A DNA stretch of 64,000 nt from NCBI RefSeq assembly GCF_024213555.1, contig NZ_JANAVO010000013.1, forward strand, positions 1 to 64,000, read 5' to 3'. Origin of the DNA: Allokutzneria sp. A3M-2-11 16 (GTDB lineage: Bacteria; Actinomycetota; Actinomycetes; Mycobacteriales; Pseudonocardiaceae). The notes beneath the pieces are model-generated. The model did not search any database. It had not been told where the DNA came from and saw only the letters and a program-made list of their open reading frames with translations. Below, one piece after another: positions 1 through 64,000 of the stretch. Position 1 is the stretch's first letter. Each line of letters begins with the position of its first letter. Made by a program: the position numbers and the translations under genes.

Positions 1-666
1 AAGCGCGACCTCGACGACGGCATGTCCTCCCTCCGCTTCCTCGTACCCGCCCTGGACGGCGTGCTGATCTACGACCGGATCGATCGGATCGCCCGCGCAC
101 TCCCCAAAGATGACCGGACCCTGGACCAGAAGCGCGCCGATGTGGCGATGGATGTGCTGCTGGGTAAGGAGACCGGCGCACCCCAGGGTGAGGTGCGGGT
201 CTACCTCACGATGCCGGTCACGAGTGTCATCGGGATGAACGACGATCCGGCGATGCTGCACGGATACGGACCCCTCCCGGCCGAGATCGCGCGGGATGTC
301 GTCGCTGGTGGGATCTGGAAGCGCATCCTCACCGACCCCGTCACCGGCATGGCCGAAGAAGTCAGCGATGTGTACCGGCCGACCGCGAAGCAGCGGGAGT
401 TGATCGCGGCTCGGTTCCCGAGGTGCACGGCGATCGGGTGTCAGCAGCCCGCCCACCGCTGTGACCTGGACCATTGCTGCCGCTACGACGGCACCAACAC
501 GACGGTGAAGAACCTGCGGCCCAAGTGTCGGCACCACCACCGGATGAAGCACGAATCCAGCTGGACGTGCGAAAACCGAGACGACAGGCGGCACGTGTGG
601 ACCACACCCAGCGGCGACGTCTACGAAACCGAACTCGAACCCATCGCCGAACCGGCGCCCTTCTGA
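1..666 (+). CDS. HNH endonuclease, DUF222 family (5' end outside window)
   Basis: C-terminal part of a DUF222/HNH nuclease. The frame is open from base 1 (KRDLDDG before the first ATG at 22), and the same residues lie inside the full-length paralogue at 44066-45187, so the gene enters from the left edge. The HNH module is visible near the end: CTAIGC, then CDLDHCCRYDG, then LRPKCRHHH, with Cys pairs that would bind a structural zinc and His residues of the beta-beta-alpha-metal fold. The protein is about 90 percent identical to the second copy; most differences fall in the last 40 residues. DUF222/HNH genes are multicopy in actinobacteria and often called 13E12-type repeats. Their biological substrate is not established. 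The 3' end overlaps the convergent hydrolase gene by 46 bp. Confidence 0.9.
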   Translation, partial: KRDLDDGMSSLRFLVPALDGVLIYDRIDRIARALPKDDRTLDQKRADVAMDVLLGKETGAPQGEVRVYLTMPVTSVIGMNDDPAMLHGYGPLPAEIARDVVAGGIWKRILTDPVTGMAEEVSDVYRPTAKQRELIAARFPRCTAIGCQQPAHRCDLDHCCRYDGTNTTVKNLRPKCRHHHRMKHESSWTCENRDDRRHVWTTPSGDVYETELEPIAEPAPF

Positions 667-1547
667 GACGCGCGGGCGACGTGGTCGGCGATGTAGGTGG
701 CGAGCACGGGCCAGAGCTGCCACGGGAAGCCGTGTGCCATGCCCTCCACCACCACGAACTCGGCGCCGGGGATGGCGGCAGCGGTGGCACGGCCGCCGCT
801 GATGTCGCAGAGGATGTCCTCGGAGCCGTGCAGCACGAGGGTGGGCGCCTGCACGGTACGCAGACGCGACGTGCGGTCGCCGGTGGCGAGGACGGCCATG
901 CCCTGGCGCTGCATCCCGGACGGGTCATAACCCCGGTCGAAGATCCGCCCGGCGCGCTCGACCGCCCCGGCGAGGTCGAACTCCAGGACGGGGGAAGCGG
1001 CGATCCGCATGGTGCTGACATGCCACTCGATGAACGCCTCGCGCTCCTGCGGCGGGCCGCCGAGCTTGGCGAACGGCGCGAAGTTGCCCTCGGCGACACC
1101 GGGCTCGCCGGTGGTCGACATGATCGACGTGAGCGAGGCGGTGCGGTCGGGGTGCTCGATCGCGATCATCTGCCCGATCGCGCCGCCCATTGAGGCACCG
1201 ACGATGTGCGCGCGGGCGATGCCGAGTACGTCGAGCAGACCAACGGTGTCGGCGGCCATGTCGGACAGCGAATACGCGGCGGAGGACAGATCGCCTGCGA
1301 ACGCGGCCGCGAAATCGGGCCGGGGAGCATCGGTGAAGAACGTGGAGCGGCCGACGTCGCGGTTGTCGAACCGGATCACCTGGAGACCGCGTTCCACCAG
1401 CTCACGGCAGAAGCCTTCGGGCCAGTTGATCAGCTGACCGCCCGCGCCCATGATCAGGACGACGGGTGGGGCGCCGGGGTCGCCGAACCGCTCGTAGACG
1501 ATCTCGATTCCGGAGGGGCCGACGTTCAACGCTTTCAGTTCCGGCAT
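621..1547 (-). CDS. alpha/beta hydrolase
   Basis: 308-residue alpha/beta-fold hydrolase, probably a cytoplasmic esterase. The oxyanion-hole strand reads VVLIMGAGGQ. The nucleophile elbow is GASMGG (G-x-S-x-G). An acid sits in HGSEDILCD, and the catalytic His is in VVEGMAHGF. The order and length match the RdmC/aclacinomycin-methylesterase-like group, but the substrate cannot be read from sequence. I start at the ATG opening MPELKALNVG; the same frame stays open further upstream without protein-like composition. Transcribed divergently from the GCS2 gene, with a perfect dyad between the two starts. The stop lies inside the convergent HNH gene. Confidence 0.88.
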   Translation of the reverse strand: MPELKALNVGPSGIEIVYERFGDPGAPPVVLIMGAGGQLINWPEGFCRELVERGLQVIRFDNRDVGRSTFFTDAPRPDFAAAFAGDLSSAAYSLSDMAADTVGLLDVLGIARAHIVGASMGGAIGQMIAIEHPDRTASLTSIMSTTGEPGVAEGNFAPFAKLGGPPQEREAFIEWHVSTMRIAASPVLEFDLAGAVERAGRIFDRGYDPSGMQRQGMAVLATGDRTSRLRTVQAPTLVLHGSEDILCDISGGRATAAAIPGAEFVVVEGMAHGFPWQLWPVLATYIADHVARASQKGAGSAMGSSSVS

Positions 1548-1576
1548 GGGCGCAAACCGTAGCCGCGCGGCTGCCC

Positions 1577-1609
1577 GGGGAAATCGGGCGACAGGCCGAC
1601 GATTTCCCC
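1577..1609. promoter_or_regulatory. perfect 10-bp inverted repeat in a divergent promoter
   Basis: GGGGAAATCG at 1577-1586 and its exact complement CGATTTCCCC at 1600-1609, with a 13-nt spacer. It lies between the divergent hydrolase (start 1547) and GCS2 gene (start 1681), about two helical turns centre to centre, as expected for a dimeric repressor site. No regulator gene is adjacent. Confidence 0.45.
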
Positions 1610-1680
1610 TTGTCACCCGGGTTACGGTGAAAATGGCGACACCGGTTGTGGGAGAGCACGGGGTGGGGTAGTCCCGTGCG

Positions 1681-2781
1681 GTGACCACCGACAACGCGGG
1701 TGTGACCGTCGGCGTCGAAGAGGAGTTCCTGCTCGTCGACCCCGGCACGGGATTCCCGGCCCCGGGCGGCGCGGACGTGCTGCGGCACGCGCGAGCGCGC
1801 AGGCGCGTCGTCTCGCTCCAAGGGGAGATGCTGAGCACCCAGGTCGAAGCGGCGACCGGCGTGTGCGCCGACCTCGGGGAGCTGCACGACCACCTCAGCG
1901 AAGGCCGCGCGTTGCTGGCGGACGGGGCCGGGGCCAACGGGATGCTGCTGGTGCCGACCGGAACGCCGGTGCTCCGCGACGGCCCGCCGCCGCCCGCGGA
2001 AGGCGACCGGTTCGCCGCGATCATCGACGCCTACGCCGAGGTCGCCGAGCACTACCAGGTCAACGGCTGCCACGTGCACGTCGGAGTTCCCGACCGGGAC
2101 ACGGCGATCGCGGTGATCAACCACCTGCGGCCGTGGTTGCCGACGCTGCTCGCGCTCTCCGCGAACTCGATCTTCACGGACGGGCGCGACTCCGGCTACG
2201 CGAGCTGGCGCGTCCTTGAGCAGTCCCGGTTTCCCGGCTGGGGTGTCACGCCGTGGTTCGGCTCGGCGCACGAGTACGACGACGAGGTCGCCCGGCTCGT
2301 CGCCTGCGGGGCGGTGATGGACGAGGCGATGAGCTTCTGGCTCGCGCGCCCCTCCCCGCGATTCCCGACCGTCGAGCTGCGCGTGGCCGACACGGTCCCG
2401 ACCGCCGACGAAGCGGTCCTTCAGGCGGCGTTGACCAGAGGGCTCGTGCGCACCGCGCTCACCGACCTGGAACGGGGAAGGGAAGCGCACAGGATCAGCG
2501 ACCAGGTGGCCGCGACAGCGATCTGGACAGCGGCTCGCCACGGCGTACACGGCGAAGCGGTGCACCCGGTCCACCTCCGGCGCGTGCCCGCGACGGCGAT
2601 GATGGCGGAGCTGCTCGACCACATCCGCCCGGCGCTGAACGAGACCGGCGACCTGGAGCGGACGGAACAGCTGCTGAAGACGGTGATCCGCGACGGTTCG
2701 GGGGCCGACCGGCAGCGCATTGCCGCCGCGCGTGGCCCGAGAGCGGTCATCGCCATGCTCGCCGACGACGTGAGGTCTTAA
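1681..2781 (+). CDS. carboxylate-amine ligase, GCS2/YbdK family
   Basis: 366-residue member of glutamate-cysteine ligase family 2 (YbdK-like). Family signatures are the N-terminal VGVEEEFLLVDP, the QGEMLSTQVE segment, GCHVHVGVPD (metal/ATP site) and the SANSIFTDGRDSGYASWR block. YbdK-type enzymes couple ATP hydrolysis to gamma-glutamyl amide bond formation in vitro; the physiological product is usually unknown. Length is normal for the family. Starts at GTG 1681, the first codon before the conserved N-terminus. No mycothiol or ergothioneine genes are nearby, so I do not assign it to either pathway. The next gene starts 22 bp after the stop and may be co-transcribed. Confidence 0.88.
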   Translation: MTTDNAGVTVGVEEEFLLVDPGTGFPAPGGADVLRHARARRRVVSLQGEMLSTQVEAATGVCADLGELHDHLSEGRALLADGAGANGMLLVPTGTPVLRDGPPPPAEGDRFAAIIDAYAEVAEHYQVNGCHVHVGVPDRDTAIAVINHLRPWLPTLLALSANSIFTDGRDSGYASWRVLEQSRFPGWGVTPWFGSAHEYDDEVARLVACGAVMDEAMSFWLARPSPRFPTVELRVADTVPTADEAVLQAALTRGLVRTALTDLERGREAHRISDQVAATAIWTAARHGVHGEAVHPVHLRRVPATAMMAELLDHIRPALNETGDLERTEQLLKTVIRDGSGADRQRIAAARGPRAVIAMLADDVRS

Positions 2782-2803
2782 CAGGACTGCTCGGGGGTAG
2801 TCC

Positions 2804-3769
2804 GTGCAGGTGGCTACCACTCGCTCGTTGCCGAAGGCCGTCGGTCCGCTGACCGAGGCGCTGTTCGCGACCCTGTCGGAGGCGCCGACCGGTGCGACAC
2901 TGCCGTATGCGCCCGCCGAGCCCTACGGGCACGATCTCCAGCTCGCGCTGTACACCTGCTACGAGCTGCACTACCAAGGATTTCCCGGTGTTTCCGACGC
3001 GTGGGAGTGGGACCCGGAGCTGCTGAGGTTCCGCGCTCACCTCGAAAACGCCTTCCTGAGCGCACTTCGGCGCAACGTGGCGGGCGGCGTCGACGTCGCG
3101 GCTGAAGTCGACGCGTTGCTCGTGGACAGTGCGGGAACGGCGGGATACCTGTGCGACGAGGGCGAGTGGTGGCAGATGCGGGAGTACTTCGTGCACCGCT
3201 CGATCTACCACCTGAAGGAAGCCGATCCGCATGCCTGGGTCCTGCCGCGCCTGCGTGGACGGGCCAAGGCCGCGCTCGTCGCGGTGGAGTTCGACGAGTT
3301 CGGCGGTGGCCGCGCGGAACGCATGCACTCGCAGCTCTTCGCCGATCTCCTGGACGGCGCTGGGCTGGACTCCGGATACCTCGCCTACATCAACGAGGTT
3401 CCCGCGCCCGCGCTCGCCTTGGTGAACATGATGTCCTTGTTCGGCCTGCACCGCGGCCTGCGTGGCGCACTGGTCGGGCACTTCGCCGCCGCGGAGATCA
3501 CCACCGCCCCGGCGGCGAAGCGGATGGAGAAGGCGTTGGAGCGCATGCAGGCCCATCCGGCGTGCATCCGGTTCTACACCGAGCACATCGAAGCCGACGC
3601 CGTGCATGAGCAGGTGTTGCGGCACGAGGTGCTCGGCGATCTCCTTGCGCACGAACCGGAACTCGCCGCGGACGTGGTGCTGGGGATTCAGGCGACCGAG
3701 CTGCTGGAGACGCACCTCGCCGACCACCTCATGGCGAGCTGGTCGGCGGGACGGACCTCACTCCTCTGA
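2804..3769 (+). CDS. iron-containing redox enzyme family protein (heme-oxygenase-like diiron fold)
   Basis: 321-residue all-helical protein of the heme-oxygenase-like oxidase class (Haem_oxygenas_2 type). Recognisable blocks are CYELHYQGF, the EFDEFGGGR-AERMHSQLF segment and FYTEHIEADAVHEQV, whose Glu and His residues are spaced as in diiron-binding HDO proteins. The substrate is unknown. It converges with a CDGSH iron-sulfur gene (12-bp overlap at the stops) followed on that strand by a HemK2-like methyltransferase; this gene set recurs together in actinobacteria, which suggests a shared iron/redox role. GTG start at 2804. Confidence 0.82.
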   Translation: MQVATTRSLPKAVGPLTEALFATLSEAPTGATLPYAPAEPYGHDLQLALYTCYELHYQGFPGVSDAWEWDPELLRFRAHLENAFLSALRRNVAGGVDVAAEVDALLVDSAGTAGYLCDEGEWWQMREYFVHRSIYHLKEADPHAWVLPRLRGRAKAALVAVEFDEFGGGRAERMHSQLFADLLDGAGLDSGYLAYINEVPAPALALVNMMSLFGLHRGLRGALVGHFAAAEITTAPAAKRMEKALERMQAHPACIRFYTEHIEADAVHEQVLRHEVLGDLLAHEPELAADVVLGIQATELLETHLADHLMASWSAGRTSLL

Positions 3770-3964
3770 CTTCTTCGGGCGGTGACTGGTGTCGCACAAG
3801 GGATAGCGTTTGCTCCTGCGGCACATGCAGACCGCGACCTGGAAGCGGTCGCACACGACCGTGTTGCCGTCGAAGTCCACGAGCTCCACGGGGCCTTCGA
3901 GCATCAACGGGCCGCCGCGGACCATCCGGGCCCGGCGAGGCCGCTCAGCGGGTTCGGTCGGCAC
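3758..3964 (-). CDS. CDGSH-type iron-sulfur protein
   Basis: 68-residue single-CDGSH protein. The 2Fe-2S binding motif is CMCRRSKRYPLCDTSH: three Cys and one His in the spacing C-x-C-x2-S-x3-P-x-C-D-x-S-H. The usual Gly after the Asp is Thr here. An N-terminal beta segment, GPVELVDFDGN, matches the short actinobacterial form. Starts at GTG 3964, overlapping the end of the upstream methyltransferase gene by 20 bp, so the pair is translationally coupled. An ATG at codon 14 is an alternative start. Probably an electron-transfer or Fe-S-transfer partner of the neighbouring redox enzyme or methyltransferase; that link is inferred from context. Confidence 0.87.
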   Translation of the reverse strand: MPTEPAERPRRARMVRGGPLMLEGPVELVDFDGNTVVCDRFQVAVCMCRRSKRYPLCDTSHRPKKSEE

Positions 3965-4601
3965 GGATCACCACCAGCTCCTCGTCGCGCTGACCCGGCT
4001 CGATCAGCCCCTTGTGCTCCAGCCAGCTGGCCCGGCTCCGCATCACGGGGCCGAAGGGACAACGGCCGCGTGCCACGATCGCGGCCTTCAGACCCGCCTC
4101 GCGCAGGCGGAGAAGGGTCTTCTCCGGGCCACACAGGGCGGAGTGCACCATGAGCATCATTCCCTTGGGGGACAACAAACCTGGTGCTCGATCGCAGAGC
4201 GGGTCGAGTAGCGCCCTTCCGTCGTCTCCGGCGTCCCACGCACGGGCGGGCGCGTGCCGTCCCGGCTCACCGTGTCCACAGGGGACATACGGCGGGTTGG
4301 CGAGCACGACGTCGAAATGCCGGTCGGACAAGCACTTCCGGATGTCGCCGTGCCGAAGCCGCACCCGGCGGCCGCTCAGCCGGGTGTTGACGAACGCCGT
4401 CACCAGTGCCCGCCAGGACACGTCGATCGCCGTGACCTCGGCGGCCCCGGCGTCCGCCGCCGCTCGGGCGAGCACGCCCGAACCAGTGCCGATGTCGAGC
4501 ACGCGAGCCCCTGCCGGCAGCGGCGCGACGAGCATCGCGTCGACGAGGAGCGCCGTGTCGTCCTGGGGGAGGTAGACCCCCATCTTCCCTGGTAGCCACA
4601 C
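3945..4601 (-). CDS. HemK2/MTQ2-like class I SAM methyltransferase
   Basis: 218-residue Rossmann methyltransferase. SAM-binding motif I is VLDIGTGSGVLARAA. The NPPY signature (VVLANPPYVP) is typical of N6-adenine, glutamine and HemK-type amino-methyltransferases. The conserved GDDGRALLDPL segment also fits HemK2/PrmC-like proteins, which methylate the GGQ glutamine of release factors. It is shorter than PrmC and lacks its N-terminal helical domain, so the target could differ. I start at GTG 4601, 12 nt after a GGAGG; ATG 4583 is an alternative. Fourth gene of a minus-strand run SDR, P450-like, FUSC, methyltransferase, CDGSH. Confidence 0.82.
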   Translation of the reverse strand: MWLPGKMGVYLPQDDTALLVDAMLVAPLPAGARVLDIGTGSGVLARAAADAGAAEVTAIDVSWRALVTAFVNTRLSGRRVRLRHGDIRKCLSDRHFDVVLANPPYVPCGHGEPGRHAPARAWDAGDDGRALLDPLCDRAPGLLSPKGMMLMVHSALCGPEKTLLRLREAGLKAAIVARGRCPFGPVMRSRASWLEHKGLIEPGQRDEELVVIRADRTR

Positions 4602-4636
4602 ACGTTCTCGATACCTCCGGGGCCGCGTCCCAAACG

Positions 4637-5665
4637 TCAGCGGCCGGTGAGTTCCTGGAACATCCGCCGTGCGGGCAGCACCATCGCGGCCAGGCCGGGG
4701 GAGTCCAGCTCGGTCAGCTCCGCGAGCAGCCGCTCGCACCGCCGTGTCGTCCGGTCGGCATCGGAGTTCCGCACGATGTCGGCCAGGCAGTCCAGCAAGT
4801 CGGCGAGCATGCCCCGCGATCGCTGGTCAGGGTGACTGAACGGGTTGTCGGAGCGCTCGGTGGCGCGCAGGGAGTCGGCGATCTCGTGCAGGTGCGGCCA
4901 GCTCGCCCGCAGGCCCCGGAGCAGGCGCCGATGTCGTTCCGTGGGGCCGTGTTCCTCGACCGCTCGGCGGCGCGCGTTGAAGCGCTTGCTCTTCCTGCTG
5001 TACGCGACGGCGCGTTCGGCCTTGCGGACCAGGTCCTCGGCGTGGCGGGCGCGGGCTGGCCAGTTCGGCGGATCGTCGGTGTCCCCGTTTCCCCGGAGCT
5101 GTTCGGCGATCTCGTTGAGCAGACCGGAGAACTGCTCGGCCAGCCGCTCGGCGGACGCGCGGGCGGGCCTGGCGTAGAACGGTGGGAACAGCAATGCGTT
5201 CACGGCGGTCCCGATGCCGACGCCGAGGATCGTCTCCAGCAGCCGGTCACCGAGCAGGTACGGGTCGTTTCCGGTGCCCCACGCGAGGATCAGCATCGCG
5301 GTGATGCCCACCCAGTAGCCGCTCTCACCGTAGAACGGGAGCCGTCCGATGAGCAGCCCGAGCAGCGTCGCGAGCCCGATCGCGACCGTGTGCCACGGGA
5401 TCACGAGGTCCACCAAGGCCGCGAGGAGTACCGCCGAGGCCACCGACGCGACCTGTTGCACGGACGTGCGAAGCGTTCCGGTGACCGTCGACTCCACCGC
5501 GAAGATCGCCGCGTAGGGAGCGAGAAACGCTTGCGGCAGCCCGAGGAGCGTCGTCGAGACGAGCCATGCCAGCATCGCGGCGAGCGCGGCCTTCGCGGCC
5601 TGTGCCAACACCAGGCGCTCGGTGCCGGGTGTGGTGAACGCGCGCCTAACCCACCGGAACTTCAT
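4637..5665 (-). CDS. FUSC-family integral membrane protein (aromatic acid exporter-like)
   Basis: 342 residues. About six hydrophobic segments lie in the first 175 residues (AAKAALAAMLAWLVSTT, LVDLVIPWHTVAIGLA, WVGITAMLILAWGTG among them), followed by a long Arg/Glu-rich cytoplasmic helical domain. This is the half-size FUSC arrangement seen in the p-hydroxybenzoate-efflux (AaeB-like) superfamily. The transported substrate is unknown. The start ATG lies 20 bp inside the upstream P450-like gene, so translation is probably coupled. The methyltransferase begins 35 bp downstream. Confidence 0.82.
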   Translation of the reverse strand: MKFRWVRRAFTTPGTERLVLAQAAKAALAAMLAWLVSTTLLGLPQAFLAPYAAIFAVESTVTGTLRTSVQQVASVASAVLLAALVDLVIPWHTVAIGLATLLGLLIGRLPFYGESGYWVGITAMLILAWGTGNDPYLLGDRLLETILGVGIGTAVNALLFPPFYARPARASAERLAEQFSGLLNEIAEQLRGNGDTDDPPNWPARARHAEDLVRKAERAVAYSRKSKRFNARRRAVEEHGPTERHRRLLRGLRASWPHLHEIADSLRATERSDNPFSHPDQRSRGMLADLLDCLADIVRNSDADRTTRRCERLLAELTELDSPGLAAMVLPARRMFQELTGR

Positions 5666-6575
5666 CGACCGTTCGTGCTGTCACCGCGAACCGCAGCCCG
5701 AGCGGATTGAGCACTTCTGGCAACGGTTTGTGGTTCGCGAGCTGAGGATGCGACGTCAACAGGAAGTCGTGCTCTAGGAACAGCGTCGACAGCGCTTTGG
5801 CCGCGACGAACAGGACGAGGTCGCGCTCAGGACAGAACGGCGCGGGGATGAGCAGCGTCGAACCGTCCACAGTGCTGTCTCGCAGCACCAACGGCGTCGT
5901 GGGCCACAACCGCAGCGATTCGAGCACGCTCGCTCGGAGGTGGTCCTGATCGCGCGGGATCGAAGGATGCGAGGCCAGCAGCGCGAGGGTCCGGAAGGTC
6001 GCCATGCCCGCCGCGTCGAACGCGAACAACCAGTGCGCCACCTGGGACTCGGGGCGCACATCGGCCGACTTCGGCAGCTGGGCGATCCGTTCGGCGAGGC
6101 TTCCGGGCTCCGCACGGTCCACATAGGACCGTATATCGCGGAGGAAGATCTCTCGGTGCTCCGCGTGCTTTCGGTGGAAGTACGACCACTTCGCGTTCTC
6201 TCGTAGCGACTTCAGGCGCGCGGTGATGCGGGAGTCGTCGGCCGCGGAGTCGCCGAGGACGATCCGGCGCACCAACCGCCACCACATGGTCGCGAAGCCG
6301 TCCCAATCGAGTGGGCCGACCTCGGGCGAGATCTCTTTCTCCACATTGGCAGGCGTACAGGACACGGCATCGGAGAGCACACGATGCACGTCCTCGCGCG
6401 AAAGCACCAGGGAGAACGAACGTCCGGGCACGCGGAGCTGAAGACGATCGTCACCGTACTTGTCCCGAAGTCGTTGCAGGAGATGCACAAGCCGCTTGTC
6501 GGCGCCGCGGGGGGTGATCGGCAAGAGTGCTGTCGTCGCCACCCGGAGCGTGTCGAGAACGGAGGCGCGTGCCAT
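5646..6575 (-). CDS. cytochrome P450-like protein with missing segments
   Basis: 309 residues; true P450s have about 400-450. The N-terminus (MARASVLDTLRVATTALLP), the I-helix region (WLFAFDAAGMATFRTLALLASHP) and the K-helix ExxR (ESLRLWPTTPLVLRDS) are well preserved. The C-helix region after CTPANVEKE is missing, as is most of the meander between the K-helix and the heme loop. The heme-binding FxxGxxxCxG is reduced to PAPFCPERDLVLF: the Cys remains but the preceding glycines and the CPG are lost. There is no frameshift or internal stop, so it is either a pseudoenzyme under selection or a decaying gene. It starts at the ATG sharing one base with the SDR stop (TGATG). Confidence 0.72.
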   Translation of the reverse strand: MARASVLDTLRVATTALLPITPRGADKRLVHLLQRLRDKYGDDRLQLRVPGRSFSLVLSREDVHRVLSDAVSCTPANVEKEISPEVGPLDWDGFATMWWRLVRRIVLGDSAADDSRITARLKSLRENAKWSYFHRKHAEHREIFLRDIRSYVDRAEPGSLAERIAQLPKSADVRPESQVAHWLFAFDAAGMATFRTLALLASHPSIPRDQDHLRASVLESLRLWPTTPLVLRDSTVDGSTLLIPAPFCPERDLVLFVAAKALSTLFLEHDFLLTSHPQLANHKPLPEVLNPLGLRFAVTARTVDEVPVG

Positions 6576-7408
6576 CAGCCCTCCCGCCAGTCCGAAGTGG
6601 ACAGTGCGGAACTGGCCTGCGGCCCCATCAGCAGCATGCCGCCGTCCACGACGTAGGAAGCTCCGGTGACGTAACCCGCGGCCGGAGTGGCGAGGAAGGC
6701 CACCACGCTGGCCACCTCGTGCGCGTGGCCTGGCCGCCCGAGCGGGTACCCGGGCCGGTCCTGCGTCCTGGGGTCGACGTTCTCCTGGCCCGTCATCGGC
6801 GTCGAGATCTCGCCCGGCGCAACGGAATTGACGGTGATGCCGTGCTCGGAGAGCTCCAGCGCGAGCACCTTGGTGAGCATGCCGAGGCCCGCCTTCGCCG
6901 CGCAGTACGGGGCCGCGCCGACGCGGGGCGCGTGCTCGTGCACGCTGGTGATGTTGATGATCCGCCCGCCCCGGCCCGCCTCGATCATCCACCTGGCCGC
7001 GCGTTGCGTGCACAGGAAGGCCCCGTCGAGGTCGACCGAGAGCACACCGCGCCAGGTGTCGTAGGCCATCCCGATCGCGGGCTCCGCCGAGCCGGTCCCC
7101 GCGCAGTTGACCAGGACGTCGACCCCGCCGAGCTCCTCGGCCAGCTCGTCGATGGCGTTGGCCGAGCCGGGCAGGTCGGTCAGGTCCAGCCGCCGCACCG
7201 CCGCCTTCGCGCCGCACCCCGTGACGTCGGTCGCGGTCTGTTCCGCGCCGTCGGCGTCCCGGTGGTAGGTGATGCCGACGTCCACCCCCGCGCAGGCCAG
7301 GGTGATCGCGATCGCCTTGCCGATCCCGGAGTCCGACCCGGTGACGATCGCGGTGCGCGGCCTGCCGTCCTGTTCGTGCGGCAGCGGGGCAACTGGGTGC
7401 GAGTCCAT
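6575..7408 (-). CDS. SDR family NAD(P)-dependent oxidoreductase
   Basis: 277-residue classical short-chain dehydrogenase. Cofactor motif TGSDSGIG follows VTG near residue 23. NCAG, then the active-site Ser in INITSVHEH, then Y-CAAK (YxxxK) give the Asn-Ser-Tyr-Lys tetrad. C-terminal AGYVTGASYVVDGGMLLMG is the usual substrate-loop end. Strand beta2 has HRDADGAEQ, with Arg rather than Asp at the position that usually selects NADP(H), so NADP is likely. It ends in a TGATG stop/start junction with the P450-like gene, so the two are co-translated. The substrate is not predictable. Closest in form to glucose-1-dehydrogenase-like SDRs. Confidence 0.92.
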   Translation of the reverse strand: MDSHPVAPLPHEQDGRPRTAIVTGSDSGIGKAIAITLACAGVDVGITYHRDADGAEQTATDVTGCGAKAAVRRLDLTDLPGSANAIDELAEELGGVDVLVNCAGTGSAEPAIGMAYDTWRGVLSVDLDGAFLCTQRAARWMIEAGRGGRIINITSVHEHAPRVGAAPYCAAKAGLGMLTKVLALELSEHGITVNSVAPGEISTPMTGQENVDPRTQDRPGYPLGRPGHAHEVASVVAFLATPAAGYVTGASYVVDGGMLLMGPQASSALSTSDWREG

Positions 7409-7417
7409 GCCTGCTGC

Positions 7418-8218
7418 TTACCCCGCCGCGAGGGCCCGCAACCGGGAGTAGGCGCCGTTGAAGGCGTTCTGGTCGATCGGCTTCGACGAGTACTGCCAGA
7501 TGGTGTGGATGCCCCACCGGTGCGGCAGCGCGCCGATCGCCGCGGCGTAGCGGGCGATCCACAGCGGGTTGGTCGCGCTGAAGTCCTCGCGTCCGCCAGT
7601 GCACTTGGCCCACCAGTTCGCGCTGGTGTAGATCGTCGGGTAGCGGCTCGTCCTGGCCCGGTAGGTGTCGGAGAAGTTCTTGATCCACCTGGCCATCGCG
7701 TCCTGGCTGAGGCCGTAACACGTGTCGCCGTAAGGGTTGTGCTCGATGTCCAGCGCCCCGGGCAGCGTCATCCCGTCCTTGGCCCAGTCGCCGCCGTTGT
7801 CGACGAAGTAGTTGGCCTGGGCCGCGCCGCTGGACCGGTTCGGCAGCGCGAAGTGGTAGGCGCCCCGGATCATGCCGATCTGCCGGGAACCCGTGTACTG
7901 CTGGCCGAACCTGGGGTTCTTGAAGCCGGTGCCCTCGGTCGCCTTGACGTAGACGAAGCGCCTGCCGAGGTTCCAGTGCTCCTGCCAGTTCACCTCGCCC
8001 TGGTGCCCGCTGACGTCGATCCCGGCGACGGTCGCCCTGGTCCGCGGATCGAGCGGGACCTCCTCGATCGAGCGCGGCGCGTCCGGGGCGATGCCCTCGT
8101 ACCGGGCGATCTGCGAGCCCATCGCCGCGTCGCCCCAGGCCGCGGCGGTGAGGGCCGAAGCGAGGAGCGCGCCCGTGGTCAGCGCCGCCGTGAACGCGAG
8201 GTGTGCGGTGATCTTCAT
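7418..8218 (-). CDS. secreted GH25 muramidase (lysozyme M1-like)
   Basis: 266 residues. Starts at ATG 8218, preceded by GGGAG five bases upstream, rather than at the in-frame ATG 81 bp earlier. The signal peptide is MKITAHLAFTAALTTGALLA to ALTAAAWG. The GH25 core carries GIDVSGHQG (first catalytic Asp), YVKATEGTGFKNPRF, GAYHFALPN, GALDIEHNPYG (DxE catalytic pair), IYTSANWW and the closing IWQYSS. It should cleave the MurNAc-GlcNAc bond of its own cell wall or of competitors. It is 9 bp from the SDR start but functionally unrelated to it. It is divergent from the surface-repeat gene, so both secreted products leave from the same intergenic region. Confidence 0.93.
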   Translation of the reverse strand: MKITAHLAFTAALTTGALLASALTAAAWGDAAMGSQIARYEGIAPDAPRSIEEVPLDPRTRATVAGIDVSGHQGEVNWQEHWNLGRRFVYVKATEGTGFKNPRFGQQYTGSRQIGMIRGAYHFALPNRSSGAAQANYFVDNGGDWAKDGMTLPGALDIEHNPYGDTCYGLSQDAMARWIKNFSDTYRARTSRYPTIYTSANWWAKCTGGREDFSATNPLWIARYAAAIGALPHRWGIHTIWQYSSKPIDQNAFNGAYSRLRALAAG

Positions 8219-8609
8219 GTCGACTCCCGATGCTGTGCGTCCTGCCCGGGGTGAATAGCCGGGGCGGACCCGCCCAAGCCGGTCGGCGCGCGGCTTCACT
8301 CGAAGACATAGCGGAGGTTTGCCGCGCGGTCGCCCGGGTAGCGCATAGCAGAGTGATCATGAACGCCGGGACCGGCTTTGGGCGTTTCCCGCTGGGCCGC
8401 ATGGCTGGAACTCCGCTCCTACGGCCGGGTGACGAAGCGCCGGAAAGGTGACGCAGCGAGAGCGCTTCTCCCGCGTCGGGATAGGTGCACGCGCATCTAG
8501 CTGCGGTGGAGAAGATCTACCCGACCGGGGAATGCGGAAAAGGTAACTTCTTCAATTGCAACAACTCCTCCGGGTGCGAGCCCGTTTTTGTCTGGAGAAG
8601 GAGAATGTG
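8219..8609. other. divergent intergenic region between two secreted-protein genes
   Basis: No credible coding sequence. It carries the 5' regions of the GH25 gene (minus) and the Asn-repeat gene (plus). The plus-strand ribosome site GGAGAAGGAG (8594-8603) is strong and decides the GTG 8610 start of the repeat protein. No clear -35/-10 pair, riboswitch or terminator was recognised. Confidence 0.5.
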
Positions 8610-9284
8610 GTGAAAACCGATCGTGCGGTCGGCCGTGCCGTGCTCGTCGCGGCGACGCTGGCAGTTCTGCTGCCGTTCAGCGTGGGAACCGCTCAAGCCA
8701 CGCCCGCCGTCCCCGCTTCCGGCGCCAATGGCGTCGTGGTGGGCAATACCGGCGGTAACGACAACGACGTCGAGGTCGGTAACCACCGAGCCGTGGGAAA
8801 CCGCGTCGGTGTGCGCAACACCGATTCCAACCGCAACCGCACCGGCGTCGGCAACAGTGACGCCGCCCGCAACGACTCGCTGGTCGGCAACACCGGCTCC
8901 GACGACAACGGCACCGTCGTCGGCAACCGCGACGCCAACGGCAACGGAACAGCCGTGGTGAACCGCGGCGCGCACCGCAATGGAACCGTTGTGGTGAACC
9001 GCGGGGCCGACCTCAACAAGACCGACGTGGTCAACCTGCGGGGGCACCGCAACACCACGGTGGTCGGCAACAACGACAGCGACCGCAACCAGTCGGCGGT
9101 CCGCAACAGCGGCTCGCACCGCAACACGACCGTCATCAGCAACAACGGCAGCCACGGCAACCGCGTGGTCGTGGACAACTCCAACTCCCACGGGAACACC
9201 ACGGTGATCAGCAACAACGGCGGCAGCCGCAACACCGTGCGCATTGGCAACGGCGGAACCAGCGTGGACATCGAAGGGGGCTGA
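8610..9284 (+). CDS. secreted Asn-ladder repeat protein (15 x 12 residues)
   Basis: 224 residues, family not recognised. A signal peptide (MKTDRAVGRAV to GTAQA) and an 11-residue linker are followed by residues 42-221, which divide without gaps into fifteen 12-residue units and then EGG. Unit consensus is T-V-V-G-N-x-G-S-x-R-N-T. Position 5 is Asn in 15/15, position 3 is Val/Ile in 15/15, and position 11 is Asn in 14/15 (Asp in the last). Alternating hydrophobic and Asn positions on a fixed period suggest a beta-solenoid or curli-like amyloid fold with two Asn ladders. There is no LPXTG or membrane anchor. GTG 8610 lies 6 nt after GGAG; GTG 8607 is an alternative. The next gene encodes a small secreted protein 90 bp downstream. 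Confidence 0.85.
   Translation: MKTDRAVGRAVLVAATLAVLLPFSVGTAQATPAVPASGANGVVVGNTGGNDNDVEVGNHRAVGNRVGVRNTDSNRNRTGVGNSDAARNDSLVGNTGSDDNGTVVGNRDANGNGTAVVNRGAHRNGTVVVNRGADLNKTDVVNLRGHRNTTVVGNNDSDRNQSAVRNSGSHRNTTVISNNGSHGNRVVVDNSNSHGNTTVISNNGGSRNTVRIGNGGTSVDIEGG
8733..9272 (+). repeat. 36-bp-period coding repeat array (15 units)
   Basis: In-frame array encoding the fifteen 12-residue units. Units keep the amino-acid pattern but differ at many third positions, so the repeat is old and held by protein selection rather than being a recent tandem expansion. The most similar neighbours are units 12 and 14, TVISNNGSHGNR and TVISNNGGSRNT. Confidence 0.85.
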
Positions 9285-9374
9285 TCGGCCCTTTTCGGAG
9301 AAAGCGGCTCGCCGGTGCCCCCGCACGCACCGGCGGGCCTTTTCGCTCGACTGTCGAAACTATTTGGAGTATTC

Positions 9375-9602
9375 GTGAAAAAGCGTGCCGCCGCGGTTCT
9401 CGCGGGAACCGCCGCCATGATGGCCGTCAGCACTCCGGCGCAGGCGATCGGCATCGGCCTGGATACCCGGCCCACGCCGATCGAGGTGCTGAACAACGTG
9501 AGCGTGCTGCCCGTCCAGCTCTGCGGCGCCGGATCGTGCCGGAACGCCCCGGTGGGTGACGACGAGCAGAAGTTGATCACGAACAGCCACGTCGGTCCCT
9601 GA
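9375..9602 (+). CDS. small secreted protein, paralogue of 12455-12700
   Basis: 75 residues from GTG 9375, which has TTGGAG five bases upstream; the in-frame ATG at 9315 lacks a site. The signal peptide is VKKRAAAVLAGTAAMM to STPAQA. The mature part is about 50 residues and contains LNNVSVLPVQLCGAGSC and NAPVGDDEQKLITNS, with two Cys that could form a disulfide. The same blocks recur in the gene at 12455-12700. The pattern of Val/Leu, one Cys pair and a charged GD..L..I tail faintly recalls the C-terminal part of streptomycete rodlins; this is a visual resemblance only. It lies between the Asn-repeat gene and the class A PBP on the same strand, so a wall-surface role is likely. Confidence 0.75.
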   Translation: MKKRAAAVLAGTAAMMAVSTPAQAIGIGLDTRPTPIEVLNNVSVLPVQLCGAGSCRNAPVGDDEQKLITNSHVGP

Positions 9603-9689
9603 CCGCTCCCGGCCACCCCATCGTGCGCGTGGCGGTCCCTTCGGCTCCGGCCGGAAACGGCTAAGACGTAAGGGGAACAGCTCACGTGG

Positions 9690-12206
9690 ATGGGGGAGGG
9701 CGTGCGGGACAGGGTTTCGATCAGGGTGTCGAACAAGCTCGACATCACCGATCTCACCTGGGACGACGAACCGGTGCGTCGACCGAGGGCGACGCGGGTC
9801 AAGCTGGTGGCGCTGTGCGTGCTCGCCGGTGTGCTGCTGGCGGCCGCGCTGTTCCCGGCCGTCGGCGCGCTGGGCATGGTGGCGGTGCGGGCGGGCGACA
9901 CGGTCGACACCACCGCCACCGACCTCGTCGCCAAGGACCCGCCGCTGCTCACCACGATGCTGGACACCACGGGCAGGCCGCTGGCGCACCACTACGACCA
10001 GTACCGGGTGCTGGTGCCCGCCAACAAGATCGCCGTCACGATGAAGGCCGCCATCGTGGCCATCGAGGACCACCGCTTCTACGAGCACGAGGGCGTCGAC
10101 CTGGTGGCGATCGGCCGCGCGCTGGTCACCAACACCCTGCGCGGCAAGGTCTCCCAGGGCGGGTCGACGCTCACGCAGCAGTACGTGAAGAACTACCTGA
10201 CCCACATCGTGGCCGAGACGAAGCTGGAGCAGACCAAGGCCCAGGAGCAGTCCGCGGCGCGCAAGCTCCGCGAGCTGCGCACGGCGTTGCAGCTGGAGCG
10301 GGTGCTGACCAAGGACGAGATCCTGGCCCGCTACCTGAACACCGTCCCCTTCGGACAGAAGTCCTACGGGATCGCGGCCGCCGCGCAGACCTACTTCGGC
10401 ATCGCCCAGGAGGACCTGACCGTCGCGCAGGCCGCGCTGCTCGCGGGCATCGTGAACGAGCCGAGCGGGCTGAACCCCTACCGCTTCCCGGAGCGCGCGC
10501 TGGCCCGGCGCAACGTGGTCATCGACGAGATGGCCAAGCAGCACCGGTTGCCCGTGGAGATGGCCGAGGCGGAGAAGAAGCTGCCGCTGGGGCTCGCCCC
10601 GGAGACGGCCCGCCCGCCGAACGGCTGCATCGGCACCGGCGACGCGGGTTACTTCTGCGACTACGTGACCAAGTACCTGGAAGGCGTCGGCCTGTCCAAG
10701 GAGCAGCTGCGCCGGGGCGGCTACACGATCAAGACCACGCTCGACCGCGACGCGCTGACCAAGGCCAAGACCGCGGTGGACGCGCAGGTCCCGCCGGATA
10801 CCGAGCACGCGGCCAACGCGATGGCGATCGTCAAGCCCGGCAAGGACAAGCACCGCGTGGTGGGACTCGCCGCGAACCGCCCGTACGGCCTCCGGCGGGA
10901 CAAGCACGAGACGACGCTCGGGTTGCCCTACGCGATGCAGAACCTCGGCGCGGGCTCGATCTACAAGATCTTCACCGCGGCCGCGGCACTGGAGAAGGGC
11001 ATGGGGATCAGCGCCGGCCTGCCGGTGCCCGGCTCCTACACGTCCAACGTGTTCACGGGCGGCGCGGCCAGCTGTCCCATGGGCGCGGAGGGACTGCGGA
11101 AGTACTGCGTGCAGAACGCGGGGGAGTACCCCGAGCGGATGTCGATGCAGGACGCCCTGGCCACGTCGCCGAACACGACGTTCGTGCAGCTGCTGGAGAA
11201 GGTCGGCGTGTCCTCGGCGGTGGACATGGCCGTGCGGCTGGGCCTGCGCTCGCTGAACACCGTGCGCGCGGGCGAGGACCCGAAGAAGCGGCCGATCGGC
11301 AGGTTCTTCGCCGAGCAGAACTACGGCTCCTTCACCCTCGGCCCGACCCCGACGAGCACGCTGGAGCTGGCCAACGTCGGAGCCACCCTGGCCAGCGGGG
11401 GCACCTGGTGCCCGCCGAGCCCGGTGGAGGAGGTGCTGGACCGGCACGGGCGCCGCGTCCCGCTCCGCGAACTGCCGTGCGCGCAGGTGGTGGCGCCGGG
11501 GCTGGCCAACGCGATGACCGTGGGGATGAGCAAGGACACGCTCTCCGGCACGGCGGTCGCGGCGGCGAAGGCCTACGGCTGGGACCGGCCGATGGCGGGC
11601 AAGACCGGGACCACGCAGGAGCACAAGTCCTCCGGGTTCCTCGGCTACACCCCGCAGCTGTCGGCGGCGGTGTTCACCTTCGACGACTCGCCGTCGCCGA
11701 CCACGCTCTGCGATCCGGGCGGGTCGCTGCCGCCGCGGCCGTGCACCGGCGGCCGCTACATCTACGGCGGCAAGTACCCGGCGCGCACCTGGTTCCACGC
11801 CATGAACGGGGAAGGCGGCCAGCCCGGGATCATGACCGCGATGGAGCGGGCGGAGCTGCCCGAGCTGGAGGACCGCTACACCGAGGGCGAGCGCCGGGAA
11901 CCGGAGGTGCGCGAACGCGTCCCGTCGGTGGTCGGGCTGTCCCTGGACGCGGCGCGGGAACGGCTGGAGGGCGCGGGTTTCACCGTCCGGGTCGTGCAGA
12001 AGGCGAGCCAGAAACCCAAGGGCACGGTGATCGGCCAGAGCGGTAGCTCGGTGATCACCTTGCAGGTCAGCACGGGCGTGGCCGCGAGCGAGGCGGGCTC
12101 CGAGGCCGCCACACCGGGAACGCCCACCACGACGAGACCGAAGCCCAAGCCCACCACCGGCCAGTCGACGACGACGCGGCCCCGCCCGACCCGGACGACG
12201 GGCTAG
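9690..12206 (+). CDS. class A penicillin-binding protein with C-terminal PASTA domain
   Basis: 838-residue bifunctional peptidoglycan synthase. Short cytoplasmic tail, one TM segment (LVALCVLAGVLLAAALFPAVG), then the GT51 glycosyltransferase: AIEDHRFYEHEGVD with the catalytic Glu, GGSTLTQQYVKN, and RKLRELRTALQLE. The transpeptidase has the serine in GSIYKIF (SxxK), the SPN motif in SPNTTFVQLL and KTGTTQEHKSSG. Four Cys pairs occur in loops (NGCIG-FCDY, SCPMG-YCVQ, WCPPS-PCAQ, LCDPG-PCTG), so disulfides are likely outside the membrane. A PASTA domain (VPSVVGLSLDAARERLEGAG) and a Thr/Pro-rich tail follow. A second paralogue lies at 27562-29751. The coupling to the two upstream secreted genes suggests wall-surface work. 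Confidence 0.95.
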   Translation: MGEGVRDRVSIRVSNKLDITDLTWDDEPVRRPRATRVKLVALCVLAGVLLAAALFPAVGALGMVAVRAGDTVDTTATDLVAKDPPLLTTMLDTTGRPLAHHYDQYRVLVPANKIAVTMKAAIVAIEDHRFYEHEGVDLVAIGRALVTNTLRGKVSQGGSTLTQQYVKNYLTHIVAETKLEQTKAQEQSAARKLRELRTALQLERVLTKDEILARYLNTVPFGQKSYGIAAAAQTYFGIAQEDLTVAQAALLAGIVNEPSGLNPYRFPERALARRNVVIDEMAKQHRLPVEMAEAEKKLPLGLAPETARPPNGCIGTGDAGYFCDYVTKYLEGVGLSKEQLRRGGYTIKTTLDRDALTKAKTAVDAQVPPDTEHAANAMAIVKPGKDKHRVVGLAANRPYGLRRDKHETTLGLPYAMQNLGAGSIYKIFTAAAALEKGMGISAGLPVPGSYTSNVFTGGAASCPMGAEGLRKYCVQNAGEYPERMSMQDALATSPNTTFVQLLEKVGVSSAVDMAVRLGLRSLNTVRAGEDPKKRPIGRFFAEQNYGSFTLGPTPTSTLELANVGATLASGGTWCPPSPVEEVLDRHGRRVPLRELPCAQVVAPGLANAMTVGMSKDTLSGTAVAAAKAYGWDRPMAGKTGTTQEHKSSGFLGYTPQLSAAVFTFDDSPSPTTLCDPGGSLPPRPCTGGRYIYGGKYPARTWFHAMNGEGGQPGIMTAMERAELPELEDRYTEGERREPEVRERVPSVVGLSLDAARERLEGAGFTVRVVQKASQKPKGTVIGQSGSSVITLQVSTGVAASEAGSEAATPGTPTTTRPKPKPTTGQSTTTRPRPTRTTG

Positions 12207-12286
12207 CACCATGTCCCGCACGCGGCCCCCAACAACCGCACGCCCCCCGTCCCCTCCCCCACAACATCAGCTGGGCAGCCCAAACT

Positions 12287-12349
12287 CCCGTTTCGTACTC
12301 AAAACGGGATTTTGGAGCGCTCTTTTTCCCGTTATGAGTACGAAACGGG
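12287..12349. repeat. 63-bp palindrome, family 1 copy 1 (likely bidirectional terminator)
   Basis: Outer arms CCCGTTTCGTACTC (12287-12300) and GAGTACGAAACGGG (12336-12349) are exact complements. Inside, AACGGG pairs with CCCGTT around a central GAGCGCTC. Short T-tracts flank the core on both strands. It lies between the PBP stop (12206) and the convergent small-protein stop (12455). Similarity to the copy at 60331 continues on both sides for a total of about 230 bp (roughly 12220-12450). Confidence 0.85.
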
Positions 12350-12454
12350 GTTCTCTAGACGGCGCCCGCGGGGAATGGGGTGGACGGGCGCGTGGAGTGC
12401 TATGGGCTGAGTTTACTCGGTGGGCGGAGTGCGGACGGGCTTGAAGGACATGGG

Positions 12455-12700
12455 CTAGGGCTTGCCCTTGCCCCGCACGACGCTGTTGGTGATCAGCTCC
12501 GACAGGTGGTCACCGACCGGGGCGTTCTCGCACGAGCTCGCCTGACCGCAGAGCTGGATCGGAAGGATGCTGACGTTGTTCAACGCGCGCAGGCCGAGGG
12601 GCTGGTCGTTGAGCACGACCGCGGCCTCGGCGGGGGAGGCGGCGGCGAGCACGCCCGCGACGGCGACGGCGATACCCGCCGCGCGAGTGGAGAACGACAT
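12455..12700 (-). CDS. small secreted protein, paralogue of 9375-9602
   Basis: 81 residues with a signal peptide (MSFSTRAAGIAVAVAGVLAA to SPAEA). The mature part contains LNNVSILPIQLCGQASSC and NAPVGDHLSELITNS, aligning almost without gaps to the protein at 9375-9602. Two Cys are conserved. GGAG lies nine bases before ATG 12700. It sits on the opposite strand across the class A PBP, so the pair brackets that gene. The first family-1 palindrome lies just after its stop. The function is unknown; a surface or wall-associated role is inferred from export and context. Confidence 0.72.
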   Translation of the reverse strand: MSFSTRAAGIAVAVAGVLAAASPAEAAVVLNDQPLGLRALNNVSILPIQLCGQASSCENAPVGDHLSELITNSVVRGKGKP

Positions 12701-12830
12701 GGCAGAGCACTCCAGACAGGTCGGGGACGCGCCGGAAACCCTTGACGGCGCGGGGAAAACTCAGGCTAGCGACGAAGGGCCGGTCACATTCGCCGGGGTG
12801 CCTGGCGTTCCCCGCCCCCGAGACGGAAGA

Positions 12831-13370
12831 ATGATCGACGAGGACCACTCAGACAGTGTTGACCCGGGGAAGGCGGCGGCGGTGCCACAGCGCGTCCTGG
12901 CGGGTTCGCGCACGCCCGTGCAGTGGGCGGCCGGAGTCGTCGCGGCGACCTTCCTGTTCCTGGGCATCTTCGGCCTTGTTCCCGGGCTGACCACGGACTA
13001 CGCGCTGCTCAAGATGGCCGGGCCGCGGTCGGGCGCCGAGCTGTTCGGGGTGTTCGACGTGTCCGTGCTGCACAACGTCGTGCACCTGCTCTTCGGCGCG
13101 GCGGGCCTCACCCTCGGCAACACCGGCAAGGGCGCGCGGCTGTTCCTCGCGGTCGGCGCCGGGGTGGCGCTGGCGCTGGGCCTCTACGGTTTCCTGGTCC
13201 CGCAGGACAGCACGGCGAACGTGCTCCCGACGGACGCGGCGGGCACCTGGCTGCACGTCGGGCTCGCGGCGGTGATGGCCGTGCTGGCGCTGTGTTGGCG
13301 AGTGCCGGAGAAGTCCACTCGGGCAGGTGAGCCGTTGCGGCGAAAGGAAGAGCTGCCGTCCAGTCGGTGA
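12831..13370 (+). CDS. DUF4383 domain membrane protein
   Basis: 179 residues. After a 30-residue polar N-terminus come four hydrophobic segments: WAAGVVAATFLFLGIFGLV, VLHNVVHLLFGAAGLTL, ARLFLAVGAGVALALGLYGF and WLHVGLAAVMAVLAL. The intramembrane HNxVHLxFG block and a final WLHxxL are diagnostic of DUF4383. The function of the family is unknown; it is common and often stress-associated in actinobacteria. I start at ATG 12831; the frame extends upstream antisense to the divergent small-protein gene and is not coding there. A STAS-domain gene follows 85 bp later. Confidence 0.85.
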   Translation: MIDEDHSDSVDPGKAAAVPQRVLAGSRTPVQWAAGVVAATFLFLGIFGLVPGLTTDYALLKMAGPRSGAELFGVFDVSVLHNVVHLLFGAAGLTLGNTGKGARLFLAVGAGVALALGLYGFLVPQDSTANVLPTDAAGTWLHVGLAAVMAVLALCWRVPEKSTRAGEPLRRKEELPSSR

Positions 13371-13455
13371 GACCTGTTCTTCGCCCGGGGAATCGGTAGG
13401 CTGGCGGGATTCAGGGTCCGTTCCATCCGCTCACGCATCCGGGGACTGTGCAGTC

Positions 13456-13851
13456 ATGGTCAGCAGCGACAAGCTCGACTCCACCCCCTACGACCCCGGT
13501 CAGCCCGCGCCGCTGCTGCACGTCCGGGTCACCAGGACCGGCGCGACCAGCGTGATCACCGTGGCCGGGGAGATCGACATGTACTCCGCCCGCGAGCTGG
13601 AGGTCGCGCTGACCGGGCAGATGGAGGCCGACGCCGACGCGGCGGTGGTGATCGCCGACCTCAACGGCGTCTCCTTCATGGGGTCGGTCGGGCTGGCGGT
13701 GCTGCACGAGGCCGCGGTGCGCGCGGCGGGCCAGGGCGTGCAACTGCGCCTCGCGGTCTCCACCAAGGTGGTGACGCGGGCACTGGAGGTCTCCGGGCTG
13801 ACGTCGGAGTTCGCCCTCTACCGCACCGTGCAGGACGCCCTGGCCGCGTGA
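13456..13851 (+). CDS. STAS-domain anti-sigma factor antagonist
   Basis: 131-residue single STAS domain. Recognisable parts are ITVAGEIDMYSARELEVAL, VVIADLNGVSFMGSVGLAVLHEA and the C-terminal VTRALEVSGLTSEFALYRTVQDAL. The Ser in FMGSVGL occupies the position that anti-sigma kinases phosphorylate in SpoIIAA/RsbV-type antagonists; the usual DSS is GSV here. It would bind an RsbW-like kinase and release a sigma factor. No kinase or sigma partner is adjacent. ATG 13456 is the start; the 85 bp before it carry no gene. Confidence 0.9.
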   Translation: MVSSDKLDSTPYDPGQPAPLLHVRVTRTGATSVITVAGEIDMYSARELEVALTGQMEADADAAVVIADLNGVSFMGSVGLAVLHEAAVRAAGQGVQLRLAVSTKVVTRALEVSGLTSEFALYRTVQDALAA

Positions 13852-13892
13852 GGCCGGTTTGAATTCTTTGTCGTCCGGCAACTACCTGGGGC

Positions 13893-14795
13893 GTGAGAAT
13901 CGCGCTGGTGTCGGCCGAGCACCCTCGGCATCCACACGCCGATGAGCTGCCGCGTCGGCTGATCGCCCTCGGGCACAGGGTCACCCGGCTCGGCCATTCC
14001 GGACTGGGGCGGGAACTCGCCACCGATCCGCCCGACGTCGTGCACGCGCACTCGTGGCTCTCCGGCCTGGCCGCGCTGTCGGCGGCGCAGCACACCGACA
14101 TCCCGGTCGTGCAGACCTGCGACGGCCTCGACGCCTCGGAACACCGGCTGGTGAAGCGCGTCGTCGGACGCACGGCCGCGCGGATTGTCGTTGCGTGCCA
14201 AGACGATGCGGCCGAGCTGGTGAGCAGCGGAGTGCGCAGGAGCCGGATCGCCGTCGTGCCCGTCGGCGTGGACACGAAGGTGTTCAGCCCCGAGGGCCCG
14301 GTGGCGCGGCGCTCGGAGCGGCACCGCGTGATCGTCGCCGACGACGGAGCCGACCTCGTTCGCGCCGCGCTGCGCGGGGCGCCCGAGACGGAGGTGCTGG
14401 TTCCCGGTGATCGCGTGACGCCGGAGCTGCTGCGCTCCGCCGACGCCGTGGTGTGCGTGCCCCGGCGGGACTCCCTCGGCCGTCTCGCGCTCGCGGCGAT
14501 GGCGTGCGGTGTTCCCGTTGTGGCGCAACCGGTCGGGGCGCTCGCCGATGTGGTGGTGGACGGGATCACCGGAGTGCACGTGCCGACCCGCGATCCCCGT
14601 TTCCTGGCCCAGGTGCTGCGGAACCTGCTGGCCGATCCGGTGCGGCGGTGCACGTTGGGCGTCGCCGGGCGGGATCGCGTCGAGTGCCGGTACTCCTGGG
14701 AGCGCGTCGCCGAGGAGATGGTGCGGATCTACGCGCGCTCAAGCGTTCAGTGCGCGGCACCACCCCTGCCCGCGACCGACCACAGTGGACAGTGA
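13893..14795 (+). CDS. short GT4-like glycosyltransferase, catalytic motif altered
   Basis: 300 residues with GT-B fold features. N-terminal RIALVSAEHPRHPHADELPRRL and VVHAHSW match GT4 N-domains; VVPVGVDTKVFSP is the linker; the C-domain has CGVPVVAQPVGALADVV and DGITGVHVP. GT4 enzymes use an E-x7-E pair near FG...LEAMACG. Here the segment reads RDSLGRLALAAMACG, with the first Glu replaced by Asp or Ser and the second by Ala. At 300 residues it is also about 80 shorter than usual, with a compressed middle. It may be a divergent or inactive glycosyltransferase. GTG start 13893. It converges on the thymidine kinase gene, 6 bp between stops. Confidence 0.78.
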   Translation: MRIALVSAEHPRHPHADELPRRLIALGHRVTRLGHSGLGRELATDPPDVVHAHSWLSGLAALSAAQHTDIPVVQTCDGLDASEHRLVKRVVGRTAARIVVACQDDAAELVSSGVRRSRIAVVPVGVDTKVFSPEGPVARRSERHRVIVADDGADLVRAALRGAPETEVLVPGDRVTPELLRSADAVVCVPRRDSLGRLALAAMACGVPVVAQPVGALADVVVDGITGVHVPTRDPRFLAQVLRNLLADPVRRCTLGVAGRDRVECRYSWERVAEEMVRIYARSSVQCAAPPLPATDHSGQ

Positions 14796-14801
14796 GGCGC
14801 G

Positions 14802-15542
14802 TCAGGCCAGGCTGAGCTGACCCGCGGAGGTGGTCCTCGGGCCGAGTTCACCGCTGCGGTAGTGCCTGCGGCAGAGCACCTGGTAGCGCACGGTGCTCTC
14901 GGCGTCGGGATCGCTGGCAGCGTCCTCAGTGTCGGCGACCAGCACCGTGTCGCCCTCGCGGAGGATGCGGTTGTCCTGGGTGCGCGCGTTGAACCTGCCC
15001 GGGAAACCGCACCAGCAGAGCACTTCGACCTGGACCGGGTGCAGCTCGTCGGCCAGCTCCACCAGCCGCTGCGTCCCGGGGAAGAGGTGGCTGCGGAAGT
15101 CGATGGCCAGGCCGAAGCAGTAGACGTCGACCTGCGCGTGGTCGGCCAGCTCGGCCAGCTGCTCGACCTGGCAGGGGGAGAGGAACTGGGCCTCGTCCAC
15201 GATGAGGTAGTCCACCCGCTGGTTGCCCGCCCACTGCGCGCGCACCAGGTCCTGGATGTTCATCTCCTCGTGCACCTCGATGGCGTCCCGGGTGATGCCG
15301 ATCCGGCTGGTGATCGTCGGCGTTCCGGAGCGGTCGTGCCGCACCAGCAGCAGGCCCCGCCGTCCCTGCCGGGCGTGGTTGTGGTCGATCTGCAGCGCCA
15401 GGGTCGACTTGCCGCAGGCCATCGGGCCGAAGTAGTACCGGATCCTGCCGGGGACGGGTTGGTCGCGGCGCGCGGCGGCCGAGGGCACCGGCGAGAGGGC
15501 GTGCGTCGCGTCCACGGCGGGGGAGTGTCCGGTCTGTGTCAC
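14802..15542 (-). CDS. tdk: thymidine kinase
   Basis: Type II thymidine kinase, about 246 residues. P-loop FGPMACGKSTLALQ, Walker-B-like YLIVDEAQFLS with the catalytic Glu, and the lasso-type zinc site CWCGFPGRFNART with a second pair CRRHY. It phosphorylates thymidine and deoxyuridine in salvage. The frame is open to an ATG at 15587, but the first 15 codons are not protein-like and no ribosome site precedes them. I prefer GTG 15542, which leaves 92 bp of divergent promoter with the next gene and keeps the shared 14-mer at 15550-15563 outside the gene. The 40-residue Ala/Pro-rich N-terminal extension before RIRYYFG is unusual for TK. Confidence 0.9.
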   Translation of the reverse strand: MTQTGHSPAVDATHALSPVPSAAARRDQPVPGRIRYYFGPMACGKSTLALQIDHNHARQGRRGLLLVRHDRSGTPTITSRIGITRDAIEVHEEMNIQDLVRAQWAGNQRVDYLIVDEAQFLSPCQVEQLAELADHAQVDVYCFGLAIDFRSHLFPGTQRLVELADELHPVQVEVLCWCGFPGRFNARTQDNRILREGDTVLVADTEDAASDPDAESTVRYQVLCRRHYRSGELGPRTTSAGQLSLA

Positions 15543-15634
15543 GGGCGCCGACACTAACGGGTGGTGATCGGCGCGCGTGCAGGGCATCGCGGGGTGGGAC
15601 TTGTGCGGCGGAGTCCAGTCCCTATGCTCTGCCG

Positions 15635-16054
15635 ATGAGTTTGGTCGATGTCCGTTCGTGGACCCCCGCGGCGCTGTCCGTCGCCGAGGCGGCGCACCGC
15701 TTCCTGGTCGACGTCGCCGCCACCCGCGGCGCGCTCTCCGTGACCGCCGTCGTCGCTGACCACGGCGACGCGGGCGTCGAGATCACCCTGGGTTTCGGCA
15801 CCGGCACCGAGATCGGCGGCTCCGTCTCCACGCACGTCGGCGACGACGAGGACGTGTGCGCCGCGGTGGCCGACCGGCTCCAGGAGATGATGATCGACTA
15901 CCTGTTCGGCGCCTGGCCGGAATGCCCCGGCCACGGGCACCCGGCGGCCAGCAGGCGGTTGGCTGGCGCGGTGTGGGTGTGCCCGACCGAGGGGGAGAAG
16001 CACTTCGCGGTCCCCGTCGGCCGCTACCCGCACAAGGTGAACGTGCCGCTGTAG
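15635..16054 (+). CDS. conserved hypothetical protein
   Basis: 139 residues, family not recognised. There is no signal peptide or membrane segment. The N-terminal half looks alpha/beta (helix DVRSWTPAALSVAEAAHRFL, then strand-rich TAVVADHGDAGVEITLGFG). Near residue 95, PECPGHGHP precedes a strand carrying WVCPTEG; these two Cys and two His could bind a metal, but no named motif fits. It ends 5 bp from the convergent MFS gene stop. ATG 15635 is chosen because the upstream part of the frame overlaps the thymidine kinase promoter. High GC at third codon positions supports coding. Confidence 0.72.
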   Translation: MSLVDVRSWTPAALSVAEAAHRFLVDVAATRGALSVTAVVADHGDAGVEITLGFGTGTEIGGSVSTHVGDDEDVCAAVADRLQEMMIDYLFGAWPECPGHGHPAASRRLAGAVWVCPTEGEKHFAVPVGRYPHKVNVPL

Positions 16055-16059
16055 CGCCA

Positions 16060-17397
16060 TCAGGCGTCCAGCTCGTGCTTGCGGGTTTCCGGTGCGGCGT
16101 ATGCCATCCACAGCACGGCCAGCAGCACGGTGGCGCCGATGACGGCGAAGGTCGGCGGCAGCCCGAGGTGCGGCCACAGCACCGTGCCGAAGATCAGCGG
16201 CACGAAGCCCGCCCCGATCCGGCTCACCGTGGACGCCCAGCCGAACCCGCTGGCGCGCAGCTCGGTCGGGTAGAGCTCCGAGACGTAGGCGTAGAGCGCG
16301 GGAATGGTGATCTGGATCAGGAAGCCGTAGACCGCGATCCACAGCTTGGCGGCCGAGGCGATCTCCAGTTGCGCGGCGAAGAGGACCAGGGCGAGCGCGG
16401 ACAGCGGGGCGCTCACGCCGATCACCCACTTGCGGCCGACCACGTCCACCAGCCACGCGGACACGAGCACGCCGACGACGCCGACGGCGGTCATCAGCGT
16501 GGTCACCATGAAGGCCGCGTAGTCGCCGTAGCCCTCGGCCTTGAGGATGCTGGGCAGCCAGGTCAGCGCGCCGTAGTAGAGGACGAAGACGGTCAGGAAC
16601 ACCGCCCAGGCCGCTGAGGTGATCTTGGGGCTGTACCGCCACAACGCGGCGACCTGGGCGGCGACCGCGCGCGGGGTCAGCCGGGGTGCGGGATGCGGCT
16701 CGGGCAGGCGCCACGGCCCGACCTCGGCGCCGGTGCGCGCCACCAGCCGGTCGATCACCGCGCGGGCCTCGTCGCCGCGCCCGCGCCGCACCAGGTACAT
16801 CGGGGACTCCGGCACCGACCGCCGCACCCAGAACACCAGCAGCGCGGGCAGCACCATCACGAGCATGAGCGCGCGCCAGCCGCCGACGCCCGCGAGCAGC
16901 GTGGAGGTCAGGCCGCACAGCGTCGCGCCGATGGGCCACCAGATGTCCATCGCGGTGAGCACTCGGCCGCGCACCTTCGCCGGGGTGAACTCGCCGACGA
17001 GCGCGTAGTCGACCGGGATGCAGCCGCCGAGCCCGACCCCGGCCAGGAACCGGAACACGCAGAAGGTGACGAAGTCCGGTGACGCCGCCCCGGCCACGGT
17101 GAACAGCGAGAACATCAGCAGCGTCCAGCGGAACGCGCGCTGCCGCCCGACCAGGTCGGCGATCCCGCCCCAGGCGAACGCGCCGACCGCCATGCCGATC
17201 AGGTTGGCGGTGCCGACCCAGCCGCGTTCGCCCGTCGTCAGGCCCCACTCGGCGCCGACGAGCGGGATGAGGAAGCCGTTGAGGGCCACGTCCCAGGCGT
17301 CGAACATGAAGCCGAGCCCGCCGACCAGGAAGATCGTTCCCTGGGTGTGCCACCGCCAGGGCAGCTCCTGGACGACCTGATCACCAGTGCGCATCAC
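16060..17397 (-). CDS. MFS transporter (metabolite/sugar-porter type)
   Basis: 445 residues with 12 predicted TM helices. The loop 2-3 signature is GIADLVGRQRAFRW, and GFMFDAWDVALNGFLIP marks TM1, as in the AAHS/sugar-porter-like group (acid Asp in TM1). Loop 8-9 repeats the motif as SAWLVDVVGRKWVIG. The substrate is probably a small organic acid or sugar; it cannot be refined. The gene can start at GTG 17397 or ATG 17394. A perfect dyad 9-33 bp upstream is a candidate operator. The methyltransferase gene upstream ends 62 bp away. Confidence 0.9.
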   Translation of the reverse strand: MMRTGDQVVQELPWRWHTQGTIFLVGGLGFMFDAWDVALNGFLIPLVGAEWGLTTGERGWVGTANLIGMAVGAFAWGGIADLVGRQRAFRWTLLMFSLFTVAGAASPDFVTFCVFRFLAGVGLGGCIPVDYALVGEFTPAKVRGRVLTAMDIWWPIGATLCGLTSTLLAGVGGWRALMLVMVLPALLVFWVRRSVPESPMYLVRRGRGDEARAVIDRLVARTGAEVGPWRLPEPHPAPRLTPRAVAAQVAALWRYSPKITSAAWAVFLTVFVLYYGALTWLPSILKAEGYGDYAAFMVTTLMTAVGVVGVLVSAWLVDVVGRKWVIGVSAPLSALALVLFAAQLEIASAAKLWIAVYGFLIQITIPALYAYVSELYPTELRASGFGWASTVSRIGAGFVPLIFGTVLWPHLGLPPTFAVIGATVLLAVLWMAYAAPETRKHELDA

Positions 17398-17405
17398 CGC
17401 ATCCT

Positions 17406-17430
17406 AAGTCATCATTTACCTCGATGACTT
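17406..17430. promoter_or_regulatory. dyad AAGTCATC-N9-GATGACTT upstream of the MFS gene
   Basis: Exact 8-bp arms at 17406-17413 and 17423-17430, in a short, locally A/T-rich stretch. Arm spacing and composition resemble GntR- or MarR-type operators. It ends nine bases before the first possible start codon, so binding would occlude the promoter or the 5' end of the mRNA. Confidence 0.45.
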
Positions 17431-17459
17431 CAGTGCACAGTGAAATTAATCTTTCGAGA

Positions 17460-18302
17460 TCAAACCGAAAAACAACGCGCCTGGACGATCCACGCGGCCG
17501 AGCCGTAGAACACCCCGTGCTCGGTCTGGTGGGCGCCCATGTCCGCCCGCACCTCGTCGAGCACACGGCTCTGGGCCCCGGGGGAGAGGTCGCGCGTCAT
17601 CCAGCCGAACTGCTCGACGACGAAGTCGAGGGCGTCGTCGACGTCGCGGCCGAAGTACATGGGCTCGCTGACCGGACGGAACTCGATCTCGGTGAATCCC
17701 GCCGAGGCCAGGAGCTCCCGGGAGAGGTCCGGATCGGTGAGCGAACCGGCGCGCGGCGTGGCAGGAGGTTGTTCGCGCCCGGCGGCGAAGGCGGTGCGGA
17801 AGGTGGTCATCCACTCGTTGCGCTTCGCGGGCTGCCAGGTCAGGAGCGCGAGCCGCCCGCCGGGGCGCAGTGCGCGGGCGATGTTGGCGAACGCGGCCTC
17901 GGCGTCGCCGAAGAACATCGCGCCATGGCGGCTGATCGCGACGTCGAAGCCGCCTTCGGTGAAGGGGTGGATCTGCGCGTCTGCTTGGAGGAAGGTCGCG
18001 TTCGATATCCCTTCGCGCTCCGCGAGTTCGCGGGCCAGGTCGAGCATTCGCGTCGACAGGTCCACTCCGACCGCTGATCCGTTCTTGGCCAGGCGCGCGG
18101 CGTCCCGCGTGTACTGACCGCTGCCGCAACCGATGTCGAGCACAGTCGCGTCCGGCTCGATCGCCGCGGCGGTGAAGAAGTGGTCGCGGTAGGCGGCGAC
18201 CCCGTCGTCGAACCGTTGCGCACGCCTCGTCCAGAACGCGCCTTGATCACCGTTCCACGCGCTGAGCTGGTCCGAGTTGGACGGGTCAACTGTTGCAGTC
18301 AT
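17460..18302 (-). CDS. class I SAM-dependent methyltransferase
   Basis: 280 residues. The SAM site is VLDIGCGSGQYTRDAA, with the acidic motif II VGVDLSTRMLDLAREL. FDVAISRHGAMFFGDAEAAFANIARALRPGGRLALLTW is the Methyltransf_11-like block in which His replaces the common Asp. The substrate is unknown; the C-terminal half (GREQPPATPRAGSLTDPDLSRELLASAGF) matches a widespread actinobacterial family of small-molecule methyltransferases. It is divergent from the FAD monooxygenase gene, 70 bp apart, which could indicate a shared pathway. ATG 18302 begins MTATVDPSNSDQLSAWNGDQ; the open frame beyond it is antisense to the oxidoreductase. Confidence 0.88.
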   Translation of the reverse strand: MTATVDPSNSDQLSAWNGDQGAFWTRRAQRFDDGVAAYRDHFFTAAAIEPDATVLDIGCGSGQYTRDAARLAKNGSAVGVDLSTRMLDLARELAEREGISNATFLQADAQIHPFTEGGFDVAISRHGAMFFGDAEAAFANIARALRPGGRLALLTWQPAKRNEWMTTFRTAFAAGREQPPATPRAGSLTDPDLSRELLASAGFTEIEFRPVSEPMYFGRDVDDALDFVVEQFGWMTRDLSPGAQSRVLDEVRADMGAHQTEHGVFYGSAAWIVQARCFSV

Positions 18303-18372
18303 GTTGCGCAGCCTATGTGCGGCCGCCTCGCTATTTAGGGTTCGACGGACGATCGCCGACGAGAGGGGCCGC

Positions 18373-19572
18373 ATGTCGACCTGCTGTGTTGTCGGAGGAG
18401 GGCCGGGCGGCCTGGTGCTCGCGTACCTGATGGCGCGGGCGGGGATCGAGGTGACGCTGCTGGAGTCGCAGCCGGACTTCGACCGCGACTTCCGGGGTGA
18501 CTCGCTGCACCCGGCGACCCTGGAGCTGATGGACCAGCTCGGGCTGGCCGACCGGCTGCTGGAGCTGGACCACTTCCGCGCCACCACCTTCTCCCTGCAC
18601 AGCCCCGGCCGGACGATCAGGACCGCCGACTACGACCGCATCGGCGGCAAGTTCCCTTACGTGGCACTGCTGCCGCAGGCCCGCTTCCTGGACTTCCTCG
18701 CGCGCGAGGCCGCCGCGTTCCCCGGTTTCGAGCTGCGCACGAACGCGAAGGTCACCGCGCTGGTCGAGGAGGACGGACGCGTCGTCGGCGTGCGCTGCGG
18801 CCGGGAGAGCGTCCGCGCGGACCTGGTGATCGCCGCGGACGGGCGGTTCTCCCGGCTGCGGCGGCTGGCCGACCTGCCGGTCACCTCGCTCGGCGGGGGC
18901 GGGGACATCCTGTGGTTCCGGCTGCCCCGGCGCGCGGACGACCCGCCCGAGGCCGACGTGGACATCTACTTCGGCGCCGGGCACTACGTCGGCCTGCTCG
19001 GCGGTCCGGACTCGTGGCAGGTCGGCTACACGATCCCGAAGGGCGGCTTCCAGGCGGCCCGGCGGGCCGGGGTGGAGCCGATCCGCGAGTTCCTGCACGT
19101 CAACGTGCCCTGGCTGGCCGATCGCGCCGACCAGCTGACCCGCTTCGAGCAGATCACGCTGCTGTCGGTGGACATCGCGCGGGCCAAGCGGTGGCACCGA
19201 CCGGGGTTGCTGATGATCGGCGACGCGGCGCACGTGATCTCCCCGGTCGGTGGCAACGGGATCTTGATGGCGGTCCAGGACGCGGTGGTGGCGGCGAACG
19301 TGCTGATCCCGCGACTGCGTGCGGGCTCCGTGCCGGAGGAGGCGCTGGCGGAGGTGCAGCGGCTGCGCGAGCCCGCGATCGAGAAGGTGCAGGCGCAGCA
19401 GGTCCGGGTCGAGGAGCGGACGGCGAAGGCGCTCGCGACCGGCCTCCCGTATCGGCCCCCATTGGCGTTTCGCCTGCTCTGCGCGCTCGCGCCGTTCCGC
19501 AAGGCGGCGGCCCGCGCCAACGCGTACGGACCCTTCCGGCCGACGCTCGATCCGGGACTGCTGGACATGTAA
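18373..19572 (+). CDS. FAD-dependent monooxygenase (PHBH fold)
   Basis: 399 residues. GGGPGGLVLAYLMARAGIEVTLLE is the Rossmann ADP-binding start. RGDSLHPATLELMDQLGL, DLVIAADGRFSRLRR (DG motif) and LMIGDAAHVISPVGGNGILMAVQDA (GD motif) identify the group A aromatic-hydroxylase class. It would use NAD(P)H and oxygen to hydroxylate an aromatic or polyketide-like substrate. There is no C-terminal thioredoxin-like domain. ATG 18373 follows GAGAGGGG. A G-rich repeat-containing region and the RHH-ClpN gene follow. Confidence 0.9.
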   Translation: MSTCCVVGGGPGGLVLAYLMARAGIEVTLLESQPDFDRDFRGDSLHPATLELMDQLGLADRLLELDHFRATTFSLHSPGRTIRTADYDRIGGKFPYVALLPQARFLDFLAREAAAFPGFELRTNAKVTALVEEDGRVVGVRCGRESVRADLVIAADGRFSRLRRLADLPVTSLGGGGDILWFRLPRRADDPPEADVDIYFGAGHYVGLLGGPDSWQVGYTIPKGGFQAARRAGVEPIREFLHVNVPWLADRADQLTRFEQITLLSVDIARAKRWHRPGLLMIGDAAHVISPVGGNGILMAVQDAVVAANVLIPRLRAGSVPEEALAEVQRLREPAIEKVQAQQVRVEERTAKALATGLPYRPPLAFRLLCALAPFRKAAARANAYGPFRPTLDPGLLDM

Positions 19573-19620
19573 CCCCTATGGGGGTACAAAGGGGGTACAC
19601 CTGATGAGAGGGGTATCCCG
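19571..19620. promoter_or_regulatory. G-tract direct repeats before the RHH-ClpN gene
   Basis: ACCCCTATGGGGGT is a small dyad. It is followed by GGGGGTACA at 19580-19588 and again at 19591-19599, then GGGGTAT just before the start. Repeats of 11-bp period suit a ribbon-helix-helix dimer pair, and the downstream gene encodes an RHH-like N-terminus, so autoregulation is plausible. The dyad also loosely resembles CsoR-type G-tract operators. Confidence 0.4.
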
Positions 19621-20327
19621 TGCCGAAGATCAACGTGTATCTGCCGGACGAGCTGGCCGAGGCCGTCAAGGAGACGGGCGTGCCGGTGTCGGCGATCTGC
19701 CAGCGCGCGCTGGAGCAGTCCGTGCGCCGCGTGACCGCGATCAGGGAAACCGCGCTCGGCGACCTGAAGGGCGATGACCCGACAGCGCGCATGGGCCTGG
19801 CGCGCTACACCGACCGGGCGCGCGAGGCGGTCAGGCTCGGCATCGACCGGGCGCGCCGCGCGGGCTCGGAGAGCGTCGACTCGGAGCACCTGCTCGGCGG
19901 GGTGCTGGCCGAGGGAGGCAACCTCGCGCTGCACGTGCTGCGCGCCGTGGACATCGCCCCCGAGCAGCTGCTGCGCGACCTGGACGGTGAGCAGTCCTCG
20001 GCCTCGGGCGGGGGCACCGGCGCGCGGTTCAGCAGCTCCGCGGCGAACGTGCTGGAACTGGCGGTGACCGAGGCGGTCTCGCTCGGCCACAACTATGTGG
20101 GCTGCGAACACCTGTTGCTGGGCTTGGTCGCCGAGCCGGAGGGGATGGGTGGCGAGTTCCTGCGGTCCCGCGGGGTCGAGCTGCGGTTGACGCGGCGGGC
20201 GGTGTCGGCGGCGCTCGCGGGGTACACGCACCTGCGCGCCCAGTCCAGCCCGCAGGCCGACGCGGCGGCGCTGCTCCAACCGATCATGCAGCGGCTGGAG
20301 CGCATCGAGAAGCACGTGGGCCTGTGA
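19620..20327 (+). CDS. RHH-like N-terminus fused to a Clp N-terminal (Clp_N) domain
   Basis: 235 residues. The first 45 (PKINVYLPDELAEAVKETG-VPVSAICQRALEQSV) look like a ribbon-helix-helix strand plus two helices. Then two Clp_N repeats follow: YTDRAREAVRLGIDRARR with VDSEHLLGGVLAEGG, and SSSAANVLELAVTEAV with VGCEHLLLGLVAE. There is no AAA+ module, so it cannot unfold substrates alone; it could deliver substrates to ClpC or serve as a DNA-bound sensor. GTG 19620 follows GAGAGGGG. Its stop overlaps the next gene by GTGA, so the two are co-translated. Confidence 0.8.
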   Translation: MPKINVYLPDELAEAVKETGVPVSAICQRALEQSVRRVTAIRETALGDLKGDDPTARMGLARYTDRAREAVRLGIDRARRAGSESVDSEHLLGGVLAEGGNLALHVLRAVDIAPEQLLRDLDGEQSSASGGGTGARFSSSAANVLELAVTEAVSLGHNYVGCEHLLLGLVAEPEGMGGEFLRSRGVELRLTRRAVSAALAGYTHLRAQSSPQADAAALLQPIMQRLERIEKHVGL

Positions 20328-21256
20328 AGCCGATCCTGGTGCTGGCCACCACCGACACGATCGCCCAGTCGCACAACGCGGTCGCCACCGGCCCAAAGTT
20401 GATTCCATCAGGGCTGGTGCCCTCGGGAGTGGTCGTCGAGGACGTGCTCGCGGAGCCGAGCTGGGACGTCACGCCGTCGACGATGCTGGCCATCGCGCGC
20501 CGTGTCCGTGACGCGCTGCTGGTCGACGGCTTCGGCGGAGTCGTTGTGGCGCATGGGTTTGACACTGTCGAGCACACGCCGTTCCTGACCGAGCTGATGG
20601 TCGGCGAGGTCAGCAGGCTCGGCGCGATCGTGTTCACCGGCGCTGTGCGGCTGCGCGACGAGCCGTTCAGCGACGCTCCGCGGAACCTGGCTTCGTCCAT
20701 TGTGGCCGCTGGTGAACCGGCTCTGCGCGGAGCGGGCGTGGTGGTGTGCGCGGACGACGAACTCCACGCGGCGCGATGGGTCCGCCAGGTCGACGCGACG
20801 TCCGTGCGCGGGTTGTCCTCCGGGCCGCATCCGTTGGTGGGCAAGGTGATCGAGGGCCACGTGATGCTCATCGGCGGCGCGCCGCATCCTGTTCCCCCAC
20901 CCGTCGGCGAGCCCGAAACCGACGTCGCCGTCATCGCGGCCTATCCCGGTGCTCGCGCGGAGCAGCTGTCGGCGATCGTCGACGCGGGCGCGCGCGGCAT
21001 CGTGCTCGACGGGACCGGCATCGGCAACGTCCCCGTGGAGATGTTCGCGGCCGTGGGCGAGGTCGTCGACTGGGACATCCCCGTCGTGGTCGCGTCACGG
21101 GCGCAGCCGCACTCCGGCACGGAGATCGGCATCGTGAGCAAGGTCGGCGCGATCAGCTCACGCGGACTCGGCGTGGGCCAGGCCCGCAGTGCCCTCATGG
21201 TGGCCCTTGGCGGAGGCGGGGTCTCCTACGCCCGCTCCTACTTCGCCCACCTCTGA
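20324..21256 (+). CDS. asparaginase-like amidohydrolase
   Basis: 310 residues of the bacterial L-asparaginase fold. The first nucleophile motif TGGTIA appears as ATTDTIAQS, keeping the catalytic Thr but losing both Gly. The second motif reads VVAHGFDTVEHTPF instead of HGTDTMEETA, so Thr is Phe at the position that usually helps activate water. GARGIVLDGTGIGNVP is the C-terminal interface block. It may hydrolyse asparagine poorly or act on another amide. GTG start inside the preceding stop (GTGA). Ends before a family-1 palindrome that faces the convergent Rsm22 gene. Confidence 0.83.
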   Translation: MKPILVLATTDTIAQSHNAVATGPKLIPSGLVPSGVVVEDVLAEPSWDVTPSTMLAIARRVRDALLVDGFGGVVVAHGFDTVEHTPFLTELMVGEVSRLGAIVFTGAVRLRDEPFSDAPRNLASSIVAAGEPALRGAGVVVCADDELHAARWVRQVDATSVRGLSSGPHPLVGKVIEGHVMLIGGAPHPVPPPVGEPETDVAVIAAYPGARAEQLSAIVDAGARGIVLDGTGIGNVPVEMFAAVGEVVDWDIPVVVASRAQPHSGTEIGIVSKVGAISSRGLGVGQARSALMVALGGGGVSYARSYFAHL

Positions 21257-21283
21257 TCCCCCGCCGAGGCCGTCTAGAGATCT

Positions 21284-21346
21284 CCCGTTTCGTACTCTTA
21301 TCGGGGTTTGGAGCGCTCTAATCCACGGTAATGAGTACGAAACGGG
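21284..21346. repeat. 63-bp palindrome, family 1 copy 2 (inverted orientation)
   Basis: Arms CCCGTTTCGTACTC (21284-21297) and GAGTACGAAACGGG (21333-21346) around a central GAGCGCTC. It has the same total span as copies 1 and 3, but the flanking GTCTAGAGA lies to the left, so it is inserted in the opposite orientation. It sits between convergent genes ending at 21256 and 21407. Confidence 0.83.
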
Positions 21347-21406
21347 ATTGGTTTGGACCACGCCGGCTTACGAGGAGGTGGAGGCGGCGTGGTGCAGTGG
21401 GTCAGT

Positions 21407-22387
21407 TTAGCTCAGCGGGGGCCAGGGGGAGCCCCACGTGGTGTCGCGGGCGGCGCGGTAGAGCGGGCCGTGGCGTTTGGTGACGGTGGTTTCGGACAGC
21501 GCGCCGTCGTTGGAGCAGAGTTGCAGGGACACCAAACCCTTGCGCTTCAAGGGATGCCTGAGGATGCGGTTTTCCGCGCGGGAGAGGGGAACGGTCGAGG
21601 CCGCCACGTAGGAGAACTTCTCGTCCTCGAAGTTGAGCGTGCCTTCCTTGATCAGCCGGTGCGCGCCGACGCGGGGCAGGCGCGCGGAGAAGTGGCACCA
21701 GTCCGAACCGCGGGGGATGGGGCAGGCGTGCTCGTGGGGGCAGGGCGCGACGAGGGAGCGCCCCATGTCGAGCAGCTGTGCGCGAGCCTCGGCGATCCGC
21801 GAATACCCCGCCGGAGTACCGGGTTCGATCAGCACGACCATGGCGCCGGACGCCGCGAGCCACGCGACGGTCCGGGAACGCATGGCCTCCGGGAGCTCAC
21901 CGAGCACATAGGACAGTGTCACCAGGTCGGCGGCGGGCAGGGGGGTCTTGGGATCGATCACGCCCCGCCGCCACGTCGCCGATCGCAACGCGGGGGACTT
22001 GGCGGACGCGGCGAGCTTGCGCCCCAGGGCGAGCGCCTTCTCCACCTGCTCGACCACGGTCAGCTCGGTGAGCGTGGACCAGGTGCCCGCGGCGGCCCAC
22101 AGCGCGGTTCCGGTGCCGCCGCCGACGTCGACGTGCGACTTCGGGGAGAACTCCGGCGCGAACGTGGCGACCTCGTCCAGCACCGCGCGCACCGCCGCGT
22201 AGGTGGCGGGCATGCGGTAGCCGGCGTAGGCCGCCACATCGCTGTCGGAGTTCATGATCGGCGTGGTGGCCGCGCGTCCCTCCCGGTACCGGGTGCTCAG
22301 GCGGTCCACCGCGCGCGAGAGCTCCTGGTTGGGGAAGCGGCGCAGCTCGGTGTCCAAAGCGGACTGCAGGTCGGTCGGGAGGGCCAC
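21407..22387 (-). CDS. Rsm22/METTL17-like small-subunit rRNA methyltransferase
   Basis: 326 residues. Methyltransferase motif I is HVDVGGGTGTALWAA. Family-specific blocks follow: TYAAVRAVLDEVATFAPEF, VTLSYVLGELPEAMRS and VLIEPGTPAGY. The CPHEHACPIPRGSDWCHF segment plus a later Cys (LQLCSNDG) supplies the four-Cys set that in METTL17 homologues binds a 4Fe-4S cluster. It probably associates with 16S rRNA during small-subunit assembly. I start at GTG 22387 (VALPTDLQSALDTELRRF). Upstream on the same strand the ABC exporter ends 16 bp before this start. Confidence 0.86.
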   Translation of the reverse strand: MALPTDLQSALDTELRRFPNQELSRAVDRLSTRYREGRAATTPIMNSDSDVAAYAGYRMPATYAAVRAVLDEVATFAPEFSPKSHVDVGGGTGTALWAAAGTWSTLTELTVVEQVEKALALGRKLAASAKSPALRSATWRRGVIDPKTPLPAADLVTLSYVLGELPEAMRSRTVAWLAASGAMVVLIEPGTPAGYSRIAEARAQLLDMGRSLVAPCPHEHACPIPRGSDWCHFSARLPRVGAHRLIKEGTLNFEDEKFSYVAASTVPLSRAENRILRHPLKRKGLVSLQLCSNDGALSETTVTKRHGPLYRAARDTTWGSPWPPLS

Positions 22388-22403
22388 GAGCGAAGATTCT
22401 CGC

Positions 22404-24188
22404 TCATGCCGCGACTGGCTGGGCGAACTGGGCCGCGTACAGGCGCGCGTAGTGCCCGCCCGCCGCGAGCAGCGCGTGGTGATCACCCTGCTCGACGATC
22501 CGCCCGGAGTCCATCACCAGGATCACGTCCGCGTCGCGGATGGTGGACAGCCGGTGCGCGATCACGAAGCTGGTGCGGTCCTGGCGCAGCGACGACATCG
22601 CCTGCTGGAGCAGCACTTCGGTGCGCGTGTCCACCGAGCTGGTCGCCTCGTCGAGCACGAGCATCGCGGGGTCGGCCAGGAACGCCCGCGCGATGGTGAT
22701 CAGCTGCTTCTCCCCGGCGCTGACGTTGGAGCCCTCCTCGTCGATCACCGTCTCGTAGCCGTCGGGCAGCGTGCGGACGAAGCGGTCGACGTGGGTGGCG
22801 CGCGCCGCCTCGACGATCCGTTCGCGGGTGACGTCGTCGACGCCGTAGGCGATGTTCTCCGCGATCGTCCCGCCGAAGAGCCACGTGTCTTGAAGGACCA
22901 TGCCGATGTTGCCGCGCACCTGGGACCGGTGCGCCTCGGCGATGTCCACTCCGTCCAGGGTGATCCGGCCCTCGGAGATCTCGTAGAACCGCATCAGCAG
23001 GTTGACCAGCGTGGACTTGCCCGCACCGGTCGGGCCGACGATGGCGACGGTCTGCCCCGGCCGCACCGACAGCGAAAGGTCCTCGATGAGCGGCTTGTCG
23101 GGGGAGTAGCGGAAGGACACGTTCTCGAAGGTCACTCGTCCGCGCACCGTGCCGAGCGGAACGGGCCGCAGCGGTTCCGGGCGCTGCTCCTCCGCGTCGA
23201 GCAGCCCGAACACGCGTTCCGCCGACGCGAGCCCCGACTGGACGATGTTGGTCATCGCGGCGAGCTGGGTGATCGGGTGGTTGAACTCGTGGACGTACTG
23301 GATGAACGCCTGCACGTCGCCCAGCGACATCGTCCCGCTGGCCACCCGGAGCCCGCCGACCACCGCGACCATCACGTAGGTCAGGTTGCCGACGAAGGAC
23401 ATCGCGGGCTGGGTGATCCCGGAGACGAACTGCGCGCGGAAGGCCGCCGTGTACAGCTTCTCGTTGTGCTCGGCGAAGGTCGCGATCGCTTCCCGCTGCC
23501 TGCCGAAGAGCTTGACCAGCGCGTGCCCGGTGTACATCTCCTCGATGTGGCCGTTGAGCTTGCCGGTGGTCGCCCACTGCGTGCTGAAGTGCGGCTGTGC
23601 CCGCTTCGCGATCGCCCTGGTGATCACGATCGCGACCGGGATGGTGACCAGCGCGAGCAGCGCCATGGTCGGCGAGAGCCAGAACATCATCACCACCACG
23701 CCGAGCAGCGTCAGCAGCGAGATCGCGACGCGGCTCAGAACCTGTTGCAGCGCCTCGGAAACGTTGTCGATGTCGTTGGTGACCCTGGAGAGCACCTCGC
23801 CCCTGGGGCTGCGGTCGAAGTACTCCAGCGGCAGCCGGTTGAGCTTGTCCGCCGAGCGCTCGCGCAGCCGGAAAGCCAAGCGCTGCGCCACGATCGCGGT
23901 CAACCTGCCCTGTGCCCAGGCGAAGCCGGACGAGCCCGCGATGGCGGCCAGTGCCCACGCCAGCGCGGTGCCGACCGCGGTGAAGTCGATGCCGGGCCCC
24001 CGCGCTCCGGTGAAGATCAGATCGGTGACGTGGCCGAAAATCAGCGGCACGGTCACCCACAGGGCGACGTAACCCAGTCCGGCGGTGAAGACCCCGGCCA
24101 GCAGCGCTCGTTCCGGCCCCATCATCCGCAGCAGCCTGGCCAGGGAACCGCTGAAGTCGTCCGGCTTGGCCGTTTCCTCGGTGTTCAT
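22404..24188 (-). CDS. ABC exporter half-transporter, canonical subunit
   Basis: 594 residues: a six-helix exporter domain and an NBD. Walker A GPTGAGKST, signature NVSAGEKQL (Ala for the usual Gly), Walker B MLVLDEATSSVD with the catalytic Glu, and H-loop FVIAHRLST with His. With the downstream-numbered partner it forms a heterodimeric multidrug-type exporter (LmrCD/TM287-288 class). This subunit supplies the intact Glu and His. Its ATG overlaps the partner stop by ATGA, so subunits are made in step. The substrate is unknown. Confidence 0.92.
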   Translation of the reverse strand: MNTEETAKPDDFSGSLARLLRMMGPERALLAGVFTAGLGYVALWVTVPLIFGHVTDLIFTGARGPGIDFTAVGTALAWALAAIAGSSGFAWAQGRLTAIVAQRLAFRLRERSADKLNRLPLEYFDRSPRGEVLSRVTNDIDNVSEALQQVLSRVAISLLTLLGVVVMMFWLSPTMALLALVTIPVAIVITRAIAKRAQPHFSTQWATTGKLNGHIEEMYTGHALVKLFGRQREAIATFAEHNEKLYTAAFRAQFVSGITQPAMSFVGNLTYVMVAVVGGLRVASGTMSLGDVQAFIQYVHEFNHPITQLAAMTNIVQSGLASAERVFGLLDAEEQRPEPLRPVPLGTVRGRVTFENVSFRYSPDKPLIEDLSLSVRPGQTVAIVGPTGAGKSTLVNLLMRFYEISEGRITLDGVDIAEAHRSQVRGNIGMVLQDTWLFGGTIAENIAYGVDDVTRERIVEAARATHVDRFVRTLPDGYETVIDEEGSNVSAGEKQLITIARAFLADPAMLVLDEATSSVDTRTEVLLQQAMSSLRQDRTSFVIAHRLSTIRDADVILVMDSGRIVEQGDHHALLAAGGHYARLYAAQFAQPVAA

Positions 24189-25942
24189 TTCGCCCCCACA
24201 GTGTCCTGGGAGAGCACGATCTCCCGGTAGGTGTCGCTGGTGTCCATCAGTTCGGAGTGCGTGCCTGTGCCGACAACGCGCCCGCCGTCGAGCACGACGA
24301 TCCGGTCCGCGTCGCGGATGGTGGAGATCCGCTGCGCGACGATCACCACGGTCGCGTCGCCGAGCTCGCGCGCCAGCGCGGCCCGCAGCGCGGCGTCGGT
24401 GCTGTTGTCCAGCGCGGAGAACGAGTCGTCGAAGAGGTAGATGTCCGGCTTCGCCACGAGTGCCCTGGCGATGGCGAGCCGCTGGCGCTGCCCGCCGGAG
24501 ACGTTGCTGCCGCCTTGCCCGATCGGGGCGTCGAGCCCGTCCGGCAGCGCCGCGACGAAGTCCCTCGCCTGGGCGATGTCCAAGGCGTGCCACAGGTCCT
24601 CGTCGGTGGCGGCGGGGTTGCCGTAGCGCAGGTTGGACGCGATCGTCCCGGAGAACAGGTAAGGCTTCTGGGGGACGAACCCGATCGAACCGGCCAGCGT
24701 CGCCGGAGCCAGCTCGCGGACGTCGACCTCGCCGATCCGGACCTCGCCCTCGGTGGCGTCGAACAGCCGGGGCAGCAGGTTCAGCAGCGTGGTCTTGCCG
24801 CTGCCGGTGGAGCCGACCACGGCGGTGGTCTGGCCTGGGCGGGCGATGAGGTCCACGTCGTGCAGCACCGGCCGCTCCGCGCCGGGGTACCGGAAACCGG
24901 CGCCGCGGACGTCGACGTGACCCGGTCGGGGGAGGTCGGTGACCGCGTTCTCGGCGACGGTGACGCTCGTGGCGGTGCTCAGCACCTCGTCGATGCGGCC
25001 CGCCGACACCCGCGCGCGGGGGAGCTGGAGGACCATGAACGTCGCCATCAGCGTGGACATCAGGATCTGCATCAGGTAGTGCAGGAACGCGAACAGCGCG
25101 CCGATCGGCATCGCCCCCGCGTCCACCCGCTGCCCGCCGAACCACATCACGGCCGCGTTGGACAGCTCCATCACCAGCATGATCGCGGGCAGCATCAGCG
25201 CCATCAGTTTGCCGACCCCGAGCGCGACACCCATCAGCTCGCCGTTGGCGTCGGCGAAGCGCTCACGCTCGTGGTCCTCGCGGACGAAGGCCCGCACCAC
25301 GCGGATGCCGGTGATCTGCTCGCGCAGCAGGCGGTTCACCCGGTCGATGCGCTGCTGCACGAACCCGGCCAGCGGCCCCATGCCGCGCAGGATCAGCCGC
25401 ATCGCCAGCGCGAGCGCGGGCACCACCACGACCAGCAGCGCCGACAGCGGAACGTCCTGTCCCAGAGCCATGATCACGCCGCCGACGCCCATGATCGGCG
25501 CGGTCACCATGGATGCCAGCGCGAGCATCGTCACCATCTGGACCTGCTGGACGTCGTTGGTGGTGCGGGTGATCAACGACGGCGCGCCGAACTCGCCGAG
25601 CTCGCGCACGGAGAAGGTCTGCACCCTGGCGAAGACCGAGGCGCGGATATCGCGGCCGACCGCCATCGCCGTGCGCGCGGCGAAGTAGATCGCGGCCGCG
25701 GCGCCCACGACCTGGACGAGGGTGACCGCGAGCATGACCGCGCCGCTGCCGAGGATGTGGTCGGCGTCGCCCTTGACCACGCCGTTGTTGATGATGTCGG
25801 CGTTCAGGGCCGGCAGCAGGAGCGAGGCGAAGGTCTGCGCGAGCTGGAGCAGCACCACGATCGCGATGGCACCGCGGTACGGGCGGAGATGGGTGCGGAG
25901 CAGGCGGAGGAGCGCTCCGCGGCGCTCGGGTTCGTCGGTCAC
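24185..25942 (-). CDS. ABC exporter half-transporter, degenerate-site subunit
   Basis: 585 residues, exporter TM domain plus NBD. Walker A GSTGSGKTT and signature NVSGGQRQRL are normal. The Walker B segment is IYLFDDSFSALD, with Asp at the catalytic Glu position, and the H-loop reads VIVAQRIST with Gln for His. The heterodimer therefore has one catalytic and one degenerate ATP site, as in LmrCD/TmrAB. First gene of the operon. GTG 25942 lies six bases after a -10 hexamer, so the mRNA is probably leaderless. Confidence 0.92.
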   Translation of the reverse strand: MTDEPERRGALLRLLRTHLRPYRGAIAIVVLLQLAQTFASLLLPALNADIINNGVVKGDADHILGSGAVMLAVTLVQVVGAAAAIYFAARTAMAVGRDIRASVFARVQTFSVRELGEFGAPSLITRTTNDVQQVQMVTMLALASMVTAPIMGVGGVIMALGQDVPLSALLVVVVPALALAMRLILRGMGPLAGFVQQRIDRVNRLLREQITGIRVVRAFVREDHERERFADANGELMGVALGVGKLMALMLPAIMLVMELSNAAVMWFGGQRVDAGAMPIGALFAFLHYLMQILMSTLMATFMVLQLPRARVSAGRIDEVLSTATSVTVAENAVTDLPRPGHVDVRGAGFRYPGAERPVLHDVDLIARPGQTTAVVGSTGSGKTTLLNLLPRLFDATEGEVRIGEVDVRELAPATLAGSIGFVPQKPYLFSGTIASNLRYGNPAATDEDLWHALDIAQARDFVAALPDGLDAPIGQGGSNVSGGQRQRLAIARALVAKPDIYLFDDSFSALDNSTDAALRAALARELGDATVVIVAQRISTIRDADRIVVLDGGRVVGTGTHSELMDTSDTYREIVLSQDTVGAK

Positions 25943-25948
25943 GTGATC

Positions 25949-25979
25949 ACGTTAGGAACTCAACCAATGTTGAGGTCAA
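25949..25979 (-). promoter_or_regulatory. MerR-geometry promoter of the ABC exporter operon
   Basis: On the minus strand: -35 TTGACC (25979-25974), a 19-bp spacer (25973-25955), -10 TAACGT (25954-25949), then six bases to the GTG start. The spacer holds the perfect dyad CTCAAC-ATTG-GTTGAG (25974-25959 on the minus strand). Overlong 19-bp spacers with a centred dyad are the hallmark of MerR-family activation. No MerR gene is in the window. Confidence 0.65.
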
Positions 25980-26074
25980 GGGCACGCGTGCAACCTTCCG
26001 GGGCCCTCGCGGCATGTAGTGGGCAGAGGGGGCCACCGGCCCCACCGATCCGAACCCGATCCGAGGAGTTCCGC

Positions 26075-26644
26075 ATGCGCAAACGAATGATCTTCGCCGC
26101 CGGGGCGCTCGTGCTGGGCGGCGTCTGCCTCGCCGCACCGGCGCTGGCCCAGCCCACCCCGGCCCCCGCGCCGGGATCCGGCGAGTGCGCGTTCCCGCTC
26201 CCCGCGCCGCCGCTGCCAGGTCAGGCCACGCCCCTGCCGATCGCGCCGCCCGCCCCCGGCCACCCTGTGCCGGTTCCTGTGCCGAGCCCGTTCACGCCGC
26301 CCGGTGCCGTCGCACCGCCCGCCCCGAACCAGGCAGGCCCGCGGCCGCCCGAGCCCGCGCCGCTTCCGGTCCCGCCCGCTCCCGGCCAGGCCGTTCCCGC
26401 CCCGGCCCCGCCTGGCGCTGTTCGGCCCGATGTCGCGATGCCGCCCGCCCCGTTCCCGCCCGGTGCTGTCCGGCCCGACGGCGCGATCGCGGTCCGGCCC
26501 GACGCTCCGGTCCCGCCCGCTCCCGGCCAGGTCACGCCCGCGCCGCTGCCGGTTCCCGGCACGCCGGGCGAGCCCACTGCGGCACCGGCCCCGGTTCCGG
26601 CCCCGGCTCCGATCCGGTGCCCGGTTCCCGCCCCGCCCAAGTGA
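26075..26644 (+). CDS. secreted proline-rich protein
   Basis: 189 residues. The signal peptide is MRKRMIFAAGALVLGGVCLA to APALA. The mature part is about 40 percent Pro with Ala, Val and Gly, built from degenerate PAPGQxxPxP and PPGAVRPD segments; there are two Cys, near the start (GECAFPL) and end (IRCPVPAPPK). No enzymatic domain. Proline-rich exported proteins of this type often span or decorate the wall. GAGGAG lies 6 nt before ATG 26075. It is followed on the same strand by a sigma factor, a membrane partner and a class A PBP, suggesting an envelope gene set. Repetitive composition inflates the open frames on both strands here. Confidence 0.75.
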   Translation: MRKRMIFAAGALVLGGVCLAAPALAQPTPAPAPGSGECAFPLPAPPLPGQATPLPIAPPAPGHPVPVPVPSPFTPPGAVAPPAPNQAGPRPPEPAPLPVPPAPGQAVPAPAPPGAVRPDVAMPPAPFPPGAVRPDGAIAVRPDAPVPPAPGQVTPAPLPVPGTPGEPTAAPAPVPAPAPIRCPVPAPPK

Positions 26645-26669
26645 CCTGCGACGCGGGAGACCACCACGC

Positions 26670-27182
26670 GTGAGCGATCCCATCTGGAACGCCGAGTTCA
26701 GCGCCTGTTTCGACCGGTGCGCCGGCGGCATGCGCTTCACCACGTACCTGCTGTGCGGCGACTGGCACGAGGCCGAGGACCTGATGCAGGCGGCGTTCCT
26801 GAAGCTCTACCTCGCCGGGCCGCGGCTGGCCCGGCGGGAGGGGCTGGAACCGTACCTGCGCCGGATCGTGGTCCGGACCTTCCTCGCCGAGCGGCGGCGG
26901 GTCCGCTGGCGCAGGGAACGGGTCACCGACGCGCCGCCCGAGGTGCCGCAGGACGCGGCGATCAGCGAGGACAAGCTCGTCCTGTGGCAGGCGCTCGGCA
27001 CGGTCCCGCCGCGCCAGCGGGCGGTGCTGGTGCTGCGGTACTGGACCGACCTGAGCGTCGAGGAGACCGCCGCGGCGCTGAAATGCTCGACCGGGACCGT
27101 GAAGAGCCAGGGCAGCCGCGGGCTGGTCGCGCTGCGGCGCATCCTGGGACCGGATTTCGCCGACTTGCCAGTGGAGGTGTGA
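26670..27182 (+). CDS. SigE-family ECF RNA polymerase sigma factor
   Basis: 170 residues. Region 2 is FTTYLLCGDWHEAEDLMQAAFLKLY, with the DxxxAEDLxQ helix. Region 4 is VPPRQRAVLVLRYWTDLSVEETAAALKCSTGTVKSQGSRGLVALR, a full HTH. No C-terminal SnoaL-like or TM extension. It belongs to the sigma-70 SigE-like group common in actinobacteria. GTG 26670 follows GGGAGA. Its stop is one base before the next gene, which encodes a small membrane protein that could be its anti-sigma factor; the class A PBP downstream may be a target. Confidence 0.9.
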   Translation: MSDPIWNAEFSACFDRCAGGMRFTTYLLCGDWHEAEDLMQAAFLKLYLAGPRLARREGLEPYLRRIVVRTFLAERRRVRWRRERVTDAPPEVPQDAAISEDKLVLWQALGTVPPRQRAVLVLRYWTDLSVEETAAALKCSTGTVKSQGSRGLVALRRILGPDFADLPVEV

Positions 27183-27183
27183 C

Positions 27184-27495
27184 GTGGTGCGGGAACAGGA
27201 CGTGCGGGCGGCCTTCGCGGCGCTCAACGCGCGCGGGGCGCCACCGCTGGCCGTGACGGCGGAGGACCTGATCGAGTGCGGTGACCGGGTTCGCAAGCGC
27301 CGCAAGAAGACCCTGGCCGCCGCGTGCACCGGGCTCGCCGTCGCGGTGGTGCTCGCCGGGGTGTTCGTGGCGCTGCCGGAGCACCGCGCGCCGGGGGAGA
27401 TCACCCCCGCGCGCCTGCCGGACTCCACGTCGATCTTCGTGCCGCCGGACGCGCCACCGATGCCGGAGCCCGTCCGCCCGCCCGGCCAGCGCTGA
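27184..27495 (+). CDS. small single-TM protein, possible anti-sigma factor
   Basis: 103 residues. N-terminal cytoplasmic helix (REQDVRAAFAALNARG), a basic stretch RKRRKKT, one TM (LAAACTGLAVAVVLAGVFVAL), then a Pro-rich outer tail. This order resembles partner proteins encoded after SigE-family sigma factors. No zinc-binding HxxxCxxC motif, so it is not a ZAS-type anti-sigma. Gene start GTG 27184 (or 27187), 1 bp after the sigma stop, indicates translational coupling. The role is inferred only from topology and position. Confidence 0.7.
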   Translation: MVREQDVRAAFAALNARGAPPLAVTAEDLIECGDRVRKRRKKTLAAACTGLAVAVVLAGVFVALPEHRAPGEITPARLPDSTSIFVPPDAPPMPEPVRPPGQR

Positions 27496-27561
27496 CGTCC
27501 GAACAGGTGGTTTTGCCCGTTCAGCTGAGGATTTCGCGTTCCATGCGGCTATTCCCCGATC

Positions 27562-29751
27562 ATGGGCAGGCATTCCCTTGAGGAACCGGGGAAACTCGAC
27601 ATCTCCAAGATCTTCGACGGCGGCGCGGCCCAGGCGGTGACGAGCCGGCACCGGCTGGTCGTGCGCCTGGTGGCCCTGTGCGCGCTGGGCGGGGTGCTGC
27701 TCGCGGCGGTGCTGTTCCCGCCGGTCGGACTGCTCGGCTTCCTGTCCAACAAGACCGGCGACACCGTCAACGCCACCGCGGTCGAGCTGATCGACAAGGA
27801 CCCGCCGGTGGTCAGCACGATGGTGGACGTCTCGGGCAAGCCGTTCGCGCGCCTCTACGACCAGTACCGCGTCCTGGTGCCCGCAGAGCAGATCTCGCCC
27901 GCGATGAAGTCGGCCATCATCGCGGTCGAGGACCACCGCTTCTACGAGCACAACGGCGTGGACCTGATGGCGATCGCCCGCGCGCTGATCGCGAACGAGG
28001 CTGAGGGGCGGATCTCGCAGGGCGGCTCGACGCTCACCCAGCAGTACGTCAAGAACTACCTCGTCCACGTCGCGGCCGCGACCAAGCAGGACCGGGAGAA
28101 GGCGCTGGAGCAGTCGACCGCGCGCAAGATCCGCGAACTGCGCACGGCGGTCCAGGTGGAGCAGGCGCTGAGCAAGGACGAGATCCTGGCCCGCTACCTC
28201 AACACCGTCCCCTTTGGACAGAACTCGTACGGCATCGCCGCCGCGGCGCAGACCTACTTCGACGTGCCGCAGGAACGCATGACGGTCGCGCAGGCCGCGC
28301 TGCTGGCGGGGATCGTGAACGAGCCGAGCGGCCTCAATCCCTACCGCTTCCCCGAACGCGCGCTCGCCCGGCGCAACGTCGTGATCGACGAGATGGTCGC
28401 GCAGAAGCGCATCGCCGCCGACGTCGCGGACGTGGAGAAGCGCAAGCCGCTCGGACTGGCACCGGAGATGTCCAGGCCGCCCAACGGTTGCGTGGGAGTC
28501 GGCGACGCCGGTTACTTCTGCGACTACGTGCTGAAGTACCTGAGCGGGGCGGGCGTGGACCTCGCGACCGTGCGCCGCGGCGGGTACACGATCAAGACCA
28601 CCCTCGACCTGGACGCGCTCGCCAAGGCCAAGGAGGCGGTCGACGCGCACGTCCCGCCGGACACCGACCAGGTGGCCAACGCGATGGCGATCATCAAGCC
28701 CGGCAAGGACAAACACCGCGTCGTCGCGCTCACCGCGAACCGCACGTACGGACTGGACAAGTCGAAGGACGAGACCACGCTCGGCCTGCCCTACGCGTTG
28801 CAGAACCTCGGCGCCGGGTCGATCTACAAGATCTTCACCGCGGCGGCGGCCCTGGAGAAGGGCAAGGACATCAACGACGTCATCGACGTGCCGCGGTCCT
28901 ATGTGTCCGAGAAGTTCATCGGTGGCGGCGCGAGTTGCCCGATGGGGCGCGCGGGGCTGCGGAAGTACTGCGTGCAGAACAACACCGGGAGCGACTACCC
29001 GGAGAAGCTGACCATTCAGGACGCGTTGGCCGTGTCGCCGAACACCGCGTTCGTGAAGCTGCTGGAGGAGACCGGGGTCTCGGCCGCGGTGGACATGGCC
29101 GTGCGACTGGGGCTGAGGTCGCTGGCCACGACGACCGCGAGCGAGGACGCCAAGAAGCGCACGATCGGGAAGTTCTTCTCCGACCACAACTTCGGCTCGT
29201 TCACCCTCGGGCCGACACCAACGTCCACAATGGAGCTGGCCAACGTCGGGGCGACCCTGGCCAGCGAGGGCACGTGGTGCCCGCCGAGCCCGGTCGAGGC
29301 GGTCGTGGATCGCGGCGGGCGCGCGCTGCCGGTGCGCGAGGAGCCGTGTGCGCAGGTCGTCGAACCGAAGGTGGCGAAGGCGATGACCGTCGGGATGAGC
29401 AAGGACACGATCGACGGCACCGCGGTCACCGCCGCGAAGACCTACGGCTGGGATCGCCCGATGGCGGGCAAGACCGGGACCACCCAGGAGCACAAGTCGG
29501 CCGGATTCCTCGGCTACACCACGGATCTGGCGGGAGCGGTGTTCACCTTCGACGACTCGACCGCGCCGAGCACGCTGTGCGACCCGGGCGGAGACGCCCC
29601 GCCGAAGCCGTGCAGCAGCGGGAAGTACATCTACGGCGGCAAACAACCCGCGCGCACGTGGTTCCAGGCGATGAACGGCGTGGGTCAGGAGCCCGGGATC
29701 ATGACCGTGCTGCCCCGCGCGGAACTGCCCACAGTGGACGGTGGCCGCTAA
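27562..29751 (+). CDS. class A penicillin-binding protein (no PASTA domain)
   Basis: 729 residues and a close paralogue of the protein at 9690-12206, over most of its length. TM segment LVALCALGGVLLAAVLFPPVG; GT51 Glu in AVEDHRFYEHNGVD; transpeptidase GSIYKIF, SPNTAFVKLLEE and KTGTTQEHKSAG. The four loop Cys pairs are kept. It ends after PRAELPTVDGGR, just where the paralogue enters its PASTA domain, so PASTA was gained or lost cleanly. The N-terminal cytoplasmic tail differs (LEEPGKLDISKIFDGG). ATG 27562. Downstream of sigma and membrane-partner genes, so expression may be sigma-controlled. Confidence 0.94.
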   Translation: MGRHSLEEPGKLDISKIFDGGAAQAVTSRHRLVVRLVALCALGGVLLAAVLFPPVGLLGFLSNKTGDTVNATAVELIDKDPPVVSTMVDVSGKPFARLYDQYRVLVPAEQISPAMKSAIIAVEDHRFYEHNGVDLMAIARALIANEAEGRISQGGSTLTQQYVKNYLVHVAAATKQDREKALEQSTARKIRELRTAVQVEQALSKDEILARYLNTVPFGQNSYGIAAAAQTYFDVPQERMTVAQAALLAGIVNEPSGLNPYRFPERALARRNVVIDEMVAQKRIAADVADVEKRKPLGLAPEMSRPPNGCVGVGDAGYFCDYVLKYLSGAGVDLATVRRGGYTIKTTLDLDALAKAKEAVDAHVPPDTDQVANAMAIIKPGKDKHRVVALTANRTYGLDKSKDETTLGLPYALQNLGAGSIYKIFTAAAALEKGKDINDVIDVPRSYVSEKFIGGGASCPMGRAGLRKYCVQNNTGSDYPEKLTIQDALAVSPNTAFVKLLEETGVSAAVDMAVRLGLRSLATTTASEDAKKRTIGKFFSDHNFGSFTLGPTPTSTMELANVGATLASEGTWCPPSPVEAVVDRGGRALPVREEPCAQVVEPKVAKAMTVGMSKDTIDGTAVTAAKTYGWDRPMAGKTGTTQEHKSAGFLGYTTDLAGAVFTFDDSTAPSTLCDPGGDAPPKPCSSGKYIYGGKQPARTWFQAMNGVGQEPGIMTVLPRAELPTVDGGR

Positions 29752-29755
29752 CGGT

Positions 29756-29863
29756 GTCTTCAAGTACCCCCGACCCCCCTCCCAGCGGTCGCTAACGGCT
29801 ACTAACCCCGGGGTTAGTAGCCGTTAGCGATGGTTCTAGGTGGGGTTGGGGGTACTTGAAGAC
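29756..29863. repeat. 108-bp palindrome, family 2 copy A
   Basis: Outer arms GTCTTCAAGTACCCCC (29756-29771) and GGGGGTACTTGAAGAC (29848-29863). The inner core is a perfect 38-bp palindrome, GCTAACGGCTACTAACCCC joined to its complement (29791-29828). It lies between convergent genes ending at 29751 and 29872; likely a bidirectional terminator or a REP/MITE-type element. Confidence 0.88.
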
Positions 29864-29871
29864 GTGCGGAC

Positions 29872-30438
29872 CTAGCGGGTGTAGTGGAGCCAGACGACGC
29901 CGGTTTCGAAGTGGCGGACGCTTTGGAGCGCAAAGGAATCCGGGCGGAAGTCGCCGGAGAACAGCGGCGTGCCGGAGCCGCACGCCACCGGGTTCACCTT
30001 CAGCACCAGTTCGTCGATCTCGTCCCGCAGCTGCGCGGCCAGGTTCCCGCCGCCGCACAGCCAGATGCCCATGCCCTCCTCCGCCTTGAGGGAGCGGACC
30101 CTGGCCACCGGGTCACCGGCGACGATCTCGATGCCCGGGACCGGGGCGAGGCTGGTGGAGAACACGACCTGGCGCAGGTGGGAGTACGGGCTGGTGATCC
30201 CGTGCGGCAGTCCCGGATCGTAGGTGCCGCGTCCCATGAGGACGGTGTCGAATCGACGGTTCGGCGTGTCCTCCGGCATGCCGAGCATCGGGCGGACGTG
30301 CGTCGGCACGCCTTCCGGGTACTCCTCGCAGACCGCCGTGATGTGATCGCCCTCCATCGGGAAGAAGTCGAACTCGTGGTTCGGGCCGCTGATGAAGCCG
30401 TCGATCGTGGTGGCCACGAAGTAGGTCAGTTTGCGCAC
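29872..30438 (-). CDS. dihydrofolate reductase family protein (RibD C-terminal-like)
   Basis: 188 residues. RKLTYFVATTIDGFISGPNHEFDFF is the family start. Then FDTVLMGRGTYDPGL (NADPH loop), VFSTSLAPVPGIEIV, and GIWLCGGGNLAAQLRDEIDELVLKVNPVACGSGTPLF. These match the YwjB/RibD-C-type reductases, most of unknown substrate. GTG 30438 follows GAGG by six bases; the longer open frame upstream has no protein-like composition. It converges on the PBP gene across the family-2 palindrome. Confidence 0.9.
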   Translation of the reverse strand: MRKLTYFVATTIDGFISGPNHEFDFFPMEGDHITAVCEEYPEGVPTHVRPMLGMPEDTPNRRFDTVLMGRGTYDPGLPHGITSPYSHLRQVVFSTSLAPVPGIEIVAGDPVARVRSLKAEEGMGIWLCGGGNLAAQLRDEIDELVLKVNPVACGSGTPLFSGDFRPDSFALQSVRHFETGVVWLHYTR

Positions 30439-30606
30439 GGTGTTCCTCGGGTTTGGTCGAGCGTGCCACGCCGAAGTGCACGCGTTTAGGTGACAGGAAG
30501 CCCGTTTCCGGGCATTCCGGAGTGCTGGTGCGGCCGGGCGCGGTGATGATGCAGCCGTCATCTGCGCCCGGCGGGCGCGGGTTTCCTGGCAGGAAGGACG
30601 TCAGCA

Positions 30607-30921
30607 GTGCCTCTCCCCACGATGACCCCCGAGCAGCAGGCCCAGGCCCTGGCCAAGGCGCAGCAGGCCCGAGCGGCGCGCAGCGCCCTCACCAAGGAGC
30701 TCAAGGAGGGTTCGCTGACGCTCCACCAGGTGCTCGACAAGGCGGACTCCGACGACGTCGTTCGCAAGACCAAGGTGCTGGCGCTGGTCAAGGCGCTGCC
30801 GGGAATCGGTGCCGTCCGCGCCGCGCGGGCCTTGGAGGCCGCGGGCATCCCGGAGAACCGCCGCGTCGGCGGGCTCGGGGAACGGCAGCGCGCCTCGCTG
30901 CTGGCCGAACTGGCCGACTGA
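30607..30921 (+). CDS. mihF: integration host factor, actinobacterial type
   Basis: 104 residues. MTPEQQAQALAKAQQARAARSALTKELKEGSLTL and VRKTKVLALVKALPGIGAVRAARALEAAGIPENRRVGGLGERQRASLLAEL are diagnostic of mIHF/sIHF. The LPGIGAVRA segment is the helix-two-turn-helix that binds the DNA minor groove. It is a nucleoid protein involved in supercoiling and, in streptomycetes, in development and antibiotic output. In many actinomycetes gmk follows; here it does not, so the usual linkage is broken. GTG 30607 follows GGAAGG. Confidence 0.93.
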   Translation: MPLPTMTPEQQAQALAKAQQARAARSALTKELKEGSLTLHQVLDKADSDDVVRKTKVLALVKALPGIGAVRAARALEAAGIPENRRVGGLGERQRASLLAELAD

Positions 30922-30947
30922 GCGGGCTTGCCGGGCTGGTCGCGTCA

Positions 30948-31175
30948 TCAGATCACGCGGCCAGCCTGGCACGACCCCTCGCGGCGCGGCAAGGAGAAAT
31001 CAGCGCGCTGCTCGAAGAGGCAGCGGTTCTCCCGAGACCAGCGCACACGCTCCTCAAGCTCGTCGAGCACGCCGTCCCAGACCCAGCTCCGTTGCGGCTC
31101 CAGCCCGCGGTCGGCCACCGCGACCACGTGGCCCGCCACCGCGATATGACCCCGGGCATCACGATCACCCTCCAC
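30948..31175 (-). CDS. putative small hypothetical protein
   Basis: 75-residue frame from GTG 31175. From about codon 12 onward third positions are strongly G/C, and the peptide looks ordered (SWVWDGVLDELEERVRWSRENRCLFEQRADFSLPRREG), which supports real coding. The first dozen codons are less convincing, so the true start may be the GTG 33 bp further in. Family not recognised; acidic helix followed by basic tail. It converges with mihF and begins 21 bp from the family-2 copy B palindrome. Confidence 0.45.
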   Translation of the reverse strand: MEGDRDARGHIAVAGHVVAVADRGLEPQRSWVWDGVLDELEERVRWSRENRCLFEQRADFSLPRREGSCQAGRVI

Positions 31176-31196
31176 ATCAGCTCCGGCCGTTGAGCG

Positions 31197-31304
31197 GTCT
31201 TCAAGTACCCCGCACCCCCCTCCCAGCGGTCGTTAACTGCCACTAACCCCGGGGTTAGTAGCCGTTAACGACGGTTTTGGGTGGGGTTGGGGGTACTTGA
31301 AGAC
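31197..31304. repeat. 108-bp palindrome, family 2 copy B
   Basis: GTCTTCAAGTACCCC at 31197-31211 pairs with GGGGGTACTTGAAGAC at 31289-31304. The inner core GTTAACTGCCACTAACCCC / GGGGTTAGTAGCCGTTAAC has two mismatches. The span is identical to copy A, and the TGCGGACCT flank after the right arm is shared. It lies about 250 bp upstream of the PKS gene. Confidence 0.85.
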
Positions 31305-31383
31305 ATGCGGACCTGGTGTGCGCCTCGCGCCCGTCGTCGACGCCGAGCGGCCAGGGCACCGGAGTCATTCTTCCGGGCTACAA

Positions 31384-31410
31384 GTAGGGGGCGGTAGGGG
31401 TTCCCCCTAG
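31384..31410. promoter_or_regulatory. possible LuxR-type operator upstream of the PKS
   Basis: GTAGGGG occurs at 31384-31390 and 31394-31400. The second copy forms the dyad TAGGGG-TT-CCCCCTA (31395-31409). This resembles the CTVGGGAWWTCCCBAG-type sites of PAS-LuxR polyketide regulators such as PimM. It is about 150 bp before the PKS ATG. The 250-bp stretch from 31305 to 31560 otherwise holds only the ribosome site GAGGGG and no gene. Confidence 0.4.
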
Positions 31411-31560
31411 CTGCCCCGGGCGGGGTTTAGTTCAGCTCCCAGCGTTGCCATGCGGGTGCATTGTTAAAAGTTCACCCACGGTCCTCGCTGGTGAGAGAAC
31501 TGGACGTGGTCTCCGGAGCCAGCGCAGCGCCGGGATCCGCTCTCATGAGGGGACGCGCAC

Positions 31561-34500
31561 ATGAGCAACGAGGACAAGCTGCGGGAGTACCTGAAGCGGG
31601 TGACGGCGGACCTGCACCGGGTCCGGCGGCGGCTGGGGGAGCTGGAGGAGCCGGTCGCCATCGTCGGGATGGCCTGCCGGTACCCCGGTGGGGTGAGCAC
31701 GCCGGAGCAGCTGTGGGAGCTGGTCGCCTCCGGCACGGACGCGATCGGGGCGTTCCCGGGTGACCGCGGGTGGGACCTGGACTCCCTCTACGACCCGGAC
31801 CCGGACACGCCGGGCACAACCTACGCCCGCGAGGGCGGCTTCGTGACCGCGGTCGACCACTTCGACGCCGCGTTCTTCGGCATCGCCCCACGTGAGGCGA
31901 TCGCGATGGACCCGCAACAGCGACTGCTGCTGGAGACCGCGTGGGAGGCGCTGGAGCGCGCGGGCATCGACCCGACCACGCTCAAGGGCAGCCGCACCGG
32001 CGTGTTCGCGGGCGTGATGTACCAGGACTACACCGCCCGGCCGGGGTTGTCCGCGAAGGACCTGGAGGGATCGCTGGGCGCGGGCGGCTCGGGCAGCGTC
32101 GCCTCCGGGCGGATCTCCTACGTGCTCGGCCTGGAGGGGCCGGCGGTCAGCGTGGACACGGCGTGCTCGTCGTCGCTGGTCGCGCTGCACACGGCGGTGC
32201 GGGCGATCCGCAACGGGGACTGCGACCTCGCCCTGGTCGGCGGGTCGATGGTGATGTCGACGCCGGTGGCCTTCGTCGACCTGTCCCGCCAGCGGGGGCT
32301 GGCGCGGGACGGCCGGTGCAAGGCGTACTCCGACGACGCGGACGGCACCGGCTGGGGCGAGGGCGTCGGCATGATCGCCGTCGAACGGCTCTCCGACGCG
32401 CGCCGCAACGGGCACCCGGTGCTGGCGGTGGTGAAGGGGTCCGCGCTCAACCAGGACGGGGCGTCCAGCGGGCTGACCGCGCCGAACGGGCCCTCGCAGC
32501 GGCGGGTCATCGAGGCCGCGCTGGCCGACGCGGGCATCCCCGCCGCCGAGGTCGACGTCGTCGAGGGGCACGGGACCGGGACCGCGCTGGGCGATCCGAT
32601 CGAGGCCCAGGCGCTGCTGGCGACCTACGGCCAGGACCGGGCCGGGCGGCCGCTGTACCTGGGTTCGCTGAAGTCCAACATCGGCCACACCCAGGCCGCC
32701 GCCGGGGTCGGTGGTGTGATCAAGATGGTGATGGCGTTGCGGCACAAGGTGATGCCGAAGACGCTGCACGCCTCGAATCCGTCCGAGAACGTGGACTGGA
32801 CCGCGGGCGAGGTGTCGATCCTGACCGAGGCCCGCGAGTGGCAGCGCGCGGATCACCCACGTCGTGCCGGTGTCTCCTCGTTCGGGTTCTCAGGAACCAA
32901 CGCGCACGTGATCCTCGAAGAAGCGCCCGAGGCGGAGCCCGTCGCGCGGCGAGAGCACGGCGGTGCCGTGCCGCTGGTGGTGGCGGGCCGGACGCCGGAA
33001 GCGCTGAGGGCGCAGGCTGAGCGGATCGCCGATTTCCTGGAGTCCTCCGAAGAGTCCATTGTGGACATCGCGTACTCGTTGGAGGCGACGCGATCCGCGT
33101 TCGAGTGTCGGGCTGCCGCGGTTGGCACGGATCGCGCGGAGCTCGCCGCGCAGTTGCGCGAGCTGGCGATCGCCGGTCAGGTGCGCGGGGACGCACGGCG
33201 ACCGGTGCTGGTCTTCCCTGGTCAGGGATCGCAGTGGGTCGGCATGGCGGTGGAGCTGCTGGACACCTCGCCCGTGTTCGCCGAGCGGATGGGGGAGTGC
33301 GCCGTCGCGCTCGCGGAGTTCGTGGACTTCTCGGTGCTCGACGTGATGCGCGGGGCGCCCGGTGCTCCGCCGGTCGATCGGATCGACGTGCTCCAGCCGG
33401 TGTTGTGGTCGATCATGGTGTCGCTGGCACACCTGTGGCGCTCGTTCGGCGTCAGCCCGGCCGCGGTGATCGGGCACTCCCAGGGCGAGGTGGCCGCGGC
33501 CGTGGTCTCCGGCGCACTCTCGCTTTCCGATGGGGCAAAGATTTGTGCGTTGCGGAGCAAGGCGTTGCTGACGTTGTCAGGGCACGGCGGCATGTTGTCG
33601 CTCGCGATGCCGTTGGCCGCCGCCGAGGAGCTGATCTCCCCGTATGAGGGCAGGATCTCCGTCGCGGTGGTGAACGGCCCGCAGGCGGTGATCGTCTCCG
33701 GGGAAGAGGCGGCGCTGGAGGAGGTGCGGGCCGTCGCCGAGGAGCGCGGAGTGCGGGCGCGGAAGGTCGCCGCTGACTGCGCCGGGCACTCCGCCCAGAT
33801 GGACTCGTTGCGGGATCGGTTGCTGGCGGAACTGGCTTCCGTGCGGCCGATGTCCACCGCGACGCCGTTCATCTCCAGCGTGATGGGGAAGGCGATCGAC
33901 ACCGCGACGCTGAATGCGGAGTACTGGTTCGCGAACATGCGGCAGACCGTGCTCATGGATACGGCCACGCGCACCGCGTTGGAGCGAGGGCACCGGACGT
34001 TCATCGAGGTCAGCCCGCACACCGTGCTGGCGATGGCGATTCAGTCCACTGCGGACTCCGCCGGGCTCGACGCCGTGGTCGTTGGTTCGTTGAAGCGCGA
34101 TGAAGGCGGGCTCGAGCGGTTCCTGCGCTCCGCCGCCGAGGCGCACGTCCACGGCGTGCCGGTGTCCTGGTCGACTGTGTTCGAAGGCGCGCACGCGGTG
34201 GACCTGCCGACGTATGCGTTCCAGCGGCAGAAGTTCTGGCTGGAGTCCGTCGAGTCGACCGGTGACGTCGCGGGCGCGGGGTTGCGCGGCGCGGAGCACC
34301 CGCTGCTCGGCGCGATCATGGAGCTGCCGGACGGCGCGGGAGTGCTGTTCTCCGGCCTGCTGTCCACGAAGACGCATCCGTGGCTCGCCGACCACGCCCT
34401 TGGCGAGACGGTGCTCTTCCCGGGAACGGGTTTCCTGGAGCTCGCGGTCCGCGTCGGCGACGAGGTGGGCTGTTCGAAGGTCGAGGACCTGACGCTGCAA

Positions 34501-37500
34501 GCACCTCTCACTCTGTCCACAAAGGACGGAGCGCAGCTGAGGATCAGCGTCGGTGGACCGGATGTCACGGGTGTGCGCGAGGTGAACATCTACTCGCGGC
34601 AGGACGAGGAGTTCGTCTGCCACGCCACCGGGACGCTGTCCGCCGATCTGGAGGAGCCCGGCGCCGCGCTGACCGTGTGGCCGCCCGCCGGTGCGGAGGA
34701 GATCGAGGTCGGCCAGCTCTACCAGCGGTTCGCGGAGAACGGGTTCCTTTACGGCCCGGCGTTCCAGGGAGTACGAGCCGCATGGGCGCGTGGTGACGAG
34801 GTGTTCGCGGAGGTTGCCTTGCCGCCTCGGCAACGCGCTGACGCGGCTTCCTACGGCCTGCATCCCGCGTTGTTGGACGCCGCGCTGCACCCGATCGCCT
34901 TGAGCACGTCGCTGTTGGAGCCCGGAGAGCACAGCTGGCTGCCGTTCTCGTGGACCGGTGTCTCATTGCACGCGTCCGGCGCCGAAGAGCTTCGCGTGCG
35001 GCTTTCGAGCGCCGGAAGCGACGCGGTCGCGTTGACGATCGCCGACGGGGTCGGGAACCCGGTCGCTGACGTGGAAGCGGTGGTGCTGCGGCAAACACGC
35101 GGCGTCGAGACGCCTGCGAAGCGACACGAGTCACTGTTCACCCTGGACTGGCAGGTCGCTTCGCTGACCGGGGATGCGCCGCAGCGTGTTGCAGTGGTCG
35201 GCGACGACTCGCTGAAGATCACCGAGGAACTGCAAGCGGCGGGCGTGCGCGTTGAGTCCTATGTGGACCTGGTGGACATGCCCACGCCGGACGTGGTGGT
35301 CGCACCTGTGGGATCGGGGGATGCCCGCGAGGTCACGCGACATGTGTTGGGCCTGCTGCAAAAGTGGCTGGCTGATGCCCGATTCGGCGACGCCCGGCTG
35401 GTTTTCGTGACGAAGGGCGCCGTGGGCAGCGGGATCACCGACGTGGCGGCGTCCGCCGTATGGGGTCTGGTGCGCTCGGCCCAGTCGGAGGAGCCGGGCC
35501 GCGTGCGGTTGATCGACATCGACGATGTCGCTGCCCTGCCCGCGCTGCTCGGCGGAGCGGAGCAGCAAATCGTTGTGCGGGACGGGATCGCGCACACGCC
35601 GAAGCTCGTCGCGGCCAGGGAACTGCGGCCGGGCACGTTGCCCGCGGGCGGCACGGTCCTGGTGACCGGCGGCACGGGGTCGCTCGGCGGGGCGTTCGCG
35701 CGGCACCTCGTCACCAACCACGGCGTCCGCAACCTCGTCCTGACCAGCCGTCGTGGTGCGACGGCGGAAGGAGCCCGGGAGCTGCGCAACGAGTTGATAG
35801 AGCTGGGCGCGTCGGTCTCGGTGCGGGCTTGCGACGTGGCGGACTTCGACGCGCTGGCCACCGTGATCCAGAGCATCCCGAGTGACCGTCCACTGTGCGC
35901 GGTCATCCACACCGCGGGTGTGCTCGACGACGGGACGATCGGCTCGCTGACCGCGGACCGGCTCGACACCGTGCTCCGGCCGAAGGTCGACGCGGTGATC
36001 AACCTGCACGAGCTGACCAAGGACCTCGACCTCGCCGCGTTCGTGCTGTTCTCTTCAGCCGCAGGAGTCCTCGGCGGCGCCGGTCAAGGCAACTACGCCG
36101 CGGCGAACACCTTCCTCGACGCCTTCGCGCAGCGCCTACGCGAGCAGGGGCATCGGGCCACATCGCTGGCGTGGGGGCTCTGGGACAACGTCAGTGACGA
36201 GACCCGGTCCGGCATTGTGCCCTTGACCTTCGAGGAAGGGATGGCGTTGTTCGACGCCGCACTCGGCATGGACGACGCACTGCTCATCCCGATGCGCATC
36301 AACAAGACCGCGCTCCGCGAGGCCGTGGCGGCACCGGCGCTGCTGCGCACCATGGTGAAGGTCCCGGTCCGCCGCGCGACGGCGAGGAGCGCCGTGGGCA
36401 CGGGCGACTTGCGGAATAAACTGGCTTCGTTGAGCGAAGAACAGCAGATCGCGACCATGACCGACCTGGTTCGTGAACACGTGGCCACGGTTCTCGGGCA
36501 CACGAGCGCGGTCAGCGCGGAACACTCCTTTGTGGACTCCGGATTCGACTCGCTGAGCGCGGTCGAACTCCGCAACCGGCTGGCCACCGCTACCGGACTG
36601 CGGCTGCCCGCGACCCTGGTGTTCGACCACGCCAACCCCGTTTCCCTGGCCAAGCACCTGCTGGGCGAACTGGGGACGAAGGCGCCGGTGGAAGTGGTTG
36701 CGGCGCCGGTGGAATCCGGTAACACGGTGACCGCCCTGTACAACCAGAGCCTCAGCGCGGGCCGGTTCACCGAGGCGTTCGACTTCCTCCGGGCCACCGG
36801 AGCGCTGCGACCGCGCTTCGACGGCGTGGCCGACCTCGGCGAGCTGCCCATGCCGGTGCTGCTGGCGCGAGGACCGCGGGCGCCGAAGCTCTACTGCTTC
36901 TCGTCCTGCATCGCCACGGCGGGCATCCACCAGTGCGCCCGGTTCGCCACGAACTTCCGCGGCATCCGCGATGTCGCCGCGCTGGCGCTGCCGGGCTTCG
37001 AGAGCGGGGAACTGGTGCCGAGCACCATGGCCGCCGTGATCGAGGCGCAGGCGGAGGCCGTGCGGCGGGACGCGGACGGAGCGCCCGTGGTGCTGCTGGG
37101 CGCGTCGGCGGGCGGGTGGTTCGCGCACGCGACCGCCGCGCACCTGGAGAGCATGGGCGAGGAGGTCGCCGGGGTCGTGCTCGTCGACACCTACACGCCG
37201 CAGAGCAACGTGCTCAAGCACTTCGGGCTACCGCTGATGGACGCGATGTCGCAGCGCGAGGGCGTGTTCGTCACCATGGACGAGGCCCGGCTCTCCGCGA
37301 TGGGCTGGTACCTCACGCTGTTCGGCCGGTGGGAGCCGTCCGCGATCCGGGCGCGCACCCTGCTCGTCCGCGCGACCGAACCGATGGGGCAGCGGCTCCC
37401 ACAGGACCAGGGCGAGGACTGGCGCCCGGCCTGGGAGTACCCGCACGATGTGGTCGACGTGCCGGGGGACCACTTCTCCATGATGGAGCGCCACGCCGAG

Positions 37501-37590
37501 GGCACGGCGGCGGTGATCGAGGAGTGGATCAGCGCCGCTGCCGGGGCAACCGGCTCTCCACGTCGGCTAGCTTCTGCCGGACGTGGCTGA
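31561..37590 (+). CDS. single-module type I polyketide synthase, KS-AT-DH-KR-ACP-TE
   Basis: 2009 residues. An N-terminal coiled-coil docking segment ([26 protein letters not shown] cut at 31) precedes KS (Cys202 in DTACSSS, His337, His376). AT has Ser640 in [10 protein letters not shown] and specificity motif C-A-G-H-S at 740-744. DH has His945 in [11 protein letters not shown] and Asp1106. KR has TGGTGSLGG near 1370, Ser1499, Tyr1512 and Leu-Asp-Asp at 1455-1457 (B-type). ACP Ser1664 is in GFDSLS. A macrolide-type TE has Ser1849 (GASAG), Asp1876 and His1971. It is an extending, beta-hydroxy-to-ene reducing, chain-releasing module with a docking domain but no upstream module in the window. 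ATG 31561 after GAGGGG. Confidence 0.95.
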
Positions 37591-37786
37591 CCCAGTACAG
37601 CGCCTCGTGCCGGTGGTCGGTGTCGACCTCGGCGACCTGGGCGTAGACCTCGGCGGTCTGGCGGTGGTAGGCGTGCCACTCCGACGGGCGGGCGTGCGGG
37701 GCCGGGCGGAGCCGGAGCAGTGTCTCGTGCGCCTCCCGCAACGTCCGTGACCGCATCGCCACCGCCCAGCCGTCCCTGCGTCGCAC
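37529..37786 (-). CDS. AMED_5909 family protein
   Basis: 85 residues, GTG 37786 following [51 protein letters not shown] and [16 protein letters not shown] are characteristic of the AMED_5909 family, largely restricted to Pseudonocardiales. The function is unknown; it is helical with conserved Trp, Tyr and His. Its 3' end overlaps the PKS stop by 62 bp. A start at the internal ATG (MRSRTL) is possible. Confidence 0.8.
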
Positions 37787-37836
37787 GCCCGCGCCCCCCT
37801 TGATCGTTCTCGACCAGGGAGGCTTTCGGCGGAAAA

Positions 37837-37901
37837 CCGGGACGCGCGCACCGCATGGCGGGACTTCTCAGGACGTCCTTGCTAGGTTGCGCGCGTCCCG
37901 G
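37837..37901. promoter_or_regulatory. perfect 14-bp inverted repeat before the DUF5919-NUDIX operon
   Basis: CCGGGACGCGCGCA (37837-37850) and TGCGCGCGTCCCGG (37888-37901), exact complements separated by 37 nt. It ends 18 bases before the start codon. It could be an operator bound by the operon's own HTH protein, or a leader hairpin enclosing GGACGTCC. Confidence 0.5.
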
Positions 37902-37918
37902 CCGTCGAAGGGAGCGAT

Positions 37919-38650
37919 GTGGCCAACGAACGACTGCGGGAAGCCTTGCTGCGCAAGGGGTTCGACCTCGAACACGCGGCGGCGGCCACCGGCGTGGACC
38001 GCAAGACGGTTGAACGCTGGATCACCCAGGGACGAGTTCCCTACCCCCGGCACCGGCGCACGATCGCCGCACTGGTCCGCGAGGCGGAGGACTACCTGTG
38101 GCCGGACGCGGTCCCGCCGGAGCTGGCCGAGTCCGAGGTGGTCAAGGTCTACCCGCGGCGCAGCGACATCCCCACCGACCTGTGGGACCGGCTGCTCGGC
38201 ACCGCCACCCGCCGCGTCGACGCGCTCTCCCTGGCGGCGTTGTTCCTGGTGGAGCGGCCGGACTTCGCCAGGCAGCTGCGCAGGAAGGCCGAGGAGGGCA
38301 CGAAGGTCCGGCTGCTCTTCGGCGATCCGGGGGCCCGCGAGGCGGCCAAGCGCAGCGAGGAGGAGCAGCTCGGCAAGGGCACGGTGGCCGCGCGCATCCG
38401 CAACGCGCTGGCCTTCGTCCGGCCGCTGGCCGGGGTCGAGGGGATCGAGATCCGGCTGCACCGGCGCACCCTCTACAACTCCGTGTTCCGCTTCGACGAC
38501 GAGATGGTGGTCAACACTCACGTCTACGGCGTCCCCGGCGGTCACGCGCCAGCGATGCACCTGCGGAAGCTGTCCTCCAGCAGCATGTTCGACACGTACT
38601 CGACGAGCTTCGCGACCGTGTGGGCGGGAGCTGAAGAGGCGAGGTTATAG
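37919..38650 (+). CDS. HTH regulator with DUF5919 (PLD-like) domain
   Basis: 243 residues. The N-terminal HTH (LREALLRKGFDLEHAAAATGVDRKTVERWITQG, cut here at the domain edge) resembles XRE/MerR-like DNA-binding. Residues from about 75 form the DUF5919 domain with TKVRLLFGDP, IRNALAFVRPL and LYNSVFRFDDEMVVNTH, a fold related to phospholipase D but without HKD motifs. Probably a sensor-regulator of the next gene. GTG 37919, AAGGGAG upstream. A NUDIX gene follows 2 bp later; this pair is conserved in actinobacteria. Confidence 0.85.
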   Translation: MANERLREALLRKGFDLEHAAAATGVDRKTVERWITQGRVPYPRHRRTIAALVREAEDYLWPDAVPPELAESEVVKVYPRRSDIPTDLWDRLLGTATRRVDALSLAALFLVERPDFARQLRRKAEEGTKVRLLFGDPGAREAAKRSEEEQLGKGTVAARIRNALAFVRPLAGVEGIEIRLHRRTLYNSVFRFDDEMVVNTHVYGVPGGHAPAMHLRKLSSSSMFDTYSTSFATVWAGAEEARL

Positions 38651-38652
38651 CC

Positions 38653-39123
38653 GTGGCACGCGCCGACTACTACAACGATCCGTCCGCGCCGAGGGCGAAC
38701 AGCCTCAAACCCGCGGTGAGCGCCGTCGTGCTGGACGGAACGGGCAGGCTGCTGATGATCAGGCGGACGGACAACGACCGGTACGCGATTCCCGGCGGGG
38801 CCCAGGAATGCGGGGAGACAGTGACCCAGGCCGTTGTCCGCGAGGTGGAGGAGGAGACCGGTGTGGTGGTGGAGGTGGTCAGCCTGGTCGGCATCTTCTC
38901 CAACCCCGCGCACGTGGTCGCCTTCTCCGACGGCGAGGTCCGCCAGGAGTTCTCGATGTGCTTCCGCGCGGTGCCCGTCGGCGGCGCGCCCCGCGCGAGC
39001 GGCGAGTCGAAGGAGGTGAGGTGGGTGGTGCCGGAGGACCTGCGGTCCCTGGACGTCCACCCCTCGATCCGGCTGCGGATCGAGCGGGGCCTGGCCGACC
39101 CCACCTCCCCGTACTTCACCTGA
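38653..39123 (+). CDS. NUDIX hydrolase
   Basis: 156 residues. Nudix box GGAQECGETVTQAVVREVEEETG has the G-x5-E-x7-REVxEExG pattern with all metal-binding Glu. The preceding strand (LLMIRRTDNDRYAIPGG) and later FSNPAHVVAFSDGEVRQEF match NDP-linked-moiety hydrolases. The exact substrate is unknown. Co-transcribed with the DUF5919 regulator. Its stop overlaps the convergent VOC gene by 8 bp. Confidence 0.92.
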   Translation: MARADYYNDPSAPRANSLKPAVSAVVLDGTGRLLMIRRTDNDRYAIPGGAQECGETVTQAVVREVEEETGVVVEVVSLVGIFSNPAHVVAFSDGEVRQEFSMCFRAVPVGGAPRASGESKEVRWVVPEDLRSLDVHPSIRLRIERGLADPTSPYFT

Positions 39124-39469
39124 TGTGGGACAGGATGTTGACCACGTTGCCGTCCGGGTCCTCCACGAAGAACCGGCGCACGCCCCACGGCTCGTCGGTC
39201 AGCTCGTAGATGATCTCCGCGTCCGAGTCCAGCGCGGCCTGGTAGCTCGCGTCCACGTCCTCGACCTGGATGGACGCGACCGGCACCACGGGCGCTGTCG
39301 CGTCGTGGGTCATCAGGCTCAGCTGCACCTCCGGCCGTTCCCGGTCGGCCAGGGTGACGATCCACCCCTGGTTCATGACCACGCGCATCCCGACGACACT
39401 GGTGTAGAACTTCACGGCCGCGGCCATGCTCGTGGTCGGAAGATCAGCGACCACCCTGTTCACCTTCAT
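39116..39469 (-). CDS. VOC family (glyoxalase/bleomycin-resistance-like) protein
   Basis: 117 residues, one VOC module of two beta-alpha-beta-beta-beta repeats: VNRVVADLPTTSMAAAVKFYTSVVGM and VASIQVEDVDASYQAALDSDAEIIYEL, ending FFVEDPDGNVVNILSH. The final DPDGN block with Glu in place of the last metal ligand is seen. The function (isomerase, antibiotic binding or other) is not predictable. The gene overlaps the 3' end of the upstream DUF2238 gene by 26 bp, indicating an operon. ATG 39469. Confidence 0.9.
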   Translation of the reverse strand: MKVNRVVADLPTTSMAAAVKFYTSVVGMRVVMNQGWIVTLADRERPEVQLSLMTHDATAPVVPVASIQVEDVDASYQAALDSDAEIIYELTDEPWGVRRFFVEDPDGNVVNILSHIR

Positions 39470-40136
39470 GGCGTACCTCTACCAGTTTGATCTGACGGTC
39501 GTGCACGCGGGAGAACAACAGCTGCGCGGCGCTCGCCCCGAGCAGGGCCATGGTCATGTCCCACTGGGTGTCCCACTGGTCGCCCTGGGTGCCGAGGTAG
39601 TCGGCCGCGTTGTCCCCGCCGAGCATCCCGACGAAGCCCTCGAACACCTCGAACCCGCCGCTGACGCCCAGGCAGACGAAGGTGGTCAGGGTGATCAGCC
39701 AGCGGCCGGGGACCAGGGGAGTGCGGCGCAGCAGCAGCTCGCGGACGACGATCGCCGGGATGAAACCCTGGGCGAAGTGGCCGATCCGGTCGTAGTGGTT
39801 GCGGTCGAAGCCGAACCAGTCCTCCATCCAGAACCCCAGCGGCACCTCGGCGTAGGTGTAGTGTGCGCCGAGCGTCAGGATCAGCGCGTGCACCGCGATC
39901 AGCCGGTACGTCAGCGGTGTCAGCGGGAACCGCCGGTACGTCGCGATCAGGGGAACCGCGGCCAGCGCGATCGGCAGCACCTCCAGGGCCCAGGTGCCCC
40001 AGGAGTGCGGCTTGATCGCCGACACGGCGACAGCGACGAGGACGACGCCCAACAGGACGAGGGGTTCACGCTTCACGCGAATTTTCCTACCCGGTTTCGG
40101 TGGTTTGTACGTCTTTCGCATGAATATTGCAGTCAT
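39444..40136 (-). CDS. DUF2238 (YjdF-like) membrane protein
   Basis: 230 residues, about five TM helices (PLVLLGVVLVAVAVSAI, ALEVLPIALAAVPLIA, LIAVHALILTLGAHYT, GFIPAIVVRELLL, LITLTTFVCLGVSGGFEV). Family blocks: GAHYTYAEVPLGFW, FGFDRNHYDRIGHFAQGF, EVFEGFVG and the DNAADYLGTQGDQWDTQWDM motif. Function unknown; His and Asp residues in the membrane suggest metal binding. ATG 40136, or ATG 40121 (MRKTYK). It is divergent from the LLM oxidoreductase. Confidence 0.87.
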   Translation of the reverse strand: MTAIFMRKTYKPPKPGRKIRVKREPLVLLGVVLVAVAVSAIKPHSWGTWALEVLPIALAAVPLIATYRRFPLTPLTYRLIAVHALILTLGAHYTYAEVPLGFWMEDWFGFDRNHYDRIGHFAQGFIPAIVVRELLLRRTPLVPGRWLITLTTFVCLGVSGGFEVFEGFVGMLGGDNAADYLGTQGDQWDTQWDMTMALLGASAAQLLFSRVHDRQIKLVEVRHEGEQGGR

Positions 40137-40150
40137 GATGGTTTCAGTGA

Positions 40151-40166
40151 TGAGTAAAGCTACTCA
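40151..40166. promoter_or_regulatory. dyad TGAGTA-AAGC-TACTCA between divergent genes
   Basis: Exact 6-bp arms with a 4-bp centre, located between the DUF2238 gene start (40136) and the LLM gene start. A/T-rich relative to its surroundings, as promoters in this genome tend to be. The regulator is unknown. Confidence 0.35.
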
Positions 40167-40220
40167 CCCGGAGACGAAAAGCACGGAATGCGCCAGGACG
40201 GCGAGGAGTTGCCCTGGAAC

Positions 40221-41225
40221 ATGGCCTCACGTTTCCCGCTGTCCGTGCTCGACCTCGCCACGGTCGCCGAGGGTTCCACCGACGCCGAAGCCCTGCGCCG
40301 CGGCGTCGAACTCGCCCAGCACGTCGAATCCCTTGGCTACCAACGGTTCTGGACGGCCGAGCACCACAGCATGCCGACCATCGCCAGCTCCGCGCCCGAC
40401 CTCCTCGCGCTCCAGGTGGCCAACGCGACGAGCACGATCCGCGTCGGCTCCGGCGGCGTGATGCTGCCGAACCACTCGCCGCTGGTGGTGGCGGAGCGGT
40501 TCGCGTTCCTGGAGGCCTTCCACCCCGGGCGCGTCGACCTGGGCATCGGTCGTGCGCCCGGCACCGATCCGAAGACGGCCGCCGCCGTGCGCAGGCACAC
40601 CGGGCACGGCGTGGAGGACTTCACCGAGCAGCTCGCCGAGCTGGAGGGCTACCTCGACGGTGGCCTGCCGGAGGGGCACGCGTTCGCCGGGGTGTGCGCG
40701 GTGCCGACCAACCCGACCCGCCCGCCGGTGTGGCTGCTCGGATCGAGCGGGTACAGCGCCGCGCTCGCGGCCAGGCTGGGGCGGCCGTTCGCCTTCGCCT
40801 ACCACTTCGCGCCCGACAACGCGGCGGCTGCGCTGCGGCACTACCGCGAATCGTTTCGGCCCAGCCCGGAACTGGCGCGGCCGCACGCGATCCTCACCGT
40901 CGGCGTGATCACCGCGGACACGGCGGCCGAGGCGGAGCGGTTGGCGCGGCCGATGGGGCTGTCGGCCGCCCGGTTGCGGGCCGGGCGGCCGACGCGGCTG
41001 CCTTCGCCAGAGGCCGTCGAGCGGCACGAGTGGACGCTGTCCGAGGAAGCCGTCGCGGAGCACTTCCTGGCCACGTACCTGGTGGGCGAACCGGATGACG
41101 TGGCGTCGCGGCTGCGCGGGCTGGTCTCCTCGTTGGGGGCGGACGAGGCGATGATCACGTCGATCATCCACTCGCCGGAGGACCAGCGGCGCAGTTACTC
41201 GTTGCTGGCGAAGGCGATGTCCTAA
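40221..41225 (+). CDS. LLM-class flavin-dependent oxidoreductase
   Basis: 334 residues from ATG 40221, with GAGGAG twelve bases upstream; an in-frame ATG at 40188 would add 11 residues. Luciferase-like TIM barrel: FPLSVLDLATVAEG start, RFWTAEHHSMP, VGSGGVMLPNHSPLVVAERFAFLEAFHPGRVDLGIGRAPG, and WLLGSSGYSAALAARLGRPFAFAYHF. This is the MsnO8-like single-subunit subgroup, FMN- or F420-dependent. The substrate is unknown. It converges on the hydrolase gene with a 4-bp overlap of stops. Confidence 0.88.
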   Translation: MASRFPLSVLDLATVAEGSTDAEALRRGVELAQHVESLGYQRFWTAEHHSMPTIASSAPDLLALQVANATSTIRVGSGGVMLPNHSPLVVAERFAFLEAFHPGRVDLGIGRAPGTDPKTAAAVRRHTGHGVEDFTEQLAELEGYLDGGLPEGHAFAGVCAVPTNPTRPPVWLLGSSGYSAALAARLGRPFAFAYHFAPDNAAAALRHYRESFRPSPELARPHAILTVGVITADTAAEAERLARPMGLSAARLRAGRPTRLPSPEAVERHEWTLSEEAVAEHFLATYLVGEPDDVASRLRGLVSSLGADEAMITSIIHSPEDQRRSYSLLAKAMS

Positions 41226-42034
41226 CAGCTCGCCAGGAAGTCGCCGAGCACGGTGTTGAACCGCTCGGGCTCCTCGGCGAACGGCGCGTGGCCGCTGGCG
41301 GCGAAGCGGGCGACCTCGGCGTTGGGCAGCTGCCCGGCCAGCCAGCCCGCGAGGTCGCCGGGGAAGACCTTGCTCTGCTCGCCGTAGATCAGCAGCGCGG
41401 GCACGGTGACCTTGCAGAGCATGGCGCGGAGGTCGGCGTAGGCCATGTCGAACCACACGTCCAGCGCGCTGCGGGTGTGGGTCTTGGCGGTCTCGGCGTA
41501 GATCGCGTCGATCGTGGCCTGGTCGGGCTCGTCGGCGAAACAGGCCGCGATGAACGGCTTGATCACCGAGGGGCGGGCGTGCCGGACGCCCTGCGTGAAC
41601 ACGGCCAGGTCGGTGATGGGGTAGCCGCCCAGCAACGGGAAGTCCCATTCGGCCGCGTCGAGGAAGCGGGGGGACTGGTCGACGAAGCAGACCGAACGCA
41701 GCTTCTCGGTGCCGTACTCGCGGACGTAGCTCAGGATCACCGCGGTGCCCATGGACCAGCCGACGAGGCAGACGTCGTCGAGGTCCAGGTGGTCGATGAG
41801 GGCGCGCACGTCCTGGGCGTACTGGTGCAGCGAGTGGCCGTTCTCGGTCTTGCCGGAGTTGCCGTGGCCGCGGAAGTCGACGGTGACCACGCGGTTGCCC
41901 TGGCTCAGCGGGCCGGTGTTGGCCTGCCAGAACGTGCTGTTCATCGTCCAGCCGTGGAGCAGGACGACCGCGGGGCCGCTGCCGGTGTCCTCGTAGTGCA
42001 GCGGGACCCCGTCGGGCAGTTCGAGGTAGGCCAT
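41222..42034 (-). CDS. alpha/beta hydrolase (chloroperoxidase/esterase-like)
   Basis: 270 residues. The HG oxyanion motif is VVLLHGWTMNSTFW, the nucleophile elbow GWSMGTAV, the acid in LLIYGEQSKVFP (Glu/Asp region) and the His in AASGHAPFAEEPERFN. This matches cofactor-free haloperoxidase-type hydrolases. ATG 42034 begins MAYLELPDGVPLHYED. It is divergent from a GAF-type regulator, with three phased GGGTTGCA repeats between the two, so it is the likely target of that regulator. Confidence 0.9.
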   Translation of the reverse strand: MAYLELPDGVPLHYEDTGSGPAVVLLHGWTMNSTFWQANTGPLSQGNRVVTVDFRGHGNSGKTENGHSLHQYAQDVRALIDHLDLDDVCLVGWSMGTAVILSYVREYGTEKLRSVCFVDQSPRFLDAAEWDFPLLGGYPITDLAVFTQGVRHARPSVIKPFIAACFADEPDQATIDAIYAETAKTHTRSALDVWFDMAYADLRAMLCKVTVPALLIYGEQSKVFPGDLAGWLAGQLPNAEVARFAASGHAPFAEEPERFNTVLGDFLASC

Positions 42035-42101
42035 GGCACAACCCTTTCGATGTCTTCGCGGTCGGCGCCGATGATCGTCCCGGCGGTGACCGGGGGAGAA
42101 G

Positions 42102-42131
42102 GGGTTGCAACGGGGTTGCACGAGGGTTGCA
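42102..42131. promoter_or_regulatory. three GGGTTGCA direct repeats on an 11-bp period
   Basis: GGGTTGCA starts at 42102, 42113 and 42124, so all three face the same side of the helix. They lie between the hydrolase start (42034) and the GAF-regulator start (42197). The first two share GTTGCAAC, itself a small palindrome. Most simply, a multimeric site for the adjacent regulator. Confidence 0.6.
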
Positions 42132-42196
42132 CCGCCGGTGCGGGCCGACCTACGTTCTCCGATGACCGAAGATCCGCTTGCGGGGACGAGGCGACC

Positions 42197-43555
42197 ATGG
42201 ACGCTGAGGGGAAGCGGCTGGCCCGGACCCGGGACCAGGCGCTGAGTGGTGTTGAGCCGCGCGGGGTCCGCCCGGCGGTTCGAGCGTCGTGGGACCGGTC
42301 GCGCAGCAACGGCGTGCGCCCGGATCGCTACCTGCCACCGGTTCCGCTGGCCGAGGACGCTGTTTTCGAGCTGCGGCGCGAACATCCGCTGGCGCGGGTG
42401 TGGCCGACGTTGGAGCGGACGCTGCGCACGTCGCTGGACGGTCCGGGGCGGATCCTGTTCCTCAGCGACGCCGCCGGGCACCTGTTGTGGGTCGACGGTG
42501 ATCGCACGACCATGCGGCGCGCGGAACAGGTGAACCTCGTGCCGGGCGCGCGGTGGAGCGAGGATGCCGCCGGAACCAGTGGCGTCGGCACCACTTTGGC
42601 GTTGGGACGGCCCTTCCAGGTGCGCGGTCCGGAGCACTACCTGTCCGCGGCGACGAGGTACACGTGCTCCGCGGCGCCGATCCGGGACACGATGACCGGT
42701 GCGGTGCTCGGCGCCCTCGACCTGACGACCGAACCGTTGGACGGTGCTGAGGGACTGGCGTTGTCTTTGGTCGTCTCGACCGCGCGGTTGGCTGAGGCGC
42801 AGCTGCGGGAGTACGCGCACCGGCAGCACGCCGAGTTGCAGCGCCGCTACGTGAGCCGCTTGGCCAACCGCGTCGGCAGCCACAGCGCGGTTGTCACGCC
42901 GGATGGCCGCGTGGTGTTCGCCGATCCCGTGGGATGGTTACCGGATCGGTGGTACCAGCCGTTGCGCGAGGGGACCGCTGTACTGCCCGACGGTCGATCC
43001 GTGGTGATCGAGCGCCTGGCCGTCAACGGTCCTTTTTTCGTTATGGCACAAGAGGTCGAGATCGACGCCGCCGTGGTCTTCGGCGGCCTCGGGCTCGATC
43101 GGGGTTGGCTGCGGGTCGATGGTGTCGCGCACGAGCTGACGATGCGGCACAGCGAGCTGCTCTCGATCCTGTGCGCGTGGCCCGGCGGGTTGACCGCCGA
43201 GGGTTTGGCGCGCGAGGTCTACGGTCCGCAGGGGAAGACCGTGACCGTGCGTGCGGAGATGGCCCGCTTGCGGCGGATTCTCGGCTACCGCCTGGCATCT
43301 GAGCCTTACCGTCTCGTTGGCCCCGTGCGTGCGGATTTCCTTGACCTGGAACAGGATTTGGCGTCCGGTTCGGTCGGCGGGCTGCTGGACCGGTACCGGG
43401 GTCCGCTGCTGCCGCGTTCGGCCGCGCCCGGTGTGGTGGAGCTTCGGGCCCGCGTGCACGAACGGCTGCGCGGCCGCGTGTTCTCCGAGGGCGACACCGA
43501 TTCCGTGGTCCGCTGGCTGGCCGCTCCCCACAGCCGCCCCGACCGGCTTCCCTAG
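42197..43555 (+). CDS. GAF-domain transcriptional regulator (AcoR/AdhR-like) with C-terminal winged helix
   Basis: 452 residues. After RPAVRASWDRSRSNGVRPD, typical of AcoR-type activators, a GAF domain spans about 60-190 (FLSDAAGHLLWVDGD, WSEDAAGTSGVGTTLALGRPFQV, RDTMTGAVLGALDLT). There is no AAA+ sigma54 module. The C-terminal part has a winged-helix-like block (ELTMRHSELLSILCAWPGGL with VTVRAEMARLRRILGYRL), suggesting direct DNA binding. Probably senses a small molecule and controls the divergent hydrolase. ATG 42197. Confidence 0.82.
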   Translation: MDAEGKRLARTRDQALSGVEPRGVRPAVRASWDRSRSNGVRPDRYLPPVPLAEDAVFELRREHPLARVWPTLERTLRTSLDGPGRILFLSDAAGHLLWVDGDRTTMRRAEQVNLVPGARWSEDAAGTSGVGTTLALGRPFQVRGPEHYLSAATRYTCSAAPIRDTMTGAVLGALDLTTEPLDGAEGLALSLVVSTARLAEAQLREYAHRQHAELQRRYVSRLANRVGSHSAVVTPDGRVVFADPVGWLPDRWYQPLREGTAVLPDGRSVVIERLAVNGPFFVMAQEVEIDAAVVFGGLGLDRGWLRVDGVAHELTMRHSELLSILCAWPGGLTAEGLAREVYGPQGKTVTVRAEMARLRRILGYRLASEPYRLVGPVRADFLDLEQDLASGSVGGLLDRYRGPLLPRSAAPGVVELRARVHERLRGRVFSEGDTDSVVRWLAAPHSRPDRLP

Positions 43556-44034
43556 GCCGGTCCGGTCCGGACGAACCCGAGCGATGTGAGCAGCCGCTCC
43601 GAAGGCGTGTTCCCGTCTGTAACCCCCGCGAACACCGCCGCGTCGTCCAGTACCCCAAGCGAGGCCGCCACCACCGCCGTCCCGAGCCCACGTCCTTTCC
43701 ACCCGGGATCGGTTATGACGTAAGCGATCCAGTACGTGTTGTCTGTTCCTTCTGCGACCAGCGAGGCCGCGACCGGCACGCCGTCGTCTTTGATCGCCAC
43801 AAAGCTCGCCTCCGGGACCGCGCGCTCCCGCCAGCCCGCGATCTCCACCGCGCCATCGCTGTTGTCGCCGAGACTTTCGTCGATCGTCCCCGCGTACGCG
43901 CGCTCCATGAGTCGACCCAGTACCGCGTCGTCACTGTCGTCGAGCGGCCTCAGCGCAATCCCGTCGACCGGTGGGCGCTCGGTGATCCTCTGTCCGGGAG
44001 GGCGGTGGTAGATGCTTCGCGGTGGAAGGCTCAT
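43552..44034 (-). CDS. GNAT family N-acetyltransferase
   Basis: 160 residues. The fold is recognisable by IALRPLDDSDDAVLGRLMERAY, YWIAYVITDPGWKGRGLGTAVVAASLGVL (motif A, with R/Q-x-x-G-x-G/A as KGRGLG) and NTPSERLLTSLGFVRTGPA. It transfers acetyl from acetyl-CoA to an unknown amine. It starts at ATG 44034, and its stop overlaps the convergent GAF-regulator stop by 4 bp. The N-terminus before ITERPPVDG is poorly ordered, so a later start is possible. Confidence 0.88.
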   Translation of the reverse strand: MSLPPRSIYHRPPGQRITERPPVDGIALRPLDDSDDAVLGRLMERAYAGTIDESLGDNSDGAVEIAGWRERAVPEASFVAIKDDGVPVAASLVAEGTDNTYWIAYVITDPGWKGRGLGTAVVAASLGVLDDAAVFAGVTDGNTPSERLLTSLGFVRTGPA

Positions 44035-44065
44035 AGGTAGACAGTGTTCTCGCGCTGTCCAGGGC

Positions 44066-45187
44066 TCAGAAGGGTGCGGGTCCGGCGATGGGTTCCAGTT
44101 CCGTCTCGTAGACGTCTCCGCTAGGTGTGGTCCACATGTGGCGTCCGTCTGGCAGGTTTTCGCAGCGCCAGGTGGTGTTGTGCTTCATCCGGTGGTGGTG
44201 CCTGCACTTGGGCCGCAGGTTCTTCACCGTCGTGTTGGTGCCGTCGTAGCGGCAGCAATGGTCGAGGTCACAGCGGTGTGCGGGCTGCTGGCACCCGATC
44301 GCGGTGCACCTGGGGTAGCGGGCTGTGATGAGTTCCCGCTGCTTGGCGGTCGGTCGGTAGACATCGCTGACTTCTTCGGCCATACCCGTGACGGGGTCGG
44401 TGAGGATGCGCTTCCAGATCCCTCCGGCGATGACATCGCGGGCGATCTCGGCCGGGAGGGGTCCGTATCCGTGCAGGATGGCGGGGTCGTCGTTCATGTC
44501 GATGACACTGGTGACCGGCATCGTGAGGTACACGCGCACCTCGCCTTGGGGTGCTCCGGTGTCCTTACCCAGCAACACATCCATCGCCACATCGGCCCGC
44601 TTCTGGTCCAACGTCCGGTCATCCTTCGGCAACGCTCGGGCGATCCTGTCGATCCTGTCGTAGATCAACACACCTTCCAGCGCGGGCACCAGGAAGCGGA
44701 GCGAGGACATGCCGTCATCGAGGTCGCGCTTCTCCACCGCGCGTTCCTTGGTCGCCTTCTTGTGGCGGCGCAGGGCGGCATCAGGGTCGAGCTTGTGGAT
44801 CACCGTCTGCGCGTGCCTGCGTACCGAGGTGTAGGTGCGAGTTTCCGCGTACGCCAGGAGGTCTTCCTCCACGATCGCCTTGTGGATCTCGGACAGGACA
44901 CTGATCTGGTCCAGGATCAGCAGGGCCTTGCCCTCGTCGACTCGGCCTTCGGCCATCGCCTGCAACACGGCAGGGCGCTCGGTGAGTTCAAAGCCTCGAC
45001 TCAGCATCCGGTCAGCTTTCCGACGTGACATCGCCAACCGAGGACCGACCTCCGAACCCATGTACTGGTAGTCCCATTCCGGCACCTGATCCATGTACTT
45101 CCGGCACGCGAGAGCGAGATCTGCTTGCGCCTGTGCCAGCGCGCGAGCGGCATCTTCGACCTCATCGAGATATTTCCCAAGGGGCAT
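44066..45187 (-). CDS. HNH endonuclease, DUF222 family (full length)
   Basis: 373 residues. The DUF222 helical domain includes LAMSRRKADRMLSRGFELTERP and LDQISVLSEIHKAIVEEDLL. The HNH module CTAIGCQQPAHRCDLDH with RPKCRHHHRMKH is at the C-terminus. Nearly identical to the partial gene at 1-666, in opposite orientation. GC is lower than that of neighbours, fitting a mobile origin. ATG 45187 lies six bases after TAGAAT (minus strand), so the mRNA is likely leaderless. Confidence 0.92.
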   Translation of the reverse strand: MPLGKYLDEVEDAARALAQAQADLALACRKYMDQVPEWDYQYMGSEVGPRLAMSRRKADRMLSRGFELTERPAVLQAMAEGRVDEGKALLILDQISVLSEIHKAIVEEDLLAYAETRTYTSVRRHAQTVIHKLDPDAALRRHKKATKERAVEKRDLDDGMSSLRFLVPALEGVLIYDRIDRIARALPKDDRTLDQKRADVAMDVLLGKDTGAPQGEVRVYLTMPVTSVIDMNDDPAILHGYGPLPAEIARDVIAGGIWKRILTDPVTGMAEEVSDVYRPTAKQRELITARYPRCTAIGCQQPAHRCDLDHCCRYDGTNTTVKNLRPKCRHHHRMKHNTTWRCENLPDGRHMWTTPSGDVYETELEPIAGPAPF

Positions 45188-45193
45188 ACACCC

Positions 45194-45199
45194 ATTCTA
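45194..45199 (-). promoter_or_regulatory. -10 element of a likely leaderless HNH transcript
   Basis: On the minus strand TAGAAT is followed by GGGTGT and then the ATG at 45187, so transcription would begin at or next to the start codon. There is no ribosome site. A clear -35 hexamer was not seen. Confidence 0.5.
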
Positions 45200-45466
45200 T
45201 CGCAAACAAATAGACGATCATGCCTCTAAAGGATGAATTGCCAGGCGTCCGAAAAGCAAGTTCCAGCGAAAGCGGGCCGCCGCTGGAAATAGGGTCGGCT
45301 TTACCTGGGGTGCGCGTGCCATACGCTTCCCGCGAGGGCCGGGGTTCCATCCCGTGCCCCCGAGAGGCCCAAGGGTACGCGCAAGGGCCCCCAGGTCAAG
45401 CCGACCCCACCGCTGGTACCGGTGCGAGCTGGAAGTCCAGCCGCGCAAGCTGGAAGCCCAGCCCGC
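45200..45466. other. non-coding stretch after the PaiB-like gene
   Basis: No credible gene. GCTGGAAGTCCAGC (45428-45441) is a perfect small hairpin, and a near copy, GCTGGAAGCCCAGC, lies at 45449-45462. These may terminate the PaiB-like transcript. The rest is upstream sequence of the HNH gene. Confidence 0.45.
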
Positions 45467-46081
45467 TCACGCCGGAAACCCGCCAGCAAGATGCCGAACA
45501 ACAGCAGCATCATGCCCATCACCCCGCTCAACCAACAACGAAGCCACCCGCCCCCGATGCTCAACCGACTTGTTCCCCCCGAACTTGAACTTCGCCCGAA
45601 CCCCCGTAACGCTCAACACAAGCCCCCGAATCCCAGGCAACAACCGCCCATCAACCCCCGATGCAGAAACAGGACACCGAGAACTCCCAGGCTCAAAATG
45701 ATCAAGCTGGGCATTCAACAAAGAAGCCTTCTCTGAAGGACAGTCAACAACCCGAGCATCACACTCCAACTGCACCGTCGCATAGTACGACGTCGGCACA
45801 CCCGAAGAAACCGGTCCATTCCAATGAGACCGAATATACGTATAGTCCCCAACCACGGTCAGCAACACACGAGGATTCTCGTCCACCGCCGCCCACACCG
45901 GATTGGGACGAGCGAGGTGCAGCAGGATCGCATCGTCCCGAAACACGAAGTGCGTAGGCACGACCACCGGGAACTCACGATCACGCCCAGGAGCGATGAG
46001 CTGGCCGAAGTCGTGCTCATCGCGCAACCACGCGCGCCAATGGTCGTCGTCGATGGGGGCGTCCCACGGATGAATCAGCAC
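45467..46081 (-). CDS. PaiB-like FMN-binding negative transcriptional regulator
   Basis: 204 residues of the PaiB family (split-barrel flavin fold). LIHPWDAPIDDDHWRAWLRDEHDFGQLIA, VVPTHFVFRDDAILLHLARPNPVWAAV and GLVLSVTGVRAKFKFGGNKS match. The 45640-45860 part is near 50 percent GC while flanking genes are near 70, indicating recent acquisition. GTG 46081. It sits between the DUF222/HNH gene and a tyrosine recombinase, also on the minus strand. Confidence 0.82.
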   Translation of the reverse strand: MLIHPWDAPIDDDHWRAWLRDEHDFGQLIAPGRDREFPVVVPTHFVFRDDAILLHLARPNPVWAAVDENPRVLLTVVGDYTYIRSHWNGPVSSGVPTSYYATVQLECDARVVDCPSEKASLLNAQLDHFEPGSSRCPVSASGVDGRLLPGIRGLVLSVTGVRAKFKFGGNKSVEHRGRVASLLVERGDGHDAAVVRHLAGGFPA

Positions 46082-46147
46082 GCCCCGATCCTGCGCCGCG
46101 CGGAAACCCCCACCCCAGGGCCACTGGCCAGGCAGTTCCGATGGCCA

Positions 46148-47119
46148 CTAGGACGAGTCGGCGACCTCGGCCAGGGCGGCGTAGGTGCGGTTGGCGCCCG
46201 CGGCCATGCGTTGTTCGCGGGCGGTGGCGTCGATGTAGTTCTGGCTGGCGGTGATCGACGCGTGGCCGAGGAGCTTGGCGATCTCGATCACGGAGGCGCC
46301 GTCCTCGGCGAGGCGGGTGGCGAAGGTGTGCCGGAACGCGTGCACGAGCGCGCCGCGCTGGACCCGGTCGCCGACGCCCGCGGCGCGCAGCGAGGTGCGG
46401 ACGAGGTACTGGAGCCCGCCGCGGCGCAGCGGTTCGTCGCGGTGGTCGACGAACAGCGGCGCGGCGCCGGGGACGCGCAGGCCGAAGCGGAGTCCGCGGC
46501 TGTGCAGGTAGGCGTTGATGATCTCGTCGAGCGGGCGCTCGATGGGGACGGAGCGGCGGGTGCCGCCCTTGCCGCTGACCTGGATGCGGCGCTCGCCGGG
46601 GCGGCCGACGAGGGAGGCGACGGTGAGGCCGAGCAGCTCCGCAGACCGGACCCCGGTGCACAGCAGGGTGGCGAGCACGGCCAGGTCGCGTTCCGGCCAG
46701 GGGTTGCGCGCGGCGCGAGCACCTTCGGCGACGCGGCGGAGCAGCTGTTCGGGGGTGTCCTCGCCCTGGAGCGGTTTGGGCGCGCGCATCGGTGTGCGGG
46801 GTTTGGGCACGACCTGCATGGGGTTGCCGACCGCGGCGCCCTCGATGACGAGGAAGCCGAAGAACCCGTTCCAGGTCGACCAGGCGCGGGTGACGGAGGC
46901 GGCCGAGCGGGGCCCGGCGAAGCGGGCGAATGCCGAGCGCAGCGGCCCGGCGGTGATCTCGTCGACGGTGATCTCGTCGGGTTCGCGGTCGAGGACGACG
47001 GCGAGGTCGAAGGCGACGGATTCCAGGTCTCTGCGGTAGGCGCGCACCGAGTTCGCGGCGAGCTTGCGCGCCTGCATGTGCTCTAGATAAGCGCTGATCG
47101 AGTCCCACAACGCGGTCAC
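46148..47119 (-). CDS. tyrosine recombinase (XerC/D-like)
   Basis: 323 residues. An N-terminal SAM-like core-binding domain (YLEHMQARKLAANSVRAYRRDLESVA) precedes the catalytic domain. R in LLCTGVRSAELLGL, Lys in VSGKGGTRRSVPI, HxxR in HAFRHTFATRL, H in LLGHASITASQNY and the Tyr nucleophile in the same segment are all present. The length matches Xer rather than phage integrases. GTG 47119; the frame extends further upstream without support. No dif or att site was recognised nearby. Could serve chromosome dimer resolution or a small integrative element with the neighbouring low-GC genes. Confidence 0.87.
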   Translation of the reverse strand: MTALWDSISAYLEHMQARKLAANSVRAYRRDLESVAFDLAVVLDREPDEITVDEITAGPLRSAFARFAGPRSAASVTRAWSTWNGFFGFLVIEGAAVGNPMQVVPKPRTPMRAPKPLQGEDTPEQLLRRVAEGARAARNPWPERDLAVLATLLCTGVRSAELLGLTVASLVGRPGERRIQVSGKGGTRRSVPIERPLDEIINAYLHSRGLRFGLRVPGAAPLFVDHRDEPLRRGGLQYLVRTSLRAAGVGDRVQRGALVHAFRHTFATRLAEDGASVIEIAKLLGHASITASQNYIDATAREQRMAAGANRTYAALAEVADSS

Positions 47120-47170
47120 CCCGCCATCTTCCCCCACCACCCCGACAAGATCATCATCCGACGAGGTGCA

Positions 47171-47206
47171 ATCCAGAAGAAGTCTTCCGGAAGTTTTCTT
47201 CTGGAT
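47171..47206. promoter_or_regulatory. 36-bp near-perfect palindrome before the ArsR gene
   Basis: ATCCAGAAGAA (47171-47181) pairs exactly with TTCTTCTGGAT (47196-47206), and the centre CTTCCGGAAG (47184-47193) is also palindromic around the same point. Only two base pairs fail across 18 bp per side. It ends 13 bases before GTG 47220. Very probably the operator of the ArsR-family gene that follows. Confidence 0.7.
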
Positions 47207-47219
47207 GTACCGTCGGCCC

Positions 47220-47786
47220 GTGACCGAACGCCGCAAGATCACCGATCCGGACGTGCTGAAGGGCCTGGCGCAGCCGCTGCGACGGCGGCTGTACCGGCTG
47301 CTGTGCCAGCTCGGCCCGGCCACCGCCGGAGCGCTGGCCAAGCGCACCGAGTCCGATCCCGGCCTGGTCAGCTACCACCTGCGGGAGCTGGGCCGGACCG
47401 GCTACATCGAGGAGGCGCCGGAGCTGGCGCGCGATCGCCGGGAGCGGTGGTGGCGCGCGGTCCCCGGCTCGACGTCCTGGTCGCACCTGGACTTCACCGA
47501 CCCGGAGGGCCGCGCCATCGCCGACACGGTGAAGGCGCAGATGGTCGCCGACCAGCTGGAACGGTTGCGCGCCTACGAACGCGAACGCGACGACTGGCCG
47601 GACGAGTGGGCCGAGGCGGCCACCTCCACCGAGGGCGGATTGCGCCTGACCCCTGAAGAAACGCGCGCGATGAGCGAAGAACTCCAAGAAGTGCTGATCC
47701 GCTGGTCGCAGGTCGGCAAGGGCGGCGTCGACGACGGCCGCGAGCACGTCTTCCTGTTCCTGCACGTCTTCCCGGAGAGACCGTGA
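47220..47786 (+). CDS. ArsR-family HTH transcriptional regulator
   Basis: 188 residues. Winged helix: DPDVLKGLAQPLRRRLYRLLCQLGPATAGALAKRT then DPGLVSYHLRELGRTGYIEEA, the ArsR recognition-helix pattern SxHLxxLxxxG. The C-terminal half (SHLDFTDPEGRAIADTVKAQM) is a helical effector or dimerisation part. There is no metal CxC pair, so it may sense an organic ligand. GTG 47220 or ATG 47205; the latter would place the start codon within the palindrome. The MFS gene starts inside its stop (GTGA), the standard drug-efflux regulator pairing. Confidence 0.88.
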   Translation: MTERRKITDPDVLKGLAQPLRRRLYRLLCQLGPATAGALAKRTESDPGLVSYHLRELGRTGYIEEAPELARDRRERWWRAVPGSTSWSHLDFTDPEGRAIADTVKAQMVADQLERLRAYERERDDWPDEWAEAATSTEGGLRLTPEETRAMSEELQEVLIRWSQVGKGGVDDGREHVFLFLHVFPERP

Positions 47787-49006
47787 CTGTCGCCGTTCCC
47801 GCCTACCGCGTCCCGCAGTACCGGCGCTATGTCGCAGGCGAGGCCGTTTCCGTTCTGGGCGACCAAATCTGGTACGTCGCGCTGTCCTGGGCCGCGGTCC
47901 AGCTCGCCTCGCCCGGGGTCGCTGGTGTCGTCCTCGCGGTGTCGGCGGTGCCGAGGCTGTTGCTGATGGTGCTCGGCGGCCCGCTCGCCGATCGTTTCGA
48001 CGCGCGCCGCCTGATGGTCGGCAGTGACGCCCTCCGTGCGGTGATCATGCTGGTCGCCGCCGGAATCGCTTTGGCAGCAACGGAAATCTGGCTGTTGGTG
48101 GTGGTCGCGTTGATCTTCGGAGCCGTGGACGCGGTCTTCATGCCCGCCGCCGGATCGCTGCGCCCGCGACTGCTGGAGACCGAGCAGCTCTCCGATGGGG
48201 CGGCGCTGCGGGAACTCGGGGTACGAGCCGCGCTGATGCTCGGCGCCCCGCTCGGCGGAGTGCTGGTGACCGTGGGCGGTCTCGCGCTGGCGTGCGCGGT
48301 CAACGCGGTGACGTTCGTGGTGTCCCTGTTGGCCATCCGCACCCTGACCCCGCGCCCGATCGAGCGCGTCGAGCAGCGCGAGCCCTACGGCGTGGCGTTG
48401 CGCGCCGGGTTGCGATACCTGTTGTCACACAAGCTCTTGCTGCCGTTGATGTTGGTGACGCTGCTGTTCAACATCGGCTTCGTCGGACCGATGAACATCG
48501 GACTGGCGCTGCTGTCGGAGGAACGCGGGTGGGGCGCGCAGGGGATCGGGTTCCTGCTCGCGGGCTTCGGCGTCGGCGCGGCCATCGGTTCGATCGTCAT
48601 GCTCCGAGTTCGTATCCGAAGCCACATCGGCATCGGCATCGCCGTGTGCGCGTGCGGGGAGGCCGTGGGGATCGCGGGAGCCACGCTCGCGCCGAACCTC
48701 GGCCTCGCGGTTGCCTCCACCGCGCTGGTCGGCCTGCTAGGCGGGCCGCTGGGCATCTTGTGCGGATCGCTGAGCCAGGCCAACACCGACGATGCGTTCC
48801 GCGGGCGGACGAGCAGCGTGCAGGCCCTGCTCACCCTGGGCGTCACACCCCTGGTCATGGCCGCGGTCGGTTGGCTCGCCGGAGAATTCGGCACCACGCC
48901 GGTGATGCTGGCCAGCGCGGCGGTCGAAGCCACCGCCGCCGTGCCGTGCCTGCTCCTCGCGCGGCTGCGCACAGCGTCGATCACGCAGGGAGCAGACCGA
49001 GGGTGA
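47783..49006 (+). CDS. MFS transporter (drug-efflux type)
   Basis: 407 residues, 12 TM helices. The N-terminal RRYVAGEAVSVLGDQIWYVALSW and motif A GGPLADRFDARRLMVGSDALRA are those of the MFS_3/Bcr-like exporter group. TM5 region GAPLGGVLVTVGGLALACAVNAVTF. It probably exports a drug-like molecule under control of the ArsR gene with which it overlaps. GTG start. The end is followed by gene remnants, not a clean intergenic space. Confidence 0.9.
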   Translation: MTVAVPAYRVPQYRRYVAGEAVSVLGDQIWYVALSWAAVQLASPGVAGVVLAVSAVPRLLLMVLGGPLADRFDARRLMVGSDALRAVIMLVAAGIALAATEIWLLVVVALIFGAVDAVFMPAAGSLRPRLLETEQLSDGAALRELGVRAALMLGAPLGGVLVTVGGLALACAVNAVTFVVSLLAIRTLTPRPIERVEQREPYGVALRAGLRYLLSHKLLLPLMLVTLLFNIGFVGPMNIGLALLSEERGWGAQGIGFLLAGFGVGAAIGSIVMLRVRIRSHIGIGIAVCACGEAVGIAGATLAPNLGLAVASTALVGLLGGPLGILCGSLSQANTDDAFRGRTSSVQALLTLGVTPLVMAAVGWLAGEFGTTPVMLASAAVEATAAVPCLLLARLRTASITQGADRG

Positions 49007-49085
49007 ACGCACGCGCCACGAGTGCCGTGCGGTTCGGGACGTCGAAGCGCTTCACCATGCGGGTCACGCGATAGGTGAGCGCGGG
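48981..49085 (-). pseudogene. remnant of a LuxR-type regulator C-terminus
   Basis: On the minus strand, ALTYRVTRMVKRFDVPNR then TALVARAFTLGLLPA and a stop at 48981-48983. The peptide matches the last helix-turn-helix part of LuxR/GerE-type proteins (VTRxVxxLxxRxxVxNRTxLVxxAxxLGxL). No start codon or upstream domain remains in frame; a TAG is met within 160 bp. It overlaps the MFS 3' end. Confidence 0.5.
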
Positions 49086-49200
49086 CACCGGCCTCGCCCC
49101 GTTCCGCGGCGGGATCGCGGCGGTGGCTGGACGAGTTGATCGCTACTGACCGCTACGTCGAGGACGTCTACGCGGGCTGAACCTCATCCATCCGTGCCTT
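49086..49200 (+). other. further gene-fragment debris
   Basis: A plus-strand frame ends RWLDELIATDRYVEDVYAG with a stop at 49178-49180 and has no start. It looks like the tail of a lost gene. Low confidence. Confidence 0.25.
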
Positions 49201-49300
49201 CAAAATCACGAAACGTGGGGGGTCCGATCGGGGGTAGTGACACTAACGGGTGATGGAGATCATGGCGGTCCCTGTAGTCCGGACGGCGGAAGGCTCTGAG

Positions 49301-49783
49301 ATGACCGCACGATCCCGCTCTGCCGCGTTAGCCCTCGGAGCGGTGCTCGCCACCACGCTCCTGCCCGGCGTCGCGCACGCCCAGGCCGACCCGGCGGCCG
49401 AAGCCCAGCGCGTGCTCGACCTGACCAACGGCCACCGCGCCGCGGCAGGCTGCCCCGCGCTGACGACCAACCCGCAGCTCGCCGCGTCCGCGCAGGCGCA
49501 CAGCGAGGACATGGCCCGGCACAACTACTTCAGCCACACCGGCAAGGACGGCAGCAACCCGGGGCATCGCATCGCCCGCGCCGGTTACCAGGCCCGGTCG
49601 TGGGCGGAGAACATCGCCGCGGGCTACCGGGACGCCGAGACCACCGTGCGGGAGTGGATGAACAGCCCCGGCCACCGCCGCAACATCCTCAACTGCAAGC
49701 TGCGCGAGCTCGGGGTCGGCTACGTCTCCCAGTCCGGCACGCGGTACACGAGGTACTGGACCCAGAACTTCGGCAGCAGGTGA
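49301..49783 (+). CDS. secreted CAP-domain (SCP/YkwD-like) protein
   Basis: 160 residues from ATG 49301; in-frame starts at 49250 and 49253 would add 17 residues that do not look like part of the signal. The signal peptide is TARSRSAALALGAVLATTLL to GVAHA. CAP core: LDLTNGHRAAAGCPALTTNPQLAASAQAHSEDMARHNYFSH, then RSWAENIAAGY and VREWMNSPGHRRNILNCKLRELGVGY. The two Cys are positioned to form a disulfide. The usual His and Glu of the CAP cavity are present. Extracellular; CAP proteins bind lipids or other ligands. Confidence 0.9.
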   Translation: MTARSRSAALALGAVLATTLLPGVAHAQADPAAEAQRVLDLTNGHRAAAGCPALTTNPQLAASAQAHSEDMARHNYFSHTGKDGSNPGHRIARAGYQARSWAENIAAGYRDAETTVREWMNSPGHRRNILNCKLRELGVGYVSQSGTRYTRYWTQNFGSR

Positions 49784-49898
49784 GCCGTTCGCCGCGCCGG
49801 ACTGCTCCGAACGGGTGCGCGCCGGCGCGGCGATGTGGGGGGCAGAGGTGCGTGCGAAGCTTGCCCGGTCGGTGAAGTAGTCCGGGGAGGCGCCAGCC

Positions 49899-52800
49899 AT
49901 GAGTTTCGACCTGAACCGCCGGGACCTGTTGCGCAGCAGTGGTGTCGTCGCGGCCGCGGCCGCGCTGGGCGGCGCGACCGCCGTCCCGGCCAACGCCGCT
50001 GCCGAGGACGAGCGGGGCGGTAAGCCGAGGGTCGATCTCACCGAGGGCACCAACATCAGCGCGTCCGCCTCCTCGGACGGCAAGCTGATCGCCTTCGACC
50101 TGGTCACGGCGATCTGGGTGGTGGGCGCGAACGGCGGTCCGGCGCGGCGGCTGACCGACGACCTGGCCGACGCCACGCTGCCCCACGTCGCCCCGGACGG
50201 TTCCCGGATCGTGTTCCAGTCCTATCGGGACGGTAACTATCACTTGTGGACAGTCCGGCCGGACGGCAGCGGGCTGACACAGCTGACAACCGGCACCTAC
50301 GACCACCGCGAGCCCCGGTTCGCGCCCGACGGCAAATCCGTCGTGTTCACCTCGGATCGCGGAAACACCGGCAGCTACGGCGTTTTCCGGCTCGACCTGG
50401 CCGACAAGAAGATCACCACGCTCAGCGACACCGCCGCCGAGCAGGCCGCGCCCGCGTGGTCCCCGGACGGCAAGCGCGTCGCGTACACAGTGGACGATGC
50501 GGCGATCGACGTCCTCGATATCGGCTCCGGCGCAGTAACCAGGGCGGTCACCGCCACGGGTGGGGCGAAGATCTACGGGCCCGCCTTCGCCCCGGACGGC
50601 AAGACCCTGTCGTACATGCGGCTCACCGGCGCGGTCGCCGAACTCGTGGTGGGGGAGAAGGCCGTCACCTCCGGTGAGGACGTGTTCGGCTTCGCGGCCA
50701 CGTGGCTGTCGGCCGACGAACTGCTCTACACCGCGGACGGCCACCTCCGCCGCCGCAAGCTCAGCGGGGGTACCGCCGCCGACATCGCGTTCACCGCGTC
50801 GGTCCCTGTCACCACGCGCCGGGTCTACCGGCAGTTCGTCCGCGACATCACCGATCGGCGCGCCCAGGCGACCCGTGGAATCGCCTCGCCCGTGGTGTCC
50901 GCGGACGGCAAGCAGATCGCCTTCCGCGCGCTGAACGCGTTGTGGCTGTTGACGATCGGGGACGCCAACCCGAAGCGGATCGTCGCGGACGGCTACTTCA
51001 ACTCCGACCCCGACTTCGCCCCGGACGGCAAGTCCCTCGTCTACACCTCCGACCGCGCGGGCGACGCCGATCTGTGGGTGCGCGATCTCGCCAGCGGCAG
51101 CGAGCGCAGGCTGACCGGGCTCGCCGGAGCGCAGCTGACCCCGCGCTTCTCCCCGGACGGCAAGCGGATCGCTTACCAGGACCACGATGGTGCTGCCTGG
51201 ATCGTGGACACTGCTGGTGGTACGCCGAAGCAGGTCACGCCGACTCTGTTCATGCCGGGCCGGATCACCTGGTCGCCGGACGGCAACACGATCGCGCTCG
51301 CCGCGGTGAAGCCGTTCTCGAAGCGCTTCCGCGAGGGCACCAGCCAGATCCTCACCGTCGACCTGGCCAGTGGCGCGCTCACCTACACCGAGCCGATGCC
51401 CTTCGCGTCCATCGCCGCGCGCGGTGACGACGGGCCGGTGTGGTCGCCGGACGGCAAGCACCTGGCGTTCGTCGTCGAGTCCACCGCGTGGATCGTCCCG
51501 GTCGACGCGCGCGGCAAGTTCACCGGTGCGGCCCGCCAGGTCACCCGCGAGGTCACCGACTCGCTGGCGTGGATCGGCTCGGACGCGTTGCTGTACCTGA
51601 ACAACGGCCGCCTGCGCAGTCAGTCGATCAAGGGCGGCCGACCGGCGACGATCCCGCTCGACCTCACCTGGAAGCGCCCGGAGGTCAAGGAAAAAGCCGT
51701 CATCCGCGCGGGCGCGCTGTGGGACGGGCAGTCACGCGAGCTGCGGCGCAACGTCGACATCATCGTGGACGGCAACCGCATCGACGGCATCGTCCCCTCA
51801 CGGCCCGGACGGGCCACTGTGGACGCTTCGAAGCTGACCGTCATGCCCGGCCTGATCGACTCGCACAACCACTGGCACCTGCGCGGACGGCAGTGGGGAG
51901 ACCGGCAGGGGCGGGCGTGGCTGGCCTACGGCATCACCACGACGCGCTCTCCCGGCGACCCCGTCTACCAGATGCTCGAAACCCGCGAGGCGCTCGACGC
52001 CGGTGCACAGGTCGGACCGCGGTTCTTCGCCACCGGCGAGGCGATCGACGGCTCGCGCGTCTACTACAACTTCATGCGCCCCACGCGGTCGATCACGCAG
52101 CTCGACCTGGAGCTGGAGCGCGCGCGGGAACTCCAGTACGACCTGATCAAGACCTACGTGCGGCTGCCCGTGGAGTACCAGAAGCGGGTGATCGACGCCG
52201 CGCACCGCGCCGGGATGCCGCTGTCCTCGCACTACCTCTACCCGGCCGAGCACATCGGCATGGACGGCATGGAGCACACCGGGGCCACCAACCGCCTCGG
52301 CTACTCCCACACCGTGTCCCGGCTGGGCCGCGCCTACGCCGACGCGATCACGCTCTTCGTCCGGTCCGGCATGTCGATCACGCCGACGCTGTTCAACTCG
52401 TCGGTGATGTACGCCGACGACCGGTCCCTGGTGGAGGACCGGCGCACCAGGACGCTCTACCCCTCGTGGGAGTACGAGCGCCTGGTGAAGAAGGCCGACG
52501 ACGCCAAGCTCCCCGCCGCCGAGGCGGTCCGCGCACTGCTGAAGTCCAATGTGGACATGGTGCTGCGCATCCACCGCGGCGGCGGCATGGTGATCGCCGG
52601 CACCGACGCGCCGCTGGACAACCCGGCGATCTCGTTGCACACCAACCTGCGCGCGATGGTGCGCTACGGCTTCACCCCGCACGAGGCGCTGACCACCGCG
52701 ACCGCCAACACCGCCCGCTGGCTGGGCCACCAGGGCAGGCTCGGCGTTGTCGCCCGCGGCGCGCTGGCCGATCTGTCCTTTGTGGACGGAAACCCGCTCG

Positions 52801-53018
52801 CCGACATCAGGGCCGCCGCCGCCGTCCGCCAGGTCATGCTCGGCGGCGTCCTGCACACCGTCGAGGACCTCCTCAAGCCCTTCGCCACCCCCGCCGCCCG
52901 CATGGCCCCCGCCGCCGTCCTCCGCAACCCCGCCGTTTCCCACTCGCACTCCGACCGCACCCATTGGTGGCACACCCCCGAATGGCAGCAGCAGGTGTGC
53001 TGCGGCACTCCGCACTAG
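49899..53018 (+). CDS. Tat-exported TolB-propeller/amidohydrolase fusion
   Basis: 1039 residues. Twin-arginine signal NRRDLLRSSGVVAAAAALGG. Residues 50-560 hold TolB-like beta-propeller repeats, each with SPDGKxxAY/FTSD-type blocks (FAPDGKSVVFTSDRG, WSPDGKRVAYTVDD, FSPDGKRIAYQDHD). Residues 600-1030 are a metal-dependent amidohydrolase: MPGLIDSHNHWH, SHYLYPAEHIGMDGMEH, GTDAPLD and GALADLSFVDGNPL. Such fusions are extracytoplasmic hydrolases of unknown substrate. Ends before the family-2 copy C palindrome. Confidence 0.9.
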   Translation: MSFDLNRRDLLRSSGVVAAAAALGGATAVPANAAAEDERGGKPRVDLTEGTNISASASSDGKLIAFDLVTAIWVVGANGGPARRLTDDLADATLPHVAPDGSRIVFQSYRDGNYHLWTVRPDGSGLTQLTTGTYDHREPRFAPDGKSVVFTSDRGNTGSYGVFRLDLADKKITTLSDTAAEQAAPAWSPDGKRVAYTVDDAAIDVLDIGSGAVTRAVTATGGAKIYGPAFAPDGKTLSYMRLTGAVAELVVGEKAVTSGEDVFGFAATWLSADELLYTADGHLRRRKLSGGTAADIAFTASVPVTTRRVYRQFVRDITDRRAQATRGIASPVVSADGKQIAFRALNALWLLTIGDANPKRIVADGYFNSDPDFAPDGKSLVYTSDRAGDADLWVRDLASGSERRLTGLAGAQLTPRFSPDGKRIAYQDHDGAAWIVDTAGGTPKQVTPTLFMPGRITWSPDGNTIALAAVKPFSKRFREGTSQILTVDLASGALTYTEPMPFASIAARGDDGPVWSPDGKHLAFVVESTAWIVPVDARGKFTGAARQVTREVTDSLAWIGSDALLYLNNGRLRSQSIKGGRPATIPLDLTWKRPEVKEKAVIRAGALWDGQSRELRRNVDIIVDGNRIDGIVPSRPGRATVDASKLTVMPGLIDSHNHWHLRGRQWGDRQGRAWLAYGITTTRSPGDPVYQMLETREALDAGAQVGPRFFATGEAIDGSRVYYNFMRPTRSITQLDLELERARELQYDLIKTYVRLPVEYQKRVIDAAHRAGMPLSSHYLYPAEHIGMDGMEHTGATNRLGYSHTVSRLGRAYADAITLFVRSGMSITPTLFNSSVMYADDRSLVEDRRTRTLYPSWEYERLVKKADDAKLPAAEAVRALLKSNVDMVLRIHRGGGMVIAGTDAPLDNPAISLHTNLRAMVRYGFTPHEALTTATANTARWLGHQGRLGVVARGALADLSFVDGNPLADIRAAAAVRQVMLGGVLHTVEDLLKPFATPAARMAPAAVLRNPAVSHSHSDRTHWWHTPEWQQQVCCGTPH

Positions 53019-53045
53019 AACACCTGAGCGCGCAGAAGTTGGGGC

Positions 53046-53167
53046 GTCTTCAAGTACCCCCGACCCCCTTCTCAGCAGTCGCTAACCGCCCCCAACCTCC
53101 GGCGCCTCGCCGGGGGTTGGGGGCGGTTAGCGGTGATCAACGAGGGGGGTTCGCGGTACTTGAAGAC
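53046..53167. repeat. 122-bp palindrome, family 2 copy C
   Basis: Outer GTCTTCAAGTACCCC (53046-53060) and GGTACTTGAAGAC (53155-53167). Inner GCTAACCGCCCCCAACC (53081-53097) pairs exactly with GGTTGGGGGCGGTTAGC (53115-53131). The inner stem sequence differs from copies A and B, yet pairing is kept. It lies between convergent genes ending at 53018 and 53251. Confidence 0.83.
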
Positions 53168-53250
53168 CGGCGGACGTGGCGAAGGCGCCGGCTCACGAGG
53201 AGCACGGCGCCTTCGGGTGGAGCGGAGTGCGGTGTTCCTGAGTGCGGGGG

Positions 53251-53922
53251 TTACTGACCGCTGGCGGCCTGGCTGGAGACGACGGCGGCGACCACGGTCG
53301 CGGTGACGGCGGCGTTGATCGCGGCGAGGGCCTGCGAGACGCCCTTCGCGGCGATGTCGTCGCTGGCCAGCTCCTTCAGCCGGGCGCGGGCGTCGCTGTC
53401 CCCGCCGTAGACGTGCTTGCCCAGCTTGCACGCGTGCAGCAGCGCACCGAGCGCGGCGGCGCGGTCATCGCCCTCCGCGCCACCGAGCACGACCTTGTCC
53501 AGGCGCGCCTTGACCTCCGCCTTCGCGGCCGCGTCCTTGACGGGGAAGCGGTGCACGGGGATGAGACCGAGGACCTTCTTGCTGTTGTCCTCGATCACGC
53601 CCGCGTTCGACAGGCGGTCGGCGTAGGTGTCGCGGGTGTGCTTCTTGGCCTTGTTCAGCCAGGAGGCCGGCTTGACGGGCTCGCCCTTCTCCACCAGCCC
53701 GGCCAGCGCCGAGTCCAGCGCGGCGTCACCGACCGGCTTCGCGTCGGTGACCACGATCTTCTTGTCTTCGAACGCGATCCGGTCCGCGAGGGCCAGTTCG
53801 GTGAGCTCGGCGCCGGCGAGGCCGAGCACGACAGCGTCGCCCGAGTGCAACTTGCCGTCCTCGTCGTCGAGGGCGAGCAGGAAGAGGTCCTCGGGAAGGG
53901 TCCTGGAGGTCATGCCGCGCAT
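53251..53922 (-). CDS. GPP34 family phosphoprotein
   Basis: 223 residues. TLPEDLFLLALDDEDGKL is the GPP34/GOLPH3 start, followed by GLAGAELTELALADRI and the long helical body with KVLGLIPVHRFPVKD. Bacterial GPP34 proteins are cytosolic and may bind phospholipid head groups; the role is unclear. I start at ATG 53922 (MRGMTSRTL), which has GAGG nine bases upstream; ATG 53913 is possible. The C-terminal tail AAVTATVVAAVVSSQAAS is hydrophobic, which is common in the family. Upstream of the acyl-CoA dehydrogenase gene stop by 17 bp on the same strand. Confidence 0.9.
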   Translation of the reverse strand: MRGMTSRTLPEDLFLLALDDEDGKLHSGDAVVLGLAGAELTELALADRIAFEDKKIVVTDAKPVGDAALDSALAGLVEKGEPVKPASWLNKAKKHTRDTYADRLSNAGVIEDNSKKVLGLIPVHRFPVKDAAAKAEVKARLDKVVLGGAEGDDRAAALGALLHACKLGKHVYGGDSDARARLKELASDDIAAKGVSQALAAINAAVTATVVAAVVSSQAASGQ

Positions 53923-53939
53923 TGAACCACGCCTCACGT

Positions 53940-55043
53940 TCACCTTCGCGACGGTATGTCCATCAGAAGATGGACCATGTGGCCCAGTGTCATCCGGTGT
54001 TCGCCGGGTGTTCCCAGAGCCAGCTGGTTAACCTTTGCCCGCTTGAGGGAAAGGTGCGCGGGGTGCTCCCACGTCATCCCGATCCCACCGTGCAGCTGGA
54101 CCGCCTCCTCCGCCGCGTGCACCGCGAGGTCGGCGCACTCCGACTGGGCCAACGCGACTGCGACATCGGCATCATCTGCCTGGCGCGTCAGGGCGTCGGC
54201 CGCGTGCCGTGCGGTCGCCCGCGCGCAGACCAGCTCCAGCCACAGGTCGGCCAGCCGGTGCTTGATCGCCTGGAACGAACCGATCGCCCGTCCGAACTGG
54301 TGACGGTCCTTGACGTGGCGGACAGTTTGCTCAAGGCACGTTTCCGCTATACCGACCTGTTCCGAGGCCAGCAACCCCGCCCCTGCCCGAAGTGCCGCCT
54401 CCACTGCGGCTGTGGCTTGATCACCCGATGCGATGACGACACCTGGGGTGGATGCCAGAGACACGTCGGCGATGCGACGCGTCATGTCCAGCGACACCAC
54501 CTCGGTGACCGTGACTCCGGGAGCGTCGGCGCGCACCGCGTACAACGCCGGACCGGCCACCGGGACCACGAGCAGCGAGGCCGCCCGCGCGTCGACGACT
54601 GAGGTCACCCGCCCCGTGAGCAGGCCGTCCGCCGACGCGGACACCGTTGCGGGAAAAGGAGATCCGGGCGCCGCGGTCAGCGGAACGGCGAGTGCCCCGG
54701 TTGTGGTGCCCGACGCCAACGAGCCCACCAGGTCGGAGTCGCAGGCGAGCAGCGCGGTCGTCGCCAGCACGGTGCTCCCGAGGAACGGCACCGGAGCGAC
54801 GAAGCGGCCCAGCTCCTCCATCACCACAGCCGTCTCCCGCAGCGAAGCCCCCTGGCCACCGCGGTCCTCCGGCACGTGCAAGCCCGTCACGCCCAGCTCG
54901 ACCAGGATTCGCCACAGGTCCATGTCACACGGCGAGTCGGATTCCAAGCGCGCCAGCACCGCCGAGGGCGGGCAGTGGTCGGTCAGCACCGCGCGGACGC
55001 TGGCCCGCAGGTCTTCCTCGATCTCGGAGTAGAGCAGGTTCAT
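53940..55043 (-). CDS. acyl-CoA dehydrogenase, short subunit (FadE27-like)
   Basis: 367 residues, ACAD fold. N-terminal LYSEIEEDLRASVRAVLTDHCPPS, LHVPEDRGGQGASLRETAVVMEELGRFVAPVPFLGS, and C-terminal RHQFGRAIGSFQAIKHRLADL with QLHGGIGMTWEHPAHLSLKRAK. It resembles the partner subunit of alpha2-beta2 steroid or CoA-thioester dehydrogenases (FadE26/FadE27, ChsE4-ChsE5 type). ATG 55043 overlaps the upstream gene stop by ATGA, so the two subunits are made together. No other steroid genes are in the window. Confidence 0.9.
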   Translation of the reverse strand: MNLLYSEIEEDLRASVRAVLTDHCPPSAVLARLESDSPCDMDLWRILVELGVTGLHVPEDRGGQGASLRETAVVMEELGRFVAPVPFLGSTVLATTALLACDSDLVGSLASGTTTGALAVPLTAAPGSPFPATVSASADGLLTGRVTSVVDARAASLLVVPVAGPALYAVRADAPGVTVTEVVSLDMTRRIADVSLASTPGVVIASGDQATAAVEAALRAGAGLLASEQVGIAETCLEQTVRHVKDRHQFGRAIGSFQAIKHRLADLWLELVCARATARHAADALTRQADDADVAVALAQSECADLAVHAAEEAVQLHGGIGMTWEHPAHLSLKRAKVNQLALGTPGEHRMTLGHMVHLLMDIPSRR

Positions 55044-56218
55044 CGCGGGAGGTCCTTCCACGGGCCGGTGTCGGAGCGCGGTTCGCTCGGCAGGCCGAGG
55101 ACGCGCTCGGCGATGATGTTGCGCAGGATCTCCGAGGTGCCGCCCTCGATCGAGTTGCCCTTCGCGCGCAGGTAGCGGTAGCCCGGACCGCGCCCGGTGA
55201 AGTCGACCTGGTCCGGGCGGCACAGCGTCCAGTCGTCGTAGCGCAGCCCGGCCTCGCCCATCAGCTCCACCTCGAAACCGCTGATGTCCTGGGCGAGCCT
55301 GGCGAAGGCCAGCTTCATCCCGGAGCCCTCCGGCCCCGGGGCGCCCGCCGCGAGCTGCTGGCGCAGCCGGACCCCGGTCAGCCGCAGCGCCTCCGCCCGC
55401 GCCCACAGCTTGACCAGCCGCGCGTGCAGTTCCGGCGTGCGCAGCTCGGGGTGCTGCCGCCACGTGTCCGCGACGATGCCGATCATCCCGCCCTCGCGCG
55501 GGATCGCGGCGCCGCCGATCGCCACGCGCTCGTTCATCAGCGTTGTGCGCGCGACCTTCCAGCCCTCGCCCACGGCGCCGAGCCGGTGCGCGTCCGGAAT
55601 CCGCACGTCGGTGAGGAAGACCTCGTTGAACTCCGCCTCGCCGGTGATCTGGCGCAGCGGCCGCACCTCCACGCCCGGCGCGGTCATATCGCAGACGAAG
55701 TACGTGATGCCCTGGTGCTTCGGCAGGTCGGGGTCGGTGCGGGCGAGCAGGATCGCCCAGCGCGCGGTGTGCGCGCTGGAGGTCCACACCTTCTGACCGG
55801 TCACCACCCAGTCGTCCCCGTCGCGCACCGCCCGCGTGCCCAGGGCGGCCAGGTCCGATCCGGCGCCCGGCTCGCTGAAGAGCTGGCACCACACCTCCTC
55901 GCCAGTCCACAGTGGACGGAGGAATCGGCTCTTCTGCTCCTCTGTGCCGTAGGTGAGGATCGTCGGCGCGGCCATGCCCAGCCCGATGCCGATCCGCAGC
56001 GGGTCGTTGTCCGGCGCCCCGGCCTCGTCCAGCTCGGCGTCGACGACCTGTTGCAGCTCCCTGGGCGCGGCGAGCCCGCCGAGTCCGACGGGGTAGTGCA
56101 CCCACGCCAGCCCCGCGTCGAACCGGGCGCGCAGGAACTCCAGCCGGTCGGTGCTCCCGGGATCGTGGGCGGCCAGGAGCTCCCGCACCCGGTCCCGGAT
56201 GTGCCCTGAATGAGTCAT
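55040..56218 (-). CDS. acyl-CoA dehydrogenase, long subunit (FadE26-like)
   Basis: 392 residues. WCQLFSEPGAGSDLAALGTRAVRDGDDWVVTGQKVWTS holds the FAD and substrate loop; MNERVAIGG and GNSIEGGTSEILRNIIAERVLGLP are typical of the FadE26-like subunit. With the 3' partner it should form a heterotetramer acting on a branched or polycyclic acyl-CoA. The annotated ATG 56218 and first six codons lie within a strong palindrome, so the true start may be the nearby GTG in RVRELLAAHD, about nine codons in. The upstream transglutaminase gene ends 47 bp away. Confidence 0.88.
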   Translation of the reverse strand: MTHSGHIRDRVRELLAAHDPGSTDRLEFLRARFDAGLAWVHYPVGLGGLAAPRELQQVVDAELDEAGAPDNDPLRIGIGLGMAAPTILTYGTEEQKSRFLRPLWTGEEVWCQLFSEPGAGSDLAALGTRAVRDGDDWVVTGQKVWTSSAHTARWAILLARTDPDLPKHQGITYFVCDMTAPGVEVRPLRQITGEAEFNEVFLTDVRIPDAHRLGAVGEGWKVARTTLMNERVAIGGAAIPREGGMIGIVADTWRQHPELRTPELHARLVKLWARAEALRLTGVRLRQQLAAGAPGPEGSGMKLAFARLAQDISGFEVELMGEAGLRYDDWTLCRPDQVDFTGRGPGYRYLRAKGNSIEGGTSEILRNIIAERVLGLPSEPRSDTGPWKDLPR

Positions 56219-56255
56219 TGAGGGAATCTAACGCCCCCAATGACTCGTTCAGGGC
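56203..56255. repeat. 53-bp stem-loop overlapping an ACAD start codon
   Basis: GCCCTGAATGAGTCATTGAGGG (56203-56224; split here at 20 bases: GCCCTGAATGAGTCATTGAG plus GG) pairs with CCCCCAATGACTCGTTCAGG plus GC (56234-56255), 20 of 22 positions matching, 9-nt loop. It includes the ATG of the gene at 55040-56218 and lies just after the transglutaminase stop. Terminator or REP-like element. Confidence 0.75.
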
Positions 56256-56264
56256 GTTCGCGGT

Positions 56265-57107
56265 TTACGCCAGGCGGGTGATCTCCACGTCAACCTCCAA
56301 CGCGGAGGCCGCTCCGCCGGAGTAGATTCCCTTCAGCGGCGCCACATCGGCGTAGTCGCGGCCGAGCGCCACCCAGATGTGCCGGTGCCCCACCGGGATC
56401 GCGTTCGTCGGGTCGTAGCCCCACCAGCCGCCGGTCCACGCCTCGATCCACGCGTGGCTCTCGCCCTTGACCGTCTCCCGCACCTCACCGGCCGGGTTGG
56501 TGTGCAGGTAGCCGGACACGTAACGGGCCGGAATCCCCATGGAGCGCAACAACAACAGGCTCAGGTGCGCGTAGTCCTGGCACACGCCCTCCTCGGCCTG
56601 CCACGCGTCGACCGCCGAGCTGCGCACGCTCGTCCGGCCCTGCTGGTAGGTCAGGTGCTCGTGCACCCAGTTGGCCACGCCGAGCACCGCGTCGACCGGG
56701 CTCGCCCCGCGGCGGAGCTCCCGGGCCACCGCGGCCAGCTCGCGGTGCCGGGGCACGATCTGGGTCGCCTCCAGGTACTCGGTGTAGCGGTCCACCACGT
56801 CCTCGGCCCGCAGCCGGTTCCAGGTCGCGGTGGTCACCGCGTCGCCCGCCGCCGCGGTCTCCACCACCGACGAGCCGACGATCTTCAGCTCGGTGTGCGG
56901 GGCGTGCAGGTCGAAGGAGGTCACCACGTTGCGCCAGTAGTCGGTGTAGCGGTAGGAGCGCGTCGCGGGCGTTGTCTCGACGCGGTTGACGACTACCTCC
57001 TGCCGCCGGTCCCCGCGCGGGGTCAGCCGCACCTCGTTGAAGGACTGCACGACGGGCGCGGAGTAGCGGTAGCCGGTGCTGTGCACCACGCGCACCCGCC
57101 AGCTCAC
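56265..57107 (-). CDS. transglutaminase-like protease-fold protein
   Basis: 280 residues. An N-terminal beta domain (WRVRVVHSTGYRYSAPVVQSFNEVRLTPR) precedes the papain-like core with Cys in EEGVCQDYAHL, His in GESHAWIEAW and Asp in GYDPTNAI. This is the bacterial transglutaminase N/C type found with alpha-E and circularly permuted ATP-grasp proteins, thought to act on an unknown peptide tag. GTG 57107 overlaps the alpha-E stop (GTGA). Last gene of the three-gene operon. Confidence 0.92.
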   Translation of the reverse strand: MSWRVRVVHSTGYRYSAPVVQSFNEVRLTPRGDRRQEVVVNRVETTPATRSYRYTDYWRNVVTSFDLHAPHTELKIVGSSVVETAAAGDAVTTATWNRLRAEDVVDRYTEYLEATQIVPRHRELAAVARELRRGASPVDAVLGVANWVHEHLTYQQGRTSVRSSAVDAWQAEEGVCQDYAHLSLLLLRSMGIPARYVSGYLHTNPAGEVRETVKGESHAWIEAWTGGWWGYDPTNAIPVGHRHIWVALGRDYADVAPLKGIYSGGAASALEVDVEITRLA

Positions 57108-58051
57108 GAAACCACCTCCGCGTTGTTCCACGCCACCCACGGCGCGGAGTGGAAGTACTGCAACGACACGGCCTCGCCGACCTCGTGGATCATGTCCTGC
57201 AACGCGCCCAGCCTGCTGGGCAGGTCCTCCAGCAGGTCGGCGGGCCGCAGGAACTCCAGGTCGCTGCGGGCCCGCCCGAGCAGCCGCAGCGCCTCGGCCT
57301 TCGCCCCGATGCGCACGCTCGGCCGCTGGTCCAGCTGCTCCAGGCACGCCTCGGCCTGACGCAGCGCGTGGAACACCGAACGCGGGAAAAGCCTGTCCAG
57401 CAACAGAAACTGCACCACCCGGCCCGCGTCGATCGCCCCGCGATAGGTCCGCAGATAGGTGTCCTGGGCGCCCGCCGAGCGCAGCACCGTCACCCACCCC
57501 GGCGAGGACAGCTTGTCGCCGACCCGGGACAACAGCAGCCGCACCACCATGTCCACGCGCTCCACCGAACGACCCAGGACGAGGAACCGCCAGCCGTCGT
57601 CACGGCTCATCGTGGAGTCGGCCAGCCCGGCGAACATCGCCGCCCGTTCCTCGATGAACGAGAAGAACGCGTGCGGGCCGACGCGACGGGCATAGCGCTG
57701 CCGCTCGCTGATCGCGTTCCAGGTGGCGTTGAGGCATTCCCACATCTCGGTGGAGACGACCTCGCGCGCGCCACGGGTGTTCTCCCGCGCACTGGTCAGC
57801 GACGCGGTGATCGACCCGATCTGGTCGGGGGAGTAGGCGACCAGCTCGGTCAGCGACCACGCGTCCAGCGACAGGTCCTCCGGCGGTGCGATGCCCAGGA
57901 CGCCGAGCAGTTGGCGGCTCGTCGCGTCCGGGTCGACCGTGGCGTCCTCCAGCAACTGGTGCACAGAGACATCGAGGATGCGGGCGGTGTCATCGGCGCG
58001 TTCGACGTAGCGGCCGATCCAGTACAGCGATTCCGCGTTGCGGGCCAGCAC
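57104..58051 (-). CDS. alpha-E domain protein
   Basis: 315 residues, all helical. LARNAESLYWIGRYVERADDTARILDV is the alpha-E start, and FLVLGRSVERVDMVVRLLLSRV is the second diagnostic helix; the protein is rich in conserved Arg and Glu. The family always accompanies an ATP-grasp enzyme and a transglutaminase; its biochemical role is unproven, perhaps a scaffold or a peptide carrier. Translationally coupled downstream and 18 bp from the ATP-grasp gene. Confidence 0.93.
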   Translation of the reverse strand: MLARNAESLYWIGRYVERADDTARILDVSVHQLLEDATVDPDATSRQLLGVLGIAPPEDLSLDAWSLTELVAYSPDQIGSITASLTSARENTRGAREVVSTEMWECLNATWNAISERQRYARRVGPHAFFSFIEERAAMFAGLADSTMSRDDGWRFLVLGRSVERVDMVVRLLLSRVGDKLSSPGWVTVLRSAGAQDTYLRTYRGAIDAGRVVQFLLLDRLFPRSVFHALRQAEACLEQLDQRPSVRIGAKAEALRLLGRARSDLEFLRPADLLEDLPSRLGALQDMIHEVGEAVSLQYFHSAPWVAWNNAEVVS

Positions 58052-58069
58052 GGCTTCCTCCTCTCGTCG

Positions 58070-59662
58070 CTACTGCTGTTGTTGTTGCGCCGCAGTCAGT
58101 TCCGGGCCCTGCTCGGTTACCCGGCCGTCCACGGCGTGCGAGCTGACGAGCCCGGGATCGCCGAGTTCGCGTTCCGCGGTGGACGAACGCGACGCCAGCA
58201 CCCACGTGTCCTTCGAACCGCCGCCCTGCGAGGAGTTCACCACGAGGCTGCCCTCCGGCAACGCCACCCGGGTCAGGCCGCCGGGCAGCACGAACACGTT
58301 CTCGCCGTCGTTGACCGCGAACGGCCGCAGGTCGACGTGCCGCGGGGCCAGCCGATCACCGATCTTGGTGGGCACAGTGGACAGTTGCACGACGGGCTGC
58401 GCGATCCACCCGCGCGGGTTCTTCCGCACCCGCCTGCGCATCGTGGCCAGCTCGGAGCGGGAGGCGTTGGGGCCGAACACGATCCCGTAGCCGCCCGAAC
58501 CCTCGACCGGCTTGACCACCAGCTCGTCCAGGCGGTCGAGCACGAACGCCCGCTCGTCCGGCAGCCAGCACCGGTAGGTGTCCACGTTGGGCAGCAAGGG
58601 TTTCTCGTCGAGGTAGTACTTGACGATCTCCGGAACGTATGTGTAGACGAGCTTGTCGTCGGCGACGCCGTTGCCCACCGCGTTGGCGATCACCACGTTG
58701 CCCGAGCGCGCGGCGTTGATCAGCCCGGCCACCCCGAGCACCGAGTCCGGCCGGAAGTGCACCGGATCGAGGAAGTCGTCGTCCAGCCGCCGGTAGATCA
58801 CGTCGATCTGCCGCTCGCCCTCGGTGGTGCGCAGGTAGACGACGTTGTCCCGGCAGAACAGGTCGCGGCCCTCCACCAGCTCCACGCCCATCTGCCGCGC
58901 CAGCAACGAGTGCTCGAAGTACGCGGAGTTGTGCACACCCGGCGTGAGCACCACGACCGTGGGATCGGCGGCATTGGGCGCGGCCGAGGCCCGCAGCGCG
59001 CGCAGCAGGTGCACGGCGTAGTCGGAGACCGGCCGGACCCGGTGCCGCGCGAAGAGATCCGGGAACACGCGAGCCATGGTGCGGCGGTTCTCCATCACGT
59101 ACGACACCCCGGACGGGCAGCGCACGTTGTCCTCCAGCACCCGGAACACGCCCTGCTCGTCGCGCACCAGGTCGATCCCGGAGACGTGCAGCCGCACCCC
59201 GTTCGGCGGGGAGATCCCGAACGCCTCCCGGTGGAAGTGCTCGCAGGAGGCGATCAGCCTGCGCGGCAGCACCCCGTCCCGCAGGATCTGCGCGTCGCCG
59301 TAGATGTCGGCGAGGAACGCCTCCAGAGCGCGCACCCGTTGCACGATCCCGCGTTCGAGCTTCGCCCACTCCGAGGCGGTGATCACCCGCGGGATCAGGT
59401 CCAGCGGGAACGGCCGTTCCTGGCCGGACAGGGAGAACGTGATGCCCTGGTCCACGAACGCCCGGCCCAGCGCCTCCGCCCGCGCCCCGAGGTCGGAGAT
59501 CTCCGTCGGCGCGATGGACTCGTACAGGGTCTTGTAAGCGGCCCGGATGCCGAAGTCCGCGGCGAACATCTCGTCGTAGGCACCGGCGTGCGGACGCGTC
59601 GGATTGAGGTACCCGTCGAACAGCGCGCTCGTGGTGACAGGGGAACGCACGGCTCGGGTCAT
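58070..59662 (-). CDS. circularly permuted type 2 ATP-grasp protein
   Basis: 530 residues. FDGYLNPTRPHAGAYDEMF is the family start. ATP-grasp elements include GSGGYGIVFGPNAS, LVVKPVE and the acidic EDNVRCPSGVSYVMENR metal-binding block. It would ligate amino acids or build a peptide tag using ATP, which the alpha-E/transglutaminase partners then process. First gene of the operon; ATG 59662. Its divergent upstream region (59663-59832) faces a MarR-type gene. The C-terminal poly-Gln tail (AAQQQQQ) is unusual. Confidence 0.93.
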   Translation of the reverse strand: MTRAVRSPVTTSALFDGYLNPTRPHAGAYDEMFAADFGIRAAYKTLYESIAPTEISDLGARAEALGRAFVDQGITFSLSGQERPFPLDLIPRVITASEWAKLERGIVQRVRALEAFLADIYGDAQILRDGVLPRRLIASCEHFHREAFGISPPNGVRLHVSGIDLVRDEQGVFRVLEDNVRCPSGVSYVMENRRTMARVFPDLFARHRVRPVSDYAVHLLRALRASAAPNAADPTVVVLTPGVHNSAYFEHSLLARQMGVELVEGRDLFCRDNVVYLRTTEGERQIDVIYRRLDDDFLDPVHFRPDSVLGVAGLINAARSGNVVIANAVGNGVADDKLVYTYVPEIVKYYLDEKPLLPNVDTYRCWLPDERAFVLDRLDELVVKPVEGSGGYGIVFGPNASRSELATMRRRVRKNPRGWIAQPVVQLSTVPTKIGDRLAPRHVDLRPFAVNDGENVFVLPGGLTRVALPEGSLVVNSSQGGGSKDTWVLASRSSTAERELGDPGLVSSHAVDGRVTEQGPELTAAQQQQQ

Positions 59663-59832
59663 GGGTCCACATCCTGTCTGAGCCGGGCGGCACCGCGAGT
59701 CAGCACAGTGTCAACGACAGGTTTCCGCGCGAACACCCCTGAACGGCTGATCAGATCCCTTGGACACCGGTGGACGCGACCACACGCCTACCGTCCTGTG
59801 ACTGCCGGAGCGGAGCCCAATACCCTTGGCGG

Positions 59833-60252
59833 ATGGGCAGGAACACCTCGACGGCGGAACGCGCCGTCATGCTGGGCGCCCTGGTCGCCTCGGTGGCCAG
59901 GGACGTGGTGGCGGAGTCGGACAGCGGGCTGACCGAGTCCGAGGTCCGGCTGTTGTGGATGGTCGACCCGAAGGCACCGCCGAAGATCATCGGCGACTAC
60001 GCCGAGCTGATGCGTTTCGACCGCGGCTCACTGAGCCTCATCGGCGGCAAGCTGGAACGCCTCGGCCTGGCGCGCCGCGTCGCGTTCCCGGCCGACCGCC
60101 GGTTCCGAACCCTGGTGCTCACCCCGGCCGGGCGCAGGCTGCGCACCCGGCTGATCAAGAACGCCGCGGCCCGGATGCCGCTGGACGCGCTCACCGGACG
60201 GGAGCAGGAGCGGCTGTTCACCTTGCTGGCCAAGGTCCTCGCCGCCGTCTAG
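59833..60252 (+). CDS. MarR-like transcriptional regulator
   Basis: 139 residues, winged helix: LTESEVRLLWMVDPKAPP, IIGDYAELMRFDRGSLSLIGGKLERLGLARRV and PADRRFRTLVLTPAGRRL, which is the MarR beta-hairpin wing with R-x5-LTxxG. ATG 59833; an open frame begins 63 bp earlier without a ribosome site. It is divergent from the ATP-grasp operon, so it may control it. Ends just before the third family-1 palindrome. Confidence 0.86.
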   Translation: MGRNTSTAERAVMLGALVASVARDVVAESDSGLTESEVRLLWMVDPKAPPKIIGDYAELMRFDRGSLSLIGGKLERLGLARRVAFPADRRFRTLVLTPAGRRLRTRLIKNAAARMPLDALTGREQERLFTLLAKVLAAV

Positions 60253-60330
60253 CCCACATCCCGCAAGCGCTCCCCAACAACCGCACACCCCCCGGACCCT
60301 CCCCCCCAACATCAGCTGGGCAGCCCAAAT

Positions 60331-60393
60331 CCCGTTTCGTACTCAAAACGGGTTTTTGGAGCGCTCTTTTTCCCGTTATGAGTACGAAACGGG
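60331..60393. repeat. 63-bp palindrome, family 1 copy 3
   Basis: CCCGTTTCGTACTC (60331-60344) and GAGTACGAAACGGG (60380-60393). Same orientation as copy 1, with shared flanks (CAACATCAGCTGGGCAGCCC before, TTCTCTAGACGGCGCCCGC after). Lies between convergent MarR and NACHT genes. Confidence 0.85.
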
Positions 60394-60497
60394 GTTCTCT
60401 AGACGGCGCCCGCGGGGGATGGGGTGGACGGGCGCGTGTGGGGCATGGGACAGAGTTTACTTGGTGGGCGGAGTGCGGGGGACTTGAAGGAGGCGGG

Positions 60498-63400
60498 CTA
60501 GGCGGTGCGGACGGCGGCGGCGACGATCGGATCGCTGACCTCGGGGCCGGTCGGAGTCACCACGACGAGCCCGCGCGCGACCAGCTCCCGCACGAACCGC
60601 TCGTGCCGCCACGGCCGCACCCCGACCCAGGCGGCGACGAGCCCGCGGAGCTGTTTGATGTCGGCGACGGCGGCGGTGAACAGCCAACCCTCCGCGTAGC
60701 CGATGGACACCCCGACGAGAACGGTCCAGAACGACGGCCACTGGTGGCCGGTGGCGAGCAGCGCGTCGAGCGAGACGGCCAGGACGACGAACACGGCGAA
60801 CTGCCACTGGCGCCGTCCTTCGAGCGCGATGGACGAGACCCCGAAGAGCATGCCCGGAACGAGCGCGGGGCCCATCTCCCCGAGCACCGGTACCTCGCTC
60901 AGCAGTCGATCGGTGACCTCGGCCAGCTCCACCGCCGCGAAGCCGATCAGGAAGCCCAGTGCGAGCCCGGCCGCCGCGCCGAGCAACCGCCGGACAACGC
61001 GTCCGGGCAGCGTCGGCCGGACCACCAGGGCCACGACCACCCCGGCCGTCAACCCGGTCACCGGGTTCAGCCACGGTGTGAGGCCCGCCGCCAGGACCAA
61101 CGCGGGCAGCATGATCCCCTCGGCCAGCGCGCCACCCGCGTAGGGCGTGAGCTCCGTGCTCGGTGCGAGGTGTCGAAGCCACCGCTGAGCCAGGGCGGGA
61201 AGGCCACGCAGCTTTCTGTCCACATAGGACTGAACGCTGCGCGCCGCGGCGGCGGGGCCCAGTTGCCCGACCCACACCAGCCGTTCGCACAACAACGGGT
61301 CCGGGTTCTCGACGCCCGACGCGACAAGGGCGCGCTCCACCTCGTCGGGACTGAGCGGGTCGATCCGCACCTGCGCCAGCTGCGCGGGCGGGTCGATCGG
61401 GCCGGGCCTGCCCGCGACCGCGACCGCCAGGTGCGGGTAGGCATTCAGGAACTCCTCAAGCATCCCCGAAACCCATGCCGCCGCACCGGAATCCATCTTG
61501 TTGAGTCCGTCCAACAGGATGGTGAGCTGACATTCGTGCAGCCACCGCAGCGCGGTTTCCTCGCCGATGCCGTAGCGCTCACCCAGCTGGTGCGCCAGCC
61601 AGGCCGTCAGCGGGCGGATGATCCCCGTGCGCCCTGACCAGTTCGGCAGCGTGCCCAGGTCGAGTAGCACCGGGATCGGCTCGCGCTCGTGCGCGGCTCG
61701 TTCCGCGAGGTCGTCGGCCAGCTCCAGCAACAAGGTGGTGGAGCCGGACCCCGGCGGGCCCAGGAACAGCAACCGGTTGCCCGTGTCGGTGAAGGCGGTG
61801 ACCGCAGCGTCCGGGCCCAGGTATCGCCGCAGATCACCGTTGGCGTTGAAGCGGTTCAGCGACTGCGCGCAGCGGTAGGGCGGATCGGACCTGCGTTGAG
61901 CGAGGTACTCGCGCACCCGGTCGAGGGCTCGGTCCCGTTCGTCGGTGTCGGAGAGCGTGGGGACGCGGCCGTCGAAGACGTCGATCCGGCCGATGTGCTG
62001 ACGCAGCACGGGATGCAGGAACCGATAGCCGTCGTCGTGCCGGACGATGAGCCCCCTGCGAGCGCTCGCGCGCAGGAACCGGCGCAACCGGAAGGGCAGC
62101 AACCCGGTCCACCGGAAGACGATGCCCGCCGAGAGCATGTCCAGCAGCCACCCCGTGAAGGCGCCGATGGCCGCGGGCACGGTCAAGCCGAAGGTCCCCG
62201 CGCCGAGGATTCCGCTGATGGGCCCGATGACGAACGGGTGGCTCCCCGGGGCCGCCACCGCGACGACCACCCCGACGGTGACCAGACCGAGGACGAGCGC
62301 GACCGGAATGGACCGGCGCGCGGTCCTGGACTCGTAGAGGTGCCTGCTGTCCGAACCTTCCGGCAGCGGACTGGAGATCGCCGCGATCCCGACGCAGGTG
62401 CCGCCGCCGAGCATGCCGATCATCCATCCGGCCGTGAACCCGGGCACATTGGCGATGAACCAGACGCACAGCCAATACGTGACGAAACCCGCCACGACGA
62501 CGGAGGCGACGCGGACGAACCACGACCGCTGTTCGGCGAACAGGTACGCCGACGCCACGACGGGGAGGACGATGACCGCCACCTGTGTGCCGAAGGACGC
62601 GTTCGCCAGCGCGTGCGCGCCGAACGAGGACGCCACTCCGAGCGCGCCGCCCAGCACCAGGCCCGCGAGCTGTCCGGCGAGTGCGCGCCACCGCCGCACG
62701 GCAACGGGATCGACCACGTAACCGGCGGGGGAGTTGTTGAGCGAGCCGAGCGCGCTCATGACGACCACGACGTTCAGCAGCGCCGTGACCAGACCGGTGA
62801 TCGGGCCGAATAACAGCGTGACCGGCAGGACGATCCCGGTCGCGCTCGCGGCGGCGACGCCCGTGGGAACCACCCACGACCGGATCGCCAGCGTCAGCTC
62901 CGGCAGGTCGACGGTCCGCACGCCGCCCAGGGTGCGGGGGTCGATCCGCTCGGGGTCGGGGGTGTACGAGGCGACCCGGGTCAGCAGGCTGACCGTGCGC
63001 AGCACCTTCGCCCGGTCGGCCGCGTCGCGCCGGTCGAGCAGTTCGGTGAGGTAGGCGTCGAGCAGCTGCTCCCGCACCTGGACCAGGCCGAGCCCGGTGT
63101 CCAGGCGAACCGGGACCTGCTTGACGATGCGCAACCACAGCGGGGCGGTGAGGAGCGCGCGGAACTCCTCGTCGGCCAGCAGCGGGTGTCCCTCCAGCAC
63201 CTCCTCGACCTGTTCGGCCGTCAGCGGTTCGACGAGCGCGGTTCGGCGCAGCAGCAAGGGATTCGGCAGGCTGGCGTACTCGGTGTCGCGGCAGGACACG
63301 ACCAGCGGCGGTGGGACGCCCGCACCGACGAGATCGTTGACCGCCTTGACCGCTCGCGGGCGCAGCTCCGGCTGGATCTCGTCCAAGCCGTCCAGGATCA

Positions 63401-64000
63401 GCACCACCGAACGATCACCCATCCAGGCGCGCACGATGTCCGGCTCGACCCCGTAGCGCTGCCGCGCCTGGTTGAGCAGCCAGTCCAGCAGCGGCTGAGG
63501 TTCCGTACCCGAGCCGGAAGCCTGACGCCGCAACAGGTCGCGCAGCCGCTGCCGCTGTCGCCTGCGTCCCCAGCCACCCAGGGACAGCACCAGGGGGATC
63601 GGCGCGCTCTCGTCGGCCCGGTCCAGCAAGGTCGAGGCCAGCCGCAGCAGCTCGGTGCTCTTGCCGGAGCCCGCCGCGCCCAGGACCAGCAGCGACTCGT
63701 CCCAGTCGAACGCGGTGACCAGCGACTGGTCCGGCAGGTCCGCGTCGCCCGTGCGCATGGCCAGGTCGAGCGGCTCGACCACCGTGAACGTCTCCGCCAG
63801 CACGCTGTCGACGTGGTGCCGGGAACGCCGCGACGCCCGCGCGCGGTCGCGGGGCGTCGGCTTCGAACCGCCGAACGGCCGCGCGCGGACCCGGGGGTTG
63901 CGCCTCAGCTCGACCAGCGTCAGGGCGAGCGCGCCCGCGATCCACACCTGCCACTTCCAGGGCTCGACCGGCTTCAGGAAGTCCGGGAGATCATCACCGG
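60498..64000 (-). CDS. membrane tandem-NACHT protein, second NTPase degenerate (5' end outside window)
   Basis: At least 1166 residues; the frame is open through base 64000 with a protein-like lead (DDLPDFLKPVEPWKWQ) before the first GTG at 63947, so the gene runs off the edge. It consists of one N-terminal TM, then two successive copies of NACHT NTPase, multi-TM bundle and winged-helix-like tail. Copy 1: Walker A GAAGSGKST, Walker B VVLILDGLDEI, five to seven TMs, then RRGLIVRHDDGYRFLHPVLRQHI. Copy 2: Walker A GPPGSGSTT with the Lys lost, Walker B TILLDGLNKM with the acidic pair lost, about five TMs, then RGLVVVTPTGPEVSDPIV. A STAND-type signalling or defence role is inferred; the sensed ligand is unknown. 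Confidence 0.85.
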   Translation of the reverse strand, partial: GDDLPDFLKPVEPWKWQVWIAGALALTLVELRRNPRVRARPFGGSKPTPRDRARASRRSRHHVDSVLAETFTVVEPLDLAMRTGDADLPDQSLVTAFDWDESLLVLGAAGSGKSTELLRLASTLLDRADESAPIPLVLSLGGWGRRRQRQRLRDLLRRQASGSGTEPQPLLDWLLNQARQRYGVEPDIVRAWMGDRSVVLILDGLDEIQPELRPRAVKAVNDLVGAGVPPPLVVSCRDTEYASLPNPLLLRRTALVEPLTAEQVEEVLEGHPLLADEEFRALLTAPLWLRIVKQVPVRLDTGLGLVQVREQLLDAYLTELLDRRDAADRAKVLRTVSLLTRVASYTPDPERIDPRTLGGVRTVDLPELTLAIRSWVVPTGVAAASATGIVLPVTLLFGPITGLVTALLNVVVVMSALGSLNNSPAGYVVDPVAVRRWRALAGQLAGLVLGGALGVASSFGAHALANASFGTQVAVIVLPVVASAYLFAEQRSWFVRVASVVVAGFVTYWLCVWFIANVPGFTAGWMIGMLGGGTCVGIAAISSPLPEGSDSRHLYESRTARRSIPVALVLGLVTVGVVVAVAAPGSHPFVIGPISGILGAGTFGLTVPAAIGAFTGWLLDMLSAGIVFRWTGLLPFRLRRFLRASARRGLIVRHDDGYRFLHPVLRQHIGRIDVFDGRVPTLSDTDERDRALDRVREYLAQRRSDPPYRCAQSLNRFNANGDLRRYLGPDAAVTAFTDTGNRLLFLGPPGSGSTTLLLELADDLAERAAHEREPIPVLLDLGTLPNWSGRTGIIRPLTAWLAHQLGERYGIGEETALRWLHECQLTILLDGLNKMDSGAAAWVSGMLEEFLNAYPHLAVAVAGRPGPIDPPAQLAQVRIDPLSPDEVERALVASGVENPDPLLCERLVWVGQLGPAAAARSVQSYVDRKLRGLPALAQRWLRHLAPSTELTPYAGGALAEGIMLPALVLAAGLTPWLNPVTGLTAGVVVALVVRPTLPGRVVRRLLGAAAGLALGFLIGFAAVELAEVTDRLLSEVPVLGEMGPALVPGMLFGVSSIALEGRRQWQFAVFVVLAVSLDALLATGHQWPSFWTVLVGVSIGYAEGWLFTAAVADIKQLRGLVAAWVGVRPWRHERFVRELVARGLVVVTPTGPEVSDPIVAAAVRTA

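Follow-up and report, generated by a model that had tools for sequence, protein, structure and literature searches.

A membrane-embedded tandem NACHT protein of actinobacteria with a conserved, catalytically degenerate second NACHT

The bNACHT proteins are reportedly the subject of a census (Kibby 2023). NACHT proteins are known anti-phage proteins, and the architectures given in the available part of the source include bNACHT25 and bNACHT32, which carry an N-terminal nuclease effector, and bNACHT02 and bNACHT12, which have a short C-terminal SNaCT domain (PMC12169576). A catalytically inactive STAND NTPase domain, iSTAND, belongs to the MoxR-vWA ternary systems and, according to the excerpt available, recurs in related systems (PMC7159879).

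The protein described here carries two NACHT-containing units. It is encoded on the reverse strand of the window (the whole 64,000-nucleotide stretch of DNA analysed), where its open frame occupies positions 60498-63998 and extends past the window end. The 5′ end that the sequence-only reading lacked has been obtained from the contig, on which the frame continues to an ATG at base 64076, adding 26 residues beyond the window and giving a full protein of 1192 aa. That reading's proposal of two consecutive NACHT-containing units in one chain holds, since the open frame, both motif pairs and an internal repeat are all present (Table 1). In order, the chain comprises a membrane hairpin, a live NACHT (NACHT1), a first membrane bundle that separates the NACHT/helical part from a winged-helix end, a second NACHT (NACHT2), a second bundle and a tail. 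The hairpin region can be aligned in all four orthologous proteins (39-58% identity); hydropathy windows flag only its first helix, the remainder being read by eye. Hydropathy windows with helix boundaries set by eye give approximately 2 + 8 + 6 = 16 membrane helices in the full protein, more than the 10-12 claimed from the sequence alone.

Table 1. Features of the tandem NACHT locus (positions in the window; aa, residues of the full protein)
Feature	Position	Strand	Basis or remark
Tandem membrane NACHT gene (full product 1192 aa)	60498..64000	-	ATG and first 26 codons outside the window or crossing its end
Rest of N-terminal membrane hairpin, aa 27-66	63879..63998	-	Sequence and hydropathy by eye; first helix mostly beyond the window
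NACHT domain of unit 1 with intact catalytic motifs	63192..63692	-	PF05729, 47.2 bits
Walker A of unit 1, GAAGSGKST, aa 133-141	63654..63680	-	Lys in 4/4 unit 1s
Walker B of unit 1, DGLDE, aa 229-233	63378..63392	-	D and E in 4/4 unit 1s
Membrane bundle 1, aa 403-655, ~8 helices	62112..62870	-	Hydropathy; helices counted by eye
Unit 1 winged-helix-like tail bearing FxHxxLR, aa 656-697	61986..62111	-	Sequence comparison
Linker between units, aa 698-765	61782..61985	-	Poorly conserved, 25-33% identity
Pseudo-NACHT domain of unit 2	61335..61772	-	PF05729 27.9 bits in genome search, 24.9 alone; hhalign E 1.2e-30
Unit 2 degenerate Walker A without Lys, GPPGSGSTT, aa 773-781	61734..61760	-	Motif reading
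Unit 2 degenerate Walker B without acidic pair, DGLNK, aa 856-860	61497..61511	-	Motif reading
Membrane bundle 2, aa 986-1143, ~6 helices	60648..61121	-	Hydropathy; present in 2/4 orthologs
Tail of unit 2, aa 1144-1192, winged-helix-like without His motif	60501..60647	-	Sequence comparison
Window part of 3.86-kb insertion (contig 60253-64112)	60253..64000		Congener comparison
Palindromic repeat inside insertion	60328..60396		Member of a repeat family found in the window genome's genus

Unit 1 (697 aa) scores 47.2 bits with PF05729 in the genome search, against a curated cut-off of 26.7, and its GAAGSGKST (aa 133) and DGLDE (aa 229) motifs were verified. Unit 2 is shorter (495 aa), and its supposed catalytic death is borne out by motif: GPPGSGSTT (aa 773) has no lysine and DGLNK (aa 856) no acidic pair. 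The same is seen in all four orthologs, where the P-loop lysine position is taken by S, L, T and T (a catalytic Lys in 0/4) and the D/E pair is missing from every Walker B. Such a P-loop may yet bind nucleotide. PF05729 gives unit 2 27.9 bits in the genome search (cut-off 26.7) and 24.9 bits when scanned alone, and one of the four unit 2s matches it at all (E up to 1, scanned alone). Against 13 single-unit membrane NACHTs, hhalign returns 99.85% with an E of 1.2e-30, and this profile comparison, used in place of structure prediction, favours a NACHT-derived unit 2. In AlphaFold models the order of strands and helices fits NACHT at too low a confidence (mean pLDDT 44 for unit 2 with a 4-row alignment and 37 for the window part of the protein with a 2-row alignment). 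Judged by motif and profile, unit 2 is a genuine NACHT derivative and not an active NACHT NTPase.

Single-unit membrane NACHTs are common among relatives (41 rows gathered, most of 640-840 aa as called); searches found no family name for these actinobacterial proteins. Those compared are 23-33% identical to the window protein and resemble it in their N-terminal hydrophobic part, a NACHT with GxxGxGK/R and DGLDE, a membrane bundle and a winged-helix end with an F-x-H motif. They differ in having one unit, and none of the 41 is without the acidic pair; all have K or R in the P-loop, with Arg replacing Lys in 18, all from one genus. A tandem with a conserved pseudo-NACHT is rare among the genomes searched and no description of one was found in the literature searched, in keeping with the earlier view that tandem membrane NACHTs are not a standard class. 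Among solved structures, two colicins matched the hydrophobic part (E 0.023 and 0.13), and short P-loop hits fell on midasin, DotB and an AAA ATPase (6 sequences); all of these were put down to chance or to a generic P-loop.

Three orthologs of the tandem protein were found, all within the Saccharothrix genus group and 37-44% identical to the window protein. The ortholog set thus consists of four proteins only, and the genome of one of them (G541) has 9% estimated contamination. Each joins a live first NACHT to a second without Lys and acidic pair, and because this arrangement is common to proteins in three other genomes, the dead NACHT copy probably retains a role. Of unit 2, only the NACHT2 core is common to all four. 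Two orthologs end directly past it, showing that it can be retained in the absence of bundle 2; the other two keep bundle 2 and the tail. The sequence-only reading had unit 2 retaining its membrane helices and tail, which is correct for the window protein, but the F-x-H motif has gone from that tail and the membrane half is not a general feature, bundle 2 being lacking in half of the orthologs.

Such losses raise the alternative that unit 2 is a decaying, functionless relic of a duplicated or fused gene, a tolerated appendage on what is otherwise an ordinary membrane NACHT of the single-unit kind. Absence of bundle 2 and tail from two orthologs and of the His motif from the unit 2 tail would fit this reading, as would the faster evolution of NACHT2, which is 33-41% identical among orthologs versus 51-59% for NACHT1 and has the longer tree branches in all four; codon-position divergence is also near saturation in several regions, among them TM2 and the unit-2 helical region. 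However, a functionless stretch would be expected to be lost or frameshifted in some lineage, whereas four genomes have kept the frame intact at ~40% protein identity. Between orthologs NACHT2 stands at z 16.0-17.1 over shuffles, and TM2 and tail 2 are conserved between both full-length proteins (z 6.4 and 7.9). Across the four unit 2s 26 columns are invariant. A wider alignment has 22 such columns, 4 of them specific to unit 2, and two of these four lie in the poorly aligned linker. A relic is, on this evidence, unlikely.

Within the chain, blastp aligns the NACHT parts of the two units (E 2e-7, 28% of 255) and their tails (E 2e-5, 34% of 65). Shuffle tests on the window protein give z 18.2 for NACHT, 11.5 for the winged-helix tail and 3.8 for the membrane bundles, the last being composition-prone, and no similarity for the helical region between NACHT and membrane part (z 0.1); the G541 ortholog gives 10.8, 4.1, 2.3 and -1.0, respectively. 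In a tree with three orthologs the unit-1 and unit-2 sets form one clade each (support 100/99), and these clades hold at 98-99 with four orthologs and the catalytic columns left out, which indicates that the tandem has a single origin and has persisted for long. Since AU tests neither favour nor reject joining both sets (p 0.53 in the first tree, 0.47 in the second), internal duplication is neither shown nor rejected, and fusion of two related genes appears equally possible.

The tandem gene sits in a 3.86-kb insertion that is missing from both congeners and separates a MarR-like gene from a histidine-kinase gene, the two being adjacent in both congeners. It is the only gene called within the insertion, and no repeat pair was found to bracket the insertion (20 of 24 direct families and 25 of 40 inverted pairs examined); a mobile element was rejected on these grounds, among the repeats listed. 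Viral origin was likewise rejected, 600 pattern matches in viral contigs including no relative. A plasmid search gave 19 records, all partial matches covering at most 29% of the query. The NACHT gene lies on the same strand as the response regulator and histidine kinase genes, 36 bases from the latter, an arrangement that would suit a membrane stress or developmental sensor serving envelope homeostasis or differentiation rather than defence, here read from the upstream kinase operon. However, both congeners, which have no NACHT gene, carry the kinase at 95% identity, and none of the three orthologs directly follows a two-component pair (one, G125, has a pair ~5 kb downstream). The adjacency therefore results from the insertion. 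With kinase and regulator conserved without the NACHT gene, the two-component operon was rejected as the functional unit, and we regard such a sensor as very unlikely.

Pfam neighbour scans at the four loci (the two-component pair and sets of 10, 10, 10 and 9 proteins) revealed no conserved partner gene, so that a check of the relatives' neighbourhoods for defence genes gave no backing to the suggestion of a defence gene. PADLOC gives P-loop-level scores only (best mad8, 22.7 bits, E 1.5e-5 for the window protein), and the NCBIfam antiphage model EruA, whose cut-off is 1000 bits, matches at just 14.7 bits (E 0.006). As these searches yielded neither a conserved partner nor a convincing match to a defence family, a phage-defence role is a guess. 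One such role would make the second unit an integrated decoy or sensor, with NACHT2 mimicking a NACHT attacked by an invader or binding a ligand, its fast change reflecting an arms race, and unit 1 and the bundles forming an executioner that kills or arrests the cell. The accessory distribution of the gene (0/2 congeners, 3/25 Saccharothrix-group genomes) is consistent with this, as are the G174 copy, which lies amid transposase and integrase genes with PIN-domain and HsdM (type I modification) genes within ~8 kb, and the anti-phage activity of NACHT proteins in the part of the source at hand (PMC12169576). Set against it are the PADLOC scores and the scanned neighbours of the other three copies, which are mostly metabolic, regulatory or secreted proteins (though an NB-ARC/BTAD regulator lies ~6 kb from the G541 copy). 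Moreover, single-unit relatives occupy a common chromosomal neighbourhood in one genus, where they look like a resident gene. We consider a decoy or sensor rather improbable.

The reading we prefer, with confidence somewhat short of even, is that the tandem protein acts as a STAND switch embedded in the membrane, over which a pseudo-NTPase exerts control in cis. By analogy with STAND biology, unit 1 would bind ATP and cycle between a closed and an oligomerising state, the change would pass directly into its membrane bundle, and rearrangement of bundle 1 would be the output, altering permeability or signalling at the cell membrane. Comparison of the orthologs suggests that the dead NACHT2 core may pack on NACHT1, or on the NACHT1 of a partner, and there offer a fixed surface for regulation or sensing, much as a pseudokinase domain does beside a kinase, bundle 2 being an optional anchor. 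JAK is such a kinase-pseudokinase, with a live catalytic domain and a dead copy in one chain, although its fold is unrelated and eukaryotic and the parallel is one of analogy only. Candidate triggers would be envelope stress, phage or another membrane signal. Cis-regulation is favoured because all four orthologs pair a live with a dead NACHT, against 41 of 41 single-unit relatives with acidic pair and K/R; because of the shuffle scores of NACHT2 and its invariant and unit-2-specific columns; because the unit clades imply one origin and long persistence; and because the core, with its hhalign match, persists without bundle 2 in two orthologs. It is weakened because NACHT2 diverges faster than NACHT1, as a function-losing domain would, because both AlphaFold models are of low confidence and because no partner gene or conserved defence neighbour indicates trigger or output. 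It is conceivable, though we hold it with some doubt, that the protein is an NLR-like receptor of bacteria, a polytopic membrane protein whose single chain unites a working NACHT with an obligate pseudo-NACHT partner, in the style of sensor/helper or kinase/pseudokinase pairs but made of STAND domains, with a switch acting directly on the membrane. If the dead NACHT does regulate the live one, this would be a compact, one-chain natural system for studying how STAND switches are restrained and triggered, available in natural variants with or without the second bundle. It would also carry the pseudoenzyme concept over to bacterial NACHTs, as well as to a membrane-acting type for which searches found no named family.

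Among the known systems, the tandem protein shares with bNACHT25/32 and bNACHT02/12 a central NACHT module of the STAND class, but it differs from these proteins, as presented in the available part of the source, in being membrane-embedded and in having a second, dead NACHT (PMC12169576); no nuclease or other effector domain was detected in it by Pfam or PADLOC. With the iSTAND of MoxR-vWA ternary systems it has in common an inactive STAND NTPase domain that recurs in relatives, whereas iSTAND, in the excerpt available, is accompanied by MoxR and vWA proteins and the dead domain of the tandem is in the same chain as a live NACHT (PMC7159879). Neither MoxR nor vWA occurs among the Pfam-scanned neighbours of the four tandem loci, which thus do not share the iSTAND context. 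The plant tandem kinase-pseudokinase immune receptors, as far as the accessible text describes them, likewise join a live domain and a dead copy in one chain; they are eukaryotic proteins of unrelated fold and not homologs, and provide a working analogy for the actinobacterial protein (PMC6170490).

The tandem NACHT open frame of the window lies at 60498-63998 on the minus strand and continues beyond the window's end. The contig extends further and supplies the missing 5' end: the gene starts with an ATG at contig base 64076 and encodes 1192 amino acids, the 26 residues outside the window containing most of a first membrane helix. The ortholog in the Saccharothrix-group genome G125 starts alike (MRSPVW... 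and MRRLPL..., each then with a TWL-containing helix). The motifs of the sequence-only reading are confirmed as worded, namely GAAGSGKST (133) and DGLDE (229) in unit 1, and GPPGSGSTT (773) and DGLNK (856) in unit 2. Unit 2 is the shorter (495 aa vs 697 aa), and the membrane helices, counted by eye from sequence and hydropathy, number approximately 2, 8 and 6.

Sequence comparison identifies unit 2 as a NACHT derivative of reduced length. By blastp the NACHT parts of the two units match at E 2e-7 and the tails at E 2e-5 (34% of 65 residues), and over shuffles NACHT1 and NACHT2 reach z 18.2 in the window's protein and 10.8 in the ortholog from G541, and the winged-helix ends 11.5 and 4.1, respectively. 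A profile built from all four unit 2s (the window's and those of the Saccharothrix-group genomes G125, G174 and G541) matches 13 single-unit membrane NACHTs at 99.85% (E 1.2e-30), the match taking in linker, NACHT and some of the helical region. Duplication appears weak for the membrane bundles (z 3.8 and 2.3, to which hydrophobic composition contributes) and is not recognisable between NACHT and membrane part (helical regions, z 0.1 and -1.0). PF05729 gives 27.9 bits in the genome search and 24.9 bits on unit 2 alone, against a cut-off of 26.7, and fails to detect unit 2 in G125, G174 and G541, so that the tandem architecture would stay hidden to Pfam alone. Both AlphaFold models are of too low confidence for use, and the predicted strand and helix order of NACHT2, which resembles that of NACHT1, carries little weight.

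The proposal that the second NACHT is dead holds by motif in all four proteins. Unit 1 keeps the Lys and the DE in 4/4, whereas unit 2 lacks the acidic pair in 4/4 and has S (window), L (G174), T (G541) or T (G125, where the loop alignment is uncertain) at the P-loop Lys position. Among 41 single-unit relatives, which were gathered by similarity to the tandem from loci that the searches retained (the best 30 in the unit-2 family search) and include near-copies, the acidic pair is present in 41/41, and the P-loop residue is Lys in 23 and Arg in 18, the latter all from genus g8. Outside this set are more distant rows (L001, L002, L004, L007), duplicate loci (L045, L049), other loci of the window's genome that yielded no usable protein (L005, L008-L010) and L080. 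The g8 proteins (L044, L047, L048, L051-L061, L063-L066) combine GPVGSGRST or similar with an intact DGLDE, and are perhaps switches that bind nucleotide and hydrolyse it poorly. Retention of the membrane part and tail of unit 2 stands for the window's protein and for G541, which has the whole tandem, but not for G174 and G125, whose proteins stop directly after the NACHT2 core; tblastn of approximately 1.5 kb downstream found no second bundle there, although a weakly conserved part could escape it. The species assignment of the G541 tandem is less sure because that genome has 9% estimated contamination.

The tandem with a dead second NACHT is real, conserved and rare. With the full protein as query, 2 of 41 genomes including the window's own matched at 1e-20 (own and one single-unit). 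Other draws gave own alone of 3 genus members, 12 of 200 family genomes (own, G125 and G174 past residue 900, the rest ending by 720), 3 of 25 Saccharothrix-group genomes (G174, G125, G541), and own plus one single-unit match among 345 class genomes. These draws overlap, and in the large ones scoring was limited to each genome's best 2-5 candidates, so orthologs may have been missed. A profile of the first three tandems matched 6 of 298 order genomes, at tandem length in own only, and the unit-2 query matched 70 of 297 family genomes, with both units in one frame only in own, G125 and G174 among the matches listed. A pattern-based contig scan returned one locus, Saccharothrix carnea NZ_PYAX01000020.1, which we take to be the same record as G174; genus group g22 is presumably Saccharothrix. 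Across 60 genomes of the phylum, PF05729 at E 1e-5 (a limit that degenerate copies could miss) listed 20 matches in 9 genomes, two in one frame only in the window's. In the window's genome itself, at E <= 0.001 and with 150/307 candidates scored, there are at least 20 PF05729 matches, 8 over the cut-off (2 of them only together with neighbouring matches in frame); this genome is rich in STAND-type NTPases.

A single origin of the tandem follows from NACHT-core trees in which unit 1s and unit 2s each form their own clade, both in a 39-row tree (support 100/99) and in a 37-row tree that includes all four orthologs and leaves out the Walker columns (98-99). The trees speak neither for nor against descent of unit 2 from unit 1, joining the two sets giving AU p 0.53 and 0.47, respectively. 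Residues 785 E, 809 T and 824 T are shared by the four unit 2s and many single-unit proteins and by no unit 1, a pattern that fits a fusion and also fits unit 1 having changed later. Among orthologs, NACHT1 with linker is 51-59% identical and NACHT2 33-41%; bundle 1 has 23-31% identity, bundle 2 has 33% and tail 2 has 41%. End branches are longer for unit 2 than unit 1 in 3/3 and 4/4 comparisons (39- and 37-row trees), with a program warning that long branches meet at the unit-2 ends, and NACHT2 scores z 16.0-17.1 over shuffles between orthologs. NACHT2 is faster-evolving, yet still conserved; that unit 2 is a relic stands as a rival to regulation in cis.

Relative to its two congeners, G001 and G002, the window's gene is an insertion. 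The upstream histidine kinase is 95% identical in both, where a MarR-like gene (Pfam MarR_2 21.8 bits, under the cut-off of 27) adjoins it, with 36 bases between in G002 and a 4-base overlap in G001; in the window's genome 3860 bases (60253-64112) separate the two; their GC is 70.8%, that of the flanks 70.2% and 71.5%. The difference may reflect gain here or loss from both congeners. The response regulator and kinase do not speak for a signalling operon with the NACHT gene, since the kinase is 95% identical in congeners lacking that gene. Elsewhere in the window, 56198-59786 holds transglutaminase-like, Alpha-E and circularly permuted ATP-grasp genes, whose DNA is matched in G001 and not within the fetched stretch of G002. 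A palindromic repeat, which may be a small mobile or regulatory element specific to the genus, has its third copy inside the insertion; its arm has 6 matches in the window against 0.11 expected, and exact-arm copies number 8 in the window's genome and 3 in G001, with none in G002 or in any of the three Saccharothrix-group genomes.

Copies of the palindromic repeat in the window
Copy	Position	Arms	Loop
First	12287-12349	CCCGTTTCGTACTCA	variable
Second	21284-21346	CCCGTTTCGTACTCA	variable
Third	60331-60393	CCCGTTTCGTACTCA	variable

Neighbourhoods differ among the orthologs' loci: transposase, integrase and PIN-domain genes in G174 (HsdM-type gene ~8 kb off); epoxide hydrolase, LysR, LysE, PhoD and others in G125 (two-component pair ~5 kb downstream); lectin, melibiase, dehydrogenase, protease and others in G541 (NB-ARC/BTAD regulator ~6 kb off). 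The suggested defence role drew nothing specific, as PADLOC gave only P-loop-level scores on the tandem protein and no partner gene common to the loci was seen among the neighbours examined; that NACHT2 is a decoy stands as a second rival. In genus g62, the single-unit gene (L029, L030, L031, L034) has some common neighbours between species (such as a LysR-like gene, by eye) and so seems resident in the chromosome, not accessory.

STAND proteins are switches under nucleotide control. Here the membrane bundle lies within the switch, ahead of the winged-helix end, and from that position nucleotide state would be mechanically coupled to the membrane part. With even helix numbers the soluble parts would all face the same side of the membrane, presumably the cytosol, where the dead NACHT2 core may make a regulatory or sensing contact, the most economical role given that this core is common to the four with or without bundle 2. 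Regulation in cis by NACHT2 is a tentative proposal, its chance a little short of even, with the tandem as a stress sensor a further rival.

The view that such a tandem is not a standard class agrees with the open-licence PMC papers, in which no account of a tandem NACHT with an inactive copy was found, most subscription papers lying outside that scope. Inactive STAND domains (iSTAND) are described in PMC7159879, and bacterial NACHT antiphage proteins in PMC12169576 and PMC10907252.
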